From the NCBI RefSeq assembly GCF_900101435.1, contig NZ_FMZH01000009.1, positions 133,266-197,265 on the forward strand: a DNA stretch of 64,000 bases, given 5' to 3'. Below the pieces are notes generated by a model that was not told the origin of the DNA, searched no databases, and saw nothing but the letters and a program-made list of their open reading frames with translations. Source of the DNA: Pedobacter soli. GTDB taxonomy: Bacteria > Bacteroidota > Bacteroidia > Sphingobacteriales > Sphingobacteriaceae. The first letter of the stretch is position 1. Each line of letters opens with the position of its first letter. Shown here one piece after another: positions 1 to 64,000 of the stretch. The translations under genes and the position numbers were made by a program.

Positions 1-272
1 CTGAGCCTCCTGTTTTCGAAAATTTTGTATTCCGCAACATCGATCTTTCCAAAGCGCCAACAAAAGAGCCCGTAATCAATATCAATGGTTTTAAAGCTGA
101 AGGGCATAAACTTAAAAACGTGGTGTTTGATGGGGTTAAACTTCCAGCCAGTGCAGAAATAAAGGTAAATGATGCGCTAAATGTGAAATTTAAAGGTATG
201 ATTATCGATAATGGCACTACACCCAAATATGTGGTTCAGGATAGCGAGAATGTACAGCACCAGGCCAAATAA
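1..272 (+). CDS. C-terminal end of a beta-helix (GH28-like) protein, 5' partial
   Basis: The window opens inside this gene; 89 residues are readable before the TAA. The visible part reads like the last coils of a right-handed parallel beta-helix: short strands of the type ENFVFRNIDL, then an INGFKAEGHKLKNVVFDGVKL turn pattern with regularly spaced N, F and V residues. Such coils occur at the ends of GH28 polygalacturonase-like and pectate-lyase-like proteins, common in Bacteroidota glycan loci. The active site lies upstream of the window, so the enzyme class is inference. It converges on the susD gene, with a strong hairpin between them. Confidence 0.6.
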   Translation, partial: EPPVFENFVFRNIDLSKAPTKEPVININGFKAEGHKLKNVVFDGVKLPASAEIKVNDALNVKFKGMIIDNGTTPKYVVQDSENVQHQAK

Positions 273-302
273 TTCAATTTTTTTGCAGTTTGTCCAACAT
301 AA

Positions 303-347
303 AAATGGGGTTTAACCGAAATATCTTGTTTCGGTTAAACCCCATTT
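303..347. terminator. Bidirectional terminator hairpin
   Basis: A perfect 19-bp inverted repeat (303-321 and 329-347) with a 7-base loop sits between the convergent beta-helix gene and susD. The stem begins with A-rich and ends with T-rich sequence, so it can terminate transcripts from both sides. Confidence 0.85.
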
Positions 348-389
348 ACGATTAGCTTGTTTGTAGGTTAAGTTCTGAAATTTATCAAC

Positions 390-2387
390 TTACCAACCTG
401 GATTTTGCATAGCCTGTTTTTGCGCAGGTGATAATGCTTCTCCATTAATCTTTAATACATCCAGGAAACTTTGCGGTATTGGTCGCAGATAATGTTTGCT
501 TTCTATGGGTTTAGCCTCCAGATTAAATGCAGCTGTACGGGCTACGAGTGTTTTAGTGCGCGCCAGGTCTTCCCATCGCATTAGCTCTCCTATTAACTCC
601 CTTGAGCGTTCATCCAGAATAAAAGCAGTAAATTTATCTGCATTAGAACTTGCTCCCACTTTATCATAAAAGTCTCTTGTGGAATTAAAAATATCAGCTT
701 CACTGTTTAAATGCATCGAACTTAAAGTGTTCACCGTAGTAACGGGTATATTATTCGATTCGAAATAAGTGTTTTTATCAGAATACGAAACCGCGGTGGT
801 GGTTACGGCAGGGTTGGTTTTATAGGCAACCCCACCATCTATGTATGCAGAGCGGTCTTCTCCTTCCTTATAGGCAGCGCGATCGCGTACACTGTTCAGA
901 TAGGGGATAGCTTGTGCATATTGTCCCATCCGGCCGTAGGCTTCAGCAGCAATTAAATAAGTCTCGGCAAGACGTGCCAGGATACCATCGCGCTGGCCAA
1001 ATTGTGAGGCAACCAGGTTTCTCGAGCCGTCCATGAATTTGGATAAGGCCACATATTGTCCAACACTGTAATTACCATGTGTATTTAAGTAGCTTTGTGG
1101 CTGACCGGCAAAATACCTGACAAACATAGTTGGTTTACGGCGTGCAATATCAGTTGGCAAAGCCGGATCGGCACCTGCAACTATCGGGGTATAGCGGGTA
1201 TCGCCAGCATTGTTAACAATGTACAAAATTGCTTCCTCGCCTACGCCAAATTTCGCCTGACCTTCCTGCGCAGGTGTTGGAGCACTGCCTTTAACCCATT
1301 TTGGGAGGCTGGCTGCGTTATTGGCAATATATCGGGTTTTGAAGCTTTTCCAGAATCTTGAATCATTTACACGGTCAAATACATCCAGCGCATAGTCGGT
1401 TGACCGCATTCTTTGAAATTCACGTCCGCCTGCAATATCGCGGATCATGCCAGGCAGGGTTTGGTAAATAGATGGATAATATAAGTGCACCTGATTGCCG
1501 TATCTTCCCTGCGTTGCAGTGTTATTCGAAAACTGAGCTGCGAGAATCACTTCCCTGTTGGTTTCATTTGCACCATCCACAGTGGTAAAGTTCCACAAAT
1601 CGCTAAAGTTGGTTGCCAAACTGTGTTGGCCGCTAGTGATCACCAAATCGGCATATTTAACCGCATTTTGCAAATCAGCAGTTTTGGTGTCGGTATTCCA
1701 GTCGTTGTTAATTTCGCTGGCGCGGAACAGGTAAGCTTTGGCTAAAAAGTGCGCAGCAGCCCATTTGGTAATTCTTCCCCGCTCGGTAACCGTAGCCGGA
1801 AGGAGGTTGTAAGCCTGGGTAAAATCCTGAATTACCTGCTCATACACTTCCTTTGCCGAGTTGCGCGTAAATTCATCTTTAATGGTTTCCAGTGATTCGA
1901 GCTGTAAGGGCACTCCTCCAAATTGTTTTACCAGTTTAAAGTAATCGAAGGCACGCATAAAATACCCTTCTCCCAACCGGATGTTTTTATTGGCGCCGGT
2001 GTAGTAAAGCGGTACATTTTTTATAACAATATTGGCTGAGTTTATATTGGTGTACATGTTGTCAAAAACGGCCTGTACATCCGAATTAAAGGGTGTTAAA
2101 GTGCCATCGTAAGAGTTCCACATTTGTTCTGTTCTGTCGCCACCCACAGTAAATTCATCAACTCCGTAATTGGTGGTGGTATAGGCCCAGGTATAGTTGA
2201 AATGAAATTTTAAGCTTTGGTACATGCCAATAACCAGGCCATCCAATCCTTCAGTTTTTTGGAAATCGGATGTGTTGCGGGAGTTAATCACTTCTTCATC
2301 CAGAAAACTTTTTTTGCAGGAAGTGGGAAGTATCATCAAGCTACCCAACAATGCTACTGCTGATATTAAATTTATAATCTTTTTCAT
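390..2387 (-). CDS. SusD/RagB-family outer-membrane glycan-binding lipoprotein
   Basis: A 665-residue SusD homolog that would bind oligosaccharide at the cell surface and cap its SusC partner. The N-terminus is a lipoprotein signal ending at LPTSC, with acylation at the Cys before KKSFLDEE, typical of SusD. The body carries the usual TPR-like helices (for example GEGYFMRAFDYFKLVKQFGGVPL, seen at about residues 140-165) and a C-terminus with RELIGELMRWEDLARTK and YLRPIP, the normal SusD ending. The ATG at 2387 is preferred over an in-frame TTG two codons upstream. It lies 21 bases downstream of susC, so the two are one transcript. The glycan substrate cannot be read from the sequence. Confidence 0.95.
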   Translation of the reverse strand: MKKIINLISAVALLGSLMILPTSCKKSFLDEEVINSRNTSDFQKTEGLDGLVIGMYQSLKFHFNYTWAYTTTNYGVDEFTVGGDRTEQMWNSYDGTLTPFNSDVQAVFDNMYTNINSANIVIKNVPLYYTGANKNIRLGEGYFMRAFDYFKLVKQFGGVPLQLESLETIKDEFTRNSAKEVYEQVIQDFTQAYNLLPATVTERGRITKWAAAHFLAKAYLFRASEINNDWNTDTKTADLQNAVKYADLVITSGQHSLATNFSDLWNFTTVDGANETNREVILAAQFSNNTATQGRYGNQVHLYYPSIYQTLPGMIRDIAGGREFQRMRSTDYALDVFDRVNDSRFWKSFKTRYIANNAASLPKWVKGSAPTPAQEGQAKFGVGEEAILYIVNNAGDTRYTPIVAGADPALPTDIARRKPTMFVRYFAGQPQSYLNTHGNYSVGQYVALSKFMDGSRNLVASQFGQRDGILARLAETYLIAAEAYGRMGQYAQAIPYLNSVRDRAAYKEGEDRSAYIDGGVAYKTNPAVTTTAVSYSDKNTYFESNNIPVTTVNTLSSMHLNSEADIFNSTRDFYDKVGASSNADKFTAFILDERSRELIGELMRWEDLARTKTLVARTAAFNLEAKPIESKHYLRPIPQSFLDVLKINGEALSPAQKQAMQNPGW

Positions 2388-2408
2388 AATCAATTTTATT
2401 TCGCTCCG

Positions 2409-5400
2409 TTAAAAGCTTGCGTTAATGCCAAATACCACACCTCTGTTAAAAGTAGATCCGCCCAGATCAGGGTCGATCCATTTTATCTTCGAGTAAATTA
2501 AACCAGGATTAATCATCTGTGCATAAATCCGCAATCTGGATAGTGTAAGCTTCTTAACCAGGTCTGCTGAGAAATTATAGCCTAATGAAATATTTCTTAC
2601 CTTGATAAAGGAACCATCCTGGTAGTTCATCGAACTTTTAAACGGATCACCAGCTGCACTACCATAATTAGGTGCAGGATAATCGTTAGTTGGGTTGGTT
2701 GGTGTCCAATAATCGAGAACACGTTGTGCAAAACGTCCTTGTAACGATTCAGCGCCGGTTTCAATCAGGAAATTATAACGGGCCACAATAAAAACAGATA
2801 AATCAAAGCCTTTATAACCGAATGTGTTGGTTAATCCGCCTGTCCAGCTCGGGTTATAATGTCCAATTACCTGACGGTCGTTATTGGGATCGATTTTATT
2901 GTCGCCGTTTAAATCTTTAACTTTAATACTTCCAACTTTGAAAGTGCCCCCGTTTGCATTAAACTTATCCATCAGGATTTTATCTTCGGGTGTGTCCTGC
3001 CAGATGCCCTCTTTTACATAATCGTAAGCAACACCATTCCGTTGCCCTATAAAGAAACGGTCAAGTACCATATTGCCGCCGTTTAAAGCCAGAATTTCGT
3101 CTTTACTTACCGAGAAATTTAAAGTTGATTCCCAGCTAAAATCGCGTGTTTTTATATTAATTGTATTCAGCGTTAAGTCGATTCCTTTGTTTTTCGTCGA
3201 TCCGATATTATCAAAAGAAGTAGGATAACCGTTGATAATTGGGATGTTTTTTTGTAAAATTAAATCGGTGGTTTTAGATTTGTATACATCCAATGAGCCG
3301 CCAATACGTCCGTTAAATAAATCGAAATCCACACCTAAATTGTATTGCAAGGTTTTTTCCCAGCTTAATAGTTTATTCGGAAAGGAAATGGGATTGGCAA
3401 GCGATGCATCTGATGCCACATATCCAATTTGTGCAGAACTGCCAAAAGTATAGGTTAGCGGTTGTAAAAGACCCAATGTGCTGCCAATATCAACAGCTGA
3501 ATTACCCGTACTACCTACGCCCAGCCTAAGTTTTAACTGATTGATCCATTTAATGTTTTTCAGGAACTCCTCCTGATCTAAGCGCCAGGCCAGTGCTGCT
3601 GAGGGGAAAAAATCCCACTTATTGCCTTCGGCCAGTTGAGAGGCACCGTCCCAACGCATAGAAGCAGTTAACAGATATTTGTTATCGAAACTATAGTTTA
3701 CCCTGGCCATGTACGATGCCAAAGTAGATTTCCTTAAATCGGTGTCAAATCCATCCAGGGCAGTAATGCTTCCTGCCCTTAAACCATACCAAAGCGGCGC
3801 AATTAAATTAATTCTGCTTCCGGTTAACGAAGATGATTCATCTCTGTAGGATGAAGAACTCTGCAATAGTGTAGCGCCAAAATTATGTTTGCCAATGGTT
3901 TTATCGTAGTAAATTAAATGATCGAGTGTGTAGGCAAATTTGTTGCTCTGGTTTAATTGTGCATAATTGTTAACTGAGCCTGGTATGCCTGCATCACGAT
4001 TTACCGATTTGGCATCCTGATACTTTCCATTGTAAAAATTTGAAAAATCAGGACCGAAATTAATCCGGTATTTTAACCCTTTTAAAAGATTTACCTCTGC
4101 AAATACCGAACCCAGGGTTCTGAATGTTTTACGCAGGTTAATATTGTAATCTGCCTCCAAAATGGGGTTTTGGATGTTGATATCGCCACCAGGTAAATTA
4201 ATCCGGTTGCCATCCTTATCGTAAGGAACTGCCATCGGTAGCATGCCTCTTGCAGCCGCGTATATATTGCCTGCCCCTGAAGCACTTGCCGCAACAAAAC
4301 CATAGTTTTGCAAGCCATAAGTGGTAGTTAAGTTCAGCCCCATTTTAAACCATTTTACCGGATTAAGCTCAACACTCACTTTACCACTGTACCTTTCGAA
4401 ATCCTGGCCAAGCTGGGTTCCCTTCTGGTTCAAATAGCCAAACGATCCATAAGCTTTTATTTTGTCGGTACCACCGCTTAGACTCAATATGTGATCTTGT
4501 GTAACCCCGGTTCTGGTCACTAAATCCCCCCAATCAGTGGTTGGTACCAGGCTACCATCGTAAACACCATTCACCCAGCCTTTATCAATGTTTTCGAGTA
4601 CAAAAGGATCACCGGCAAAGGCTATCCGATCCGCTGCCTGGGTGGCTACAGCCGGATATTTCCTGCTGTCGCTTGTAGGTAAAGCTCTTAATGCATCGCG
4701 GCGAAACTCGATATATTGTGCCGAATTCATCATCTCCATCCTGTCGTTTAGGGTTTCGATGGTTGCTGTTCCTACATAATCCATGGTTAAACGCCCTGTT
4801 TTACCTCTTTTGGTCGTTACCAAAACTACACCATTTGCACCACGCGAACCGTAAATTGCGGTTGCAGATGCATCTTTTAAAATGTCGATGGTTTCAATAT
4901 CATTGGGGTTAATGGCATCAATTCCACCTGCCTGTAGCGGAATCCCATCTACAACATACAAAGGCGAATTACTCGCTTTCAACGATCTTACCCCTCTGAT
5001 TAAAATGTTTCCCAATTGGCCCGGACGCTCATTTGAGGTAATATCCACCCCGGCTGCTTTACCTTGAATGGCCTGTAAGGCATTGGCAACTGGTCTCGAT
5101 CTGATTTCTTCAGCCCCAACACTTACTACTGAGCCTGTTAAATCACTTTTTTTAACCGTATTATAACCAACCACTACTATTTCGTCCAGGTCGTTGGTTG
5201 AACTTTTTAGCTGAATGCTCAGGGTAGTTTTTCCGTTAACAGCTACTTCCTGTGTTGTGTAACCAACGTAAGAAACCTCTAAAACCGGATTGCTTACCGT
5301 TGAAGGGATCGTAATGGAGAAAGCTCCATTAGCGTCGGTACTGGTTACCAAAGTGGTTCCTTTTACTTTTATACTCACACCCACTAAAGTTTCGCCTTTT

Positions 5401-5609
5401 TCGTCAACAATTTTGCCTTTAATGGTAGTATCCCATTTGCCAATCGACGTATTAAGATGAATTGATGAGTTGTTAAAAGTATTAACTTTTGCACTAAGTG
5501 GTTCAGCAATGTTGAACAAGGTTAGTGCCGACATGCCCGCTATCAGGAATTTCCTGCCGGAAGGGCCTCGCTGACGCTGTTGGTTTTCTGGATAAAAATT
5601 AAGATCCAT
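2409..5609 (-). CDS. SusC/RagA-family TonB-dependent outer-membrane transporter
   Basis: A 1066-residue TonB-dependent receptor that imports the ligand captured by SusD. It has a signal sequence (FLIAGMSALTLFNIAEPLSA) after an unusually polar 18-residue start, a CarboxypepD_reg-like domain at about residues 60-150 (KGKIVDEKGETLVGVSIKVKG), a TonB-box-like segment DEIVVVGYNTVKKSDLTGSV, a plug domain with LYVVDGIPL and DASATAIYGSRGANGVVLVTT, then a long beta-barrel. Length and order are typical of SusC. No sigma/anti-sigma or hybrid two-component gene lies beside it, so its regulator is elsewhere or absent. Confidence 0.96.
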   Translation of the reverse strand: MDLNFYPENQQRQRGPSGRKFLIAGMSALTLFNIAEPLSAKVNTFNNSSIHLNTSIGKWDTTIKGKIVDEKGETLVGVSIKVKGTTLVTSTDANGAFSITIPSTVSNPVLEVSYVGYTTQEVAVNGKTTLSIQLKSSTNDLDEIVVVGYNTVKKSDLTGSVVSVGAEEIRSRPVANALQAIQGKAAGVDITSNERPGQLGNILIRGVRSLKASNSPLYVVDGIPLQAGGIDAINPNDIETIDILKDASATAIYGSRGANGVVLVTTKRGKTGRLTMDYVGTATIETLNDRMEMMNSAQYIEFRRDALRALPTSDSRKYPAVATQAADRIAFAGDPFVLENIDKGWVNGVYDGSLVPTTDWGDLVTRTGVTQDHILSLSGGTDKIKAYGSFGYLNQKGTQLGQDFERYSGKVSVELNPVKWFKMGLNLTTTYGLQNYGFVAASASGAGNIYAAARGMLPMAVPYDKDGNRINLPGGDINIQNPILEADYNINLRKTFRTLGSVFAEVNLLKGLKYRINFGPDFSNFYNGKYQDAKSVNRDAGIPGSVNNYAQLNQSNKFAYTLDHLIYYDKTIGKHNFGATLLQSSSSYRDESSSLTGSRINLIAPLWYGLRAGSITALDGFDTDLRKSTLASYMARVNYSFDNKYLLTASMRWDGASQLAEGNKWDFFPSAALAWRLDQEEFLKNIKWINQLKLRLGVGSTGNSAVDIGSTLGLLQPLTYTFGSSAQIGYVASDASLANPISFPNKLLSWEKTLQYNLGVDFDLFNGRIGGSLDVYKSKTTDLILQKNIPIINGYPTSFDNIGSTKNKGIDLTLNTINIKTRDFSWESTLNFSVSKDEILALNGGNMVLDRFFIGQRNGVAYDYVKEGIWQDTPEDKILMDKFNANGGTFKVGSIKVKDLNGDNKIDPNNDRQVIGHYNPSWTGGLTNTFGYKGFDLSVFIVARYNFLIETGAESLQGRFAQRVLDYWTPTNPTNDYPAPNYGSAAGDPFKSSMNYQDGSFIKVRNISLGYNFSADLVKKLTLSRLRIYAQMINPGLIYSKIKWIDPDLGGSTFNRGVVFGINASF

Positions 5610-6144
5610 AATTAAATTGGTTTTATAAATATTTGGTTACTTAGCCGGATAACGCGTTTTATGAAACAGGTTACCCGTTTTCAAGAGCTTATTTAGAAAA
5701 CACTGCTGGTTAACCTTGCCCGATTAGCCGCTGGTTTGTAAATGAAGAATGTTGTTAGTTATTAATTTAGTATTGAAGTTTTTACAAATAAATGTGCCGG
5801 AACTACCTTAAAGAAGCGTTATACCGACGTGTATTTGTGTGGGTGTTGGTTGTACAGAAGTTATTGTTTTTGTTGCTCATATTGGTTTAATATTTAATGG
5901 AGAAGTATTCTAACGTAACTGAAGAAATATTTCTGCAAAAGATTATACTTGGTTATACGAGGGTAGTGCTTTTATTTGGCTAATCTGTCCTGTTCCATCC
6001 TGCAAAAGCTGAAGGATTGAGGACGGAAGCAAATAGAGTGAAGAAGGGTAAAAAAAATAAGGGCATACTATCCGGTACTGCCCTTACTATCATTAACTAA
6101 AATTAAAATCACGCTGGTAGCTCCTAACTTCTACCACCGGTTTA
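5610..6144. other. Intergenic region upstream of susC
   Basis: About 535 bases separate the susC start from the dsbD stop; both genes are on the minus strand. The stretch must hold the susCD promoter and a long leader, but no clear TAnnTTTG core was found on the minus strand. The dsbD terminator occupies its right end. A 25-codon minus-strand ORF at 5803-5880 is Asn/Thr-rich and is not called. Confidence 0.5.
6050..6085 (-). terminator. Rho-independent terminator after dsbD
   Basis: Arms 6059-6065 and 6079-6085 pair over 7 bp. On the minus strand the stem is followed by a run of T (complement of the A run at 6050-6057). It lies about 60 bases past the dsbD stop codon. Confidence 0.7.
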
Positions 6145-7791
6145 CTATTTGAAAGCGGTTAAGCCACTTTCGAGAAACTTTTTATAATTGGCCACTTCGT
6201 AATCTGCTCCCTGTGGCTGTGCCAGCAAGGTCTCGGTTTTCGGATCGAGCAGTACATAAAACGGCTGCGAATTAGACTGGAATTTTCTGGCCTGTAAATC
6301 GCTCCATTTTTTGCCAATGGTATTTAACTTTTTCCCTTCTGGGGTAGTTACCACATCAGCAGGTGCCAGTTCCGATTTATCATCTACATACAATTGGATC
6401 AGGATGTAATCTTCACTAATCATTTTTAAAATATCGCGATCAGGCCAAACGTTTGCTTCCATTTTTCTGCAGTTCACACAGGCATGTCCGGTAAAATCAA
6501 TCAGCACTGGCTTGTTCAGCTTTTTAGCTTGTGCCAAACCTTCTTCATAATCGAAATAAGCATTGAGTTTTAAAGGCGCGTGAAATTTATCGGCATATTT
6601 GTGCGGACCGTCATTTGCAGCTGATTTTCCAGCCAGTAAACCGGAAGTGTACAAATCAAAATCCTGCGTTTCCTGAGGTGGCAAAAAGGCCGAAACACTA
6701 CGTAACGGAGCACCCCACATTCCTGGAATTAAATAAACGGTAAAGGCCAGTACAATAGTTGCAAGGAAAAGCCGCGGTACCGAAATGAAATTTAAAGGGC
6801 TATCGTGCGAAAATTTAAGCTTACCCAGAAGGTAAATGCCCATCATACCGAAAATAACAATCCATAAGGCTAAAAATATTTCACGGTCGAACCATTCCCA
6901 GTGGTAAGCCAAATCTACGTTACTTAAAAATTTGAGCGCAAAGGCCAGTTCGAGGAAACCTAAAACTACTTTTACACTGTTTAACCATCCACCAGATTTG
7001 GGTAGCTTTTGCATGGCCGATGGAAACAAAGCAAATAAGGCGAAAGGAATCGCGAGAGCCAGGGAGAAACCAAACATGCCTATTGCTGGTCCTAACAAGG
7101 CACCTGTGGTTGCCGCTTGTACCAGTAATGTGCCTATAATAGGGCCGGTACAAGAGAAAGAAACCAGGGCCAGTGTACCAGCCATAAAAAATAATCCGGC
7201 TACACCACCTTTATCCGAGTTGGCATCCATTTTATTTACCCAGCTCGATGGCAGTGTAATTTCGAAAGCACCTAAAAACGATGCAGCGAACACTACCAGC
7301 AGCAGAAAGAAAAAGAAATTAAAAATACCGTTTGTAGAAAGGTTGTTCAATGCATCGGCACCAAAAATTACGGTAACCAACAGCCCCAATACTACATAAA
7401 TCAGAATAATGAAAAAGCCATACAGTGCTGCCCGCCCAAAAGCCTTTCCTTTTTCTGATCCTTTGGTGAAAAAACTCACCGTTAAAGGCAACATGGGGAA
7501 AATGCAGGGCATCAGCAAGGCCGCCAATCCACCGGCAAAACCTGCTATAAAAATACCCCAAAGGGTTTTCTGAGCTTCGGGTGCAGGGGTTTCTTTTTTT
7601 GCAGCAACTGCAGGCGAACTATCTGCAACTTTGCCAATTGTTTCGGTAGCTTTAACTGCGGTATCGGTAGTTTCGGGCTTAATTTCTGTAAAAGTCAGGT
7701 CGTCGGTACTCGTGCTGTCCTGTGCATATCCGGTTAAGGATATGGCACAGAAAAGCAATAATCCGAGAGAGATTTTTTTAAAGGATATCAT
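6145..7791 (-). CDS. dsbD: DsbD-type thiol:disulfide interchange protein (membrane plus thioredoxin domains)
   Basis: A 548-residue inner-membrane protein that passes electrons from cytoplasmic thioredoxin to periplasmic thiol proteins. After a signal peptide ending GYAQD and a Thr/Glu/Pro-rich linker come about eight membrane segments with the two redox cysteines of the DsbD core (LLMPCIFPMLPLT and SFSCTGPIIG). The C-terminal thioredoxin-like domain, from about residue 415, has GHACVNCRKME, a CxxC motif. The N-terminal DsbD-alpha domain of the E. coli protein is missing here and is encoded separately by the next gene upstream, 10 bases away. ATG start at 7791. Confidence 0.92.
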   Translation of the reverse strand: MISFKKISLGLLLFCAISLTGYAQDSTSTDDLTFTEIKPETTDTAVKATETIGKVADSSPAVAAKKETPAPEAQKTLWGIFIAGFAGGLAALLMPCIFPMLPLTVSFFTKGSEKGKAFGRAALYGFFIILIYVVLGLLVTVIFGADALNNLSTNGIFNFFFFLLLVVFAASFLGAFEITLPSSWVNKMDANSDKGGVAGLFFMAGTLALVSFSCTGPIIGTLLVQAATTGALLGPAIGMFGFSLALAIPFALFALFPSAMQKLPKSGGWLNSVKVVLGFLELAFALKFLSNVDLAYHWEWFDREIFLALWIVIFGMMGIYLLGKLKFSHDSPLNFISVPRLFLATIVLAFTVYLIPGMWGAPLRSVSAFLPPQETQDFDLYTSGLLAGKSAANDGPHKYADKFHAPLKLNAYFDYEEGLAQAKKLNKPVLIDFTGHACVNCRKMEANVWPDRDILKMISEDYILIQLYVDDKSELAPADVVTTPEGKKLNTIGKKWSDLQARKFQSNSQPFYVLLDPKTETLLAQPQGADYEVANYKKFLESGLTAFK

Positions 7792-7801
7792 CTGCTTGCA
7801 C

Positions 7802-8251
7802 TTATTTTACAGGAACACTGAAATCTACTTGCTCTGGAGGCAAACACTGTTTGTCGTCGCAAACCATAAACTCTACGCTACCTTTTACTACAGCATTTTT
7901 GCCGGTTAACTTAACTTTTTGCTGAAAAACGACTGAGTTTTCAAAATAGCTAACATCCATTTTAAAAGTGGCTTCATATTTCGTAACCGGTTTAGGTTCG
8001 ATGGTTTTGCCAATTAAAGTAAAATCTTTAGCAGCAGGGAAGGTAAAAGTGGTTTTAACAGGTCCGCCGTCTTTAACAAATTGCGAGTACAGGTGCCAGC
8101 CACGATCGATAGTGGCTTTAATAAATACAGTAGCCGTAGTTGGGCTTGTTTTTTTAGCTGCGTAGCTCCAGGTTACAGGTTTTAAAATCTGGCTGTAACT
8201 GCTTAAACTGATTAAGCAAACGAAACAGCATAAAAAGGCGGTTTTTTTCAT
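7802..8251 (-). CDS. Stand-alone DsbD N-terminal (alpha) domain protein
   Basis: A 149-residue secreted protein: signal peptide to about SSYSQ, then an immunoglobulin-like DsbD-alpha fold. The redox pair is visible near the C-terminus as MVCDDKQCLPPE, equivalent to the GC....CYPP motif of E. coli DsbD but with four residues between the cysteines instead of five. It probably receives electrons from the thioredoxin domain of the DsbD encoded 10 bases downstream and hands them to periplasmic substrates. The two genes form an operon and together replace the single fused DsbD of proteobacteria. Confidence 0.88.
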   Translation of the reverse strand: MKKTAFLCCFVCLISLSSYSQILKPVTWSYAAKKTSPTTATVFIKATIDRGWHLYSQFVKDGGPVKTTFTFPAAKDFTLIGKTIEPKPVTKYEATFKMDVSYFENSVVFQQKVKLTGKNAVVKGSVEFMVCDDKQCLPPEQVDFSVPVK

Positions 8252-8314
8252 TTGGTTGTTTTGGTTTAATATTGAATTAAGGTTGTTGATTTGACCGGAA
8301 ATTGATCAGCCTGC

Positions 8315-9373
8315 TTACTGACCGTTTAATCTGCTGAAAGCCTGGTAATCGATAAAATCGACAGCAGGCGTAACGTAGCCTGTTTTTGCTGGTTCTTCAC
8401 GCATTAAATCGGTGCTCAGATATTTCTTGTTGCTATCCGAAAATATGGTTACCACACAGCTGTCTGTACCCATTTCCTGTTGTTTTTTAATGGCTCCAAT
8501 TACATTTGCACCTGATGAGATCCCAACAGCAAGCCCTAGCTTTTGAGCAAGTTTTTGCGCCATCAGGATAGCATCTCCATCGTTTACTTGTACGATATCA
8601 TCAAGCTGGTTGAGCTTAACAATTTCAGGGATAAATTCATCGGAAATGCCCTGAATTCTGTGGCTGCCTACTTTATATCCGGTAGTTAATGTTGGCGATT
8701 CGGCTGGTTCAAGCGGGTGGATTTTTACAGTTGCTTTTTGCTTTTTAAGGAAATTTCCAACGCCCATGATGGTACCGCCAGTACCTACACCAGCTACAAA
8801 GGCATCTGGACATAAACTTTTTAGCTGCAGTTGCTCCCAGATTTCTTTACCTGTGGTATATTCATGCGCTTCAGGGTTGGCTATATTTTCGAATTGTTTA
8901 GGTAAAAATACATTTGGGTTATTGGCTGCCATGTATTCGGCAAGTTTAATGCTGCCAATAAAGCCACCTTCTTCTTTGCTTACCAGAATAATTTCGGCGC
9001 CGAGACTTTTAATAATGTCCATGCGCTCTTTGCTTAACCAGTTAGGCATAATAATGGTAACCGGATGGCCCAGAGCTTTACCTATTGCGGCAAAGGCAAT
9101 TCCGGTATTACCGCTGGTGGCTTCAACTATTTTATCGCCAGGCTTAATTTTACCTTCAGCATAGGCTTTTTTTAAAGTATAAAGTGCCATACGGTCTTTA
9201 ATGCTGCCCGTTAAGTTGTAGTGCTCGCACTTTACATAAATTTTGCCCGGTTTGCCTTTAAAGCTATAAGCCAGTTCTAACATAGGTGTGTTACCAACTA
9301 AAAGCGATAAATGTTCAAATTTTGCGTTCAAAGCTGAGGTCATTTCGTTGGTTGTTAGCGTAGTTGTTGACAT
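8315..9373 (-). CDS. PLP-dependent cysteine synthase family protein
   Basis: A 352-residue fold-type II PLP enzyme. The PLP lysine lies in [11 protein letters not shown], the substrate loop is [12 protein letters not shown], and the phosphate loop is [12 protein letters not shown]. These fit O-acetylserine sulfhydrylase (CysK/CysM) or a cystathionine-synthase-type enzyme. The C-terminus is about 30 residues longer than classic CysK and has no CBS domain. It is divergent from an Lrp/AsnC regulator, which suggests amino-acid-responsive control. It is not clearly in an operon with the dsbD pair (63-base gap). Exact substrate is uncertain. Confidence 0.85.
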
Positions 9374-9566
9374 ATTTTTAAGCCAATTTTAATTGCTTTT
9401 GCAATTGATTTTAATTTCGGTAAAACTCTGTATTATAATTTTTTATGTCAATACATGTTGTTTTTTACAGAAATTTTCTGCTTTTTTGGTTAAATTTTAA
9501 TTTTTATTTCAGTTTTGGATGTTTTTTCAGAGCTGCATTATATTTTTTTTCGATTCAGCATAGCTT
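9374..9566. promoter_or_regulatory. Divergent regulatory region between cysteine synthase-like gene and Lrp/AsnC
   Basis: A very AT-rich 193-bp gap holds the promoters of two divergent genes. A perfect 6-bp inverted repeat with a 4-base loop (9391-9406, AATTGC-TTTT-GCAATT) lies 18 bases upstream of the enzyme start. It is a plausible operator for the adjacent Lrp/AsnC protein; the assignment is inference. Confidence 0.4.
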
Positions 9567-10034
9567 ATGATACACGGCGATTTAGATCAGGTTGACTTAG
9601 AAATATTGAAATTACTGCAACGCGATGCTTCTTTAACGAATAAAGAGGTATCGTTGATGCTGCATAAGTCAATCGCAACCATCCACGAAAGGATCAGGCG
9701 ATTGAAAGAGCAAGGCTATATCAAAAGGGTAGTGGCCATTCTGGACAGGAAGAAAATTAACCGAAACCTGATCGCCTTTTCGCATGTTTTACTGAAAGAG
9801 CATACCGCTAAAACCCTGGTCGAATTTGAAACCGAGGTCTCTAAATTTGGCGAAGTAATGGAATGCCTGCAAATGACAGGGGCACATGATTTTATCCTCC
9901 GCATTGCTACTAAAGATATGGATGCTTACCACGAATTTTTAAGGCATAAACTGGCTACCTTACCCAATATTACTACCGTACAGAGTTACTTTGTATTATC
10001 AGAACCCAAGAGCGAAACCGCTTATCCGTTGTAG
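9567..10034 (+). CDS. Lrp/AsnC-family transcriptional regulator
   Basis: A 155-residue regulator of normal family length. The N-terminal winged helix-turn-helix (about residues 5-60) shows LDQVDLEILKLLQRDASLTNKEVS and the recognition helix IATIHERIRRLKEQGYIKR. The C-terminal RAM ligand domain (about 70-150) has MTGAHDFILRIATKDMDAY and the final TTVQSYFVLSE, both typical. It faces away from the PLP enzyme and is likely to control it and itself in response to an amino acid. Confidence 0.93.
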   Translation: MIHGDLDQVDLEILKLLQRDASLTNKEVSLMLHKSIATIHERIRRLKEQGYIKRVVAILDRKKINRNLIAFSHVLLKEHTAKTLVEFETEVSKFGEVMECLQMTGAHDFILRIATKDMDAYHEFLRHKLATLPNITTVQSYFVLSEPKSETAYPL

Positions 10035-10230
10035 TTTATTGGTTAATGGTTTATAGTCAATAGTTCATAGCCTAATCAGACTGATAACTGAAAATTGCCA
10101 ACTGCAAACTGCCAACTGAGACCATTGACTATTGATAATTGGTATTTGGTAATTGAATATTGGTCATTGGTTATTGTTTTTTGATTATTGCTAATTGGTT
10201 ATTTACTAATGCAGAAACTTTGTATTTTGG
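10035..10230. repeat. Intergenic degenerate TTGGT/CAGTT-type repeat
   Basis: This spacer is built of short imperfect units such as ATTGACTATTGATAATTGGT and GCCAACTGCAAACTGCCAAC. The same vocabulary recurs near 12716-12895, 34500-34540, 45355-45390, 58205-58285 and 63415-63625. No reading frame is supported. Confidence 0.55.
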
Positions 10231-10234
10231 GGCT

Positions 10235-11053
10235 ATGAAAAACATATATCGGCCATTATTACTTGTTGCATTGCTTTTTAGCGGCTGCTCGCCTAAAATA
10301 GGAGCAGGTTCTGCAACAAAAAGTTCAAACCGTTTAAGGGTAATGAGTTATAACATCCATCACTGTAATCCGCCTACCAAAGAAAAAGCGGGTACTATTG
10401 ATGTAAATGCGATAGCCAAAGCCATTTCAGCGCAGCATCCCGATTTGATTGCCCTGCAGGAAGTTGATGTAAATACCAAACGTTCGGGTAACATCAATCA
10501 GGCTGTTTTGCTTGCACAAAAATTAAAAATGAATTTCTATTTCGCAAAAGCCATTGATCATGATGGGGGAGATTATGGTGTAGCCATCCTTTCCCGGTTT
10601 CCGCTTTCGGCACAAAAAACGTATAAACTGCCTAAAAATAACAGTGCCCGTGCCGAGCAGCGCGTGCTTGCCATAGCCACTGTAGAAATAGCTAAAGGGA
10701 AATTTATCCGCTTTGCGTCTACACATTTAGATGCCGAGCGTGCTGAAGAAAACAGGGTAATGCAGGTGAAAGAAATAGTGAAACTAGCCGCTGCAGAAAC
10801 TTTGCCATTCCTCATTGCGGGCGATTTAAATGCTGCACCTGGTTCGGAACCTATAAAACTATTCGATGCACCGTTTACGCGGAGCTGCAGCAGTTGTGGC
10901 TTTACCATTCCGGTAATTAATCCCAAAACAACGATCGATCACATTGCCTTTAAAAAAGGAAACCCATTTAATGTCATTTATCATGAAGTGGTAAAAGAAA
11001 GGTACGCATCCGATCATTTACCCATTCTATCGGTTATTGATTTAAACGATTAA
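10235..11053 (+). CDS. Secreted endonuclease/exonuclease/phosphatase (EEP) family lipoprotein
   Basis: A 272-residue EEP-fold protein. The ATG at 10235 gives a lipoprotein signal, MKNIYRPLLLVALLFSGC, with the acylated Cys at 18; an upstream TTG-type extension would bury it. The metal and catalytic motifs appear in order: MSYNIHHC, IALQEVDV, GVAILSRFPL, STHLDAE, AGDLNAAPGS and the final YASDHLPIL. The family includes DNases, sphingomyelinases and sugar/lipid phosphatases, so the substrate is open. Envelope location is predicted from the lipobox. It stands alone in its transcription unit. Confidence 0.88.
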   Translation: MKNIYRPLLLVALLFSGCSPKIGAGSATKSSNRLRVMSYNIHHCNPPTKEKAGTIDVNAIAKAISAQHPDLIALQEVDVNTKRSGNINQAVLLAQKLKMNFYFAKAIDHDGGDYGVAILSRFPLSAQKTYKLPKNNSARAEQRVLAIATVEIAKGKFIRFASTHLDAERAEENRVMQVKEIVKLAAAETLPFLIAGDLNAAPGSEPIKLFDAPFTRSCSSCGFTIPVINPKTTIDHIAFKKGNPFNVIYHEVVKERYASDHLPILSVIDLND

Positions 11054-11180
11054 TTTTTACAGCATCGTACCGGCAGCTTTTTCATGATCTGGTGAAGCTA
11101 CCGGAATTATTTAGCTGGCTTTCGTCAAGTAGCTGCAAGAATACCTTTTCTACAGAAAAGCAGGTTAATAATGCTTAATT

Positions 11181-12386
11181 TTGGTGCTTTTATTAAAATT
11201 TGAGCTTTTGCATCCCATTTTCCTTGCCGTTATCGGTGCAATTTTTATTTTTTCAGTGGTTGTGGTTAAACTGTTGCTTTATGGGCGCGATAAGTTTTAC
11301 CTCAATTTTTTGCTGTCGATGGCCATTGCAGGTATGGCCTGGTATGGCCTGATTTATCTTTTAACCAATTCAGGGCTGATTAAAGATTATCCCTACTTGT
11401 TTAATAAAGGATTACCTTTTTATTATACTGTTGCACCATGTTTGTACCTCTATTTTCGGGGTTCTTTGAACAAGGAGCACGCCATTTTTAAGCCATCGCA
11501 CCTATTCCATTTTCTGATTGCTATTCCCGCAGTCATTTCCATTATCCCCTACAACATGCTGAGTTATGCCGGGCAGCACGAGGTGGTAAGCAGGGTAGTG
11601 GCCGATGTGGAATTTGCATTTTCAGACAGCGAATATATTGTAGAGCCCTGGCACTGGTATGCTTTTCCTTTCTCAGCCCTTATTTATACCCTTTTACAGA
11701 TCAGGCTGGCCTATCGGGCTTCTAAGGTGCCTGGTCAAAACAAGCAAACCATTAACTGGATCTATTTTTTTAGTGCAGTTTGCTTCGTCATTTTTGCGGG
11801 TATGCTACTTATTAATGTCTCGATTTTACAAAACAGGAGCCATATCTGGTCTATTTTACATGAAGGATCGATCGTCATATTTTTATGTTGCTGTTTGCTG
11901 GTTTTGAGTTTTATGTTTTTTTTTAATCCCGAACTCATTTATGGGTTTACTAAAAAAGCAGTATTAGCTGAGGTAAAAGCACCAACCGATACCTTGCCTG
12001 TGGCCGATGAAAAAGCCAGGCCTAAAATTGTGGATACCCACCTGGCTGAACAGGTAACACTAGCGATTAAAGAGCAGGAGCTTTTCAGAAGGCCCGGACT
12101 TAACCTGAGCGAGCTGGCTTCGGCATTGGAAATTCAGAACCACAAACTTTCTGAACTTTTCAATAACCATTACCAGCTTAATTTCAGTACCTACATCAAT
12201 AACTTGCGTATCGAATATATAAAGGCCAGATTAGATCAGGGCGATTGGAAACAGTTCACCCTGGAAGCCATTGCCCTGGATGCAGGTTTCTCTTCGCGCA
12301 ATACTTTTTTTAATGCTTTTAAGAAAGTGATGCACACTACGCCATCGGCTTACCTTGCTACTTTGAAGGATGAAAAAAGCCTGTAA
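11181..12386 (+). CDS. Membrane-anchored AraC-family regulator
   Basis: About 401 residues. The N-terminal 255 residues hold roughly seven hydrophobic helices and no periplasmic sensor domain. After a linker (about 255-295) comes an AraC-type double helix-turn-helix, with LNLSELASALEIQNHKLSELFNNHY and then TLEAIALDAGFSSRNTFFNAFKKVMHTTPSAYL, the usual signature. This layout, a 7TM-like module fused to HTH_18, is common in Bacteroidota. There is no ATG at the expected position: the frame opens after a stop at 11169, with TTG at 11181 and GTG at 11184 the only early starts, so the exact start is uncertain. The ligand and targets are unknown. Confidence 0.85.
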   Translation: MVLLLKFELLHPIFLAVIGAIFIFSVVVVKLLLYGRDKFYLNFLLSMAIAGMAWYGLIYLLTNSGLIKDYPYLFNKGLPFYYTVAPCLYLYFRGSLNKEHAIFKPSHLFHFLIAIPAVISIIPYNMLSYAGQHEVVSRVVADVEFAFSDSEYIVEPWHWYAFPFSALIYTLLQIRLAYRASKVPGQNKQTINWIYFFSAVCFVIFAGMLLINVSILQNRSHIWSILHEGSIVIFLCCCLLVLSFMFFFNPELIYGFTKKAVLAEVKAPTDTLPVADEKARPKIVDTHLAEQVTLAIKEQELFRRPGLNLSELASALEIQNHKLSELFNNHYQLNFSTYINNLRIEYIKARLDQGDWKQFTLEAIALDAGFSSRNTFFNAFKKVMHTTPSAYLATLKDEKSL

Positions 12387-12510
12387 AATGTAACGGTTTA
12401 AGAAATTGATACATCTTCATCGCGGCCAAATACCATTAAAAACAATGGTTTGAGCAAATTTGCCTTGCATTCCTGAAACAGAATAAGGCTTGCGTATAAT
12501 TGATGATGCT

Positions 12511-12696
12511 ATGAATAAAAGAGAAAGTAGAACCGTGATGATTTTTACCCTTGCAGCGAGGAAATTTAATGAACTGGTAAATTTTATTGATCATGATGCC
12601 AAATCGCTAACCGTGCTTACGGCCGTAGAAACGATTTCGAGTGGAGCTGTTTTTCAGCAGGAAGCCGGTGCAGAAGTTTACCGGGATGGACAATAA
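12511..12696 (+). CDS. Small hypothetical protein
   Basis: A 61-residue frame starting at the ATG after a possible TTG seven codons earlier. No domain is recognised. It begins MNKRESRTVMIFTLAARKF and ends in an acidic, Glu/Gly-rich tail. It follows the AraC gene by 124 bases on the same strand. Composition is protein-like, but no motif confirms it. Confidence 0.4.
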   Translation: MNKRESRTVMIFTLAARKFNELVNFIDHDAKSLTVLTAVETISSGAVFQQEAGAEVYRDGQ

Positions 12697-12715
12697 TGGA
12701 ATGAACAAATTTCAA

Positions 12716-12895
12716 TAACCAATAATCAATTTTCAGTTGGCAGTTTTCAGTTGACAGTTTTCAGTTTGATTGCAGCTATGAACCATTAACTATTGACCAA
12801 TAATCAATTTTCAGTTAACAGTTTTCAGTTTGATTGCAGCCATGAACCATTAACTATTGACTAATGAACCAATGACTAATGAACCAATGACAAAT
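12716..12895. repeat. Tandem intergenic repeat of CAATTTTCAGTT units
   Basis: Two imperfect copies of a unit of about 65-80 bp lie head to tail. Each contains CAATAATCAATTTTCAGTT, then TTTTCAGTTTGATTGCAGC and ATGAACCATTAACTATTGAC. They are followed by shorter repeats of AATGAACCAATGAC. This is an expanded copy of the same dispersed intergenic sequence seen near 10.1, 45.4 and 63.5 kb. Confidence 0.7.
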
Positions 12896-12972
12896 GAACT
12901 ACTGAACGCCATTTTAAACCATTTACCCCATTAATCGTCAATTGTAAACTTGACAATAATCTAAATTTAATT

Positions 12973-13257
12973 ATGCCCTTACTTTTAACCCCTAATCTTG
13001 ATATTCTGGGTGCGATAAAACAACTTGACAGGTTGCTGAGCGAGATGAACATCGTGCCGGTGTTGGAATATAAAAACATCTGTTATCAACTGAAAATAGA
13101 TGGCAATCCGTTTATGACGATTACGCTTAGCGCCAATCACATTAGCTACGAGAAATTGTACCAACCAGAAAATAATGAAAAATTTAATCCTGCTTTTAAT
13201 CGCATAGCTACATTTATTTTCTCGTTGCGGGAGGTAGAAATTTTACAGGCCAGTTAA
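12973..13257 (+). CDS. Hypothetical protein
   Basis: A 94-residue soluble protein of unknown function with an ATG start and no signal peptide. The N-terminal half looks helical (DILGAIKQLDRLLSEMN) and is followed by short beta-like stretches (YQLKIDGNPFMTITLSANHISYEKL). No motif is recognised. It converges on the esterase gene at 13276 with only 18 bases between stop codons. Confidence 0.6.
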   Translation: MPLLLTPNLDILGAIKQLDRLLSEMNIVPVLEYKNICYQLKIDGNPFMTITLSANHISYEKLYQPENNEKFNPAFNRIATFIFSLREVEILQAS

Positions 13258-13275
13258 TGTTTATTAATCGTCTTT

Positions 13276-14076
13276 TTAAGGTTTTACCACGCTTTTAAAG
13301 AACTTTATAACTACTTTATTGGCTTCGGTAGGGTAAACATGGCCTCCCGGATGGACGTACAACACCACAGGACTTTGTTTAGCCGAAGGATATAATGTGG
13401 CGTATTGGTCGTAAGGTTCACCCTTATCATTGCAGCCATTTACCTGTAATATTTTATTACACATGGCCCTCTGCCAGGCAGTTTTTACCAGGTCATCCTG
13501 CTCGCCCATAATATGCATGGCAGGCTTAGGCTTTAACTGGCTGGCAACTTTTGGTGCCACAGCAGCAGAGGGCGCAAAGGCTGCGAAAGTATCTCCACGG
13601 GTTGCCCAAAGCAAATAGGTAAAACCGCCGCCGTTAGAATGGCCTGTGGCGTAAATACGTTTGTTATCTACCCGATAATCTTGCTTGAGTGTTTTTAGCA
13701 TCGCATCAAAAAAGTGCAAATCACGGTCACCCATATCGCCAGGGGCTTTTTGCCAGCCCGGTAAGCGGCCGGCAGGGTCGGTTAATTGTCCGGGTGTATT
13801 AAGCCCTTGCGGATAAACAACAATGGCTTCAGGCCAGAGCTTTTCGAAGCCTCTGCTTCTGAACATATTGCCCATTGTACCACCATGACCATGGAAAACA
13901 AATATTACCGGACTATCTTTACTTTTTGCAGTTGCCGGCAGGTAAACCATTGCTTCACGCGAAGCATTGTCTACCGTCCATTTCATGATTTTAACTGGTG
14001 ACTCTTGCGCGCTGGAAATGATGGCCCAAATCATGATTAAGCCAATACACAAAATAGATTTACGAGGAAACCGCAT
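13276..14076 (-). CDS. Secreted PHB-depolymerase/feruloyl-esterase-like alpha/beta hydrolase
   Basis: A 266-residue secreted serine hydrolase of the LpqC/PHB-depolymerase type. A signal peptide ends near ISSAQ. The oxyanion segment is VFHGHGGTMG, the nucleophile elbow is ATGHSNGGGFTYLL, the acid is likely in MGEQDDLV and the histidine is in HPGGHVYP. Family members cleave esters of plant cell-wall phenolics or polyhydroxyalkanoates; which one applies here cannot be told. It is the last gene of a possible three-gene run after the GT39 and PAP2 genes, 59 bases downstream of GT39. Confidence 0.85.
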   Translation of the reverse strand: MRFPRKSILCIGLIMIWAIISSAQESPVKIMKWTVDNASREAMVYLPATAKSKDSPVIFVFHGHGGTMGNMFRSRGFEKLWPEAIVVYPQGLNTPGQLTDPAGRLPGWQKAPGDMGDRDLHFFDAMLKTLKQDYRVDNKRIYATGHSNGGGFTYLLWATRGDTFAAFAPSAAVAPKVASQLKPKPAMHIMGEQDDLVKTAWQRAMCNKILQVNGCNDKGEPYDQYATLYPSAKQSPVVLYVHPGGHVYPTEANKVVIKFFKSVVKP

Positions 14077-14135
14077 AACAGATTTGTTTATATTTTTTTT
14101 GACGGGTGCAAGTGGTTTTGGTTTAACCGGAAATT

Positions 14136-15659
14136 TTATTTACCCCGATAATCCATCAATAGAAAGATCAGGATATTCCGGACCGGTTTTCCATAGCGCA
14201 ATTGTGGAATGCTTACCGCTTTGGTAATTTTCCTGAACAAATGGCTGTATAGGGGATTTGGATCGCTAAAGTTGTTAGAAAAGGTAATGAAATAAGCATC
14301 ATCGCCGTTTTTTATTTGTTTGCGGTAGCGGTTAAGCCAGGCGTAGGTATGGATATCTTCCAGCTGGCCGATGGCAATGAAGTTTAGTCCCAATGGTTGG
14401 GCCACATAGTTATCGATATGCGCACCGGGGAACCATTTGTTGCTGATGATAAAAGAAGTACTTGAAATGCCAGCAGAAATATTTCGCTGACGAAAGTGAT
14501 TAAATTCATTTTTCAAGCCTTTCCAGCCATACATATCCAGCGTAAAATCGCCGCTGCCCAATGTTTCTTTGTCTTGTTTGCCGATTGTTCCGGGAAAATA
14601 ATTGACTAAAAGTATACCTGATGAAACGATCAGCGCTAAAAATATGCTTGCAGCATAAGCAAGTTTAAGCTGGAGACTACTTTTTACTGTATCTGCTGAA
14701 AAATGGCAGGCTGTAAGCATAATCAGTGCAATGTAAGCGGGCCCCGACCAATGAGGGAGGGTATCTCTAAATAAAGAGGTAAACAGCAATATAAGAATGA
14801 GCGGTATACTGGTAAAGATCAAGAGCCTGACTGTCTGAGTTTTAATAGTCGATTGCTTTCGGGAAATGGCAATTAGGGCCATAAAGATTAATAGGTAATT
14901 AATGGGGTTGTTGTACAATATACTTCCCAATAGCTCGCGCGCAAAACCCAGCAGGTGGATGCCATGATTAAGCGTTACCCTGCTGCTATGAAAGCTATAG
15001 GTGATGAATTTGTTGTGAATATTCCAGATTAAAACCGGCGAAACAATGACTGCTGTTATCAAGCCGGCAAGATAAAAATACCTATTGAGCAGTAACTTAC
15101 GGTATGTGGTTATCGCATATAAAAGTAAGCCAAACCACAAGAAAATGCCATGCACCTTACTCATGGTGCACAATCCGGCCACAACTCCGAATAAAATGAG
15201 GTTTAGGTTTAATCTGCTTCTGGTGATGTTTGGTGATGTACTGGCTATCAATAACCCAATTCCAATCAGCCAAAAAAAGATTTGAGGCGCATCTGGCAGG
15301 ATAAACAGGCCTGCTATCACACTGCAATAAACAGAAGCGGTAAACAAAAGGGCGGCAATAAAACCTGCCGTTTCATCTTTTAATTTGCGTACGATGTTAA
15401 ATATCAAAAGCGTATTTATTGCGGCAAGTATAATGGGGCCAAGCCTTACAAAAAATGCATCGGTAAAATGTAAATTAAAAGTTGTTAACCTGATGAGCAG
15501 GGCAACCATTGGCGGGTGATCGAAATAGTTCCATTGCAGGTGGTGGGCATAAGATAAATAATATACTTCATCGTTGCCTAAATCAACAGCTATGGCTGCA
15601 ATACATCTGATTAACGTAGCCGTAAAGATTAAGATAATCAGTTTCGTTTTTATGGTCAT
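14136..15659 (-). CDS. GT39-family (ArnT/PMT-like) membrane glycosyltransferase
   Basis: A 507-residue integral membrane protein with about eleven hydrophobic segments. The early motif LGNDEVYYLSYAHHLQWNYFDHPPMVALL, seen in the first 55 residues, holds the acidic and HPP residues of the PMT_2/ArnT group, which use polyprenyl-phosphate sugars. The C-terminal third is a soluble periplasmic-like region. Its start lies 6 bases after the stop of the PAP2 gene, so they are translated from one message. Sugar transfer to lipid A or another envelope acceptor is inferred from family and neighbour. Confidence 0.87.
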   Translation of the reverse strand: MTIKTKLIILIFTATLIRCIAAIAVDLGNDEVYYLSYAHHLQWNYFDHPPMVALLIRLTTFNLHFTDAFFVRLGPIILAAINTLLIFNIVRKLKDETAGFIAALLFTASVYCSVIAGLFILPDAPQIFFWLIGIGLLIASTSPNITRSRLNLNLILFGVVAGLCTMSKVHGIFLWFGLLLYAITTYRKLLLNRYFYLAGLITAVIVSPVLIWNIHNKFITYSFHSSRVTLNHGIHLLGFARELLGSILYNNPINYLLIFMALIAISRKQSTIKTQTVRLLIFTSIPLILILLFTSLFRDTLPHWSGPAYIALIMLTACHFSADTVKSSLQLKLAYAASIFLALIVSSGILLVNYFPGTIGKQDKETLGSGDFTLDMYGWKGLKNEFNHFRQRNISAGISSTSFIISNKWFPGAHIDNYVAQPLGLNFIAIGQLEDIHTYAWLNRYRKQIKNGDDAYFITFSNNFSDPNPLYSHLFRKITKAVSIPQLRYGKPVRNILIFLLMDYRGK

Positions 15660-15665
15660 GTAAGT

Positions 15666-16355
15666 TTATTCGGCAAAAAGCGAAGCAGCAGGTTGGGCGT
15701 TTTTTCGGCTACCGAAGCCAGGTAAAACAATTTTTTTGTCTTTTAATAGTACGATTGCGATTAAACCAAAAGCAATTCCAATTGCCATGGCTGTCCATAC
15801 ATCGAGTGGAAAATGCTCGCCGGTATACACACGCGAAAATCCAACTAATAAAGCGCCAATAAAAAGCAGGATAGTGGGGATAGTTCTTTTAAAACGACTG
15901 GCCAGTATGGTTGCCAGTGCAAATGCGGATGTGGTGTGACCGGATGGGAAGCTGTTATTTCCTGCGCAGCTCGTTTTAAAAAAATCGAGGTAAAATGGAA
16001 TGTTACTGCTTTCGAAGTATATTCTTGGGCGTGGAGCAAAAATAAGATGCTTAAGCGTTTGGGCGAAAAGTCCTGAAGTAAGGTATGCCAGGAGTACGCA
16101 TAATGCGAGATTACGTTGTTTGGTAAACAGCAATATGGCGCATACTACCAACGAACAGGTACCATCGCCCAGAAAGGTATAACGGGCAAAGAAAAAATCC
16201 ATAGTTTGAGTGTGAAACTGGTTAAGTGCTATAAAACTATCAGCTTTAGTTACGCAGGCCAGCATTAATCCGCTAAGTGCCAGAAAAGACAGGCAAAGCA
16301 AATAGAAAAGGCGGTTATTTTCAGTTGCTTTATTTACAGGGCTTATCGTCATCAT
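15666..16355 (-). CDS. PAP2-superfamily membrane phosphatase
   Basis: A 229-residue membrane phosphatase with six hydrophobic segments and the three PAP2 signatures in order: KHLIFAPRP, PSGHTTSAFA and SRVYTGEHFPLDV. Such enzymes dephosphorylate undecaprenyl pyrophosphate, phosphatidylglycerol phosphate or lipid A. The ATG at 16355 is chosen over a TTG ten codons upstream. Tight coupling to the GT39 gene points to a polyprenyl-phosphate or lipid A role; this is inference. It is one of two PAP2 genes in the window. Confidence 0.9.
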   Translation of the reverse strand: MMTISPVNKATENNRLFYLLCLSFLALSGLMLACVTKADSFIALNQFHTQTMDFFFARYTFLGDGTCSLVVCAILLFTKQRNLALCVLLAYLTSGLFAQTLKHLIFAPRPRIYFESSNIPFYLDFFKTSCAGNNSFPSGHTTSAFALATILASRFKRTIPTILLFIGALLVGFSRVYTGEHFPLDVWTAMAIGIAFGLIAIVLLKDKKIVLPGFGSRKNAQPAASLFAE

Positions 16356-16449
16356 ATTGTAAAGATAGCCCTGCTGTAAAATCAAATTGTTAGTGCTATA
16401 TTACGATATTATAAAATAGTTTTAATTCCATTAACCAGTAGTTAGGCGG

Positions 16450-16695
16450 TTAAATCAAGGCTACTTTAAGGCTGAAATCTTCTTTAGTAAGCTTGCCTTT
16501 CCTTAGCTGACTAATGTATTTTAAAACTGTTAGCCGGTCTATTTCATTGCGGTAGCTTTCGCGTTCCTCAGGTGTTTGGGGGCTGTTTTGCAGTTTTATG
16601 TGGATGGAATAACGCGAAATTTCTTCCTCCAGCCTGTCGAACGGACAGTTGAAAAATTCTTCAAAACCAAATCTGGAAAAATTGATACGAACCAT
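16450..16695 (-). CDS. Small hypothetical protein
   Basis: An 81-residue protein with no recognised domain. The start is taken at the ATG giving MVRINFSRFGFEEFFNCPFDRLEEE; a TTG lies 11 codons upstream. It is charged, probably helical (PQTPEERESYRNEIDRLTVLKYISQL), and lacks membrane segments. It lies alone between the PAP2 gene and the broken GNAT gene, both also on the minus strand. Confidence 0.5.
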   Translation of the reverse strand: MVRINFSRFGFEEFFNCPFDRLEEEISRYSIHIKLQNSPQTPEERESYRNEIDRLTVLKYISQLRKGKLTKEDFSLKVALI

Positions 16696-16761
16696 AGGGT
16701 AATAATAGCTGCTTATTATTACCCTCAATTAAGTGGAATGTTAAATGATTGTTATATAGGT

Positions 16762-17283
16762 TTATTTAGCCATGTCATTTACAGGTAATTCGAATAAGCT
16801 TACGGCTGCATTGTGATAATGCGCGGGTAACTGATCGGTGTTTTTTAAATCGAAAAGCCCGAGGTAATCGAAACCCGATTTTTGATAGTGATTAATTAAT
16901 CCCTGGTTTTCACCTATTGTATCTAAACGGACAAAATCTTTATGGTGCGTTTTGGCATAAGCCTTAGCCTAGGTTACAATTGCGGTTACCAGGTTTTGTC
17001 CCCTAAAATCGGGATGGGTAGCAATGCGGTGAATGTAAACCGCAGGATCGGTATTTTTATCTTCCCATATTTGCGGATCGCTGAAAGTGGTCGCCCAAAC
17101 ACAGGCTACCTGGTCATCAATCAGCATTTTCCATTGCCTGAGTTCAGCTACTTCTGTTTCAATCAGTGCTTGTTCAAACTGAGGCCATTGCACAATGTAC
17201 TTCGTTTTCTGGAAAGCTGTAGCTATTTTGTAAAGTTCAAAAATTTGTTCAATATCATTTGGGGTACTGTTTAATATTTCCAT
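16762..17283 (-). pseudogene. PaiA-like GNAT N-acetyltransferase interrupted by an in-frame amber codon
   Basis: The frame from the ATG at 17283 reads as a GNAT acetyltransferase for 104 residues and then meets TAG at 16969-16971, inside the acetyl-CoA-binding region (IHRIATHPDFRGQNLVTAIVT then stop). Without any frame shift the same frame continues for 68 more residues, AKAYAKTHHKDFVRLDTIGE and INHYQKSGFDYLGLF, the normal second half of a GNAT domain, and ends at TAA 16762-16764. One base change, most simply TGG to TAG, would explain it. The start lies one base after the PaiB stop; paiA-paiB pairing is known from Bacillus subtilis. Loss of function, sequencing error or readthrough are all possible. 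Confidence 0.85.
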
Positions 17284-17284
17284 G

Positions 17285-17905
17285 TTATTTATCTTTTAGG
17301 GTTGCTTGTATATAGCTCGCAAGGTCATGCTCAACGGTATTATTACTGTTCCTCAATTGTGCAATAATACTTTCGCGCTCAGCCTGTGTTTTGTTCTGAC
17401 TTAATTTTTGTTGTCCCTGCAGGTCTGTTACTTCCAGTTCAAAAGCTACTATTCCTTTGATCATTTTGTTTTTAAAGGTATCGGCAAGGCTGTTCCACTG
17501 ATCCATATAATCCTTTTCGTAAACATTGATCATCTGCTCCAAAGCGTTTAGCTTCAAATTCTCATCATTAATCACCTTTGCCTTACCGTAGGCATGAACA
17601 GCGATATAATCCCAGGTGGGTACACTTTCACGTTTGCTGTAATGCGTAGGAGAGATGTAGGCGTGTGGCTCAGTAAATATGATCAGCGAGGTGTTTTGTT
17701 CAATGTAACGGGCCTGTTCATTGGCAATACTAAAATGCCCGCCAAGGATGAGTTTATCTGTACGCTGATCGACCACAAAAGGCAATTGCGTAGCTAAAGG
17801 GACCTGCTGATCGTTGTTTGTGATGATCGTTGCAAAGCTATAGCGCTGCATGAAAGCAATTTTTGCGGCTTCGCTTTCAAATTTATAACCGCTGGGTACA
17901 AACAT
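17285..17905 (-). CDS. paiB: PaiB-like FMN-binding regulator/split-barrel protein
   Basis: A 206-residue protein of the PaiB (FMN_bind_2) family, with the split beta-barrel flavin fold. It starts MFVPSGYKFE and shows FATIITNNDQQVPLATQLPFV, LGGHFSIANEQARYI, the AYISPTHYSKRESVPTWDY block and GIVAFELEVTDLQGQQKLSQNK, all family hallmarks. In Bacillus subtilis PaiB acts with the acetyltransferase PaiA in repression of sporulation and protease genes. Here it sits between an EamA transporter gene (26 bases upstream) and the broken GNAT gene (one base downstream), a probable operon. Confidence 0.88.
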   Translation of the reverse strand: MFVPSGYKFESEAAKIAFMQRYSFATIITNNDQQVPLATQLPFVVDQRTDKLILGGHFSIANEQARYIEQNTSLIIFTEPHAYISPTHYSKRESVPTWDYIAVHAYGKAKVINDENLKLNALEQMINVYEKDYMDQWNSLADTFKNKMIKGIVAFELEVTDLQGQQKLSQNKTQAERESIIAQLRNSNNTVEHDLASYIQATLKDK

Positions 17906-17931
17906 GTTTTTCTGTTTTAATAAAGAATTGA

Positions 17932-18819
17932 TTATTTAGCAAATTTCTTAGAGCCAGCCACACAAAGAATTACACCTATGGTAACACCTAGCATGCCTAA
18001 ACTTACATTTTCATGGAGGAGTGTAGCTGCAAGGCCCAATCCAAAAAAGGGCTGGAGCAGTTGCAACTGACCAACTGAGGCAATGCCTCCCTGCGCCAGG
18101 CCGCGGTACCAGAATATAAAGCCAATAAACATACTAAATAAGGCAATATAAGCCAAACTAAGCCAGGCACCGGTACTTACGGTAGAAAATGAGCTGGGTT
18201 GGTAAATAAACATAATCGGTAACATAATGGGAAGCGAAATAACCAACGCCCAGGAGATCACCTGCCAGCCACCAAGTGTTTTCGACAGCCGGGCACCTTC
18301 TGCATAGCCTAGTCCGCAGAGTACAATGCCAGCAAGCATTAACATATCGCCAATGGGCGAAGCGGTTAGCCCCTGGTAAATGGCATAGCCGATAACCAGG
18401 AGACTGCCCATAACCGAAAATAACCAGAATACCGGACGAGGGCGTTCGCCACCACGGAGGACTGCAAAGGAAGCCGTTACGATGGGCAATAAGGCTAGAA
18501 ATACCAATGAATGCGCCGAGGTAATGTGTTGTAGCGCCATGGCACTTAATAACGGGAAGCCAATAACGGCGCCCAAAGCAACAATTGCTAATGGGATATA
18601 CATGGCTTTCGCTGGGCGTTTTTCTTTAAAAATAATCAATACAGCAAGGGCCAGTAAGCCGGCTATTGAGGCGCGGGCAACAGTCACAAATACCGGATTA
18701 AGGTCTGTTACAGCCATCCGGGTTGCGGGCATTGAGCCACTAAAAATAAGAACGCCGATAAAGCCGTTAAGCCAGCCCCTCGAAACATTTTCTTTAAGTG
18801 TTATACTGGTATCTTCCAT
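17932..18819 (-). CDS. DMT-family (EamA) transporter
   Basis: A 295-residue inner-membrane protein with ten predicted helices in two EamA repeats, the first beginning GWLNGFIGVLIFSGSMPATRMAV. The family exports or imports small metabolites such as amino acids. It is first in a run with PaiB and the GNAT gene and is divergent from a MocR-type regulator, with 92 bases between starts. That layout suggests the run is the regulator's target and that the transported molecule is tied to PLP or amine metabolism; substrate is inference. Confidence 0.88.
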   Translation of the reverse strand: MEDTSITLKENVSRGWLNGFIGVLIFSGSMPATRMAVTDLNPVFVTVARASIAGLLALAVLIIFKEKRPAKAMYIPLAIVALGAVIGFPLLSAMALQHITSAHSLVFLALLPIVTASFAVLRGGERPRPVFWLFSVMGSLLVIGYAIYQGLTASPIGDMLMLAGIVLCGLGYAEGARLSKTLGGWQVISWALVISLPIMLPIMFIYQPSSFSTVSTGAWLSLAYIALFSMFIGFIFWYRGLAQGGIASVGQLQLLQPFFGLGLAATLLHENVSLGMLGVTIGVILCVAGSKKFAK

Positions 18820-18911
18820 TTCCTAAAAATTGATACACAAAACTGCAAAACTGGTGCTGATAAATACAGTATCAGTTTTGTATGTTTGTATGGATACAGT
18901 TTGCTTTTATT
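18820..18911. promoter_or_regulatory. Divergent operator region between eamA-paiB and MocR gene
   Basis: The 92-bp gap contains a near-palindrome: ATACACAAAACTG at 18833-18845 and CAGTTTTGTAT at 18873-18883 pair apart from a two-base difference. Related ATACAGT words occur at 18865-18870 and 18894-18900. MocR regulators usually bind repeated sites next to their own promoter, so this is the likely operator; binding is not shown. Confidence 0.45.
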
Positions 18912-20327
18912 ATGGAGAAAGTTTTTAGGTACAATGAAATTGCGAATGGCATTGCTACGCAGATTAGAAGTGGAATTTTAAAGGCTGGCGACCGTTTACC
19001 ATCAGTACGGATGTTGTGTAAAGAGCACAGTATTGGCATGAATACAGCCAAAAGGGTGTTTTTAGAGCTCGAGGCACAATCGTTAATAGAAGTGAAGCCA
19101 CAATCTGGCTTTTTCGTTAACAAACTCGATTACCTGAGGTTGCCATTGCCTGAGGCGAGTAATCCTTCGCTAAAAGCCAACTTTAACGAACCGAATGAAT
19201 TAATTACCAAAGTATATTCCAACATTGGCCGTACCGATCTTACCTTATTTTCAATCGGCGTACCATCTGGCAACCTCTTGCCTTTGGCCAAACTGAAAAA
19301 GGAGGTTTTGTATGCTACGCGTGCTTTAGCTGAGGGAGGGACGGAATACGAACCCCTGCAGGGAAATGTTAAACTGAGGCGGATGATAGCCGTGCGCTCG
19401 CTGGCCTGGGGTGGGAATTTAAGCGAAGACGATATCATTACTACTAACGGTGGCATGAATGCCTTATCTTTTTGCCTGATGGCTTTGGGTAAAGCAGGGG
19501 ATACAGTTGCAGTAGAAAGCCCCTGTTATCCCGGTATTTTTCAACTGGTAATTAGTTTGGGCTTTAAAGTGCTCGAATTGCCTACGCACCCCGTTACCGG
19601 TATTGAGGTTGATGCGTTAAAGAAAGTATTGCCTAAAATTAATATCTGCCTGCTGGTGCCCAATTTTAATACCCCAATGGGGAGTTGCATGCCCGATGAA
19701 CATAAAAAAGAGGTTGTTAAACTACTTGCTGAGTGCAATATCCCGTTGATTGAAGACGATATTTATGGCGATATTTATTTTGGTACACAACGGCCAAAAT
19801 GCTGCAAGGCTTTTGATACAGAAGGCAATGTGCTCTTGTGCAGTGCTTTTTCCAAAACCCTGGCACCGGGTTATCGCGTTGGCTGGATGGCACCGGGTAA
19901 ATATAAAGATAAATTGCTGCGGTTAAAACTGGTGCATTCATTGTCGTCGCCATCAATTATACAGGAAGCCGTGGGCAATTTCCTTAAAACCGGTCGTTAC
20001 GATGTGCACCTGCATCAACTTCGCCGTACTTTACAGCACAATTATCAAAACTATGTTCAGGCCATTGCCGATTATTTTCCGGAAGGCACAAAAACCAGCA
20101 GGCCACAAGGTGGACTCGCGCTGTGGGTCGAATTTGATAAAGGGGTAGATACCGTAAAACTGTACGATCTGGCTATTAAAAAGCAGATTAGCATTGCCCC
20201 TGGGCGTATGTTTACATTGCAAGATCAGTTCGAGAATTGTATCAGGCTTTGCATAGGCCTGCCCTGGTCTGATGAACTCAAGTTTAAACTTAAACAATTG
20301 GGCAATCTGGCTAAAATGATTTCATAA
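18912..20327 (+). CDS. MocR/PdxR-type GntR regulator with aminotransferase domain
   Basis: A 471-residue fusion. Residues 1-70 form a GntR winged helix (YNEIANGIATQIRSGILKAGDRLPSVRML). From about residue 95 there is a class I aminotransferase-like domain with the PLP lysine in SAFSKTLAPGYRVGWM. Proteins of this build sense PLP or a PLP adduct and regulate vitamin B6, GABA or related genes. The ATG at 18912 is chosen; an upstream TTG-type frame start would add ten hydrophobic residues. It is divergent from the eamA-paiB operon, the likely target. Confidence 0.92.
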   Translation: MEKVFRYNEIANGIATQIRSGILKAGDRLPSVRMLCKEHSIGMNTAKRVFLELEAQSLIEVKPQSGFFVNKLDYLRLPLPEASNPSLKANFNEPNELITKVYSNIGRTDLTLFSIGVPSGNLLPLAKLKKEVLYATRALAEGGTEYEPLQGNVKLRRMIAVRSLAWGGNLSEDDIITTNGGMNALSFCLMALGKAGDTVAVESPCYPGIFQLVISLGFKVLELPTHPVTGIEVDALKKVLPKINICLLVPNFNTPMGSCMPDEHKKEVVKLLAECNIPLIEDDIYGDIYFGTQRPKCCKAFDTEGNVLLCSAFSKTLAPGYRVGWMAPGKYKDKLLRLKLVHSLSSPSIIQEAVGNFLKTGRYDVHLHQLRRTLQHNYQNYVQAIADYFPEGTKTSRPQGGLALWVEFDKGVDTVKLYDLAIKKQISIAPGRMFTLQDQFENCIRLCIGLPWSDELKFKLKQLGNLAKMIS

Positions 20328-20548
20328 TCTTAAATCCGTTGGAGCATTAGAGCGGTTTCCCGCTGATAAGGCAAATTTTGGCGTATGGTTCGCTAGCCTT
20401 TTTACAGCATTAAGATTGCCAGTCGAGCTGGCAATGACGGAAAGTGCAAAGGGAAATGCAAAAGATGTGTCCACACGATAGGCCGATCACGCAAATTTCG
20501 CTGATTGATATATTTGTTTTTGCTATTTTTAAAAAGAAAACTTAAAAT

Positions 20549-22132
20549 ATGCACGAACAATTACCTTTTATGCTGGCCCTGGTTGCCGCAATAGTACTGA
20601 TCGAGATGCTGGCAACAAAGTTACGCATTGCCTACCCGGTATTATTGGTTATAGCAGGTTTACTCATCAGCTTTGTTCCGGGTTTACCTAAGGTGCAGGT
20701 AGATCCCAATATGATTTTCTTTATTTTCCTGCCGCCGCTTTTATTTGAGGCTTCGTGGAGCATTTCTTTTAAGGAGATGAAAAAGTGGTGGCGCATGATT
20801 GGGAGCTTTGCATTTTTGGTGGTGTTGTTCTCTGCGCTGGCCGTTGCCGTTGTGGCCAATTATTTTATCCCTGGTTTTAGCCTGGCGCTGGGCTTTTTGC
20901 TGGGCGGAATTGTATCTCCGCCAGATGCGGTAAGTACCGGAGCCATCATGAAATTTGTAAAAATCCCCAGATCAACGGCTACCATACTCGAAGGTGAAAG
21001 TTTGCTGAATGATGCCTCTTCTCTCATTATTTTCAGGTTTGCGTTGGTGGCGGTGGGTACCGGGCAGTTTATTTTTCAGGATGCTATACTGAGCTTTTCG
21101 TGGATGATTGCAGGTGGCATTGGCATCGGTTTGTTATTTGGCTGGTTGTTTGCACAGGCACATAAACGTTTGCCTACCGATGCGGCTTCTGATATTGTTT
21201 TTACGCTGATTGAGCCTTATTTTTTATATTGGGTTGCCGAGCAGGTACACAGCTCGGGGGTGCTCGCTGTGGTATCGGGCGGCTTGTTTTTATCGCTCCG
21301 CCGGCTTACTTTTTTAACCAGCGCAAGTCGTATACGCGGTTACAGTGTTTGGGAAGCCATGATATTTATCCTCAACGGCATTGTATTTATGCTCATTGGC
21401 CTCGAACTGCCTGAAGTAGTAGACGGGCTCCATGCCGATGGTATCCCGATAGGGCAGGCCATTACTTATGGACTCATTGTAACTGCGATATTAATTGTTG
21501 CGCGGATTATCAGCTCCTACAGTGCCCTGGTAGCCACTATTTTATTCAGACCCGATTTAGCCGTTTTGAGAGGAAGCAGCCGCATAAGGTGGCGCATGCC
21601 GCTATTATTGGGCTGGACCGGAATGCGCGGTGTGGTATCACTTGCTGCAGCCCTGGCCATTCCTTTAACCCTTAAAGGTGGGGTGCCCTTTCCGCACCGC
21701 AACCTCATTTTATTTATCACTTTTACCGTTATCCTCCTTACATTGTTAATTCAAGGCTTAACCCTCCCATATTTGATCAAACGTTCCGGCATTTTTGGAC
21801 ACATTCCGGAGCTGGGAGAAGAAGAAGCCAGGCACCGGATTAAAAGCCAGCTGGTGGCAGAAACGGTTAGGTTATTAAAAGCACAGCAGGATGGTCAGGT
21901 AGAAAAAGATGTGCATTTACAACGGATGATAACGCAGTGGGAGCATAAAATAAATAATCCTGAGCAGGTTAAAATGAGCGAAAGCACCAAAAAAGCCTAT
22001 ATGGAGTTACTAGACGGACAACGCAATTTCCTGTCAGCATTAAACCGAAATGATGCCGAACTTCATGATGAGATGATCAGATTACATATTTACCAGATCG
22101 ATTTGGAAGAGGAGCGGGTAAAGCTATTGTAA
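20549..22132 (+). CDS. CPA1-family Na+/H+ antiporter
   Basis: A 527-residue cation/proton antiporter of the NhaP/YjcE type with about twelve membrane helices in the first 410 residues. The ion-binding motif is visible as GGIVSPPDAVSTGAIMKFV, followed by EGESLLNDASSLIIF. The C-terminal 120 residues are cytoplasmic, hydrophilic and helical (EEEARHRIKSQLVAETVRL). It would exchange Na+ or K+ for H+ for pH and salt homeostasis. It is monocistronic, preceded by a 221-base spacer that holds half of a REP-like element. Confidence 0.92.
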   Translation: MHEQLPFMLALVAAIVLIEMLATKLRIAYPVLLVIAGLLISFVPGLPKVQVDPNMIFFIFLPPLLFEASWSISFKEMKKWWRMIGSFAFLVVLFSALAVAVVANYFIPGFSLALGFLLGGIVSPPDAVSTGAIMKFVKIPRSTATILEGESLLNDASSLIIFRFALVAVGTGQFIFQDAILSFSWMIAGGIGIGLLFGWLFAQAHKRLPTDAASDIVFTLIEPYFLYWVAEQVHSSGVLAVVSGGLFLSLRRLTFLTSASRIRGYSVWEAMIFILNGIVFMLIGLELPEVVDGLHADGIPIGQAITYGLIVTAILIVARIISSYSALVATILFRPDLAVLRGSSRIRWRMPLLLGWTGMRGVVSLAAALAIPLTLKGGVPFPHRNLILFITFTVILLTLLIQGLTLPYLIKRSGIFGHIPELGEEEARHRIKSQLVAETVRLLKAQQDGQVEKDVHLQRMITQWEHKINNPEQVKMSESTKKAYMELLDGQRNFLSALNRNDAELHDEMIRLHIYQIDLEEERVKLL

Positions 22133-22441
22133 ATCAAATTTAGGTCGTTTTAGAAAAAGCAAAGCGGTTATTTCATAGATAGATTTATCTTTTTCAGCTT
22201 GTAGAAGAGCTGTCTAAAAGCTTTATGAAGTGTTTCGATACTTCGTGAAGCTCAGCACGGGCCGGGCTCGACGTTACAATTTGCTAAACAATCTATGATA
22301 CAAGCTCTTTAAAAATACTTTAATTACTTAGAAACTGTCTTAATTTCAATAAAATATCAAATGGGCGGTGGAGACACCGCCCAATAGCACACGCTACAGG
22401 TGGGTGTCATCACCCACCTGTTAGATTTGTTAATTTTTTCC
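22133..22441. other. Intergenic region with two GGTG/CACC hairpins
   Basis: About 309 bases between convergent genes. It holds a REP-like segment near 22225-22275 (CTTCGTGAAGCTCAGCACGG) and two perfect hairpins at its right end, described separately. No gene is seen. Confidence 0.6.
22362..22420. repeat. Pair of GGTG-loop-CACC hairpins
   Basis: Hairpin one: TGGGCGGTG at 22362-22370, loop GAGA, CACCGCCCA at 22375-22383. Hairpin two: CAGGTGGGTG at 22397-22406, loop TCAT, CACCCACCTG at 22411-22420. Both stems are perfect. They lie between convergent genes, so they may also serve as a terminator for one or both, but there is no long T run directly after them. Confidence 0.75.
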
Positions 22442-23239
22442 TTAGTTTTTACCGGCAATTTCTTTCGATGCGTTAATAATTACCTCAGCCACTGCCTTAG
22501 GTTGAGAAATGAAAACCACATGGCTGCCTTTAATTTCGGTAGTTTTGGTGTTTGAGCGTTTGTACATCGCACGTTGGATCTCAGGATTGATGCTTTTATC
22601 TTCAGTTGCAATCACTGCGTAAGCTGGTTTATCTCTCCAGGCCGCTTTAGTGATGGGGGCTAAGAAACCTTTGGCATGAAAAGCACCTTGCGAAGCATAC
22701 ATAAAATCGGACTGGGCTTTGCTGATATCTGCACAGAAACCTGCATGGAATTTGGCTTTATCGTAATAAATGATGCCTTTATCGTCAGCGTTTAAAACGC
22801 CGTTTTCTGGTGCCGGTGGCGCAGTTTGCAGCCATTGTAAGGAGGTCTCACCATTATCGGGCTGTAAAGCCGCTACATAAACCAAACCTGCAACTTTGGG
22901 GTGGTTACCAGCTTGTGTAATTACCGTTCCGCCCCACGAGTGGCCTACCAGAATGGTTGGGCCATCTTGTTTATCGAGTACAGCATTAGTAGCTGCCACA
23001 TCATCTTCAAGCGAAGTTAAAGGGTTTTGTACTACCGTTACCTGATAACCTTTTTGAGTTAATACTTCGTATAAGGATCTCCATCCCGAACCGTCGGCAA
23101 AGGCACCATGCACCAGTACAACGTTTTTAATTGGGCCTTTGCTTTGTGCGGCTACATCACTAACCGAAAATAAAGCTGTAAAAAATACGATGGCGAACAT
23201 GAAAAATGCATGCAATTGTCCTTTTATTGTTGTTTTCAT
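22442..23239 (-). CDS. Secreted alpha/beta hydrolase
   Basis: A 265-residue exported alpha/beta hydrolase of the group often described as salicylate-esterase/hydroxynitrile-lyase-like. A signal peptide ends near DVAAQS. The core shows VVLVHGAFADGSGWRSLYE (oxyanion loop), ILVGHSWGGTVI (Ser nucleophile) and KGSHVVFISQPKAVAEVI (catalytic His). The substrate is not known. It is 47 bases downstream of an OsmC gene on the same strand and may be part of the same peroxide-responsive unit. Confidence 0.85.
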   Translation of the reverse strand: MKTTIKGQLHAFFMFAIVFFTALFSVSDVAAQSKGPIKNVVLVHGAFADGSGWRSLYEVLTQKGYQVTVVQNPLTSLEDDVAATNAVLDKQDGPTILVGHSWGGTVITQAGNHPKVAGLVYVAALQPDNGETSLQWLQTAPPAPENGVLNADDKGIIYYDKAKFHAGFCADISKAQSDFMYASQGAFHAKGFLAPITKAAWRDKPAYAVIATEDKSINPEIQRAMYKRSNTKTTEIKGSHVVFISQPKAVAEVIINASKEIAGKN

Positions 23240-23286
23240 TTTGTTTAAAATTATAAGGTTTAACTAATTGTATTGTTTAACTTGAT

Positions 23287-23706
23287 TTAGGCTGATAGCG
23301 AAGCTGATAATGTGATTTCGGTATTTAATAATTTTGATACCGGACAAATTTCTTTTGCTTTTTGTGCGAAGGCTTTAAATTCTTCTTCATCAATTCCTGC
23401 AACACTACCGGTTAATTCAAGGTGGATTAAGGTAATGGTGCCATTCTCAAAAGTTACATTGGCTTTGGTATCCAGGTTTTCGGGAACCAGACCTGCCTCG
23501 CTTAACAGGAAGCTCAGTTGCATGGTAAAACAACCAGAATGTGCTGCGGCAATCAGTTCTTCGGGGTTGGTGCCAACACCTTCCGCAAAACGGGTTTTAA
23601 ATGATAATTGTGTCTGATCTAAAGTAGTACTTTGGGTGCTGATGGTTCCTTTTCCATCCATTCCTGTACCTTTCCAATTGGCGTTTGCTGTTCTTGTAAA
23701 TTTCAT
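23287..23706 (-). CDS. OsmC-family peroxiredoxin
   Basis: A 139-residue OsmC protein, normal length, that reduces organic hydroperoxides through two cysteines. Both are present: C59 in AAAHSGCFTMQLS and C121 in AKEICPVSKLL. The GVGTNPEELIAAAHSGC block is the family signature. The gene is divergent from oxyR, 118 bases apart, so oxidative-stress induction by OxyR is likely. The secreted hydrolase gene lies downstream. Confidence 0.95.
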   Translation of the reverse strand: MKFTRTANANWKGTGMDGKGTISTQSTTLDQTQLSFKTRFAEGVGTNPEELIAAAHSGCFTMQLSFLLSEAGLVPENLDTKANVTFENGTITLIHLELTGSVAGIDEEEFKAFAQKAKEICPVSKLLNTEITLSASLSA

Positions 23707-23824
23707 GATCTTAATTTTTTAAATGTTTATAGTGATTGATCTTTTTTGTTGGAACAAATTTATTGCGGCTACGTTCATAAATCAAATTGATAATTTTATA
23801 TCTTTATAAATAAAATTTATAATC

Positions 23825-24793
23825 ATGACTATTCAGCAATTGAAATACGTAGTGGCATTGGATGAGGAACGTCACTTTGCACGGGCGGCAGAAGTTTGCA
23901 TGGTAACACAACCCGGACTTACCATACAACTCAAAAACCTGGAAGAAGAAATTGGCATTAAAATTTTCGATCGCAACAAGGTGCCGCTAACACCAACAGT
24001 ACTGGGTAAGGAGATTATTAACCGGGCCAGGAAAATTTTGCGCGAAACCGATGAAATCCGCGATTTTGTAATCAATCAGAAAAACCTGCTCGAAGGTGAA
24101 TTGAAACTGGGCATAATTTCAACCTTATCGCCATATCTTATTCCCTTATTTATCAGTGCTATGAAAACCATTGCACCCAAAGTACATTTTGTAATTAAAG
24201 AGGCCAATACAGGTCAGCTGATGCAGGATGTAGAAACAGGAGCAATCGACGTGGCCATTATGGCAACGCCAACAGGACATCCAAACCTGGTTGAACATGT
24301 CATTTTTAAAGAACCTTTTGTAGCGTATTTAAATGAAAACCACCCGATGGCCAACGATGATTTTTACGAACTGCAACCTGATGATAAGCCCGAACTGTTG
24401 CTCTTGCAGAACGAGTACTGCTACAATGCCCAGCTATTGGATATTTGCGGAATCAAGGAGCCGGGTAAAATAAAAGAACAGTTCAGTTATGATATCTCTT
24501 CGATCGAAACACTGAAAAACCTCGTACGCGCCAAGCTAGGCTTTGCCATTATTCCGGCACTTTCAATCATCAACGAGAAAGAAACCGCACTCTTTAAAAC
24601 TTTCAAAGACCCTAAGCCGGTAAGGGAAATCAGTTTTGTAGTATCCGATACCTTTTCTAAAAAGCTGCTGCTCGAAAAAATGAGTCAGGCCGTGTGGGAT
24701 TGCCTCCCTGAAGCACTCAAAAAAGATTTTAGCTATAAAAAAATAAGGTGGAACGATTCGCCATACTTTATCAGTTCGGTAAGTAAACTTTAA
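23825..24793 (+). CDS. oxyR: OxyR-type LysR-family peroxide sensor
   Basis: A 322-residue LysR regulator. The helix-turn-helix is at the N-terminus (MTIQQLKYVVALDEERHFARAAEVCMVTQPGLT begins it). The effector domain holds the peroxide-sensing pair C199 and C208 in NEYCYNAQLLDICGI, with the same eight-residue spacing and even the same numbering as E. coli OxyR. Oxidation would form a disulfide and activate target genes. Its divergent neighbour encodes an OsmC peroxiredoxin, a standard OxyR target. Confidence 0.92.
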   Translation: MTIQQLKYVVALDEERHFARAAEVCMVTQPGLTIQLKNLEEEIGIKIFDRNKVPLTPTVLGKEIINRARKILRETDEIRDFVINQKNLLEGELKLGIISTLSPYLIPLFISAMKTIAPKVHFVIKEANTGQLMQDVETGAIDVAIMATPTGHPNLVEHVIFKEPFVAYLNENHPMANDDFYELQPDDKPELLLLQNEYCYNAQLLDICGIKEPGKIKEQFSYDISSIETLKNLVRAKLGFAIIPALSIINEKETALFKTFKDPKPVREISFVVSDTFSKKLLLEKMSQAVWDCLPEALKKDFSYKKIRWNDSPYFISSVSKL

Positions 24794-25167
24794 CTGCAAC
24801 AGGTCATCTTTGTGTTATTTGAGGATAGTCAGTTTGCAGACTAGCACCATAAAGGTTATATTTGGATTAATTGAAGCCTTGTAGTAACCATATAATCACA
24901 AATCCTAAACCTTTTGCCTTAAGTTGCAACAGGTATAGTTTGCACGTGCTTCGAAAATCGGGCAACAATAGCTTTTCAGCCGGGCTTTTCTACATCCCCA
25001 GCTTTAAGGATTTTGATCATTTTGCCCCAAGCCTATAACATACCATCCCTGGTTTGGGGTTAAACACAACACAACAGCAATTTATTTAAAAAAATAAGGA
25101 CGCCATTGGCGATATATTGCCGCGTTTGTGTTTTTTTCAATTTCGAATCCATTTAAAAACAATAAAT
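24794..25167. other. Intergenic region, no feature seen
   Basis: About 374 bases between oxyR and the Gre/Rnk-like gene, both on the plus strand. It contains scattered short T-rich stretches but no convincing hairpin with a T run, no TAnnTTTG core and no plausible small gene. Confidence 0.5.
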
Positions 25168-25557
25168 ATGAATCCAAACGAGAGCAACCCGGTGATTATC
25201 ACCCAGGAGGACTATAACCTCCTTAAGCCTTATTTTAGTAAACAAAATGCTGGAAGTGATGAAATGTCGCTTTCGGCAGAGCTAAGCAGGGCAATTATCA
25301 TTAAAAAGGAAGCATTTCCTGCACATGGCATCAGATTAAATGCCCGGGTGTGGATAACCGACGAGGCCACAGGTGAAACTACAGCCCTTACCATTGTGCT
25401 GCCACAATATGCCAATATCAAAGAAAAGAAAATCTCGGTTACAACACCTATCGCGGCAGCATTGATTGGTTTTAGGAAAGGCGATACTGTGCAATGGAAA
25501 GTTCCTGCCGGACTAAAAGTCTTTAGCATTACAGATGTTGTGCCACCAAACGAATAA
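25168..25557 (+). CDS. GreA/GreB C-terminal-domain protein (Rnk-like)
   Basis: A 129-residue protein that keeps only the FKBP-like C-terminal domain of Gre factors. The signature is ALTIVLPQYANIKEKKISVTT followed by PIAAALIGFRKGDTVQWKVPAG. The N-terminal half is short and helical and lacks the long coiled coil that enters the RNA polymerase secondary channel, as in Rnk. The ATG at 25168 is chosen over an extension of 17 residues. It probably binds RNA polymerase; any effect on transcript cleavage is doubtful without the full coiled coil. Confidence 0.82.
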   Translation: MNPNESNPVIITQEDYNLLKPYFSKQNAGSDEMSLSAELSRAIIIKKEAFPAHGIRLNARVWITDEATGETTALTIVLPQYANIKEKKISVTTPIAAALIGFRKGDTVQWKVPAGLKVFSITDVVPPNE

Positions 25558-25640
25558 AATAAATCAACCAAGGGCAGCATTAACACCTCGTGGTTTAGTT
25601 TCTGTATTTAGCCAAAAGTTGGATGCAATTACCGTTTTTT

Positions 25641-25648
25641 TATATTTG
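25641..25648 (+). promoter_or_regulatory. Promoter -7 element (TATATTTG)
   Basis: It matches the Bacteroidota core TAnnTTTG and lies 57 bases upstream of the ATG at 25705, with a TTGG at about 19 bases upstream as a possible -33 part. Confidence 0.6.
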
Positions 25649-25704
25649 CAGGTAAGGATTAGATGATGTTGATTAGTGCAGGTAAATTAAACGAATAGAA
25701 CAAT

Positions 25705-25992
25705 ATGGCTAAAATTACAGCAAATGAACTGGCTGCGGTAGCGAAGAAAATAATGGGCCTGGTTACTCAGTTTGATATTGAAGTAAAGGTAAGCGAGCCT
25801 AATGTAATTGCATTGTTAATTCCCGATGATATGTCGTTTAACGATCAGGCAGCCATGGCTGAGTTTGCACGGCAGATATTGCTTACTGCAGGTGTGCACC
25901 TCTATGCAGACCTGGAGTTTGTTTTCTTCAAGGCAGATATTGTTTTGGGCAGTGTGGTTATTCACGGCTTGTCCAGAGAACAGCTGAATTAA
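25705..25992 (+). CDS. Hypothetical protein
   Basis: A 95-residue soluble protein, no signal peptide and no recognised domain. The sequence alternates helix (TANELAAVAKKIMGLVTQF, DQAAMAEFARQILLTAGV) and hydrophobic strand-like parts (NVIALLIPDD, DLEFVFFKADIVLGSVVIHG). A promoter core lies upstream and a terminator hairpin follows, so it is a self-contained transcription unit. Confidence 0.65.
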   Translation: MAKITANELAAVAKKIMGLVTQFDIEVKVSEPNVIALLIPDDMSFNDQAAMAEFARQILLTAGVHLYADLEFVFFKADIVLGSVVIHGLSREQLN

Positions 25993-25997
25993 ATATT

Positions 25998-26030
25998 AAA
26001 GCCCCGCATTTTGCAGGGCTTTTGTTTTTT
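25998..26030. terminator. Bidirectional terminator
   Basis: A hairpin of about ten pairs (25998-26007 and 26013-26022, loop around TTTT) with one mismatch is followed by a T run on the plus strand. It separates two convergent small genes; on the minus strand the mismatch becomes a wobble pair. Confidence 0.75.
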
Positions 26031-26271
26031 ATGCAGCCGGTGGAATTACATTTACTTCAAATGCTCTGTAAGCCAGCATCCCGGCATGATGTACCACCAT
26101 TAAGTTAAGTTTCATGCTCTCGATCAGTGCCCTCGCCTGACTAATGTTTTTGGGCAAATCGTTAATGCCCCTGATCTCAATTCCTTTAGTCATGAGCTTG
26201 AATTTAGCCGGTTCGAATTTATCAATGAATTTTTGCAGATCGGTACTGATGGTATTTGCCGTTTTTTCCAT
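26029..26271 (-). CDS. Small hypothetical protein
   Basis: An 80-residue protein of unknown function, with an ATG start, no membrane segment and no signal. It contains a basic-acidic helix (DLQKFIDKFEPAKFKLMTKG) and a C-terminus MVVHHAGMLAYRAFEVNVIPP. It converges on the gene at 25705 across a shared terminator. Confidence 0.55.
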   Translation of the reverse strand: MEKTANTISTDLQKFIDKFEPAKFKLMTKGIEIRGINDLPKNISQARALIESMKLNLMVVHHAGMLAYRAFEVNVIPPAA

Positions 26272-26404
26272 ACTGATTTTTGTATTGCTTAATGTTGCTG
26301 CAAAATAAGGATGGCTGTTTTAACTCATTGCTGTGGTAATGTTATGTTTTTGTGTGGTTTATTATAGTTAATAATCACTTAATATCTGCTTAATGCAGGC
26401 GCAT

Positions 26405-26488
26405 TAGCTTTGCAGCATAAATATTTGGTTAGTATTTATAAAGTTTAGGTTAGTTGATAAGAGCCACGATGGATGTCGTGGCTTTTTT
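26405..26488 (+). ncRNA. Candidate small RNA with promoter and terminator
   Basis: In the gap between two minus-strand genes, the plus strand carries TAGCTTTG at 26405-26412, a match to TAnnTTTG, and 50 bases later a hairpin (arms 26462-26469 and 26476-26483) followed by six T. The transcript would be about 70 nt, from about 26419 to 26488, with no ORF of note. No -33 element is obvious. The terminator cannot belong to any annotated gene on that strand. Confidence 0.45.
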
Positions 26489-26568
26489 ATTTCCATTTCA
26501 GCAAAAAAAACCTTTTCCACTTCAATAACCCGGTTCTGTTGAAGGTTTAAATAGCTTTTAATCATTTT

Positions 26569-27459
26569 TTATAAGGTAAAACCCACTTTATAAACCTGTT
26601 TTTTATAAGTTCCGGGCGACATGCCCGTAATTTTTTTAAACGATTTGGAAAAGTACGAAAGGTTATCAAAACCCGTTTGGTTTGCAATTTCAGAATAGCT
26701 TAACTGGCTGGTGGCGAGTAGGTATTGGGCGCGTTCTATGCGCTTGCCAAGTACATAATTAACCGGGCGCTCGCCGGTAAAGGTTTTAAACAAGCGCGAA
26801 AAGTAATCGGGATGTTGATTTATACGCGAGGCTAGTACTGTTACCGATAGATCCTGATTCAGGTTAATTAAAATATAATTTACCGTTTCGGCTATTTTAA
26901 CTGGGGTTTTCGGGTGCGATTCCTGTTTTAAGTAAAATTGGGGTTGCAAGAAACGGCCCATCAGTTGCAGCAATATTCCTTGTGTTTCCAGGTAAGCTGC
27001 CAAACTCTGCCGGTTATTTAATTCCTGGTATTCCTTATAAAAAATGTTCTTTTCATATATTTTGGGGTCGTCAGACCGGTTAATGCCCCGGCCGGGGTTA
27101 ATTTCGAGTAAACGCTTAAAAAGGTCAATATCCATTGAACTGGCCTTGATTCTGGATATGGCCCGCCTATGTGCAAAGAGGGATGTCCCATCTGCAGATT
27201 CTTCAAAAAACTGGGCAAAATACTGACTTAGAAAACTGTTGCAATGGAGATTACACAAAGTAAAGCTTGGAATAATATAGAGATAGCCTGCTTCGAGCTG
27301 CAAACTTTGTTGCTGATCAGATATTGCTCCTGATCCTTCATCAATGTAATAAATGCGGTAATAGGGGCTAATTACATTGCGGTAATCCCATTTGGCAGAA
27401 AGTTTTACATAATCTACATTGAGTAAAGAAAAAGTATTTTGAAGAATTCTTTTGGCCAT
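26569..27459 (-). CDS. AraC-family transcriptional regulator
   Basis: A 296-residue AraC regulator. Residues 1-180 resemble a cupin-type sensor (ISPYYRIYYIDEGSGAISDQQ, LEAGYLYIIPSF). The C-terminal pair of helix-turn-helix motifs spans about 195-290, with LSVTVLASRINQHPDYFSRLFKTFTGERPVNYV and then YSEIANQTGFDNLSYFSKSFKKITGMSPGTYKK. It is divergent from the GH29 fucosidase gene, with about 205 bases between starts, so it is the likely activator of that gene, responding to a sugar. That link is inference. Confidence 0.9.
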   Translation of the reverse strand: MAKRILQNTFSLLNVDYVKLSAKWDYRNVISPYYRIYYIDEGSGAISDQQQSLQLEAGYLYIIPSFTLCNLHCNSFLSQYFAQFFEESADGTSLFAHRRAISRIKASSMDIDLFKRLLEINPGRGINRSDDPKIYEKNIFYKEYQELNNRQSLAAYLETQGILLQLMGRFLQPQFYLKQESHPKTPVKIAETVNYILINLNQDLSVTVLASRINQHPDYFSRLFKTFTGERPVNYVLGKRIERAQYLLATSQLSYSEIANQTGFDNLSYFSKSFKKITGMSPGTYKKQVYKVGFTL

Positions 27460-27531
27460 TTTTTTTAATAAAATGTCGGATTTTTACAATAAATAGTCTG
27501 TTTTAATCAAATTTAGATCGGATAAGATACT

Positions 27532-27539
27532 TATTTTTG
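27532..27539 (+). promoter_or_regulatory. Promoter -7 element for the GH29 transcript
   Basis: TATTTTTG matches TAnnTTTG and lies in the gap between the AraC gene and the fucosidase gene, about 125 bases upstream of the fucosidase ATG. A short Cys-rich ORF starts 18 bases later. Confidence 0.55.
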
Positions 27540-27557
27540 AATGTAATAGCCAAATAT

Positions 27558-27632
27558 ATGAAACATCCTGAACACAATTGTCTGGCTGCATGCTGCTCAT
27601 ATTTTTGTGCTCCGCAGCTTTCGGTGCAGTAA
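27558..27632 (+). CDS. Possible 24-residue Cys-rich leader peptide
   Basis: A short frame, ATG to TAA, lies just after a promoter core and 32 bases before the GH29 start. It encodes 24 residues with four cysteines (C8, C12, C13, C17; HNCLAACCSYFC). No family is recognised. It could be a leader peptide or chance. Confidence 0.25.
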   Translation: MKHPEHNCLAACCSYFCAPQLSVQ

Positions 27633-27664
27633 AATTTAACATTCAAAATTTAAAGAAACCATAA

Positions 27665-29182
27665 ATGAAAAAAACATTAGTTGTAATGATTACGGCATTT
27701 TTCATGTCGATAAATGTTCAGGCGCAGCAAAACAACACCCGCATTGAACCTCAGAAATTTAAGCCGACAGACGAATCCTTAAAGCAATATCAATATCCGG
27801 ATTGGTTTCGTGATGCAAAATTCGGAATCTGGTCTCATTGGGGGCCGCAGGCCGTTCCCAGGCAAGGCGATTGGTATGCCAAAAACATGTATATGCAGGG
27901 CAGCGGCCAGAACAAATACCATGTAGCGCATTATGGAACACCCTCTAAATTTGGTTACAAGGATATAATCCCATTGTGGAAAGCAGAAAAGTGGAATCCG
28001 GAGCAATTAATGGCTCTTTATAAGAAAGCCGGAGCAAAGTATTTTGTAAGTATGGGCTCACATCATGATATGTTCTTTTTGTGGAATTCTAAAATCCACA
28101 GGTGGAATTCGGTAAAAATGGGGCCGCAGAAAGATGTGGTGGGGCTGTGGCAAAAGGCAGCTAAAAAAGAAGGACTGCGTTTTGGCGTTTCAGAGCATCT
28201 CGCAGCCAGTTTTAACTGGTTTCAACCCAGTCATGGGGCAGATAAAACCGGACAGTTTGCTGGCATTCCTTATGATGGACGTGATCCGCAATATGCAGAT
28301 CTTTATCATTTACCAGCCGATTCGAGCAACATTAATGAATGGATTACCAATAATCCCGGCTGGCAAAAAAAATGGCTGGAATACGTAACCGAACTCGTTG
28401 ATAACTATCATCCCGATTTGCTTTACTCAGATAGCAAGCTTCCGTTTGAGGACATTGGCCGCACCATGGTAGCACATTACTATAATCAGGATATGGCTAA
28501 AAATAAAGGTAAGCTCGAAGCTGTTTATACCCCTAAAGAACCATCTGAGGGTAAATGGGCACAGGATGTTGAGCGTGGCGTACTCGATTCGATCAGTCCT
28601 TTCCCTTGGCAAACCGATACCTCAATAGGCGACTGGTATTACAGAACCGGACAGAAATACAAAAGTGCGAATGAAATTGCGCAGCTTTTAATAGATATTG
28701 TGAGCAAAAACGGCAATTTATTAATTAATGTTGTGCAAACTCCTGAGGGCGACCTGGAGCCCGATGTGGTTAAAGTTGTAACTGAAATAGGTGAATGGAT
28801 TAAACTGAATGGCGAAGGGATTTACGCCACGCGCCCCTGGAAAGTGTATGGCGAAGGACCTTCAACCCTTAAATCGAACCAGACAAAAGGTCGTTTTGGC
28901 GGCTTAACAGATACGCGCGAATATCAGGCTGCAGATATCCGCTACACCACTAAAGGAAACGATCTTTTTGCATTTTGTTTAAACGTTCCGCAGGGGGATA
29001 TTGAGATGAAACTGTTGGGACGGAACTCGAAATATCTGACTAAGCCAATAAGCGCAGTTACTTTGCTGGGTAGTAAGCAAAAGCTGAACTGGGAGCAGCG
29101 CGATGATTTGCTGCTGATAAAAAAGCCTGAAAATTATCCGGCCTGGCAGGTAACCGGATTTAAAGTAGAATTTAAGAAATAG
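27665..29182 (+). CDS. GH29 alpha-L-fucosidase
   Basis: A 505-residue secreted glycoside hydrolase with a signal peptide ending NVQAQ. The GH29 catalytic (beta/alpha)8 domain has AKFGIWSHWGPQAVP, AKYFVSMGSHHDMF, and the probable nucleophile D256 in HPDLLYSDSKLPFED. A C-terminal beta-sandwich follows from about residue 395. It would release alpha-L-fucose from glycans. The segment around residues 300-330 (SISPFPWQTDTSIGDWYY) is the usual GH29 structural motif. It is divergent from an AraC regulator and ends at a strong bidirectional terminator. Confidence 0.93.
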   Translation: MKKTLVVMITAFFMSINVQAQQNNTRIEPQKFKPTDESLKQYQYPDWFRDAKFGIWSHWGPQAVPRQGDWYAKNMYMQGSGQNKYHVAHYGTPSKFGYKDIIPLWKAEKWNPEQLMALYKKAGAKYFVSMGSHHDMFFLWNSKIHRWNSVKMGPQKDVVGLWQKAAKKEGLRFGVSEHLAASFNWFQPSHGADKTGQFAGIPYDGRDPQYADLYHLPADSSNINEWITNNPGWQKKWLEYVTELVDNYHPDLLYSDSKLPFEDIGRTMVAHYYNQDMAKNKGKLEAVYTPKEPSEGKWAQDVERGVLDSISPFPWQTDTSIGDWYYRTGQKYKSANEIAQLLIDIVSKNGNLLINVVQTPEGDLEPDVVKVVTEIGEWIKLNGEGIYATRPWKVYGEGPSTLKSNQTKGRFGGLTDTREYQAADIRYTTKGNDLFAFCLNVPQGDIEMKLLGRNSKYLTKPISAVTLLGSKQKLNWEQRDDLLLIKKPENYPAWQVTGFKVEFKK

Positions 29183-29257
29183 CAGCAAAGCCAAAAAATC
29201 GTTTGCTGACGAAAATAACTTTAATTAAAAGGTAGATTTAAAGCAATAATTAAAATA

Positions 29258-29300
29258 AAAAACGAGACAAACAGGTTAAAAGCCGGTTTGTCTCGTTTTT
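29258..29300. terminator. Bidirectional terminator with tRNA-terminator-like sequence
   Basis: A perfect 15-bp stem (29258-29272 and 29286-29300) with flanking A and T runs sits between the convergent GH29 and receiver genes. The stem ACGAGACAAAC is almost the same as that of the terminator after tRNA-Arg at 30108-30146. Confidence 0.85.
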
Positions 29301-29326
29301 GCAGGCATTTTTCTGCTAACCAGTTT

Positions 29327-29686
29327 CTATTTTATCAAATCAGAAATTGTCTTAAGCAGCGTATCATAATTACAGGGTTTTCCGATAATAGCATCGGCCA
29401 GACAATCTAATTCACTGATTTTTTTATGCGAAAGGGCAGTCATTAAAATTATTGGGATTTGAGCGGTAAGCCACGAATTTTTAATTTTATCACAAATTTC
29501 CCTTCCGTCGGCATCATCCAGGCAAATATCCATAATAATTAAATCGGGATTGAAAGCAACGAGCGAGTCTTTAATCAGCGATGACTTATCGACTAAACTG
29601 ACAATGTAGCCCTCATCTGAAAGCAATAATTCCAGAGATCCAAGCAAAAACAGGTCATCATCAACTACCAGGATTTTCTTATTCAT
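29327..29686 (-). CDS. Stand-alone response-regulator receiver domain
   Basis: A 119-residue protein that is only a CheY-like receiver. The acidic pocket (VVDDD, residues 8-11), phosphoacceptor D53 (DLIIMDICLDD), T83 (LMTALS) and K103 (IIGKPCN) are all in place, so it should be phosphorylated. There is no output domain and no kinase gene next to it. It may act as a phosphate sink, a relay or by protein contact. ATG at 29686. Confidence 0.92.
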   Translation of the reverse strand: MNKKILVVDDDLFLLGSLELLLSDEGYIVSLVDKSSLIKDSLVAFNPDLIIMDICLDDADGREICDKIKNSWLTAQIPIILMTALSHKKISELDCLADAIIGKPCNYDTLLKTISDLIK

Positions 29687-30105
29687 ATGCTATAGAAGTA
29701 AGCCGCTTAGTCTGTGATATTACAGTAGAGCGTTTAATAACTCAAAATATCATTTTTTTTAGACATCACAAAAAAATAGTGTACTTTGATATTGACGTGG
29801 TTTTGTAATTCTGTGCTTACATTGCTTGTTTTTATGCCCTTGTGTGTCTCCCGTAATTTCAGCACTGAAAATGCTTAAAAAATATAAATGCTCAACAAGG
29901 ATAATTAATAAATAGGTTAGTTTGGGGCTTTCATTAAGGATGTAAGCTTAATTCTACCATAATAATTTTCAATCCATTCTTTAAAGTTACCACAATGTGA
30001 TAGCATGTCTAGCTGCCTGATTAAATCTCGTAAGCTTTAGATAATAACTTATTGAATGGAGGAGCTGAGCTAATATATTTGATAAATATCGGTCTAGGAG
30101 ATAAA
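29687..30105. other. Intergenic region, no gene seen
   Basis: An AT-rich stretch of about 420 bases upstream of the receiver gene and downstream of the tRNA terminator. It must hold the receiver gene promoter. No convincing reading frame, hairpin or repeat was found. Confidence 0.5.
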
Positions 30106-30146
30106 AAAAACGAGACAAGCAGCTTGAAAACTGATTTGTCTCGTTT
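30106..30146 (-). terminator. Terminator of tRNA-Arg
   Basis: Arms 30108-30118 and 30136-30146 pair over 11 bp. Read on the minus strand, the hairpin follows two bases after the tRNA 3' end and ends in a T run (complement of the A run at 30103-30110). Confidence 0.85.
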
Positions 30147-30147
30147 G

Positions 30148-30219
30148 TGCTCCCGACGAGATTCGAACTCATATCGATGGTACCGGAAACCATAATTCTA
30201 TCCATTGAACTACGGGAGC
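30148..30219 (-). tRNA. tRNA-Arg (anticodon CCG)
   Basis: A 72-nt tRNA on the minus strand. The acceptor stem GCTCCCG pairs with CGGGAGC, followed by discriminator A; CCA is not encoded. The anticodon stem ATGGT/ACCAT closes the loop TTCCGGT, giving anticodon CCG, which reads CGG. The T-arm carries TTCGAAT between ATGAG and CTCGT. The D-arm is GTTC...GAAT. A terminator follows at once. Confidence 0.95.
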
Positions 30220-30455
30220 AAGGCTGCAAATATAGAAAAATCAAAATCATTTAATCAAAATAAATCGGCTATTTTTAGTCATTAAATATAAAAGCAGCTG
30301 GCTTTTTGAACCTCAGGTTTTATTTTGTGTTAAAAAATAATTAAATCATTGTCTCTGTTTTCTATAGCCGCGGTTTCTGGCCCCGTATTTTTCAATTTAG
30401 TGCCTGCTTAACGATTTTTAAAGCCCCGGCACTGGCTTTTTTAGAAATAAAAATG

Positions 30456-30463
30456 CACCTTTG
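30456..30463 (+). promoter_or_regulatory. Promoter -7 element upstream of mgtE
   Basis: CACCTTTG differs by one base from TAnnTTTG and lies 48 bases upstream of the mgtE ATG. A small hairpin with a T run (30421-30442) precedes it. The remainder of the gap from the tRNA to mgtE shows nothing else. Confidence 0.5.
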
Positions 30464-30510
30464 CGAACCGTTAATAGAGGTTTAGGCATGTAACAAAAAA
30501 ATAGTTGTTT

Positions 30511-31887
30511 ATGGAAGAAATGGTTGTAGAAGAGATTCAGGAACTGCTTGAAAAGGAAAACGATAAAGCTTTAAAGCAATATCTCGACCAACTGAACATT
30601 TCGGATGTTGAACAACTTATTGACGAGCTGCCGCAGTACGCTGCCAAATTTATCGAAACCCTCTCCATAAACAGGGCCGTAAACGTTTTCCGGATTCTTG
30701 ATTTTCCAACTCAGGAGCGTATCATCAAAAAACTTTCAGGCAATAAGCTGAATCAGATTATTAAAGATCTGCCACCTGATGACCGTACAGCACTTTTTAG
30801 TGAGCTAAAAGGCGATGTGGTAAAGAAAATGATTACACTTTTACCTCCGCAGGAACGTAATGAGTCGCTTACCCTTTTAGGTTATAACGAATACAGTATT
30901 GGCCGGTTAATGACCCCCGATTACATTGCCGTTAAGCCCGAATGGTCAATTGCACGGGTTCTGGCGCACATCAGGCGTTACGGTAAAAACTCCGAAACCA
31001 TTGATGTGGTATACGTAATCGATAAAGAAGGCGTATTATTGGACGATATCAGGATCAGAGAAGTGTTACTGGCCGATCCTGAAGCCATTATTGGCGAATT
31101 AACCGACAGACGCTTCATCGCCTTAAAGGCTAACGATCCGCAGGAAGATGCCATTAACATTTTCAGGATGAATAACCGGGTGGCTTTACCGGTAGTAGAT
31201 GAAAACAACATTCTTTTGGGTATTGTAACCGTTGATGATATTTTGTGGATTGCCAACGAAGAATATACCGAAGATATGCATAAAATAGGGGGTACCGAGG
31301 CTTTGGATGAACCCTATCTCGATACCTCTATCTTTAACCTCGTTAAAAAACGCGTGGGTTGGCTGGCCATTTTAATGGTTGGCGAAATGCTTACCGCTAC
31401 GGCGATGGGCTTTTTCGAAGGACAAATCCACAAGGCTACCGTATTGGCCCTGTTTATTCCCTTAATTATTTCATGCGGTGGAAACAGTGGCTCGCAGGCC
31501 TCTACGCTAATTATCCAGGCCATGGCATTGGGCGAAGTAACCATTAAAGACTGGTGGCGGGTAATGAATCGTGAAATTACCTCAGGCTTCCTTTTGGGCT
31601 TGTGTTTAGGCTTGATAGGCTTCCTGCGTATTTTTGTGTGGCATGTGGCTGCACCCAATGTATACGGTGAGCACTGGATCCTTATTGCGGCAACCATTAG
31701 TGTATCGTTAATATTTGTAGTATTGTGGGGTTCGCTTAGTGGCTCAATGCTACCAATTCTGCTCAAAAAGCTTGGTGCCGACCCTGCTACATCTTCAGCT
31801 CCTTTTGTAGCCACACTGGTTGATGTAACCGGGTTGATTATATATTTCAGTTTTGCCGTATTGTTTTTAAAAGGCGTATTATTATAG
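30511..31887 (+). CDS. mgtE: MgtE magnesium transporter
   Basis: A 458-residue Mg2+ channel/transporter. It has the cytoplasmic MgtE N domain (about residues 20-130, with LPPDDRTALFSEL), two CBS domains (about 135-255, RLMTPDYIAVKPEWSIARVL and ALPVVDENNILLGIVTVDDI), and a five-helix membrane domain with the family signature ISCGGNSGSQASTLIIQAMALGE near residue 325. The N and CBS parts sense cytoplasmic Mg2+ and gate the pore. The ATG at 30511 is preferred to a TTG two codons earlier. It is followed 9 bases later by a HAD hydrolase gene. Confidence 0.96.
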   Translation: MEEMVVEEIQELLEKENDKALKQYLDQLNISDVEQLIDELPQYAAKFIETLSINRAVNVFRILDFPTQERIIKKLSGNKLNQIIKDLPPDDRTALFSELKGDVVKKMITLLPPQERNESLTLLGYNEYSIGRLMTPDYIAVKPEWSIARVLAHIRRYGKNSETIDVVYVIDKEGVLLDDIRIREVLLADPEAIIGELTDRRFIALKANDPQEDAINIFRMNNRVALPVVDENNILLGIVTVDDILWIANEEYTEDMHKIGGTEALDEPYLDTSIFNLVKKRVGWLAILMVGEMLTATAMGFFEGQIHKATVLALFIPLIISCGGNSGSQASTLIIQAMALGEVTIKDWWRVMNREITSGFLLGLCLGLIGFLRIFVWHVAAPNVYGEHWILIAATISVSLIFVVLWGSLSGSMLPILLKKLGADPATSSAPFVATLVDVTGLIIYFSFAVLFLKGVLL

Positions 31888-31896
31888 ATCTAAACC

Positions 31897-32511
31897 ATGC
31901 AAAAGAAAATTACCACACTTTTTACCGATATCGGAGGCGTTTTATTAACCAACGGCTGGGACAGGCGGGCAAGGGGTGAAGCTTCAGTGCTTTTTAACCT
32001 CGATTCAGTTGATCTCGAAGAACGTCATCACCTTACTTTTGATACCTATGAAGTAGGGAAACTTACTTTGGATGAATACCTCGAGCGTATCGTGTTCTTT
32101 GAAGAGCGGAGCTTCAGTTACGATGATTTTAAAGAATTTATGTTCAAAAAATCATTGGCTTACCCCGAAATGATCCAGCTGATTTGCGATTTGAAGAAGA
32201 AATACAACCTTAAAGTTGCGGTAATCAGTAATGAAGGTCGCGAGCTGAATCAATACCGCATCAATACCTTTAAGCTAAATGAATTTGTCGATTTCTTCGT
32301 TTCATCCAGCTTTGTGCATTTCCGTAAGCCCGATGCCGATATTTTTAAAGTAGCCATCGATATTTCGCAAAGCGATGTAGATACCAGTTTGTATATCGAC
32401 GACAGGATGCTGTTTGTGCAGGTTGCAGAACAATTGGGCTTAAAAGGCATACACCATACTGATTACGAAGACACCAAAGCACAGCTGGCAGCTTATGGGT
32501 TAGAGGTTTAA
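31897..32511 (+). CDS. HAD-superfamily hydrolase (YihX-like)
   Basis: A 204-residue HAD phosphatase. Motif I is FTDIGGVLL with the nucleophile Asp but Gly in place of the second Asp, as is common in the DxG-type HAD group. A helical cap follows (about residues 20-90). Motif II is VAVISNEG, motif III KPDADIFK (RKPD), and motif IV YIDDR. It probably removes phosphate from a small sugar phosphate or nucleotide. It follows mgtE by 9 bases in the same operon, but a magnesium link is only inferred from position. Confidence 0.9.
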   Translation: MQKKITTLFTDIGGVLLTNGWDRRARGEASVLFNLDSVDLEERHHLTFDTYEVGKLTLDEYLERIVFFEERSFSYDDFKEFMFKKSLAYPEMIQLICDLKKKYNLKVAVISNEGRELNQYRINTFKLNEFVDFFVSSSFVHFRKPDADIFKVAIDISQSDVDTSLYIDDRMLFVQVAEQLGLKGIHHTDYEDTKAQLAAYGLEV

Positions 32512-32545
32512 TAACTGAATTTGTTATTCTTTTTATAGTTGGAAT

Positions 32546-32615
32546 CGTCATTCCCAGCTTGACTGGGAATCTTAATACAAAAGGTTTTAAGATCCCTACA
32601 TTCGCAGGAATGACG
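32546..32615. repeat. REP-like cloverleaf element
   Basis: An outer stem CGTCATTCC (32546-32554) pairs with GGAATGACG (32607-32615). It encloses two smaller hairpins, TCCCAG/CTGGGA and ATCTTAA/TTAAGAT. A related half element (TAAGATTGCCAG, TGGCAATGACGG) lies at 20410-20441. This resembles a REP/MITE-type dispersed element. Confidence 0.7.
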
Positions 32616-32717
32616 CCCTTCCTATTGGATTATGTCATGATAATCAGAATAAAATAACGTTACTTAATAAAGCATTTCGACTCTGCTCAGGATGACAAAT
32701 GTTGGTGTAACCCTCCA

Positions 32718-33263
32718 CTAATTCCATTTCCAGTTTAATTCTGTAATAAACTCGATATTTAATTGTTTAGCCAGGCTTACGAAAAAAGATCTGACATTAT
32801 CCAATTCACTTAATCGGTCTTTGGGGATAATTAAATATTGATTGGATTTAGTTCTGAGGTAAAAATATTTTTCAATTTCAGTAACCTGGTCTATTTCTGT
32901 AAGTTTCATCTGAGTATAACCTGTTTTGTCAGTCATTTCAACCGAATCTGTATTGAAAGTAATTGTTGCAGATTCATTGAAATGGTGGCTTAAGTTCTCA
33001 TTAACAAATTTTTTATAGTGCCGCTTGTATACTCTTTTTTGGTATTTAGGATAAAATAGCAAAGTAAGTATCGCAATTATGAAAAAATAATAGCCTAAAA
33101 ACCTGTCATCTGGAAGAAAAGAAATTAAACTAGCGATAAAAAAAGCTCCACTAAGGATGAGCCAATTCCTTTTTCTGGCTCTTTTTACTGTTTTGTTTTT
33201 TGAAGAAATGAAAAGTCTTGATTGTAAGTAATCTTCTTCGGTTATGATGAAATTGAGCGTCAT
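32718..33263 (-). CDS. YcxB-like membrane protein
   Basis: A 181-residue protein of the YcxB-like type. Two hydrophobic helices (WLILSGAFFIASLISFL and YYFFIIAILTLLFY, about residues 33-70) are followed by a basic linker and a C-terminal beta-rich domain, KLTEIDQVTEIEKYFYLRTKSNQYLIIPKDRL, which is the family hallmark. Its function is not known. It is monocistronic on the minus strand. Confidence 0.75.
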   Translation of the reverse strand: MTLNFIITEEDYLQSRLFISSKNKTVKRARKRNWLILSGAFFIASLISFLPDDRFLGYYFFIIAILTLLFYPKYQKRVYKRHYKKFVNENLSHHFNESATITFNTDSVEMTDKTGYTQMKLTEIDQVTEIEKYFYLRTKSNQYLIIPKDRLSELDNVRSFFVSLAKQLNIEFITELNWKWN

Positions 33264-33302
33264 TTAGTTTGTTTATAAGTTTTTTCTTGTGAGTAAATAT
33301 TA

Positions 33303-33332
33303 AAAAATAAAAAAACCGCCTTCTTCAGGCGG
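33303..33332 (-). terminator. Terminator of ychF
   Basis: CCGCC at 33316-33320 pairs with GGCGG at 33328-33332 around a 7-base loop, with a T run on the minus strand (A run at 33309-33315). It lies about 45 bases past the ychF stop. Confidence 0.75.
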
Positions 33333-33377
33333 CTTTATTTCTATTATGATTTTGAAAAATCTTCTTTGTACCTTGGT

Positions 33378-34478
33378 TTAAACATTAAACCTGAAGTGCA
33401 TGATGTCTCCATCTTCCACTACATAAGTTTTACCTTCTACACCCAGTTTACCTGCATCTTTACATGCATTTTCTGAACCCAGGGTTACGAAATCGTTGTA
33501 TTTAATTACCTCTGCGCGGATAAAACCTTTTTCAAAATCAGTGTGGATTACACCAGCGGCCTGTGGTGCCGTAAAACCTTTAGTAATCGTCCAGGCACGT
33601 ACTTCTTGCACACCTGCAGTAAAGTAAGTGTAAAGGTTTAATAATTTATAAGCTGCACGAATCAGTTTGTTTACACCCGATTCAGTTAAACCTAAATCAG
33701 CTAAAAACTCCTGACGTTCCTCATAGCTTTCCAGTTCAGCAATTTCCGACTCAATTTTAGCAGAAATAACCAAAACCTCAGCATTTTCATCAGCAACATT
33801 CGCTTTGACCAGATCAACATATTTATTGCCGGTAACAACCGATGCTTCATCTACATTACACACATACATTACAGGTTTTTGCGTAAGTAAACCCAAATCC
33901 AGTATGAAATCGAAATCTTCAGGGGCTAATGGCGCCGTACGAACAGATTTTCCGCTTTCCAGGTGAGATTTTACTACAGTTAAAATTTCGTATGTACGTT
34001 TTGCATCCTTATCGCCACCTGTTTTAGCCATTTTTTCAACCTTTTGGATGCGTTTATCAACAGTATCCAAATCTTTAAGCTGTAATTCGGTATCAATAAT
34101 TTCCCTGTCACGGATCGGATCAACAGAACCATCTACGTGGATTACGTTACCATCATCAAAACAACGTAAAACGTGTATAATTGCATTCGTTGCACGGATG
34201 TTTCCTAAAAACTGGTTTCCTAAACCTTCACCTTTCGATGCTCCTTTTACTAAACCGGCAATATCTACAATTTCGATGGTATTAGGCTGTACTTTGTTTG
34301 GTTTAACCAGTTCAGCAAGTTTAGTCAACCTGTCGTCAGGTACTGTAATTACGCCAACATTGGGCTCAATAGTGCAAAAGGGAAAGTTTGCTGCCTGCGC
34401 TTTTGCGTTTGATAAACAGTTAAAAAGAGTCGATTTACCAACATTTGGTAAACCCACAATACCACATTGTAATGCCAT
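33378..34478 (-). CDS. ychF: YchF/OLA1-type P-loop ATPase/GTPase
   Basis: A 366-residue Obg-like NTPase. The Walker A is GIVGLPNVGKSTLFNCLS; the switch/G3 region is IEIVDIAGLVKGASKGEGLGNQFL. A helical coiled-coil insert occupies about 130-200, and a C-terminal TGS domain has YTFTAGVQEVRAWT-like text (LYTYFTAGVQEVRAWTITKG) and ends EDGDIMHFRFNV, the fixed family ending. It binds ribosomes and prefers ATP. The length equals that of E. coli YchF. Confidence 0.97.
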   Translation of the reverse strand: MALQCGIVGLPNVGKSTLFNCLSNAKAQAANFPFCTIEPNVGVITVPDDRLTKLAELVKPNKVQPNTIEIVDIAGLVKGASKGEGLGNQFLGNIRATNAIIHVLRCFDDGNVIHVDGSVDPIRDREIIDTELQLKDLDTVDKRIQKVEKMAKTGGDKDAKRTYEILTVVKSHLESGKSVRTAPLAPEDFDFILDLGLLTQKPVMYVCNVDEASVVTGNKYVDLVKANVADENAEVLVISAKIESEIAELESYEERQEFLADLGLTESGVNKLIRAAYKLLNLYTYFTAGVQEVRAWTITKGFTAPQAAGVIHTDFEKGFIRAEVIKYNDFVTLGSENACKDAGKLGVEGKTYVVEDGDIMHFRFNV

Positions 34479-34560
34479 TTATATTTTAGTTATTTTATAG
34501 TCAATAGTTTTTTAGTTGATGGTTCATAGTTCAAAACCTATACTCCATACTTCTGCGCCT

Positions 34561-34602
34561 TCCGCCTTCCGCCTTCCGCCTTCCGCCTTCCGCCTTCCGC
34601 CT
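34561..34602. repeat. Six tandem copies of the heptamer TCCGCCT
   Basis: Six exact, adjacent copies of a 7-bp unit lie in the gap between ychF and the DUF5362 gene, both of which start near this gap (divergent). It is G+C-rich in an A+T-rich spacer. Copy number may vary between strains. Confidence 0.95.
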
Positions 34603-34705
34603 AAAAATCGGGCAAAGATAAGCTTTTAAAACCTTTAAATAAAGGCTGTAATTTGTGGCAGATCGATATTTTATCTAAGTTTAACAAAAATTACAGATCA
34701 CACAC

Positions 34706-35167
34706 ATGGAAGATTTAGAACAAGACGTGCCTCAGGAGGTAAAATTAATCGTTACCGAAGAAATGCGGAGCTATCTTTACGATATTACAAAATGGGCCAA
34801 ATTCTTATCGATTGTTGGTTTTATATTTGCCGCATTTATCATTTTGGCAGCACTAAGCATACCTTCAATTATTTCGGGAAACCCGGGCCTGGCTAAACAG
34901 TTTGCTCCGCTGGGGCAGGGAGGTGCAACCATCGTAACGGTTGTTTATTTGCTATTGGGTTTGTTTTATTTCTATCCGAGCATTTTATTGTTCAGATTGG
35001 CCAATAAGGGAAAACAAGGCGTATTATTTGGCGATCAGGAAAGTTTAGATACCGCTATATTGAGTTTGAAATCCCTGTTTAAATTTTGGGGAATCATTAC
35101 CATCGCCGTTATTGTCGGCTATTTTTTACTGGTATTCTTAGTAGGGGCAGGCCTGGCTGTACGTTAA
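34706..35167 (+). CDS. DUF5362-type membrane protein
   Basis: A 153-residue membrane protein with three or four hydrophobic helices (FLSIVGFIFAAFIILAALSI, IVTVVYLLLGLFYFYPSIL, IITIAVIVGYFLLVFLVGAG). The N-terminus is acidic. The block YLYDITKWAKFLSIVGF and the segment LFRLANKGKQGVLFGDQESLD fit a Bacteroidota family of unknown function. It is divergent from ychF and ends at a strong bidirectional terminator. Confidence 0.75.
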   Translation: MEDLEQDVPQEVKLIVTEEMRSYLYDITKWAKFLSIVGFIFAAFIILAALSIPSIISGNPGLAKQFAPLGQGGATIVTVVYLLLGLFYFYPSILLFRLANKGKQGVLFGDQESLDTAILSLKSLFKFWGIITIAVIVGYFLLVFLVGAGLAVR

Positions 35168-35183
35168 AATAAATACAGCGCAT

Positions 35184-35223
35184 AAAAAAGCCTTTGCAAT
35201 TTTTACTTTGCAAAGGCTTTTTT
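35184..35223. terminator. Bidirectional terminator
   Basis: A perfect 16-bp stem (35184-35199 and 35208-35223) with an 8-base loop and A/T-run flanks separates the convergent DUF5362 and DUF3276 genes. Confidence 0.92.
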
Positions 35224-35238
35224 GTGAAATTATATTAC

Positions 35239-35559
35239 TTAGAAAGAAAAATCATCACCTGATCTGCTATGTTCTCCGTTTTCTGAATATTCGTAACGTT
35301 TTTCAACCACATCCTGGTGGGTTTTGATATAATCAACAGTTTCGTTCAGGCCCTCAGCAAATTTTTCGAAATCTTCTTTGTATAAAAAGATTTTATGTTT
35401 TACAAATACACCGTCTTCTAATCTTTTCTTGCTTTCGGTAACTGTTAAATAATAATCACCCGATCTCGTAGCCTTCACGTCGAAGAAATAAGTTCTCTTA
35501 CCTGCTCTTACTTTCTTTGAAAAAACTTCTTCTCTTTCCTTGTTGTCGAATTCTCCCAT
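35239..35559 (-). CDS. DUF3276 PUR-alpha-like nucleic-acid-binding protein
   Basis: A 106-residue protein with the single PUR-like fold found in Bacteroidota and Borrelia. It starts MGEFDNKEREEVFSKKVRAG; the ATG at 35559 is chosen, as the upstream frame extension of 20 residues is not family-like. The core KRTYFFDVKATRSGDYYLTVTESKK is the PUR repeat, rich in basic and aromatic residues for RNA or ssDNA binding. It follows the ABC exporter gene by 79 bases on the minus strand and may be transcribed on its own. Confidence 0.9.
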   Translation of the reverse strand: MGEFDNKEREEVFSKKVRAGKRTYFFDVKATRSGDYYLTVTESKKRLEDGVFVKHKIFLYKEDFEKFAEGLNETVDYIKTHQDVVEKRYEYSENGEHSRSGDDFSF

Positions 35560-35638
35560 GGTTGGTATTGATGTTGGTTTTTGGTTTCGGTAAATATAAA
35601 GCAAATATTTAAAGTTCAAAATACAATTTTAATACAAT

Positions 35639-37429
35639 TTAAAACGTGCGGCTTTCTTCTTCTAAAAGTTGGTTGTTATAAAGCTCCGTATAACTGCCAT
35701 TTTTACTAAGTAATTCATTGTGTGTGCCTTGTTCGATGATTTTTCCGTCATCGAGCACTAAAATTTTATCCGCATTTTTTATGGTAGAAATTCTGTGAGC
35801 AACTAAAATACTGGTTTTTCCATGCATAATTTTACCCAGGTTTTGTAAGATTTCTTCCTCTGTTTTCGTGTCAACTGCCGAAAGACAATCGTCGAAAATT
35901 AAAATTTTAGGTGATTTGATCAGCGCCCGGGCAATAGAAACACGCTGCTTTTGTCCGCCGGAGAGCGTTATACCCCGTTCGCCGAGCATGGTTTCGAACT
36001 TTTCGTCAAAATCGATAATGTTGTTATAAACCGATGCATTTTTGGCCGCTGTGTAAACTTCCTCATCCGTAACCGTATCTAAACCAAAGGCGATGTTGTT
36101 TTTAATTGTATCCGAAAAAAGGAAAACTTCTTGTGGTACAAAGCCAATTTGCCCGCGGTAATCTTTCAGGTTCAATGCCTTGATATTTTTACCATCAACA
36201 TCAATCTGGCCGTTTTCTACGTCGTACATCCGCATAATCAGGTTGGCTAATGTAGATTTTCCCGAGCCGGTTTTACCAATAATTGCAACAAATTCGCCGC
36301 TTTTTATTTCAAAACTTACATTTTTGAGTGCTTCTATGCCAGTATCCGGATAAGTAAAGCTTACCTGGTCGAATTTAATATTTCCTGCCAATTCGCGATC
36401 ATCAGTTTCAGTCGACTGGATATCGGAAGGAATGTCCAGAAATTCGTTAATCCTTTTTTGTGATGCCGCCGCTCTTTGTATTAACGAAGTTACCCAGCCC
36501 AGCATCGTTACCGGAAAAGTTAACTGGTTAATGTAAATGATAAATTCGGCAATATTACCGGCAGTAATACTGCCATTCATTACCTGTATACCGCCAATAT
36601 ATATGGTTAAAATAGTACTCAGGCCAATGAGCAGCAACATGGTAGGGTAAAACAAAGCCGAAACCCTTACCAAACCCATTGAATCTTTTTTATACTCATT
36701 ACTCTGTATTTCGAACATGTTGCGCGTATAATCTTCACGCACATACGATTTAATAATCCTGATACCCGAAAAGCGTTCCTGAACAAAACTCGACAGGTCT
36801 GATAAACGCTCCTGTATCTTTCCACTCTTTTTAAAGATAAGCGTGTTTACATAATAGATAATGATCACCAGAAAGGGCAGGGGAAGTAAACAGTAGATGG
36901 CCAGTTTGGAGTTTACATCAAACATCGACCAGATTATGAGCACAGATAATACAAAGGTGTTAATGGTGTACATGATGGCCGGGCCAACATACATCCGTAC
37001 GCGGTTCACATCTTCAGTAGCCCGGTTCATTAAATCGCCGGTGTTGTTGCGGCGGTAAAAACCTAAACTCAGCTCCTGATAATGCTGATAAATATCGTTT
37101 TTCATATCGAATTCAATATGCCGCGACATTAAAATAATAGTTTGCCGCATAAAGAATAAAAACAAACCACGCATTAAATAAAGTGCTATAACCAGTAAGC
37201 CAAAGTATAACAGGTTGCTGCTAAAAATATCGTAAATAATAGCCTGACGGTCAAAACCGCTAAACAGGTTAAAAATCTGGATATTTTCAGTAATCAGGTC
37301 AACAGCATAGCCAATCACCTGGGCAGGCACTACACCAAAAATATTCGAAATTACTACGAAAATACTCCCCGGAATAATCCACCACTTGTATTTTAGAAAG
37401 TACTTATTTAATCGGCTCAGATGTTTCAT
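35639..37429 (-). CDS. ABC-type exporter half (TMD-NBD) with a degenerate Walker B
   Basis: A 596-residue fused ABC exporter. Six membrane helices occupy about residues 15-320, the ATPase from about 345. Walker A is IIGKTGSGKSTLANL, the Q loop GFVPQEVFLFSDTI, the signature LSGGQKQRVSIARAL, and the H loop LVAHRIS. In ILIFDDCLSAVD the catalytic Glu after Walker B is Asp, as in the degenerate half of heterodimeric exporters such as BmrC/YheI. No partner half is next to it. ATG at 37429 chosen over a TTG three codons earlier. Substrate unknown; lipid or drug export is usual. Confidence 0.92.
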   Translation of the reverse strand: MKHLSRLNKYFLKYKWWIIPGSIFVVISNIFGVVPAQVIGYAVDLITENIQIFNLFSGFDRQAIIYDIFSSNLLYFGLLVIALYLMRGLFLFFMRQTIILMSRHIEFDMKNDIYQHYQELSLGFYRRNNTGDLMNRATEDVNRVRMYVGPAIMYTINTFVLSVLIIWSMFDVNSKLAIYCLLPLPFLVIIIYYVNTLIFKKSGKIQERLSDLSSFVQERFSGIRIIKSYVREDYTRNMFEIQSNEYKKDSMGLVRVSALFYPTMLLLIGLSTILTIYIGGIQVMNGSITAGNIAEFIIYINQLTFPVTMLGWVTSLIQRAAASQKRINEFLDIPSDIQSTETDDRELAGNIKFDQVSFTYPDTGIEALKNVSFEIKSGEFVAIIGKTGSGKSTLANLIMRMYDVENGQIDVDGKNIKALNLKDYRGQIGFVPQEVFLFSDTIKNNIAFGLDTVTDEEVYTAAKNASVYNNIIDFDEKFETMLGERGITLSGGQKQRVSIARALIKSPKILIFDDCLSAVDTKTEEEILQNLGKIMHGKTSILVAHRISTIKNADKILVLDDGKIIEQGTHNELLSKNGSYTELYNNQLLEEESRTF

Positions 37430-37610
37430 GTAGTACAAACTTAGATAAATTTGTTATTTCAAACAGCATATTTATGTATCGGTGTTTAAGCTTTAAAAAT
37501 TAATGACATATTTTTCTTAAGCCCGGGGCTTTTAGAACTACAAGGTTTAGCACGGCAGAATTAATTTTGTTATAGTTTCGTTAAATACATGTAATAATCG
37601 TTTTTTATTC

Positions 37611-37618
37611 TAATTTTG
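37611..37618 (+). promoter_or_regulatory. Promoter -7 element of the leucine dehydrogenase gene
   Basis: TAATTTTG matches TAnnTTTG exactly and lies 23 bases before the ATG at 37642, giving a short leader. Confidence 0.7.
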
Positions 37619-37641
37619 CAGCAGGTTATCCGAACGTTCAT

Positions 37642-38730
37642 ATGCCAGCAAATTCGCAGACAGATTTTTCCATTTTAGATCAATTAAGTGCTTACGGGCA
37701 TAAAAAGTTGGTTTTTTGCAATGATCCCGACACAGGTTTAAAAGCAATTATTGCGATACACGATACCACATTAGGTCCTGCTTTAGGCGGTACGCGCATG
37801 TGGAGCTATGCTACTGAAAGCGAAGCCTTAGAAGATGCCCTCCGTTTATCGCGTGGAATGACCTACAAAGCTGCCATTACAGGTTTAAACCTGGGTGGAG
37901 GCAAAGGGGTAATCATTGGCGATTCGAGAAAAGACAAAACCGAAACTTTAATGCGCAGCTATGGCAGGTTTATTAAAAACCTGAATGGCGAATTTATTAC
38001 AGCTGAGGAAATGGGGACCAATACGCGCGATATGGAATATATCCGCATGGAAACCAATTATGTTACCGGAGTGCCCGAATCAATAGGTGGTGCCGGCAAT
38101 CCCGCTCCATTTACCGCACAAGGCGTATACTTAGGCATTAAAGCCAGCGTTAAAGAAGTTTTCGGAACAGATATGCTTGCCGGAAGAACCATTGTGGTGC
38201 AAGGGATTGGTAATGTGGGCGAACATTTGGTAGCACTTTTAAGAAAAGAAAACGCCGAAGTTTTAATCAGCGATATTAATCAGGAGCAACTCACTTACGT
38301 AGCCCGCAAGTATAAGGCAAAGCCAATTGAGGCTGATAAGATTTTTACTACCGAAGCCGATGTTTACGCACCATGTGCAATGGGGGCTACGGTGAACAAC
38401 AAAACTATCGAAAAAATGAAATTTGCAATTATTGCAGGTTCAGCAAACAATCAGTTAAAAGATGAGGTTGTAGATAGCGAATTGTTGTTGAAAAAAGGAA
38501 TTTTATTTGCACCAGATTATTTAATCAACGCCGGAGGCTTAATTTCATGCTATTCTGAACTGACTGGTTTTGGTAAAAAACGTACTGTGCAGCTTACCGA
38601 GAATATTTACGATGCCACACGTAGTGTAATTAAGTTAAGCAAGGCCGAAAATATCTCAACAAATATTGCTGCTAACCGCATTGCCGAAAAACGGATTGCA
38701 GATATTAAAAAAATTAAATCATCATATTAA
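37642..38730 (+). CDS. Leucine (Glu/Leu/Phe/Val-type) dehydrogenase
   Basis: A 362-residue NAD-dependent amino-acid dehydrogenase. The two active-site lysines are K76 (GMTYKAAITGL) and K88 (LGGGKGVIIG), spaced 12 apart as in Bacillus LeuDH (K68 and K80). The Rossmann loop is VVQGIGNVGEHLV near residue 185. It deaminates leucine, valine or isoleucine to the keto acid, feeding branched-chain degradation or branched fatty acid synthesis. It is 49 bases upstream of nusB on the same strand. Confidence 0.92.
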   Translation: MPANSQTDFSILDQLSAYGHKKLVFCNDPDTGLKAIIAIHDTTLGPALGGTRMWSYATESEALEDALRLSRGMTYKAAITGLNLGGGKGVIIGDSRKDKTETLMRSYGRFIKNLNGEFITAEEMGTNTRDMEYIRMETNYVTGVPESIGGAGNPAPFTAQGVYLGIKASVKEVFGTDMLAGRTIVVQGIGNVGEHLVALLRKENAEVLISDINQEQLTYVARKYKAKPIEADKIFTTEADVYAPCAMGATVNNKTIEKMKFAIIAGSANNQLKDEVVDSELLLKKGILFAPDYLINAGGLISCYSELTGFGKKRTVQLTENIYDATRSVIKLSKAENISTNIAANRIAEKRIADIKKIKSSY

Positions 38731-38779
38731 ATAATAATTACTAAAACAGGTTTAAAAAACCACACTCGTTCTTACATTC

Positions 38780-39730
38780 ATGTTAAACAGAAGGCACTTA
38801 AGAATCAAAGCTTTGCAAAACATTTTTGCATGGCACATGGCAGACAAAAAAGACATTAAAGGCGATTTAAAAACTTTAATGCAAAGCATCGACAGCGTGT
38901 ACGAAATGTACATCTGGATGTTATCTTTATTGGTAGAAGTTACCGAATTTACTGCTAACGACGCTGCAGAGCGCGCAAACAAACACATTAAAACAGCTGA
39001 GGATATTAATCCGAACATGAAATTGCTGCACAATAAGTTTAGTGTTTTATTGCAGCAAAACCCTGATTATGCAGCAGCGGTAAAAAAATACAAGGTAGAC
39101 TGGGGTTTCGATCCTGAAATCCGTAAAACCGTTTATAATGCCTTAAAAGCATCAAAAGAGTATGCCGATTATCTTGCCGATCCGAATGAAAGTTTAGAAT
39201 CATCTAAAGATATCATCAAATACATTTTCCGTAAAATTATCTTAAAAAGTCAGGCTATTATCCAGGTTTTTGAAGAGAAATTTATCAACTGGCAGGTAGA
39301 TCATGAGGTAATGAAAGGTATGGTGGCCAAAACCCTGAAAAACTTTACTTCAGAAGATCCTTTCAAAAACAAACTCACCGAAATTAGTGCCGATTGGGTA
39401 GAAGACAGCAAATTTGTACAGGATCTTTTTGTGCATACCCTGCAAAACGATGCCAAATACCAGGAAATGATTGCCGACAGAACTAAAAACTGGGAATCGG
39501 AACGTATTGCTTTAATGGATACCATTTTGATGAAAATGGCCATCTGCGAACTTTTGAATTTCCCGTCTATCCCGGTAAAAGTTACCATTAATGAGTACCT
39601 TGAGCTTTCAAAAGATTACAGTACACCGAAAAGTAATTCGTTTATTAACGGTATTTTAGACAAAATTTTAGGCGATCTTAAGAAAAATAATACCATTAAA
39701 AAGATTGGCCGCGGATTAATTGAAGACTAA
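38780..39730 (+). CDS. nusB: Transcription antitermination factor NusB
   Basis: A 316-residue NusB, about twice the E. coli length, as usual in Bacteroidota. The RNA-binding N-terminus is MLNRRHLRIKALQNIFAW and the NusB helical bundle ends with ALMDTILMKMAICELLNFPSIPVKVTINEYLELSKDYSTPKSNSFINGILDKI, the conserved family segment (about residues 245-300). The middle of about 100 residues is lineage-specific. It supports rRNA antitermination with NusA/E/G. It is followed 3 bases later by a DUF1573 gene. Confidence 0.94.
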   Translation: MLNRRHLRIKALQNIFAWHMADKKDIKGDLKTLMQSIDSVYEMYIWMLSLLVEVTEFTANDAAERANKHIKTAEDINPNMKLLHNKFSVLLQQNPDYAAAVKKYKVDWGFDPEIRKTVYNALKASKEYADYLADPNESLESSKDIIKYIFRKIILKSQAIIQVFEEKFINWQVDHEVMKGMVAKTLKNFTSEDPFKNKLTEISADWVEDSKFVQDLFVHTLQNDAKYQEMIADRTKNWESERIALMDTILMKMAICELLNFPSIPVKVTINEYLELSKDYSTPKSNSFINGILDKILGDLKKNNTIKKIGRGLIED

Positions 39731-39733
39731 AAA

Positions 39734-40192
39734 ATGAAGAAAATATTTATCCTGGCCATTGCTGCGATTTCATTTACAGCTTGCCGCAATGCAAATAACC
39801 AAACTTCAGAAACCGCTTCGGCAGTTTCGGTTGGAAACGATACTTCAAAAACTGCTAAAGTTGCACCTGCAGATGCACCCGTTATTGTTTTCGAACGTGA
39901 TATTTACGATTTCGGAAAAATAGAGCAGGGCGAAAAAGTTAAGCACGACTTTAAACTGAAAAACACCGGTAAAAGCCCGCTTATCGTTTCAAATGCAACT
40001 GCAACCTGTGGTTGTACCGTTCCTCAGGTGCCTGGCGAGCCTATTTTGCCCGGTAAAGAAGGTATTATCAGCGTAGTATTTAACAGCGAAGGTAAAATGG
40101 GTATGCAGGATAAAGTGGTAACCGTTACATCAAATGCCAACCCAACCACAACTACCGTACATTTGGTAGGTGAGGTGCTGGCTAAAAAATAA
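39734..40192 (+). CDS. DUF1573 lipoprotein
   Basis: A 152-residue predicted lipoprotein: MKKIFILAIAAISFTAC is the signal, with acylation at C17. The rest is a DUF1573 immunoglobulin-like domain (ERDIYDFGKIEQGEKVKHDFKLKNTGKSPLIVSNATATCGCTVP), the standard signature. It usually sits between nusB and yajC in Bacteroidota; its biochemical role is not established. It is 3 bases after nusB and 78 bases before yajC. Confidence 0.93.
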   Translation: MKKIFILAIAAISFTACRNANNQTSETASAVSVGNDTSKTAKVAPADAPVIVFERDIYDFGKIEQGEKVKHDFKLKNTGKSPLIVSNATATCGCTVPQVPGEPILPGKEGIISVVFNSEGKMGMQDKVVTVTSNANPTTTTVHLVGEVLAKK

Positions 40193-40270
40193 ACTGGTTG
40201 ATGGTTTGATAACCTGTCTTTCGGCATAATTATAACCATCAACTACTCACAAAAACAAATAAAACAAGAA

Positions 40271-40585
40271 ATGACATTAACAGTAATTTTACAGGCAGCA
40301 GGCGGCGGTATGTTAGGTACAATTGTACCTATGGTACTAATCATGGTAGTTTTCTACTTCTTCATGATCCGTCCGCAGGTTAAAAAGGCAAAAGATCATA
40401 AAAAATTAGTAGCAGAATTGGGTAAAGGCGATAAAGTAATTACCACTGCAGGTATTCATGGCAAAATTGTAGATTTAAACGAAACTACTTTCTTAATTGA
40501 AGTAGAAAGTGGCGCTAAAATCCGTTTCGATAAATCGGCAGTTTCTTTAGATGCTACAAAAGCAGTTACTGCAGCTAAAGCTTAA
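40271..40585 (+). CDS. yajC: YajC, SecDF-associated translocase subunit
   Basis: A 104-residue single-pass membrane protein with one helix (GTIVPMVLIMVVFYFFMIRPQVKKAK, the family signature) and a small cytoplasmic domain, GDKVITTAGIHGKIVDLNETTFLIEV. It assists SecDF-YidC in protein export. It ends an uninterrupted nusB-DUF1573-yajC run; the usual next genes, ybbR and coaE, follow after a minus-strand insertion. Confidence 0.95.
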   Translation: MTLTVILQAAGGGMLGTIVPMVLIMVVFYFFMIRPQVKKAKDHKKLVAELGKGDKVITTAGIHGKIVDLNETTFLIEVESGAKIRFDKSAVSLDATKAVTAAKA

Positions 40586-40605
40586 GTTTTTAAATCTGAG
40601 ATAAT

Positions 40606-40634
40606 GAAAAAGCCATCCAAAAGATGGCTTTTTC
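40606..40634. terminator. Bidirectional terminator
   Basis: A 12-bp stem (40606-40617 and 40623-40634) with a 5-base loop lies between yajC and the convergent TonB/MORN gene. Confidence 0.9.
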
Positions 40635-40638
40635 TAGT

Positions 40639-41583
40639 TTAGCGCGTTGGCAAATTAATATTAATTGTATATTTTACCCTCACTGGAATACCATGCTGCA
40701 TTCCGGGTATCCATTTTGGGCAGCTATTTAGAACCCTCTCCGCTTCTTCCTGAGTGCCATATCCTAAATTATTCTTAAACTCATAATTAGTTAAACTGCC
40801 ATCTTTTTCCACCACAAAGGTGATATAAAGCCTCCCTCTAACTCCATTTTCTTCCGCTTCCTGAGGTAATTTATAATTCCAGTTCAAATATTGGTAAAAT
40901 TCTGCAATTCCCTTTTTAAATTCTGGCTTTTGATCTATTTCACGGTATTTTATCTGTTTGCCATTTTTTAAGGTACTCCTTCCTGATTTAAAAATCCCGT
41001 TTTCATAGATTTCCTCATAGCTACCCTTATCGCTGGTTCCTTTCCATATACCGTTTTTATAACCATCAAGGTAATTTCCCTCTTCTGTTAGCCCTTCCTT
41101 GTCAGTCCCTTTGTAAGTGCCATTACCATCTTTAATGAATTGATTGCCCAAGGAATCTATTCCCGTTACCCATTTTCGCTGTTGTTTATCTGGATTGTTC
41201 GCCAGTTCATCGTATACAAACAGATTTTGAAGTTTTCCGTTATCATAGTAGTAAATACATTCTCCGCTAAGTTTTCCATTTTTGAAATTAATTTTCGAAA
41301 CTAAGACACCTTGTTTATTATAGCTCAGGCAAAGCCCTTCATAAACAATATATGGATCAAATTTCGAAATGCTGGCTGATGTTTTTGCTTTATTATCAGG
41401 GTAAAACTCGAATAACCTGTATATTGACGGTGTATCGGTTTCTTCTATAATTCTTTTGTAATCATAATCGTCTTTGTTAACAGTAATTGTGTCTTTTTTG
41501 AAGTAAGAAACCACTGTTTGTTTTTGAGCATAGGAGCTAAGCAATAATGTTGTAGCAATTACTAATAATATATACTTTTTCAT
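40639..41583 (-). CDS. TonB C-terminal domain protein with MORN-like repeats
   Basis: A 314-residue exported protein. The signal peptide is MKKYILLVIATTLLLSSYAQ. Residues 70-210 form toxin-antitoxin/MORN-like repeats (YYYDNGKLQ, GNYLDGYKNGIWKG, YENGIFKSGRS). The C-terminal 85 residues are a TonB C-terminal fold (GVRGRLYITFVVEKDGSLTNYEFKNNLG, then AERVLNSCPKWIPGMQHGIPVRVKYTI). It lacks the N-terminal membrane anchor of energising TonB, so it is not a classical energy transducer. A paralog lies at 61695-62399. It sits antisense inside the yajC-ybbR gap. Confidence 0.86.
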   Translation of the reverse strand: MKKYILLVIATTLLLSSYAQKQTVVSYFKKDTITVNKDDYDYKRIIEETDTPSIYRLFEFYPDNKAKTSASISKFDPYIVYEGLCLSYNKQGVLVSKINFKNGKLSGECIYYYDNGKLQNLFVYDELANNPDKQQRKWVTGIDSLGNQFIKDGNGTYKGTDKEGLTEEGNYLDGYKNGIWKGTSDKGSYEEIYENGIFKSGRSTLKNGKQIKYREIDQKPEFKKGIAEFYQYLNWNYKLPQEAEENGVRGRLYITFVVEKDGSLTNYEFKNNLGYGTQEEAERVLNSCPKWIPGMQHGIPVRVKYTININLPTR

Positions 41584-41754
41584 GTTGTTTGTTTATCTCC
41601 TGCGAATATAGTTATCAGTTTACGCTCTTGCTGTATACTTCATTAATTTATCATTAAGTATATTAGTTTTTGAGCAGCTATTTAGTTTTGTTACATTTGG
41701 CATTATTGGTTCAGAGATTAAAAATTTCTATGCTCATCTACCTTAAATTGTGCT

Positions 41755-42702
41755 ATGCCCTTTATTAGATTAACTAAAATTGAAAAAAGACGTGTATTCA
41801 GCTTATTAGCCTGCTTATTGCTGGCCATTGCTGCATGGCTTTTTATGGCACTGAATAATAAATATATCTATACTGCCAAAACCGTTCTGGTATTCAAAAA
41901 TACCCCAACCAAAAGGGCATTTTATCCATTGCAATCAGATACGATAGATTTACAGGTAGAAGGTACAGGCTGGCAATTGCTGTTTGCCAGGTTAAGGATT
42001 AGTCCACCTTCGGTTTCGGTTAACTTAAGTCAGCTCAATACCAAAGATTTTATCGTATTTTCCGATCAGCTGTTTAACATTAACAGGCAATTGGAAAGTA
42101 CGCAAAAGGTAATTTCAGTTAAGCCCGATACACTGTATTTCGATTTTACGAAGCGAATAGTGAAGAAAGTGCCGGTAAAACTGATTGACAGGCTTGATTT
42201 TGTAAAACAATATGGTGTCTCGAGCGAAATTATCCTCAACCCTAAGTTTGTAAAAGTAGCTGGACCGGTAGAAGAACTGGCCAAAATTAAGAGCTGGCCA
42301 ACCGATACGTTAAAACTGGATAAAATACAGGGAAGCACCACCGTAAGGATAGGTTTGCAGCATAGCATCCATAAAAACGTAAGCATTTATCCTTCTTCGG
42401 TGGAGGTGAAGCTCCCTGTAGATGAGTTTACCGAGAAAACGATAGAAGTGCCGTTAAAACTAATCAATAACAGGAATTACAACAGCATTAAACTTTACCC
42501 TAAAAAAATTAAAGTAACCTTTCTGGTTGCCCTAAGCAATTACGATCAGGTAGACGATAGCTTTATTAGCGCAACTGTTGATGCTGATGAATGGCAAAAC
42601 TTAAAGCATCGCCAGTTTACTGTTAAAATAACCCAATTTCCTGATTATTGTAAATTGGTGAGTGTAATGCCCTCCAAAATAGATTTCATAGTAGAAAAAT
42701 AA
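41755..42702 (+). CDS. YbbR/CdaR-like protein
   Basis: A 315-residue protein with one N-terminal membrane helix (FSLLACLLLAIAAWLFMAL) and YbbR repeats outside the membrane, seen as KKVPVKLIDRLDFVKQYGVSS (about 150) and EKTIEVPLKLINNRNYNSIKLYPKKIKVTF (about 225-255). YbbR proteins in Firmicutes control diadenylate cyclase CdaA; here the role is unproven. It overlaps coaE by one base (TAATG), so they are cotranslated. It is usually joined to nusB-yajC, but a TonB/MORN gene intervenes. Confidence 0.86.
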   Translation: MPFIRLTKIEKRRVFSLLACLLLAIAAWLFMALNNKYIYTAKTVLVFKNTPTKRAFYPLQSDTIDLQVEGTGWQLLFARLRISPPSVSVNLSQLNTKDFIVFSDQLFNINRQLESTQKVISVKPDTLYFDFTKRIVKKVPVKLIDRLDFVKQYGVSSEIILNPKFVKVAGPVEELAKIKSWPTDTLKLDKIQGSTTVRIGLQHSIHKNVSIYPSSVEVKLPVDEFTEKTIEVPLKLINNRNYNSIKLYPKKIKVTFLVALSNYDQVDDSFISATVDADEWQNLKHRQFTVKITQFPDYCKLVSVMPSKIDFIVEK

Positions 42703-43319
42703 TGTATAAAGTAGGTATAACAGGTGGTATTGGCAGTGGTAAAACTACTGCATGTAAAGTTTTTGAAGTGCTGGGAATCCCTGTGTTTTATGCCGATACT
42801 GTTGCCAAAGAGATCATGTGTAAAGATGCCGTATTAGTGGCGGGGGTTAAAGCTGCCTTTGGCAACGAAAGTTATTTTGAAGATGGAAAACTGAATAATA
42901 AACACATTGCTGGCATTGTTTTTAACAATGAAACAGCACTTAAACAACTCAATGCGCTGGTACATCCGGCAGTTTTTCGTGCATTCGATGCCTGGGAAGC
43001 TACAATTCCATCAGGTACGCCATACACCTTAAAAGAAGCCGCTTTGTTGTTTGAGAGTGGTTCATATAAAATGTGCGATACCAACATTCTGGTAACTGCC
43101 CCTTATGATCTTAAACTGAAAAGGGTAATGCAGCGTGATGGCGTTTCGGCAGAGCAGGTTAAAGCCCGTATGGATAAGCAACTTAGCGATGAAGAGAAAT
43201 CGAAACTGGCCAATCATTTTATCGTTAATGACGAACAGCAATCTATTATCGAACAGGTTTTAGCTTTACACCAGCAATTTTTAAAGGCTGCAGAAGCGCT
43301 CAAAAGCATCAATGTTTAA
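42702..43319 (+). CDS. coaE: Dephospho-CoA kinase
   Basis: A 205-residue enzyme that does the last step of coenzyme A synthesis. The P-loop is GITGGIGSGKTTACKVF at the N-terminus, followed by VFYADTVAKEIM, the family DTVA-type motif, and AALLFESGSYKMCDTNILVTAPYDLKLKRVMQRDG. Length matches CoaE. It starts with the ATG overlapping the ybbR stop. It is followed by an MBL-fold nuclease gene 45 bases on. Confidence 0.95.
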   Translation: MYKVGITGGIGSGKTTACKVFEVLGIPVFYADTVAKEIMCKDAVLVAGVKAAFGNESYFEDGKLNNKHIAGIVFNNETALKQLNALVHPAVFRAFDAWEATIPSGTPYTLKEAALLFESGSYKMCDTNILVTAPYDLKLKRVMQRDGVSAEQVKARMDKQLSDEEKSKLANHFIVNDEQQSIIEQVLALHQQFLKAAEALKSINV

Positions 43320-43364
43320 CTATCTACTCTAATCCTATAATCTTTAAATCTTTTTATCTTACTT

Positions 43365-44306
43365 GTGATTTTAGCAGATTTTATTACCATTACCCCAACG
43401 GGTTTATATTGCGTTTACGGCGATTTTTACCTCGATCCCCAACAGCCGGTAAAAGAAGCAGTAGTTTCTCATGCGCACGGCGATCATGCAATAGGTGGTA
43501 GCCAAAATGTGTACTGCACTGCAGCTACTGAAGCTTTTATGAAACACCGTTACCGTAAATTTGCAGCTGTTGATTTTTATGTTAAAGCTTATCACCAATC
43601 ATTTAAAATAAAAGAGGTAAGCATTACTTTTTTCTCAGCCGGGCATATTTTAGGCTCAGCGCAGGTTTTGATGGAATATAAAGGCGTTAAATACCTTTAT
43701 ACCGGCGATTATAAAATAGAGCCGGATACTACTTGCGAGCCATTCGAATTTGTTAAGGCTGATGTGCTCATTACTGAAAGTACTTTTGCCAACCCTGATA
43801 CCAAACACCCTTTGGCGGTAGAGGAGATTAAGAAACTCAATTTAACCAATGCCAATATTATGCTGGGCGCTTATGCCTTGGGTAAGAGTCAGCGGATTAT
43901 TCAGTTGCTGAGCGAATATTGCCCGACTAAAAATGTAATGGTTCATCACAGCATTATGCCTTTTGTTAAAATTTACGAAGAGTACGGCATGAAACTGGGC
44001 AGTTACAAAATGTACGACCGCAAAGTGATGAAAAATAATCACGAATACCAGGTGTATATTGTGCCGCCAATGGTTTTTCACAGCTATCATAAGGCTATTA
44101 ATGTAGTTAGGGCTTTTGCTTCAGGCTGGAAGAACCTGCAGCAACAAAATGGCATATCGCTTTACATTTCTGATCATGCGGATTGGGATGCCATTTTAGA
44201 AACCATTAAAAAGGTAGAACCACAGCAGGTATGGACTTTGCATGGTGATGGCAAACAGCTGAGAGATTATTTTGCAGGTAAACTGGAAGTTAAAATATTA
44301 AATTAG
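43365..44306 (+). CDS. MBL-fold exonuclease (ligase-associated/beta-CASP-like)
   Basis: A 313-residue metallo-beta-lactamase-fold nuclease. The first zinc motif is VVSHAHGDHAIGG; later come FSAGHILGSAQVLME, YTGDYKIEPDTTCEP, TESTFANP and SDHADWDAI, the order seen in the DNA-ligase-associated exonuclease and mRNA 3'-processing-like group. It probably cuts DNA or RNA ends. The only start in frame is GTG at 43365. No ligase or Lhr helicase gene adjoins it in this window. Confidence 0.88.
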   Translation: MILADFITITPTGLYCVYGDFYLDPQQPVKEAVVSHAHGDHAIGGSQNVYCTAATEAFMKHRYRKFAAVDFYVKAYHQSFKIKEVSITFFSAGHILGSAQVLMEYKGVKYLYTGDYKIEPDTTCEPFEFVKADVLITESTFANPDTKHPLAVEEIKKLNLTNANIMLGAYALGKSQRIIQLLSEYCPTKNVMVHHSIMPFVKIYEEYGMKLGSYKMYDRKVMKNNHEYQVYIVPPMVFHSYHKAINVVRAFASGWKNLQQQNGISLYISDHADWDAILETIKKVEPQQVWTLHGDGKQLRDYFAGKLEVKILN

Positions 44307-44389
44307 TCATAAGTTGTTCATTATGAGTTTGTTTAAGGGTATTTAGCTATCAAAAAATCAAATGAACATTCAACCATTCAAAACTAAGC

Positions 44390-44533
44390 ATGAAGGAAGG
44401 CGAAGACTTTTATTTTAACGAAGCAGGTTTAATGGTTTTTACCGAAGCGTATCATTTAAAGCGTGGTTATTGCTGTAAAAACAAGTGCAAACACTGTCCC
44501 TGGAGTTTTGGGAAGCAGAAAGAGAAGAAGTGA
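44390..44533 (+). CDS. DUF5522 small Cys-rich protein
   Basis: A 47-residue protein whose C-terminal half carries a four-cysteine cluster, GYCCKNKCKHCPWSFG, with the N-terminus YFNEAGLMVFTEAYHLKRG. This fits the DUF5522 family, in which the cysteines probably hold a metal. It lies 83 bases after the MBL exonuclease gene on the same strand. It is too short for most gene callers. Start ATG at 44390, stop TGA at 44531-44533. Confidence 0.85.
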   Translation: MKEGEDFYFNEAGLMVFTEAYHLKRGYCCKNKCKHCPWSFGKQKEKK

Positions 44534-44575
44534 TTAAGTTTAGCAATTTGCAGTAGGCAGTTTGCAGTTAAGCTT

Positions 44576-44634
44576 AAAGAAGTCAAGTTTTAATATTACT
44601 TTGTGTATAAAAGGAGCGCAAACTTGACTTCTTT
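44576..44634. terminator. Bidirectional terminator with a long loop
   Basis: Two perfect 15-base arms (44576-44590 and 44620-44634) with a 29-base loop separate the DUF5522 gene from the convergent Uma2 gene. T runs follow on both sides. Confidence 0.8.
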
Positions 44635-44641
44635 TTAGCTA

Positions 44642-45241
44642 CTATACGTTAAACTGCACACGCTCATAAATATCAGCTAAAGCTACATCAAATCCCATCG
44701 AAACAAAGGTTAGGGTATCAGAAATTTCTTTGTGTTCATTTAGCGTCCAGTTTTTTGCTTCATTAATGTGATATGCCTCTACTGAAATTGATTCAGAATC
44801 AATCATAATGTATTCTTGTAATGATGGAATATCTTTATAAAGGTTAAATTTTTTGCCCCTGTCGTAATGTTTGGTTGAAGGGGATAGGATTTCAATAATC
44901 ACTGTTGGAGAAATAAAGGTTTCTTCATCAAGATTGCTATGCTGTAAACCGTTGCAATAAATAGAAATATCAGGATAGGTGAATAAGGTGTTCTCTGGAA
45001 TATTCATTCGCATATCACTTCCGTAAGGTCTGCAGGACTTGTTCTTTAGTCTGTTACCCAATTCTATAAAAACATTACTAAAAATTTTATTGTGATTAAG
45101 TCCGGCACCCGACATGGCAAATATCTCACCTTGATAATATTCATGTTTCACCGTCGATGGTTTTTCCATTGCCAGATATTCTTCAACCGTATAATGTCTT
45201 TTATGATACGCTACAGCAGGTTCATTTACAATGTTTTCCAT
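44642..45241 (-). CDS. Uma2-family (DUF820) endonuclease-like protein
   Basis: A 199-residue protein of the Uma2/DUF820 type, a restriction-endonuclease-like PD-(D/E)XK fold common in cyanobacteria and Bacteroidota. Visible hallmarks: [80 protein letters not shown], covering the PD...E.LS motif. The biological role is unclear; transposon-derived or defence roles are proposed for the family. Monocistronic, with no mobile element nearby. Confidence 0.85.
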
Positions 45242-45392
45242 ACACGAATTTAATTCATTCTGACCAGATACTATAAATTTAAACGATTATAAACGTTTAA
45301 AACCGGCTGTAGGGGCTGATTACCCGAAAATGGCTAAGCAATTGTTTAAATTGCTCAACTGAAAACTGAAAACTGTCAACTGGAAAACTGAT

Positions 45393-46109
45393 CTAATGCC
45401 CGGCGAAGAAGCCGATCAAGGCTACTCCAATTCCCAATAATACAGCAATCATTTTACGGGTGTTAATTTTATGATCGGCACTCGATTCGAATAGGATAGT
45501 GGTAGAAATATGCAGGAAGATACCAATTACAATGCCCATAATTTTGTTAAAATAAGCATCTACTCCACCAATACTTCCGTTGCTGAGGCCTACGCTTACA
45601 TAAAAGCCAAGCGGAGCCATTACCGCGAAAATGATCAGGTATAACAGGATACTGCTCTTTTTAAAGTGGTTTTGCATTAAAATGCTCGCTAAAGCAAATG
45701 CAGCCGGGATATGGTGTAAAGAAATACCAAAAATAAGTTCGTTATGCTGTTCTTTTGCTAGCGGCATTCCTTCTAAAAATGCATGCAGGCAAAGGCTAAT
45801 CATAATCCCGAACGGGAAAACATGCCCGTCGTGGTGTTTATGGATATGGCCATGCTCTACACCTTCCGAAAATTGTTCTAAGAAAACCTGTAAAAGGAAC
45901 CCCACCAGAATAAAAATACCAATTTGCGCTTTATCCGGCCCGCTGTAAGCATCGGGGATCAGATGCAAAACCGTAATGGCAAATAAATACGCGCCGCTAA
46001 AAGATAAAATGAGCTTGAGCAGTTTCGATTTATCACTTTTAACTAAAAAAATGGCCGTTCCACCTAAAAAGGCGCAAAAGAAGAGTACACAGAGTTTCCA
46101 GATTTCCAT
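45393..46109 (-). CDS. ZIP-family metal transporter
   Basis: A 238-residue ZIP transporter with eight predicted helices. The metal-binding helices are seen as CLHAFLEGMPLAK and FGISLHHIPAAFALASILMQ; a His-rich cytoplasmic loop, EHGHIHKHHDGH, sits after helix 3. It imports Zn2+ or a related divalent metal. It is last in a run methyltransferase - PAP2 - ZIP, starting 3 bases after the PAP2 stop. Confidence 0.9.
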   Translation of the reverse strand: MEIWKLCVLFFCAFLGGTAIFLVKSDKSKLLKLILSFSGAYLFAITVLHLIPDAYSGPDKAQIGIFILVGFLLQVFLEQFSEGVEHGHIHKHHDGHVFPFGIMISLCLHAFLEGMPLAKEQHNELIFGISLHHIPAAFALASILMQNHFKKSSILLYLIIFAVMAPLGFYVSVGLSNGSIGGVDAYFNKIMGIVIGIFLHISTTILFESSADHKINTRKMIAVLLGIGVALIGFFAGH

Positions 46110-46112
46110 AGG

Positions 46113-46676
46113 TTAAAAATCAGGTTGTAATTTTTTAAATATTCTCGAACAAATTAGGCCAATGGTTATCCCTAAAAAAGCACCAGTTGTTACATCAACA
46201 GGGTAGTGCACGCCTACGTATACCTGTGCAAAACTGATAATAAAGGCCCAGAATATTCCGATTGGTAAAATGGGTTTCCAGCGACTGTAAAAAAGGCAGA
46301 TTAAAAATACTGCAATGGCAAAATGGTTGGTAGCATGGGCCGAAGGAAAGCTTAGTCCGCTGCCACAAGGTACACGGTGTATAATCTCGTTGGCCAGGCT
46401 CATATCGTTACAGGGGCGCACCCTCGAAACTAAAGGTTTTACCACCCTCGAAGCAATTAAATCGCCCATGGCAAAGGTAAAAAGTACCATTCCAATGATA
46501 TAGTAGCCCTGTTTTTTATATTGCTTGATGCAAAAAACTACGATAAAAAGGTATAATGGCGACCAAAAAAAACGGTTACGCATTAAGGGCATTAACCAGT
46601 CAAAAAAGCTGTTCGAAAGTCCGCGGTGGATTTTTAAAAACAAATCTACATCAAATTGTTGTATGCTTTCTATCAT
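46113..46676 (-). CDS. PAP2-superfamily phosphatase
   Basis: A 187-residue membrane phosphatase with the PAP2 motifs KPLVSRVRPCND, FPSAHATNHFAI (PSxH form) and QVYVGVHYPVDVTTG. It is the smaller, undecaprenyl-pyrophosphatase-like group. ATG at 46676 is supported because its ATGA overlaps the stop of the methyltransferase gene by four bases. It shares little with the PAP2 at 15666 beyond the motifs. Confidence 0.91.
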   Translation of the reverse strand: MIESIQQFDVDLFLKIHRGLSNSFFDWLMPLMRNRFFWSPLYLFIVVFCIKQYKKQGYYIIGMVLFTFAMGDLIASRVVKPLVSRVRPCNDMSLANEIIHRVPCGSGLSFPSAHATNHFAIAVFLICLFYSRWKPILPIGIFWAFIISFAQVYVGVHYPVDVTTGAFLGITIGLICSRIFKKLQPDF

Positions 46677-47404
46677 GCTTTTTTGCAAATTAAAATTAAG
46701 CGATCTGAGTCCGATTCATTAAAATCATCGAGTGCATAGCTGCCAAAGGTTTTTTCGATTACCATTCCCGCTTTGGCTAGCATACGTTCAAAATCTTCAA
46801 AACTAAATGCCTGTACGCGCTCTTCGAAATTGTAAACCTTTTTGTTGTCTTCGAAATTTATTTTCTTGATAATTTTTCCGTCAACCACATTTTTGGTAAT
46901 GTTAAAAGTGATTCCATCAAGCGATTTGCTTTCGCATGAATTTAAATTGCGGATAATTTTTTCGGTATTAAAATAATCTAAAACCAAAATCCCTTTGGCT
47001 GTTAAGCATTTTCTAAAGGTTTTTAAGGCATTTACATGGTCTTTCTCTGTATCAAAATAGCCAAAACTGGTAAACAGGTTTAGCGCGATATCAAAATAAT
47101 TGATGTAGAACAGCCTTCGCATATCGTGCACCAGAAAATGCAGTTTGCTGTTTTCGAACTGTTTGGCGTATTTAATGCTCTGCTCAGATAAATCTATGCC
47201 GGTAACATCAAAACCCTTTTTGTTGAGGTAAATGGAGTGGCGCCCCTTTCCACAGGCTATATCCAGCATTTTTGCATCCTCATTTGGCTGGAGGTACTGC
47301 GTAAGGTTATCGATAAAAAATTCGGCTTCGGCATCATTCCTTTGCTGGTAGAGAATATGATAATATGGCGAATTAAACCAATATTGAAACCACTTGCGTT
47401 GCAT
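46673..47404 (-). CDS. Class I SAM-dependent methyltransferase
   Basis: A 243-residue methyltransferase. SAM motif I is MLDIACGKGRHSIYLNKKGFDVTGIDLS, seen around residues 45-75, with the acidic ribose-binding residue D; motif IV-like FDIALNLFTSFGYF follows. The family includes CmoA/Tehb-like enzymes, but the acceptor is not known. The ATG at 47404 is chosen; an upstream TTG would add ten residues. It is first in the minus-strand run with PAP2 and ZIP genes. Confidence 0.87.
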   Translation of the reverse strand: MQRKWFQYWFNSPYYHILYQQRNDAEAEFFIDNLTQYLQPNEDAKMLDIACGKGRHSIYLNKKGFDVTGIDLSEQSIKYAKQFENSKLHFLVHDMRRLFYINYFDIALNLFTSFGYFDTEKDHVNALKTFRKCLTAKGILVLDYFNTEKIIRNLNSCESKSLDGITFNITKNVVDGKIIKKINFEDNKKVYNFEERVQAFSFEDFERMLAKAGMVIEKTFGSYALDDFNESDSDRLILICKKA

Positions 47405-47759
47405 ATATAGCCTTTTATGTTTTGGAATTTGCAAATATAAGCTTTTGTGGTCGCTCCTAAAGTTTTCGGTGTCTTTTATGCAACATTATTGCATAAAAAT
47501 TAATAAGCCGCTGGCTTACAGATTTACATTCGCAATTTTTTTTGGGGGACTTGGGAAAGAAAACCTGCACCCACCTGATTTTTTTATCAATAGACTTAAA
47601 AACTGAACACACGTTTGATTTTGATAACCGCGCTATTTCTATCGGATATATCGCATTAACCGATATAAAATCAATGTAAATAAACCATTTTGAGGGCGCT
47701 TGAGATACTGGCTATTTTGTTTTTTTTGCTATTTTTGAACCTCAAATAAATTATACACA
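47405..47759. other. Divergent intergenic region between methyltransferase and glmM
   Basis: About 355 bases with the promoters of two divergent units. The glmM promoter core is at 47730-47737. The left part is A+T-rich with no identified element. No gene is seen. Confidence 0.5.
47730..47737 (+). promoter_or_regulatory. Promoter -7 element of glmM
   Basis: TATTTTTG matches TAnnTTTG and lies 22 bases before the GTG start of glmM. Confidence 0.65.
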
Positions 47760-49145
47760 GTGACTTTAATAAAATCAATTTCAGGAATACGAGGAACCAT
47801 AGGTGGACGAGCTGGCGACGGCTTAACTCCATTTGATATTGTGAAATTTACCGCTGCTTTTGGAAGCTGGGTAGTAAACAAAACAGGCAATAAAAGAATA
47901 GTTTTAGGCCGTGATGCGCGTATCTCGGGCGAGATGGTGAACAATCTGGTTATTGGAACCTTGCAGGGCCTGGGTATCGAAGTAATCGATTTAGGTTTAT
48001 CAACCACACCAACTGTTGAAGTAGCCGTACCAGACGAAAATGCTGGTGGTGGTATTATTTTAACAGCCAGCCACAATCCAAAACAGTGGAATGCCTTGAA
48101 ATTACTGAACGCAAAAGGCGAATTTATTTCTGATGCCGATGGTAAAGAGGTTTTAGATCTTGCTGAAAGCGCTGATTTCGATTTCGCTGATGTAGATAAA
48201 TTAGGTAAAGTAATTAAAAACGATACTTATCTGCAAAAACACATTGATAAAGTATTGGCTTTGCCACTGGTTGATGTAGAAGCCATTAAAAAAGCCGATT
48301 TTAAAGTCGTAATTGATTGTGTAAACTCAACAGGTGGTATTTTTATCCCAGCTTTATTAAAAGCTTTAGGTGTAAGTAAAGTGGTAGAATTATATTGTAC
48401 ACCAGACGGACACTTCCCGCACAATCCGGAGCCTTTACCAGAGAATTTAACCGAAATATCGAAAGAAGTTCAAAAACAAAATGCCGATTTAGGGATTGTA
48501 GTTGACCCTGATGTTGACCGTTTATGTTTTGTAAACGAAGATGGCAGCATGTTTGGCGAAGAATATACCCTGGTTGCTGTAGCCGATTACGTATTAAAAA
48601 ATACCCCTGGAAACACTGTTTCTAACCTTTCGTCAACCCGTGCGCTTCGCGATGTTACTGAGGCAGCAGGTGCAGAATACAACGCATCGGCAGTAGGCGA
48701 GGTAAACGTGGTAAATAAAATGAAAGCCACCAATGCCATTATCGGTGGTGAAGGAAACGGTGGTATCATTTATCCTGAATCGCACTACGGTAGAGATGCT
48801 TTGGTAGGTATCGCCTTGTTTTTAACGCATTTAGCTAAGTTTGGTAAATCTATTTCAGTACTTAGGGCCAGCTATCCGCAATACCACATTTCTAAAAATA
48901 AAATTACCCTTACGCCGGAAATGGATATCGATAATTTATTGAAACAGGTAGAAGAAAAATATAAAAGTCAGCCTTATAGCACAATTGACGGATTAAAGAT
49001 AGAATTTGATAAAACTTGGGTACATTTGCGCCGTTCTAACACTGAACCGATCATCAGGATCTACAGTGAAGCAGAAAATGAAACCATTGCCGAGAATCTG
49101 GCAAACAAGATCATTTCTGACATAAAAGAAATATTACACCTTTAA
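47760..49145 (+). CDS. glmM: Phosphoglucosamine mutase
   Basis: A 461-residue alpha-D-phosphohexomutase. The phosphoserine is S104 in LTASHNPKQWNALK, the metal loop is VDPDVDRLCFV, the sugar loop is GEGNGGIIYP, and the C-terminal phosphate loop is RRSNTEPIIRIY. It interconverts glucosamine-6-phosphate and glucosamine-1-phosphate for UDP-GlcNAc. The GTG at 47760 is the only sensible start. It is 144 bases upstream of a cysteine desulfurase gene, with a hairpin between. Confidence 0.93.
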   Translation: MTLIKSISGIRGTIGGRAGDGLTPFDIVKFTAAFGSWVVNKTGNKRIVLGRDARISGEMVNNLVIGTLQGLGIEVIDLGLSTTPTVEVAVPDENAGGGIILTASHNPKQWNALKLLNAKGEFISDADGKEVLDLAESADFDFADVDKLGKVIKNDTYLQKHIDKVLALPLVDVEAIKKADFKVVIDCVNSTGGIFIPALLKALGVSKVVELYCTPDGHFPHNPEPLPENLTEISKEVQKQNADLGIVVDPDVDRLCFVNEDGSMFGEEYTLVAVADYVLKNTPGNTVSNLSSTRALRDVTEAAGAEYNASAVGEVNVVNKMKATNAIIGGEGNGGIIYPESHYGRDALVGIALFLTHLAKFGKSISVLRASYPQYHISKNKITLTPEMDIDNLLKQVEEKYKSQPYSTIDGLKIEFDKTWVHLRRSNTEPIIRIYSEAENETIAENLANKIISDIKEILHL

Positions 49146-49191
49146 CCAGTTTGTGATCAATACAATTTGATCAAAACTAAACGAGGTAAAA

Positions 49192-49223
49192 AGCCGTGAT
49201 TTAAATCAAATTAAATCACGGCT
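49192..49223. terminator. Hairpin between glmM and cysteine desulfurase
   Basis: A 13-bp perfect stem (49192-49204 and 49211-49223) with a 6-base loop. The T run is on the minus strand only, so termination of the plus-strand glmM message is uncertain. Confidence 0.5.
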
Positions 49224-49289
49224 AATAAAACGGGTATTATTGGCAACAATAATTCCCACAATGCACTAACTAATTAATTATTCGTAAAA

Positions 49290-50438
49290 ATGAAAAGGGT
49301 CTATTTAGATAACGCGGCCACAACCCCTTTAGATAAGGAGGTAATCGCAGAAATGACAAACGTGATGGAAAACTACTTTGGTAACCCATCTGCCATTCAT
49401 GCATTAGGTCGCGAGGTGAGAACGCTGGTAGAAAAGGCCCGTAAAACCGTTTCAGGTTTATTAAATGCATCCCCATCCGAAGTATTTTTTACCTCAGGAG
49501 GTACCGAAGCCGACAATACAGCTATTCGTTGCGGTATTTTTGCCTATGGCATTAAACATGCCATTACTTCTAAAATAGAGCACCACGCGGTTGAGCATAC
49601 CTTAAATACCATGCTTAAAAATGGCGAAATCGATAAATTAAGTTTCGTTAATATCGACGAAAAAGGGAATATCGATTACAACCATTTAGAAGAACTGCTT
49701 CAAAACAACGAGCGTAGCTTTGTTTCGTTGATGCATGCCAATAACGAATTGGGTACTCTAACCGATATGGTTAAAGTGGGCGATATCTGCGAAAAATACA
49801 ATGCCATTTACCATGCCGATACCGTGCAAACCATGGGGCATTACCGTCACAATGTACGCGAACTGAAAGCACATTTTATTGTTTGTGCCGCACACAAACT
49901 ACACGGACCAAAAGGCGTTGGCTTTTTGTATGTAAACAGCAATATTAAAATCCCGCCGATGATTTATGGTGGAGCACAAGAGCGTAATATGCGCGGTGGT
50001 ACCGAAAACGTGTATGGCATTGTTGGTTTGGCTAAAGCGCTCGAAATTGCTTATGCAGAAATGGATGAGCACCAAACCTATATTCAGGGCTTAAAAGATT
50101 ATCTTAAAGCACAACTGATTGCCGAAATTCCGGGAATTGCTTTTAACGGCGAAACTGATGCCGATAAGAGTTTGTATACCGTATTAAACGTATCGTTCCC
50201 CGAAATGGATATGGCCGATATGTTGTTATTCAATTTAGATATCAATGGCATTTGTGCCTCAGGTGGTAGCGCCTGCTCATCGGGCTCTAACATTGGCTCT
50301 CATGTGTTAAACGGCATCAAAGCCGATCCAAACCGCCCGTCGGTACGTTTTTCTTTTAGTAAATATACTACTAAAGAAGATCTGGATTATGTAATAGAAA
50401 AAGTAAAAATGGTTGTGAAGCAAAATGCTCTAGCATAA
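49290..50438 (+). CDS. Cysteine desulfurase (NifS/IscS-type)
   Basis: A 382-residue PLP enzyme that takes sulfur from cysteine for Fe-S clusters and thiolated tRNA. PLP lysine K203 is in CAAHKLHGPKGVGF; the catalytic cysteine C329 is in ASGGSACSSGS on the mobile loop. The start MKRVYLDNAATTPLDKEVI is typical. No iscU or suf gene lies beside it, so it may serve tRNA thiolation or stand alone. It ends at a terminator at 50461. Confidence 0.94.
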   Translation: MKRVYLDNAATTPLDKEVIAEMTNVMENYFGNPSAIHALGREVRTLVEKARKTVSGLLNASPSEVFFTSGGTEADNTAIRCGIFAYGIKHAITSKIEHHAVEHTLNTMLKNGEIDKLSFVNIDEKGNIDYNHLEELLQNNERSFVSLMHANNELGTLTDMVKVGDICEKYNAIYHADTVQTMGHYRHNVRELKAHFIVCAAHKLHGPKGVGFLYVNSNIKIPPMIYGGAQERNMRGGTENVYGIVGLAKALEIAYAEMDEHQTYIQGLKDYLKAQLIAEIPGIAFNGETDADKSLYTVLNVSFPEMDMADMLLFNLDINGICASGGSACSSGSNIGSHVLNGIKADPNRPSVRFSFSKYTTKEDLDYVIEKVKMVVKQNALA

Positions 50439-51062
50439 AATATCCGTAACCAAATAGGAGAGTCTCAATGAAAGTTGGGACTTTTTTTTGTTTAAAAAGT
50501 ATTCTGATTTTTTTGGAAAGCAAGCCCGGCATTTCATTTTAACGTTAGTCCTGCTTTTCATTATATTCCGATGAAGGATCGGAATGCCATTTCAATCAGG
50601 TTTAGGTACTGCCTTATTACTGCTATTTGCGGTCAGATGGATTAATGCAAATAGAAATTCCGGCATCCTGCAGCCCCTGATATTATTGCAGGCTGTGCCA
50701 CTTAAACCTGATCGGAACGAACACGAAGTAAAGTGGAGAGCAGGGCTGTTTAAACCTAAGCAATACTGTATCTGATTTTCAAAAAGAATAAATGATTTGG
50801 AACTCTGCAGTCGAACAATCTATAAACGCAAGAAATATCTTGCAAAACTCAAAAATAAAACTTATATTTAATTAAAATAAGGGCAATTCAAGCCATTTTA
50901 CCTGTAGTTCCTAAACGAAACCTTATCATTATTCCCGTGGTATAAGGTTAAGCAAATTTTAAAATAGCTTTTTTGATGCGGCTCCATAGCGAACAAAAAA
51001 GGCATTGATATTAAAATTCGTTAACCCTGAAAACTAACAAGTTTTCTACAATCTATATCGTC
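50439..51062. other. Intergenic region with a dispersed repeat
   Basis: About 620 bases. After the terminator comes a stretch at about 50545-50630 that resembles, in inverted orientation, the sequence at 58080-58190 (shared words TCCTGCTTTTC, ATCAGGTTTA). An ORF of 63 codons at 50584 falls in this repeat and is not called. No gene is supported. Confidence 0.5.
50461..50489 (+). terminator. Terminator of the cysteine desulfurase gene
   Basis: AGTCTCAA (50461-50468) pairs with TTGGGACT (50475-50482) through one wobble, followed by eight T. Confidence 0.85.
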
Positions 51063-51266
51063 ATGGAAAAGAGCCAAACCAACCAAAATCTAAAAAACGC
51101 GAAGGAAGAAGAAAATTTAAATGACGACAGGAAACACATTTACAAGTTCATCCTGGCACCATTTTCATTTGAGTCATCACACCATTTCAACAAAATACAC
51201 AAAAGGAGATTCCACTCTTTTGGTTGTATACACGAATTGGGAAAACTTCCGGGAGCCATGCTTTAA
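51063..51266 (+). CDS. Possible small hypothetical protein
   Basis: A 67-residue frame with an ATG start. The first 28 residues are highly charged (MEKSQTNQNLKNAKEEENLN), the rest His- and Phe-rich. No family is recognised. Its end runs into a stretch with two palindromic hairpins. The start region resembles the next small protein in charge but not in sequence. It may be a decayed gene or no gene. Confidence 0.28.
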   Translation: MEKSQTNQNLKNAKEEENLNDDRKHIYKFILAPFSFESSHHFNKIHKRRFHSFGCIHELGKLPGAML

Positions 51267-51303
51267 AACAGCTGCTTCTTAAATGCTTATATTGCAAATT
51301 CGC

Positions 51304-51377
51304 GTGGTTGGTGGTGCACCAACCACTAAATGCTTATGCAATATTTTGTAACTCCATGGTTGGTGGCCCACCAACCA
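51304..51377. repeat. Two GGTTGGTG-loop-CACCAACC hairpins
   Basis: Hairpin one: GTGGTTGGTG at 51304-51313, loop GTG, CACCAACCAC at 51317-51326. Hairpin two: TGGTTGGTG at 51357-51365, loop GCC, CACCAACCA at 51369-51377. Both perfect. A third, looser one (TTGGC/GCCAA) is near 51388-51403. They share the GGTG...CACC core with hairpins at 22.4 and 57.5 kb. Confidence 0.8.
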
Positions 51378-51488
51378 GTTTCTCTGATTGGCAACTGCCA
51401 ACCACTAAAGCAACCACATTCCTGAAACAACTGGCCAAAAACAATCTGATTTTTTGCTTGTTCCTATAGTACATCAATTTACAGAGCT

Positions 51489-51692
51489 ATGGAAACAAAT
51501 AAGGAAAAAGGTAAAGTTGTTGAGAACGATTTACTGGATAAAAAAGTAGAAGATGTGCGTGAGCACGATACGCTCGATGAAAATAAATCATCGAAGGTAA
51601 CCACCAATCTGTTTACTAAAGATAATAAACGTAAAAATAATCCACTGGGCCCTGGCCACGAACCCGGACCAACCCCAGGATCAGGAATATAA
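51489..51692 (+). CDS. Small charged hypothetical protein
   Basis: A 67-residue hydrophilic protein with no signal peptide. The first 50 residues are Lys/Glu/Asp-rich and likely disordered. The C-terminus is a Gly/Pro motif, NNPLGPGHEPGPTPGSGI. No function is known. It has its own strong terminator downstream, which supports a real transcription unit. Confidence 0.55.
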   Translation: METNKEKGKVVENDLLDKKVEDVREHDTLDENKSSKVTTNLFTKDNKRKNNPLGPGHEPGPTPGSGI

Positions 51693-51732
51693 TGCCGGTC
51701 AACAGGAAAAATACGGCAAATTGATTACATTT

Positions 51733-51759
51733 AAGCCACGGCAATTGCAGTGGCTTTTT
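51733..51759 (+). terminator. Terminator upstream of the MBL gene
   Basis: AAGCCAC (51733-51739) pairs with GTGGCTT (51750-51756), then a run of T. It ends 13 bases before the chosen start of the next gene. Confidence 0.78.
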
Positions 51760-51772
51760 AATGGATATAAAA

Positions 51773-52672
51773 ATGGAAAGAAGAAACTTCATCAAACATT
51801 CGGCGCTGGCTATGGCCATGCTTGCCTTATATGAAACAGATGTTTTTGCCCAACAGGATTTAATGCGGGCTTATAATTTTAAGCCTCTGCGTAATAACGT
51901 AGGTATATTTACCGAGCAGGGCGGTACTATAGGCTGGCTTAATGCAGGCAATGGTTTTGTGGTGGTAGATGCTCAGTTTCCAACCTCGGCACCGCATGTA
52001 ATTGAAGAACTGAAAAAGCTGGGCGAAAAGCCTTTTAAATACCTCATTAATACCCATCACCATGGCGATCATACAGCCGGTAACATTGCTTTTAAAGGAT
52101 TAGCCCAAAAAGTGGTAGCGCATCAAAACTCGCTGGTTAACCAGAAAAGGGCAGCTGATAAAGCCAATAATCTCGATAAACAATTATTGCCCGATACTAC
52201 TTTTGGTACAGGCTGGAAAGCCAAAATAGGCGATGAGCGAATCAGTGCTTATTATTATGGCTCCGGCCATACTAATGGCGATGCCGTTTATCATTTCGAA
52301 AACTCGAATATTGTGCATGTTGGCGATTTAGTTTTTAACCGGAGGTTCCCATACATTGATCGCGAAAACGGTGCACATATTGGCAACTGGATTACTGCTT
52401 TGGATAAAATTACCAGTCAGTTTGATAATGATACCCTGTTTATCTGGGGGCATAGCTTAGACCCGGAAAAAGTAACCGGCAATAAGGCCGATGTAAAGGC
52501 TTATCAAAATTACCTGCAAAGTTTATTAACCTTTGTTGGTGCCGAAATTAAAAGCGGTAAAAGTAAAGATGAGATCTTAAAAGCCACAACAATTCCAGGT
52601 GCACCCGAATGGCAAGGCGATGGCATACAAAGGAGTTTAACTGCTGCTTATGATGAATTGAAGGGCGTTTAG
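51773..52672 (+). CDS. Exported MBL-fold metallohydrolase
   Basis: A 299-residue metallo-beta-lactamase-fold protein. The N-terminus MERRNFIKHSALAMAML has a twin-arginine (RRNFIK) Tat-type signal, so it is exported folded. The zinc motif is INTHHHGDHTAGN; further ligands appear in GSGHTNGDAVYHF, VHVGDLVFNRRF and IWGHSLDPEK. Family members hydrolyse varied substrates, including antibiotics, but no class is assignable. The ATG at 51773 is preferred; an ATG at 51761 would start right after a terminator. Confidence 0.88.
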   Translation: MERRNFIKHSALAMAMLALYETDVFAQQDLMRAYNFKPLRNNVGIFTEQGGTIGWLNAGNGFVVVDAQFPTSAPHVIEELKKLGEKPFKYLINTHHHGDHTAGNIAFKGLAQKVVAHQNSLVNQKRAADKANNLDKQLLPDTTFGTGWKAKIGDERISAYYYGSGHTNGDAVYHFENSNIVHVGDLVFNRRFPYIDRENGAHIGNWITALDKITSQFDNDTLFIWGHSLDPEKVTGNKADVKAYQNYLQSLLTFVGAEIKSGKSKDEILKATTIPGAPEWQGDGIQRSLTAAYDELKGV

Positions 52673-52905
52673 CCTCCTTGTACGAATCGTCATTTCGAGC
52701 GAAGTGCAACGAAGTCGAGAAATCTGATTAAAGACGTTTCATTCACTTCGCTCCATGTAAAAATCCGATTTTTTTATAATTAATCAGTATTTGATAATTT
52801 CGATCATATAACACCTCCAAATCTATTTTCAATTTATAAACATTCTATATTTAAAATAATTCTAAACAAGGCTTGCTAATCTGACCTAACTATACCCTTA
52901 TCTGC

Positions 52906-52913
52906 TATATTTG
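52906..52913 (+). promoter_or_regulatory. Promoter -7 element of cydA
   Basis: TATATTTG matches TAnnTTTG and lies 25 bases before the cydA ATG at 52939. The upstream gap (52673-52905) includes a REP-like segment at 52685-52730. Confidence 0.7.
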
Positions 52914-52938
52914 TGTTACACAAAATCGAACATCAGAT

Positions 52939-54258
52939 ATGGATGATTTTATCGCAGCCCGCTCCCAAATGGCCCTGTCTCTGGGCTTTCACATTATTTT
53001 TTCGTGCATCGGTATGGTGATGCCATTTTTTATGGCAGTATCGCACTACAAATGGTTAAAAACAAATAATGAGGTGTATAAAAACCTCACCAAAGCCTGG
53101 AGCAAAGGTGTAGCCATCTTTTTTGCCACTGGTGCGGTTTCGGGCACCATGCTCTCTTTTGAGCTGGGATTGCTCTGGCCTAAATTTATGGATCATGCCG
53201 GACCAATTTTCGGGATGCCTTTTTCGTTAGAAGGAACTGCGTTTTTTATCGAGGCCATTGCTTTAGGCTTTTTCTTATACGGCTGGAATAAGCTGAATAA
53301 GTGGTTCCATTGGTTTACTGGTATGGTGGTTGGGGTTAGCGGATTGGCTTCAGGGATCCTGGTGGTGGCTGCAAATGCCTGGATGAATAGTCCGGCAGGT
53401 TTCGATTTTGCCAATGGCCAGTATTTAAATATTGATCCCATCCAGGCCATGTTTAATAAAGCCTGGTTTTCGCAGGCACTGCACATGTGTTTGGCCGCAT
53501 TTACAGCCACAGGCTTTGCGGTAGCGGGCGTGCATGCGTTAATGATATTACGTGACAGGAATCGTGAGTTTCATTTAAAAGCCTTTAAAATTGCAGCAGT
53601 TTTTGCCTGCATTGGTGCTTTGCTGCAACCTTTAAGCGGCGATATTTCTGCTAAGGATGTTGCTAGAAGGCAGCCGGCCAAACTTGCCGCCATGGAAGCG
53701 CTTTATAAAACTGAAAAACCTGCGCCACTGCTAATTGGTGGCATTGTGAACGAGCAGGATAAAACGATTAGTGGTGCAATCAAAATTCCCGGGGCATTAA
53801 GTTTCCTGGCCCATGGCGATTTCGGTGCTGAGGTGAAAGGTTTAGACCAGATTCCGGAAAATGAACATCCGCCAGTAGCAGTAACACATTACGCTTTTCA
53901 AATTATGGTAGGGATTGGTACTTTGCTCATGCTGATTGCACTGGTGTACTTTTTTAATCTGATTAAAAGGAAACCGTTATTAGAACAACCCTGGTTGCTA
54001 AAACTTTTCGTAATGGCCATACCGCTGGGTTACGTTGCATTAGAGGCCGGTTGGGTAGTTACAGAGGTTGGACGCCAACCCTGGATCATTTATGGCATTA
54101 TGCGCACCAAAGATGCCGTTACACCGATGCCTGGTATTGCATATTCCTTTTACATTTTCTCGGCTATTTATTTTTCGCTGAGCATTATTGTAACCTTTTT
54201 ACTTTACCGGCAGATTAAAATGGTGCCTGTATTGTATGCTAAAACCGAATCAAAATAA
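52939..54258 (+). CDS. cydA: Cytochrome bd ubiquinol oxidase subunit I
   Basis: A 439-residue heme-bearing subunit with nine membrane helices. The axial heme ligand H18 is in LGFHIIFSCIG; the conserved GRQPW is in VTEVGRQPWIIYGIMRT. At 439 residues it lacks the long Q-loop of E. coli CydA (522 aa), so it belongs to the short-Q-loop (CIO-like) type. It oxidises quinol and reduces O2, mainly at low oxygen. cydB follows after a 345-base repeat array. Confidence 0.95.
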   Translation: MDDFIAARSQMALSLGFHIIFSCIGMVMPFFMAVSHYKWLKTNNEVYKNLTKAWSKGVAIFFATGAVSGTMLSFELGLLWPKFMDHAGPIFGMPFSLEGTAFFIEAIALGFFLYGWNKLNKWFHWFTGMVVGVSGLASGILVVAANAWMNSPAGFDFANGQYLNIDPIQAMFNKAWFSQALHMCLAAFTATGFAVAGVHALMILRDRNREFHLKAFKIAAVFACIGALLQPLSGDISAKDVARRQPAKLAAMEALYKTEKPAPLLIGGIVNEQDKTISGAIKIPGALSFLAHGDFGAEVKGLDQIPENEHPPVAVTHYAFQIMVGIGTLLMLIALVYFFNLIKRKPLLEQPWLLKLFVMAIPLGYVALEAGWVVTEVGRQPWIIYGIMRTKDAVTPMPGIAYSFYIFSAIYFSLSIIVTFLLYRQIKMVPVLYAKTESK

Positions 54259-54597
54259 ATTAACCACAGATAAAAAAGATGAACACAGATAAAAATATAA
54301 AACCCGGTGGTTTAAAATCTGTGTTAATCTGTGCGCATCTGTGGCAAAGAAATAAATTAACCACAGATGAATAGGATAGACACAGATAAAAATTTTTGGA
54401 CATGTTGATCAACAGCTTTAAAAATCTGTGTTAATCTGTGTCCATCTGTGACAAAGAAATAAATTAACCACAGATGAATAGGATAGACACAGATAAAAAT
54501 TTTTGGGCATGTTGCTCAACAACTTTAATAATCCGTGTTAATCTGTGCCCATCTGTGGCAAAAAAATAAATTAACCCTGTGTAATCTGTGGCAAAAA
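54254..54597. repeat. 107-bp tandem palindromic repeat array between cydA and cydB
   Basis: The repeat AATAAATTAACCACAGAT recurs at 54254, 54351 and 54458, and a partial copy starts at 54565; the full units are 107 bp apart (first unit 97 bp). Within each unit CCACAGAT... and CACAGAT are matched by ATCTGTGTTAATCTGTG and CATCTGTGG, so each copy folds into a strong hairpin. The array lies inside the cydAB transcript. It starts at the last bases of cydA and ends just before cydB. Confidence 0.9.
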
Positions 54598-54603
54598 AAA
54601 TAG

Positions 54604-55611
54604 ATGATGAAAGACGTTGTAATTACCTTTTTATGCATAGCCATTCTGCTCTACTTTTTATTGGGGGGAGCCGATTTTGGTGCAGGAATTATCGAACTGT
54701 TTACTTCGACCAAGAACCGAAGTAAAACCCGTAAAACCATGTATCAGGCCATTGGTCCGGTTTGGGAAGCCAACCACATGTGGCTCATTATTGCCATTGT
54801 AATCCTTTTTGTAGGCTTCCCGTTTATTTATACCACCATGTCGGTTTACCTGCATATTCCGCTGGCCATTATGTTAATTGGTATTATTGCACGTGGTACA
54901 GCATTTGTTTTTCGCCATTACGATGCTGTTAAAGACGATATGCAATGGTTGTACAACCGCATTTTCAGGTATTCCAGCTTCGTTACTGCTTTGTTTCTGG
55001 GGATTATAGCCGGAAGTCTGATTTCTGGACATATTGATACACAGGCAACAGATTTTTATACTGCCTATATCTCAGGCTGGCTAAACTGGTTTTCTATTGC
55101 TGTGGGCTTATTTACGGTAGCGCTCTGCGGTTTCTTAGCAGCCATCTACCTCATTGGTGAAACAAAAGAAGCACACGATAAGAAACGCTTTATTAAAAAA
55201 GCCGAAGTAATGAACGTAGCAGCAGTTGTTTTTGGCGCCATGGTATTTATTGCTGCGCAAAGAGATAAGATTCCGTTAATCGATTGGGTTTTTAAAAGCA
55301 GTGTTGGCTTATGGGCCATTGTTCTGGCCAGTTTATCACTTGTACTGTTGTGGTACCTGTTGATTAAAGGTAAAACCAAGGTATTACGCATTTTGGCGGG
55401 CTTCCAGGTAACGATGATCCTCCTGGCGATTAGTTATGCCCACTTTCCGAATTTTATCCGTTTAAAAAGCGGAGATGCCATTTCACTTTTAACAACTGTT
55501 GGGCCTGAAAAAACCATTTATAGTTTAGGTTTGGCACTTTTACTGGGCAGTGTGCTTATTTTACCTTTTTTAGGGTACTTGTTTTATAAGTTTCAGAAGA
55601 AAGAAGAGTAG
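54604..55611 (+). CDS. cydB: Cytochrome bd ubiquinol oxidase subunit II
   Basis: A 335-residue membrane subunit with eight helices, starting MMKDVVITFLCIAILLYFLLGGADFGAG, with the conserved GGADFGAG and GPVWEANHMWLI motifs. It partners CydA. It starts after the repeat array; an alternative ATG is one codon on. A 26-bp perfect inverted repeat and the terminator of the convergent M28 gene follow. Confidence 0.94.
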   Translation: MMKDVVITFLCIAILLYFLLGGADFGAGIIELFTSTKNRSKTRKTMYQAIGPVWEANHMWLIIAIVILFVGFPFIYTTMSVYLHIPLAIMLIGIIARGTAFVFRHYDAVKDDMQWLYNRIFRYSSFVTALFLGIIAGSLISGHIDTQATDFYTAYISGWLNWFSIAVGLFTVALCGFLAAIYLIGETKEAHDKKRFIKKAEVMNVAAVVFGAMVFIAAQRDKIPLIDWVFKSSVGLWAIVLASLSLVLLWYLLIKGKTKVLRILAGFQVTMILLAISYAHFPNFIRLKSGDAISLLTTVGPEKTIYSLGLALLLGSVLILPFLGYLFYKFQKKEE

Positions 55612-55617
55612 AGATTT

Positions 55618-55681
55618 TGTCATGCTGAGGCACGAAGCATCTGCAACCGATGAAACAGATGCTTCGTGCCTCAGCATGACA
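55618..55681. repeat. Long REP-like hairpin downstream of cydB
   Basis: A perfect 26-bp stem (55618-55643 and 55656-55681) with a 12-base loop. The core TGTCATGCTGAGGCACGAAG belongs to a dispersed type also seen as CTCAGG(A/G)TGACAAATGT near 32680 and 63510. Confidence 0.92.
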
Positions 55682-55689
55682 GTATTTAA

Positions 55690-55718
55690 TAAAAAAGAGC
55701 ATCTGTTTCCAAATGCTC
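55690..55718 (-). terminator. Terminator of the M28 peptidase gene
   Basis: GAGCAT (55697-55702) pairs with ATGCTC (55713-55718). On the minus strand a T run follows (A run 55690-55696). It lies about 30 bases past the peptidase stop. Confidence 0.72.
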
Positions 55719-55743
55719 CTTTAAAATCTATTTAACTGATCGA

Positions 55744-57291
55744 TTACAAACCGCCTTTCCGGTTCGATTTAGTTGGCACCGGCCATGCGGCTGGTTTGCC
55801 CGTACGTTCGTTTACCGGTAAATCGGTAGCTTTTTCGTTTGAGGTTCTTTCCGGATCTTCGCACGCCATATACACCATAATGGCAGCTAAAATTACGTTG
55901 CTTCTAATCTCGTCGAAAACCAATTTATCGTAACTATCGCGATTGGTATGCCAGGTATAAGTGCCGTAATCCCAGCTGGTAGAGCTTAGCGAATAACCTA
56001 AAGCACCAGCAGCTACAAAAGATGCAAAATCAGATCCTCCGGCACCTGGCATTCCAGGGAAACTGGTTTTAATCTGATTTTTAATAGTGTCTGGTACAGC
56101 AGCTAACCAGCGGGTAATGTAATCTTTCGATTTGGCAAAACCTTGTCCGCCAATGTTAACCACGCGGCCTGTACCATTATCCTGGTTAAATAAAGCCTGT
56201 AGGTTATTTACAATTTCAGGATGATCTTCTACAAAAGCCCTCGATCCGTTTAAGCCCTGCTCTTCGCTACCCCAATGACCTACAAGAATGGTGCGCTTAG
56301 GATTAGGATAAAATTTCTTTAAAATACGCATGGCTTCCATCATTAAAATGGTGCCTGATCCATTATCAGTTGCGCCACTTGCGCCATCCCACGAATCGAA
56401 GTGCGCCGAAAGCATAACATATTCGTTCGGCTTTTGCTTACTTTTTAGCTCAGCAATGGTGTTAAAGGTTGGTACAGCACCTAGTTTTTTAGATTCCGAT
56501 TCGATTTTAAGCATTGGTTTGTTGCCATTTAGCGCTAAACGGTAAACCAGACCATAATCTTCTACCGATAAATCTAAAGTAGGTACTTTAGTAGTGTTGG
56601 CACCGAAAATTTTATCAACCCCAAAACCTTGCGACCAGTTGTTGATGATAACAGCAACTGCTCCTGCATTTTCTAAAGCTACAGGTAAGGTTTTAGCGTT
56701 ATAACCTGTTTTGGCTATGCCGGCAGCAAATGCTTTAGCCGCATCGGCCTTTTGTTTTTTAAACTTTTCGAATAAATCTTTCGTAGCAAATTCTTCCCAG
56801 TTTTTTTCTGGCCTGCCCGAAAGCTGGTTCATAGAAATTAATACAATTTTGCCGTTTACGTTGGGTAACCATTTCTGGAAAGCTACCGAATCGGTAATTT
56901 CGGGCAGGATAATGGCTTCGGCATTGATGGCTTTGCCGTTGGTTGAGGGGCTCCAGGCCAATTGTGTTCCCTCCAGGGTTCTCACGCGCGGACTTACCAG
57001 ATCAATATGGGTAATGCCTCTTTCCCAGCCAGCCCATTCGCCCCATTTTTCGTTTTTGGCCGAAATGCCCCAGTCGCTATATTTTTTTACTGCCCAGTCG
57101 TTAGCTTGTTTCATTTGTGGCGAACCTACCAAACGCGGACCTACCACATCCAATAATTCGTGCGCAAGTTTTTCCAGCTGCGAGTTTTCGTTTACTTCTT
57201 TAACAATATTGTCGATTACTTTTTTGTCTTGTGCAAAAACACTGACCGAAGCGCATAGCAATAGCGCAGAAAAGAGTAGTTTTTTATTCAT
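55744..57291 (-). CDS. Secreted M28-family metallopeptidase
   Basis: A 515-residue zinc peptidase with signal peptide MNKKLLFSALLLCASVSVFAQ. A protease-associated (PA) domain spans about residues 120-260. The catalytic M28 domain has SAHFDSWDGASGATDNGSG (zinc His and Asp), WGSEEQGLNGS (catalytic and bridging Glu), and YTWHTNRDSYDKL near the end (last zinc His). It is an aminopeptidase or dipeptidase-like enzyme acting in periplasm or outside. Its stop lies beyond the cydB terminator region. Confidence 0.93.
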   Translation of the reverse strand: MNKKLLFSALLLCASVSVFAQDKKVIDNIVKEVNENSQLEKLAHELLDVVGPRLVGSPQMKQANDWAVKKYSDWGISAKNEKWGEWAGWERGITHIDLVSPRVRTLEGTQLAWSPSTNGKAINAEAIILPEITDSVAFQKWLPNVNGKIVLISMNQLSGRPEKNWEEFATKDLFEKFKKQKADAAKAFAAGIAKTGYNAKTLPVALENAGAVAVIINNWSQGFGVDKIFGANTTKVPTLDLSVEDYGLVYRLALNGNKPMLKIESESKKLGAVPTFNTIAELKSKQKPNEYVMLSAHFDSWDGASGATDNGSGTILMMEAMRILKKFYPNPKRTILVGHWGSEEQGLNGSRAFVEDHPEIVNNLQALFNQDNGTGRVVNIGGQGFAKSKDYITRWLAAVPDTIKNQIKTSFPGMPGAGGSDFASFVAAGALGYSLSSTSWDYGTYTWHTNRDSYDKLVFDEIRSNVILAAIMVYMACEDPERTSNEKATDLPVNERTGKPAAWPVPTKSNRKGGL

Positions 57292-57453
57292 AATAAGTTT
57301 TAGTTAATGGATAAACGAATTTATGAAATAAGGGCAGGATTTGGGGATGTTAATGGAAATGTTGCAGTAAATAGGATCGTCATCGCCGTGGCAATCTTTT
57401 CCGCTTGGTTTGTTAGCGCTTAGGCAAAGGATATATAATTGAGATATGGACTG

Positions 57454-57474
57454 AGGTTGGTGAGCCACCAACCT
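57454..57474. repeat. GGTTGGTG-loop-CACCAACC hairpin
   Basis: AGGTTGGTG (57454-57462), loop AGC, CACCAACCT (57466-57474), a perfect 9-bp stem between the YciI-like gene and the M28 gene. It is a member of the family seen at 51.3 and 22.4 kb. Confidence 0.8.
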
Positions 57475-57502
57475 TAGGATAAACATCTGACCTCACGACT
57501 AA

Positions 57503-57967
57503 CTAAAAGCTTTTCTTTTGTACCTTATCATGAAAAGGCAAATATTCTGATAGCGCTGCAGAGCCATACCAGTTGTAAAGTTCGGGTTCGAGTACTTTCG
57601 CTTTAATTGCCGGATCGTTTTCTAACAATTGTTTAGCCTCATCCATCGATTTGGTGTTTAAAATAAAAATACCGCGGTAATTTTTGTCGTTTTTGCCCAT
57701 AGGTCCGGCAACTACCAGTTTATTTAGGGCTACCATTTTATCCATGTTGGCCATGTGCCCGGCAAAAAGACTGTCGGTTTTAGCTTTGGTTTCGGTTGTA
57801 TTGGTGCCCGATTTCAGGATTACCATAATGTACATTTTCATGCCATAATCGTCGGCACCGAGTTTTTTTGCCAGCGCTTCATCATAAGGCACTTTGGCTT
57901 TTTTATCTTGTGCGGCCACAGCCAGCGTAGCTGCGCTAAGGCAAATGGCGAGTAAGAGTTTTTTCAT
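57503..57967 (-). CDS. Exported YCII-domain protein
   Basis: A 154-residue protein with signal peptide MKKLLLAICLSAATLAVAAQ and a YCII-type ferredoxin-like alpha/beta fold: YIMVILKSGTNTTETKAK, LFAGHMANMDKMVALNKLVVAGPMG and NYRGIFILNTKSMDEAKQLLENDPAIKAKVLEPELYNW. The conserved His of the family is present in GHMANM. YCII enzymes include lyases and dehalogenases acting on small acids; a secreted one is less usual and its role is unknown. Confidence 0.82.
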   Translation of the reverse strand: MKKLLLAICLSAATLAVAAQDKKAKVPYDEALAKKLGADDYGMKMYIMVILKSGTNTTETKAKTDSLFAGHMANMDKMVALNKLVVAGPMGKNDKNYRGIFILNTKSMDEAKQLLENDPAIKAKVLEPELYNWYGSAALSEYLPFHDKVQKKSF

Positions 57968-58293
57968 GTTGTTGTGGTTTGGTTAGTTTAAAAATAAGAA
58001 AAATTATGATATTCCCCTCCTTTGGAGGGAGAGCGTAGGGGGTGGTGGTTTAATGCCTATTGCAGGAACTACCTTTTCAAATTTACCGCAGGCTACTGTA
58101 AAATAAACCTGATCCGATAGCTATCGGATGCCGTGAACATGGAGTGTAGCGTAATAAAGCGAAAAGCAGGACTGAAGTCACCGAAGTACTTCAAACCCTG
58201 CTTTTCTTATTATAGTTTATTTGTTCATTAGTCATTTGTTGATTAGTTTATTTGTACTAATGAACTAATGACCAATGAGCTACTTAACCAATT
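57968..58293. other. Intergenic repeats
   Basis: About 326 bases. It holds CCCCTCC-TTT-GGAGGG (about 58014-58029), a fold like the other dispersed palindromes, and at about 58095-58190 the repeat that is inverted relative to 50545-50630, including CCGATAGCTATCGG. No gene is supported. Confidence 0.55.
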
Positions 58294-59139
58294 TTAATTG
58301 TTCATCATTTTAATAAAAGCGCCTAATTTAGCTTTCATGGCTCTTCTATCTACAATGAAATCGAGGAAACCGTGCTCCAGAACGAATTCTGAAGTTTGGA
58401 AACCTTTAGGTAAATCTTTTTTAATGGTTTCTTTAATTACCCTTGGGCCTGCAAAACCGATTAACGAGCCTGGTTCGGCAATGTTAATATCGCCCAACAT
58501 GGCATAAGAAGCGGTAACACCACCAGTTGTTGGATCGGTTAATAAAGAAATGTAAGGAACTTTAGCCTGACCTAACAAGGCCAGTTTAGCCGATGTTTTA
58601 GCCATTTGCATCAGTGAAAATGCAGCCTCCATCATCCGTGCACCACCTGATTTAGAAATCATGAGGAAAGGCACTTTGTGTTTGATGCTGTAATCGATAG
58701 AACGGGCAATTTTTTCGCCTACTACCGAGCCCATTGAACCGCCGATGAATGCAAAATCCATACAGGCGATAACGATATCCTGACCTTCTATTTTACCAAC
58801 ACCAGCGCGGATGGCATCTTTTAAGCCGGTTTTAGCTTGGCTTTCTTTAATTCTATCGGTGTAAGGTTTATTGTCGTTAAATTTTAAAGGGTCGCCTGAT
58901 GTTAGGTCAGGGAACAGCTCTTTAAACTCGTTATCATCAAATAAAACCTCGAAATATTCTTTTGAGCCTACTCTCAGGTGGTAATCGCAGTAGTGGCAAA
59001 CGTATTTGTTTTCCTGAAGTTCTGCCTGATGTAGCGGTTTTTTACAATTTGGACATTTATTCCACAAACCATCCGGTGCTTCTTTTTTCTCTTCGGTTGT
59101 GGTAATGATACCTTTTTTTTCTCTCTTAAACCAAGCCAT
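58294..59139 (-). CDS. accD: Acetyl-CoA carboxylase carboxyltransferase beta subunit
   Basis: A 281-residue subunit. The N-terminal zinc ribbon is visible as [14 protein letters not shown] and [15 protein letters not shown]. The crotonase-like carboxyltransferase core has [22 protein letters not shown] and [36 protein letters not shown]. It transfers CO2 to acetyl-CoA for fatty acid synthesis. The ATG at 59139 ([11 protein letters not shown]) is chosen over an in-frame extension. The partner accA is not in the window. Confidence 0.96.
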
Positions 59140-59534
59140 ATAATTTTTTGAAGAATTGGATTGCAAAGAAACGAAAAATATCATCAACTTTATCAATTAC
59201 CCATAAGCAAATTCCAATAAGCCGATCAATTTTATCAAATTAATTAGCGGTACACCTAATGGGAATAAAGCTTTTAAGCTCACGAAACAGCTCTGATGGG
59301 TTGCGATAAAGCATTCTTAACATTTTATCTGTCACTTTTATTTTAGCCTGGCGTTTGAAAATTGGATATTGAAATATTGGTTATTTCTTTAAGTGTGTCT
59401 TTTTTACACTAAGGATAATGTGTTTTTTACACTAAACAGGCCTTATTTTGCTGTCAGGCAAATAATTCTGTTGCTATAAAAGCTTGGAATGTTATTTTTT
59501 TTTATAACTTCGGACTTAATAAAATTAACAAGAA
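59140..59534. other. Divergent intergenic region accD-fbaA
   Basis: About 395 bases holding the promoters of accD and the aldolase gene. It has two direct repeats of the type TGTGTnTTTTTTACACTAA (59394-59412 and 59419-59435), each a small hairpin. No gene is supported. Confidence 0.5.
59394..59435. promoter_or_regulatory. Two TGTGT...ACACTAA direct repeats
   Basis: The two copies are 25 bases apart, start to start, and each contains a TGTG/ACAC inverted pair around T6. They lie 100 bases upstream of the aldolase ATG and about 255 bases from accD, so they could be an operator for either gene. The regulator is unknown. Confidence 0.4.
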
Positions 59535-60614
59535 ATGAGTTTAAAAGGCTACAAAGGCGTAATTTACGGAGATGCCGTTCAAGAATTGTTTGAGCAGGCT
59601 AAAAAACATCAGTTTGCTTTACCAGCAGTAAACGTTACCGGTACCAATACGGTAAATGCGGTAATGGAAACTGCGAAGGCAGTAAATTCGCCTGTTATGA
59701 TTCAATTATCTAATGGAGGTGCACAGTTTTATGCTGGTAAATCTTTAGATAACGAGAAATTGCAGGCATGTATTTTAGGTGCTGTATCGGCAGCTAAACA
59801 TGTACATTTATTGGCAGAGCATTATGGTGTTGCTGTGGTATTACATACCGACCATGCAGCTAAAAAATTATTGCCATGGATTGATGGATTATTGGATCAC
59901 GGTGAAAAATTCTTCGCTGAAACCGGAAAACCTTTGTTTTCATCTCACATGTTAGATTTATCGGAAGAGTCGATTGAAGAAAACATGGAAATTTCTGCTA
60001 AATATTTAGCACGCATGGCTAAAATGAACATGACTATCGAAATCGAGCTTGGTGTAACTGGTGGTGAGGAAGATGGTGTGGATAACAGCGATGTAGACAG
60101 CTCTAAATTATATACGCAACCAAGTGAAGTTGCTTATGCTTACGAAGAATTGAGCAAAGTTTCTCCGCGCTTTACTGTTGCTGCTGCTTTTGGTAACGTA
60201 CACGGTGTTTATAAACCAGGTAACGTTAAATTGCAACCGGTAATTTTGAAAAACTCTCAGGATTTCATCAAAGAAAAATTCAGCTTAACTGCAGAGAAAC
60301 CAATTAACTTCGTATTCCACGGTGGTTCTGGTTCATCTCAGGAAGAAATCAGAGAAGCCATTTCTTATGGCGCCATTAAAATGAATATCGATACGGATAT
60401 GCAATGGGCATTCTGGGAAGGTATTTTAGAATATTACAAAAAGAATGAAGCTTATTTACAAGGCCAGATTGGTAACCCTGAAGGTGATGATAAGCCAAAT
60501 AAAAAATATTACGATCCACGTGTATGGTTACGTAAGGCTGAAGAAGCTTTCGTTAAGCGCTTAACTGTTGCTTTCGAAGACTTAAACTGCATTAACGTTA
60601 ACGATAAACTTTAA
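59535..60614 (+). CDS. fbaA: Class II fructose-bisphosphate aldolase
   Basis: A 359-residue zinc aldolase. The zinc ligand block is VVLHTDHAAKKLLPW; further metal sites lie in EIELGVTGGEEDGVDN, AAAFGNVHGVYKPGN and FVFHGGSGSSQEEI. It cleaves fructose-1,6-bisphosphate in glycolysis and acts in reverse in gluconeogenesis. Length matches the FbaA group. It is monocistronic, ending at a terminator at 60684. Confidence 0.96.
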   Translation: MSLKGYKGVIYGDAVQELFEQAKKHQFALPAVNVTGTNTVNAVMETAKAVNSPVMIQLSNGGAQFYAGKSLDNEKLQACILGAVSAAKHVHLLAEHYGVAVVLHTDHAAKKLLPWIDGLLDHGEKFFAETGKPLFSSHMLDLSEESIEENMEISAKYLARMAKMNMTIEIELGVTGGEEDGVDNSDVDSSKLYTQPSEVAYAYEELSKVSPRFTVAAAFGNVHGVYKPGNVKLQPVILKNSQDFIKEKFSLTAEKPINFVFHGGSGSSQEEIREAISYGAIKMNIDTDMQWAFWEGILEYYKKNEAYLQGQIGNPEGDDKPNKKYYDPRVWLRKAEEAFVKRLTVAFEDLNCINVNDKL

Positions 60615-60683
60615 TTTAGGTTAAAATGTTTTAACGTTGGAACGTTGCAACATTGCAACATTAAAACCTTTTTAGCAACAAGG

Positions 60684-60720
60684 AAAGCGCCATAGGTATA
60701 AAAACTTATGGCGCTTTTGT
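60684..60720 (+). terminator. Terminator of fbaA
   Basis: An 11-bp perfect stem (60684-60694 and 60707-60717) with a 12-base loop, followed by T-rich sequence. Confidence 0.8.
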
Positions 60721-60753
60721 TTGTTTTAGGTATATTTAAGCAAACAATCTGTG

Positions 60754-61260
60754 ATGAGAAAATCTAAAGCTGATACTAAAAAAAACAACTTTTTTGAGCG
60801 GTTTGCCAATGCTGCAACCAAATTTACCGGAAGCTCTATCGCATTTATTGCTGCAACAGCCATTGTGATCCTCTGGGCAGTAACCGGTCCGGTTTTCGAT
60901 TATTCTGAAACCTGGCAACTGGTTATCAATACCGGAACAACCATTATTACTTTCTTAATGGTTTTTTTAATCCAAAAGGCACAAAACAAGGATGGAAAAG
61001 CTATACAGCTGAAGTTAAATGAGTTAATTGCCGCGCATGAAAAGGCCAGTAACCGGATGGTAGATATTGAAGATTTAACAGAAAAGGATTTAGATCAGTT
61101 ACACAAATTTTACGTTACGCTGGCTACATTAGCCAAAAAAGAGACCGATATTCATTGTTCGCATTCTATTGATGTGGCCACTGCGCTTAATGAATTGAAA
61201 ATACAAAAGAATAAACACTTTAAACACCACGATAATGAGTCTGCAAGTTCAAAAAATTAA
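60754..61260 (+). CDS. Low-affinity iron permease family protein
   Basis: A 168-residue membrane protein with two hydrophobic helices in the first 75 residues (GSSIAFIAATAIVILWAVTGPVF and WQLVINTGTTIITFLMVFLIQKAQN) and a charged helical tail. The stretch RFANAATKFTGSS plus FLIQKAQNKDGKAIQLKLNELI is the signature of bacterial proteins named after fungal Fet4; transport of iron is not shown for them. ATG at 60754 follows a GTG one codon earlier. It overlaps the next gene by 26 bases. Confidence 0.85.
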   Translation: MRKSKADTKKNNFFERFANAATKFTGSSIAFIAATAIVILWAVTGPVFDYSETWQLVINTGTTIITFLMVFLIQKAQNKDGKAIQLKLNELIAAHEKASNRMVDIEDLTEKDLDQLHKFYVTLATLAKKETDIHCSHSIDVATALNELKIQKNKHFKHHDNESASSKN

Positions 61261-61657
61261 CCATCCCGAAGATTTAGATAAAGCATTTGCCATCCGTAAA
61301 ATTGTATTTGTAGAGGAGCAAAACTGCCCGCCAGAGCTGGAGTGGGAGCATGAGGACGAATCGGTCCATTTTTTGGCTTCATACAATGGGCAGCCTTGCG
61401 GAGCCTGCAGGTGGCGTAAAACGGATAACGGTTATAAACTGGAGCGTTTTGCTGTTTTAAAAGACTTTAGGGGGCATGGGGTAGGTCGTGCGTTAATTGC
61501 TGAGGCTTTATCTGATTTGCCTGACGATGCGCACTATATTTACCTGAATTCGCAATTAGATGCGATGAGTTTGTATGCTAAATTTGGCTTTGTGGCTGAA
61601 GGAGAGCAGTTTGAAGAAGCAGGGATTCAGCATTTCAGGATGGTGAAGCAGGTTTAA
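61235..61657 (+). CDS. GNAT N-acetyltransferase
   Basis: A 140-residue GNAT protein of the YitH/ElaA-like group. Motif A is KLERFAVLKDFRGHGVGRALIAEAL and motif B is IYLNSQLDAMSLYAKFGFVAEGEQFEEAGIQHFRMVK. The substrate is not known. It starts inside the permease gene in another frame (26-base overlap), so it is coupled to it. It is intact, unlike the PaiA-like GNAT at 16762. Confidence 0.92.
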   Translation: MSLQVQKINHPEDLDKAFAIRKIVFVEEQNCPPELEWEHEDESVHFLASYNGQPCGACRWRKTDNGYKLERFAVLKDFRGHGVGRALIAEALSDLPDDAHYIYLNSQLDAMSLYAKFGFVAEGEQFEEAGIQHFRMVKQV

Positions 61658-61694
61658 TTTTTAAGAATTATATTTGCAATTTAAAACCTTATAA

Positions 61695-62399
61695 ATGAAA
61701 AAATTAATACTCTCGATATTTTTATTTATTCTTGCTTTTTTAGCTAAAGCTCAAAAAATGGATACTGTTTATTTCGATCATAAATGGGTTAAAACGGATA
61801 AATCAAATAAATACTATTACAGAATTGTAGAAAAAAATAAATCAAAAGAAACATTTTTGGTTAAAGATTTTTACAACACCGGAACTCTACAAATGGAAGG
61901 GACTTATTCATCTATTGATCCTGAAGTTAAAAATGGTGAATTTGTCTGGTACTACGAGAATGGTCAGAAGCGTATTGAGTCTACCTATAAAAATAATGAG
62001 GTAATTAAGGAACGTGAGTGGGATAGAAATGGTAATTTAAAAAAAGAACAAGAATTAGTTAATGTAACTAATAGCACAACCGGAGAAGCAACCAAGGCGG
62101 TTATTGAAAGAGCTCCGCAGTTTCCAGGCGGTAAAGCGGCTTTATTTGATTTTATTTCCAGAAAAGTTAAGTATCCCTCGACTTTAATTAAGGAAGGCAT
62201 TACCGGGAAAGTCATCGTTAGATTTGTTGTTACAAAAGAAGGAAAGGTTACTGATCCTGAAATTGTACAAAGTGTTCATCCGCTATTAGATGCTGAGGCA
62301 ATAAGGGTTGTAAAGCTAATGCCGAAATGGGAACCGGGCAAACAAAATGGTGAATTTATCAATGTGAAATTTTCTCTTCCTTTTAACTTTAACCTATAG
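61695..62399 (+). CDS. TonB C-terminal domain protein with MORN-like repeats
   Basis: A 234-residue exported protein, signal peptide MKKLILSIFLFILAFLAKAQ. It has two MORN-type repeats (TLQMEGTYSSIDPEVKNGEFVWYYENGQKRIESTYKN) and a TonB C-terminal domain (APQFPGGKAALFDFISRKVKYP, EGITGKVIVRFVVTKEGKVTDPEIV, LMPKWEPGKQNG), the normal second half. No membrane anchor like that of true TonB. It is a shorter paralog of the gene at 40639. Function is unknown. Confidence 0.86.
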   Translation: MKKLILSIFLFILAFLAKAQKMDTVYFDHKWVKTDKSNKYYYRIVEKNKSKETFLVKDFYNTGTLQMEGTYSSIDPEVKNGEFVWYYENGQKRIESTYKNNEVIKEREWDRNGNLKKEQELVNVTNSTTGEATKAVIERAPQFPGGKAALFDFISRKVKYPSTLIKEGITGKVIVRFVVTKEGKVTDPEIVQSVHPLLDAEAIRVVKLMPKWEPGKQNGEFINVKFSLPFNFNL

Positions 62400-62482
62400 T
62401 TCCATTTCTGGATGTTACGGGGAAAAATAGTGAGTCACTGCGTCGCAGAATTTATTTTATTTGTGTTTCCGTGTCAAAAAAA

Positions 62483-63343
62483 TTATCCAAATATCCTTCC
62501 TGATAAGGCCATTGCTTCATTCCATTTATCCATATCCAGATTTAAGTGTTCACCTTGTGCATTTAAGAAACTGATTACATCTTCGGTGGCGATATTACCG
62601 GTTAGGTCATCGGCAGCCATCGGGCAGCCACCAAAGCCTTTTAAAGCTGAATCTATTCTTTTTACGCCAGCGTGGTAAGCTGCGGCTATTTTCTCGAAAC
62701 GTAAGGCAGGGGTGGAGTGTAAGTGCACCCCGATTTCGGTATTACTAAACCTTGTAATTAATTTGGGCAGTATACTTTCGATTTTTGCCGGTGTTGAAAC
62801 GCCAACGGTATCGGCCAGAGATAATATGCTTACGCCTTTGCTTACGAGTACATCGGCCCATTGCTCTACAATTTCATAATTCCACTCATCGCCATAAGGA
62901 TTACCAAAACCCATAGAAAGGTAAACTACAGCCTCTTTGTTGTTTTTAACGCAAAGCGAAAGCATCTCCTCAACCGTATTTAACGATTGAGCAATGCTGG
63001 AGTTGGTATTGCGTTGCTGGAAGGTTTCTGAAATAGAAAAAGGAAAACCAAGGTAATTGATCTCCTGATGCTGAACAGCGGCTTCTACACCCCTCAAATT
63101 GGCTACAATGGCCAGTAGTTTGGTTTTTGTATCGCTTAAATCGAGGTTAGCCAATACTTCTGCAGTATCAGCCATTTGCGGAATAGCCTTTGGTGAAACG
63201 AAACTTCCAAAATCGAGCGTATCAAAACCTACCTGTAATAATAAATTGAGGTATTCGGTTTTTAACCCGGTAGGTATAAAATTGTGTAGGCCCTGCATCG
63301 CATCGCGGGGACATTCAACTAACTTAAATTGGTTTTGGCTCAT
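62483..63343 (-). CDS. Hydroxymethylglutaryl-CoA lyase family protein
   Basis: A 286-residue TIM-barrel enzyme of the HMG-CoA lyase group. The metal and catalytic residues occur in VECPRDAMQG (the family has GPRDGLQ), GVHLHSTPALRFEKIAAAYHAGVKRIDSALKGFGGCPMAADDLTGN with HxH and the catalytic Cys loop GCPMA. It would split HMG-CoA to acetoacetate and acetyl-CoA in leucine breakdown. The changed first motif makes a related lyase possible. It is monocistronic. Confidence 0.85.
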   Translation of the reverse strand: MSQNQFKLVECPRDAMQGLHNFIPTGLKTEYLNLLLQVGFDTLDFGSFVSPKAIPQMADTAEVLANLDLSDTKTKLLAIVANLRGVEAAVQHQEINYLGFPFSISETFQQRNTNSSIAQSLNTVEEMLSLCVKNNKEAVVYLSMGFGNPYGDEWNYEIVEQWADVLVSKGVSILSLADTVGVSTPAKIESILPKLITRFSNTEIGVHLHSTPALRFEKIAAAYHAGVKRIDSALKGFGGCPMAADDLTGNIATEDVISFLNAQGEHLNLDMDKWNEAMALSGRIFG

Positions 63344-63636
63344 ATTTTTGGTTTAAGCGCAAGTTGGGGAAAGTTTTTGGTAAAAAGAAGCATGGGGCAT
63401 AGAGCATAGGGGTAGTTGATCAGTTATCAGTTTGCAGTTTTCAGTTGCCAATGATCAAAAATCAATTTTCAGTTGGATAATACAAGCGGGTAACTGAACC
63501 GCCCTTCGACTACGCTCAGGGTGACAAATGTATTTGCAGTTTTTAATTATCAATTACCAAAGACCAATTTTCAATTAGGTTTGGCTATGAACTATCAACC
63601 AATTAACTAATGACCAATGAACCAATGACAAATAAA
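63344..63636. repeat. Intergenic CAGTT/CAATTTTCAGTT repeats and a REP-like core
   Basis: The spacer carries many copies of AATTTTCAGTTGG and CCAATGA(C/A) words and the segment CCCTTCGACTACGCTCAGGG near 63501-63520, with GTGACAAATGT after it. No gene is supported. Confidence 0.6.
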
Positions 63637-64000
63637 CTACTGCACTGCCTTAACCTCTTTTACGGGAGGTGCCTCCTCGCGGTAATCTACACTGCGGTCT
63701 TTGGCGAAAGTTCTGATAATTAAACGGGTGCCTCTATCGTAGCTAAAATAACTCCAGATCCAGTTTACAAAAACAATAATCTTATTGCGGAAGCCCACTA
63801 GAGTCATGAGGTGCACAAACATCCAGGTAAACCAGGCAAAAACGCCCTGAAAGCGGATTTTACCAATATCAACAACTGCTTTATTTCTACCTACAGTTGC
63901 CATAGAGCCTTTATCGAAATATTTAAACTTTTCTAAAGGTTTGTTTTCTACAATATTGATCAGGTTTTTAGCCAGGTGATGCCCTTGCTGAATGGCTGCG
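63637..64000 (-). CDS. C-terminal end of a type II NADH dehydrogenase (NDH-2), 5' partial
   Basis: The gene runs off the right edge; 120 residues are readable. They include AIQQGHHLAKNLINI and FDKGSMATVGRNKAVVDIG, the C-terminal signature of FAD-dependent NDH-2 enzymes, then a membrane-binding helical stretch (FAWFTWMFVHLMTLVGF) and NKIIVFVNWIWSYFSYDRGTRLII. The FAD- and NADH-binding parts lie upstream outside the window. It oxidises NADH and reduces quinone without pumping protons, and could feed the CydAB oxidase. Confidence 0.9.
   Translation of the reverse strand, partial: AAIQQGHHLAKNLINIVENKPLEKFKYFDKGSMATVGRNKAVVDIGKIRFQGVFAWFTWMFVHLMTLVGFRNKIIVFVNWIWSYFSYDRGTRLIIRTFAKDRSVDYREEAPPVKEVKAVQ

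Follow-up and report, generated by a model that had tools for sequence, protein, structure and literature searches.

An in-frame stop codon in a GNAT gene

In the 64,000-nucleotide stretch of Pedobacter soli DNA analysed here (the window), a gene for a GNAT-family N-acetyltransferase has probably been inactivated by a recent nonsense mutation. We give this reading, which would place the mutation in an ordinary GNAT gene of this Pedobacter lineage, a probability of about 70%. It is supported by the presence of one stop with no frameshift, by the uniqueness of this stop among the examined relatives, and by the conservation of the downstream frame. An early stop that no examined relative shares at that place most likely reflects either a very recent gene loss or an assembly error.

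The gene lies on the minus strand (17283-16762), on contig 5 of a 6.0 Mb draft assembly in 30 contigs. Translation of this strand gave 173 codons and a terminal TAA, with exactly one internal stop, a TAG at codon 105 (16971-16969): the product reads M...IVT up to this codon and AKAYAK...NDMAK after it. The plus strand of the region has many stops. The first-pass annotation had described a single in-frame TAG at 16969-16971 without a shift, giving no strand, and had placed family-like sequence on both sides of it; both points are borne out. The GNAT proteins of relatives align unbroken over the stop, with 89% identity for the nearest copy (Pedobacter kyungheensis, L090, whose PF04299 protein is 90% identical), 81% for the second nearest (P. 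ghigonis, L091, with 81% for the PF04299 protein as well) and, further out, about 70%. Judged by this alignment, which is far beyond chance, the two halves are one gene. The PF04299 gene lies upstream, and a single base, 17284, separates its end from the ATG of the GNAT gene, in agreement with the spacing noted earlier. The same genome carries an uninterrupted distant paralogue of the GNAT gene (42-43% identity) on contig 12.

Table 1. Features of the GNAT locus, in window coordinates.
Feature	Position	Strand	Basis
GNAT-family N-acetyltransferase gene, 173 codons plus stop, one interruption	16762..17283	-	reading frame; PF00583 (GNAT), 1.9e-9, 38.2 bits (Pfam cut-off 20.7), stop entered as X, match spans stop; 89% identity to nearest relative
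In-frame TAG, codon 105	16969..16971	-	tryptophan in 79/80 relative loci, serine in 1/80
Codons 1-104, all that is translated if TAG acts as a stop	16972..17283	-	beta1 to beta4 and first half of alpha3, from model of nearest intact relative
Downstream remainder, codons 106-173 plus stop; rest of alpha3, beta5, alpha4, beta6, beta7	16762..16968	-	relative's model; first in-frame ATG/GTG/TTG is codon 171
PF04299 (FMN_bind_2, PaiB family) gene, intact, 206 aa	17285..17905	-	149.1 bits, cut-off 22.4

Codon 105 in related genomes

A scan of genome contigs confirmed 185 relatives, of which the best 80 were kept and all 80 examined; the collection behind them may omit records of the window's own genome. 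Among these best 80, the one locus with serine in place of tryptophan at codon 105 was from Chitinophaga arvensicola (L104), and no internal stop was found in any of the 80 GNAT homologues. At 31 further loci (the gene itself, its paralogue and 29 relatives, the last partly overlapping the best 80 by genome), codon 105 encoded tryptophan in 30 and was a stop in the gene itself alone. In a search of the genus, 22 of 145 genomes, counting the window's own, had a match at E up to 1e-60. All 21 other close copies had tryptophan at codon 105, and none of the 21 had an internal stop; the stops listed in this search for two genomes (G014 and G090) are terminal. Tryptophan at this place in relatives, which had been proposed as a check, was thus found in 79 of the 80 loci and in all 21 genus copies. 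A stop in the frame at a position where intact homologues carry a sense codon is the pattern of a nonsense pseudogene, and by its sequence the gene would be classed as one.

With the paralogue as the query, 141 matches (the sum of the genome table) were obtained in 117 of the 145 genus genomes. Three of them had an internal stop: the window's GNAT gene, a copy in G004 and a partial match in G104. Because there were 3 internal stops among the 141 matches, interruptions would amount to about 2% of these two related GNAT groups in the genus, which we regard as an ordinary background. The G004 copy, a paralogous GNAT gene of another Pedobacter genome (L024, positions 197-712, minus strand, about 200 bases from the contig end), has a single TAG of its own at codon 34, unrelated to the stop at codon 105.

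Family assignment and the PaiB-like neighbour

The curated PaiA model (NF053587, spermidine/spermine N1-acetyltransferase) was not reached by the GNAT protein, which scored 19.7 bits against a cut-off of 250. Three intact orthologues scored 22.2, 22.2 and 18.0 bits and the paralogue 25.4 bits on the same model. The product is best described as a GNAT with some resemblance to PaiA, outside the curated PaiA family.

We searched for a PaiB-like neighbour in the best 80 of the 185 relatives by tblastn with the window's protein, in flanks that reached 3 kb at most and were shorter at some loci. It was found in 9 of the 80 loci, 8 from Pedobacter and 1 from Flavobacterium, where it sits 201 bases away from the GNAT gene; in the other 71 it was not found within these flanks. 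The first-pass annotation had spoken of a half-dead PaiAB pair. This overstates the case, because the curated PaiA score is far from reached and no PaiB-like gene was found in the flanks searched in 71 of 80 relatives. A literature search for PaiA, PaiB and acetyltransferase together gave no match.

Predicted effect of the stop on the fold

The structure was modelled for the nearest intact relative, not for the broken protein (mean pLDDT 91.6). The GNAT fold is present in this model, with 2oh1 as the best PDB match (E 1.7e-11). Codon 105 falls inside helix 98-112 (alpha3), and past it lie beta5 (117-123), alpha4 (127-135), beta6 (139-144) and beta7 (161-167). Truncation would, according to the model, remove half of alpha3 together with these four elements of the fold. 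The earlier placement of the stop inside the acetyl-CoA site was roughly right: the stop is in helix alpha3, ten residues past the glycine of R94-G95 in DFRGQNLV, a region that we take to be the CoA-binding loop.

GNAT enzymes bind acetyl-CoA between beta4 and beta5. From such general knowledge of the family, the 104-residue fragment should be inactive, because the second half of the acetyl-CoA site and the C-terminal strands would be missing. Under the reading that we prefer, a single, very recent nonsense mutation would have arisen in an otherwise intact GNAT gene directly after the gene for a PaiB-family flavin-binding protein. Translation would begin at the normal ATG and be ended by RF1 at the UAG after 104 residues, and the resulting fragment, without the rest of alpha3, beta5 and alpha4 and without the C-terminal strands, would be inactive. 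The upstream PF04299 gene would be untouched, and the uninterrupted distant paralogue on contig 12 would remain. In this account we infer that the TAG base is real rather than an artefact, and that the PF04299 and GNAT genes form one transcript.

Selection on the two sides of the stop

Against the nearest relative, dN/dS (NG86) was 0.093 before the stop and 0.062 after it (104 and 63 codons). The values before and after the stop were 0.061 and 0.084 against a second relative and 0.117 and 0.117 against a third, and no relaxation of selection downstream of the stop was seen in these three comparisons (about 0.06, 0.08 and 0.12). When the changes after the stop were polarised with two outgroups, 5 nonsynonymous and 10 synonymous changes fell on this lineage, and 4 and 10 on that of the nearest relative. 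The nearest relative gave a background ratio of 0.10, with which the share of the branch without constraint was estimated at 3% and at most 19% (a rough one-sided 95% Poisson bound). Residues invariant in 44 homologues (43 sequences from relatives and the genome's own paralogue) were all kept, 16 of 16 before codon 105 and 14 of 14 after it.

Because the 14 invariant residues are all kept and selection downstream is unrelaxed, the stop would have to be either very recent or false; unrelaxed selection after the stop is expected in both cases. An assembly error of one base would produce the same picture and would likewise leave downstream selection unbroken. If there was an inactivation, it would be a recent one, as the first-pass annotation had supposed and as is supported by the tryptophan codon in relatives and the unrelaxed selection downstream.

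Synonymous differences from the nearest relative were denser after the stop (25 in 38.7 sites, versus 18 in 63.8 before it; Fisher p 0.0004), with a split at the stop that was chosen after the fact. The denser synonymous change after the stop is equal in the two lineages (10 and 10 polarised changes). The segment 16762-16968 may be a short piece that has recombined. We also considered a recombination boundary right at the stop; the nucleotide profile has just a local dip (82% at 16800-16949).

Decoding of the TAG codon

The genome has an uninterrupted RF1 gene (485.5 bits, cut-off 423.25). Among 54 other genes of the window, TAA is the stop in 41, TAG in 12 and TGA in 1; this count omits 6 of the 60 mapped regions, namely two at the window edges, the GNAT gene, an ORF over the tRNA-Arg region, an antisense ORF and a doubtful ORF at 51367. 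Rfam gave 47 tRNA matches in the draft genome (150 of 507 candidates scored). No amber-suppressor tRNA (CUA; CTA in the DNA) was among those called by ARAGORN at 46 of the 47 sites, a set that is incomplete because tRNA-Ile with GAT is absent from it; some tRNA genes are thus missing from the draft or from the list. The 47th match (29.5 bits; L080, G000:C18:146080-146390), not called by ARAGORN, overlaps a sub-threshold match to YrlA (Y RNA-like, RF02553); the locus has two such matches (38.5 and 35.7 bits, gathering score 69), and its side-by-side tRNA-like modules are perhaps a Y RNA. The model for PylS gave 22.8 bits, under its cut-off of 178.15. A change of genetic code or a suppressor was rejected on this tRNA survey, incomplete as its set is, on RF1, on PylS and on the use of TAG.

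Folding of the RNA after the stop was no better than that of shuffled sequences (z 0.46), and a hairpin that would aid readthrough was rejected on this result. In-frame ATG, GTG or TTG codons after the stop are absent before codon 171 of 173; the rarer potential start codons ATA and ATT occur at 123 and 130. Reinitiation giving a two-part enzyme was rejected on the absence of the three common start codons. With codon 171 as the first such codon in frame, the downstream half is unlikely to form a separate gene.

Stops elsewhere in the assembly

The assembly has an estimated completeness of 99.46% and contamination of 0.04%. The stop surveys cover genes with a counterpart in the stretches fetched from relatives. 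For the window, ORFs of three relatives were used as queries; 183 of 234 were kept, and for 138 the best hit reached 60% identity or more. Among these comparable genes of the window, no further clear internal stop was found; the doubtful ORF at 51367 has three. Fourteen rows were flagged: 5 were cuts at the window edge, 3 were the GNAT gene itself, 2 were a gene at 11187 with a stop within its last five or so residues, 2 were an ORF at 30511 that is antisense to an intact gene, 1 was the ORF over the tRNA-Arg region and 1 was the ORF at 51367 (132 codons, three stops). Of 306 ORFs of relatives compared with the rest of contig 5, 86 had their best hit at 65% or more, and no clear internal stop was found among these 86; of the 5 flagged rows, 3 were cuts at the ends of stretches and 2 had stops among the first 11 residues of the alignment, which we read as start-site differences. 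A reciprocal run of the genome's own ORFs against relatives flagged 0 of 71 in the rest of contig 5, a result that bears on the relatives' copies and not on breaks in the genome's own genes. Among the genes that allowed a comparison, in the window and elsewhere on contig 5, there was no sign of a poor assembly full of stops. The surveys argue against a generally poor assembly and cannot clear a single base.

Two other places in the window drew our attention. At 51367-51597 (plus strand), the 132-codon ORF of a P. kyungheensis genome (G091) has an 81% match, over its residues 56-132, that contains three stops; this is either a decayed small gene or no gene. At about 26500-30300, by tRNA-Arg (30147-30219), gene content varies among the three relatives: of the fetched stretches, that of G121 has no match past about 29.2 kb and that of G082 none at 26.6-29.7 kb. 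This region may be a site of insertion or rearrangement.

Alternative explanations

The strongest competitor is an error of sequencing or assembly, by which the gene would be intact in the living strain and one base of the consensus wrong. We consider this unlikely on balance, though a possibility to be taken seriously. The stop is a singleton in a 30-contig draft, and the constraint downstream of it cannot be told from that on an intact gene. Cooley and Wright (PMC11017572) report that such errors are common in draft assemblies and that assembly artefacts account for many pseudogenes with internal stops. The absence of another clear internal stop among the comparable genes speaks against an error, as do the completeness and contamination figures; neither clears a single base.

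The remaining explanations keep the stop and rescue some function. Readthrough, programmed or leaky, would yield full-length enzyme from low-level decoding of TAG, perhaps as a device for down-regulation, and would account for the purifying selection downstream. Belinky et al. (2021, PMC7918605) argue that bacterial genes often tolerate in-frame stops, with translation continuing through them, but they took only stops that at least two genomes share at an identical position, and the one at codon 105 occurs in a single genome: a stop at the same place was found in 0 of the 80 relative loci and in 0 of the 21 other genomes of the genus that carry a close copy. The intact RF1, the 12 of 54 window genes that end in TAG as an ordinary stop, the PylS score, the unremarkable RNA structure and the lack of a CUA tRNA among those called, in a draft set that is incomplete, weaken the readthrough that the first-pass annotation had allowed for, and we hold it to be improbable. 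A literature search on stop codon readthrough in Pedobacter returned matches that were off the subject, judging by title and the start of the abstract. It is very improbable that the UAG was gained recently and is tolerated as a readthrough codon, with near-cognate decoding supplying the full enzyme at a low level, so that the gene would be turned down and not lost. A fragment of 104 residues that still works, alone or with a separately translated second half, is hardly credible: the first half is under constraint similar to that in relatives, but the second half has only the rarer start codons before codon 171, and beta5, alpha4, beta6 and beta7 would be missing according to the model of the intact relative.

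With a recent nonsense mutation as the preferred reading, the GNAT gene should be annotated either as a pseudogene or as a gene that needs support from reads, and the strain should not be credited with a complete PaiAB-like pair. If verified by reads, the gene would cleanly illustrate a loss at a stage before decay, the constraint on its downstream part being unchanged.

Comparison with known systems

Among solved structures, the GNAT of Listeria monocytogenes (2oh1) is the best match both by sequence profile (3.8e-11) and by the fold of the intact relative (TM 0.78); it differs in its low identity (20%), and no substrate is given in the title of its entry. Second in the profile search (2.2e-6) was PaiA of Bacillus subtilis (1tiq). 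It is alike in its GNAT fold (TM 0.69-0.74), and the GNAT gene here also stands beside a PaiB-family gene. PaiA differs in that it ranks only 37th-38th in the fold search with the intact relative's model, below several other GNATs, with 15-16% identity by fold alignment, in the score on the curated model (19.7 bits against 250), and in that a PaiB-like neighbour was found in just 9 of the 80 relatives. The closest parallel to the interruption itself is given by the recent nonsense pseudogenes of bacterial genomes, which likewise have a single in-frame stop, an otherwise intact frame and intact selection, and occur in one genome; if the stop is real, we see no difference in kind between them and the GNAT gene described here.
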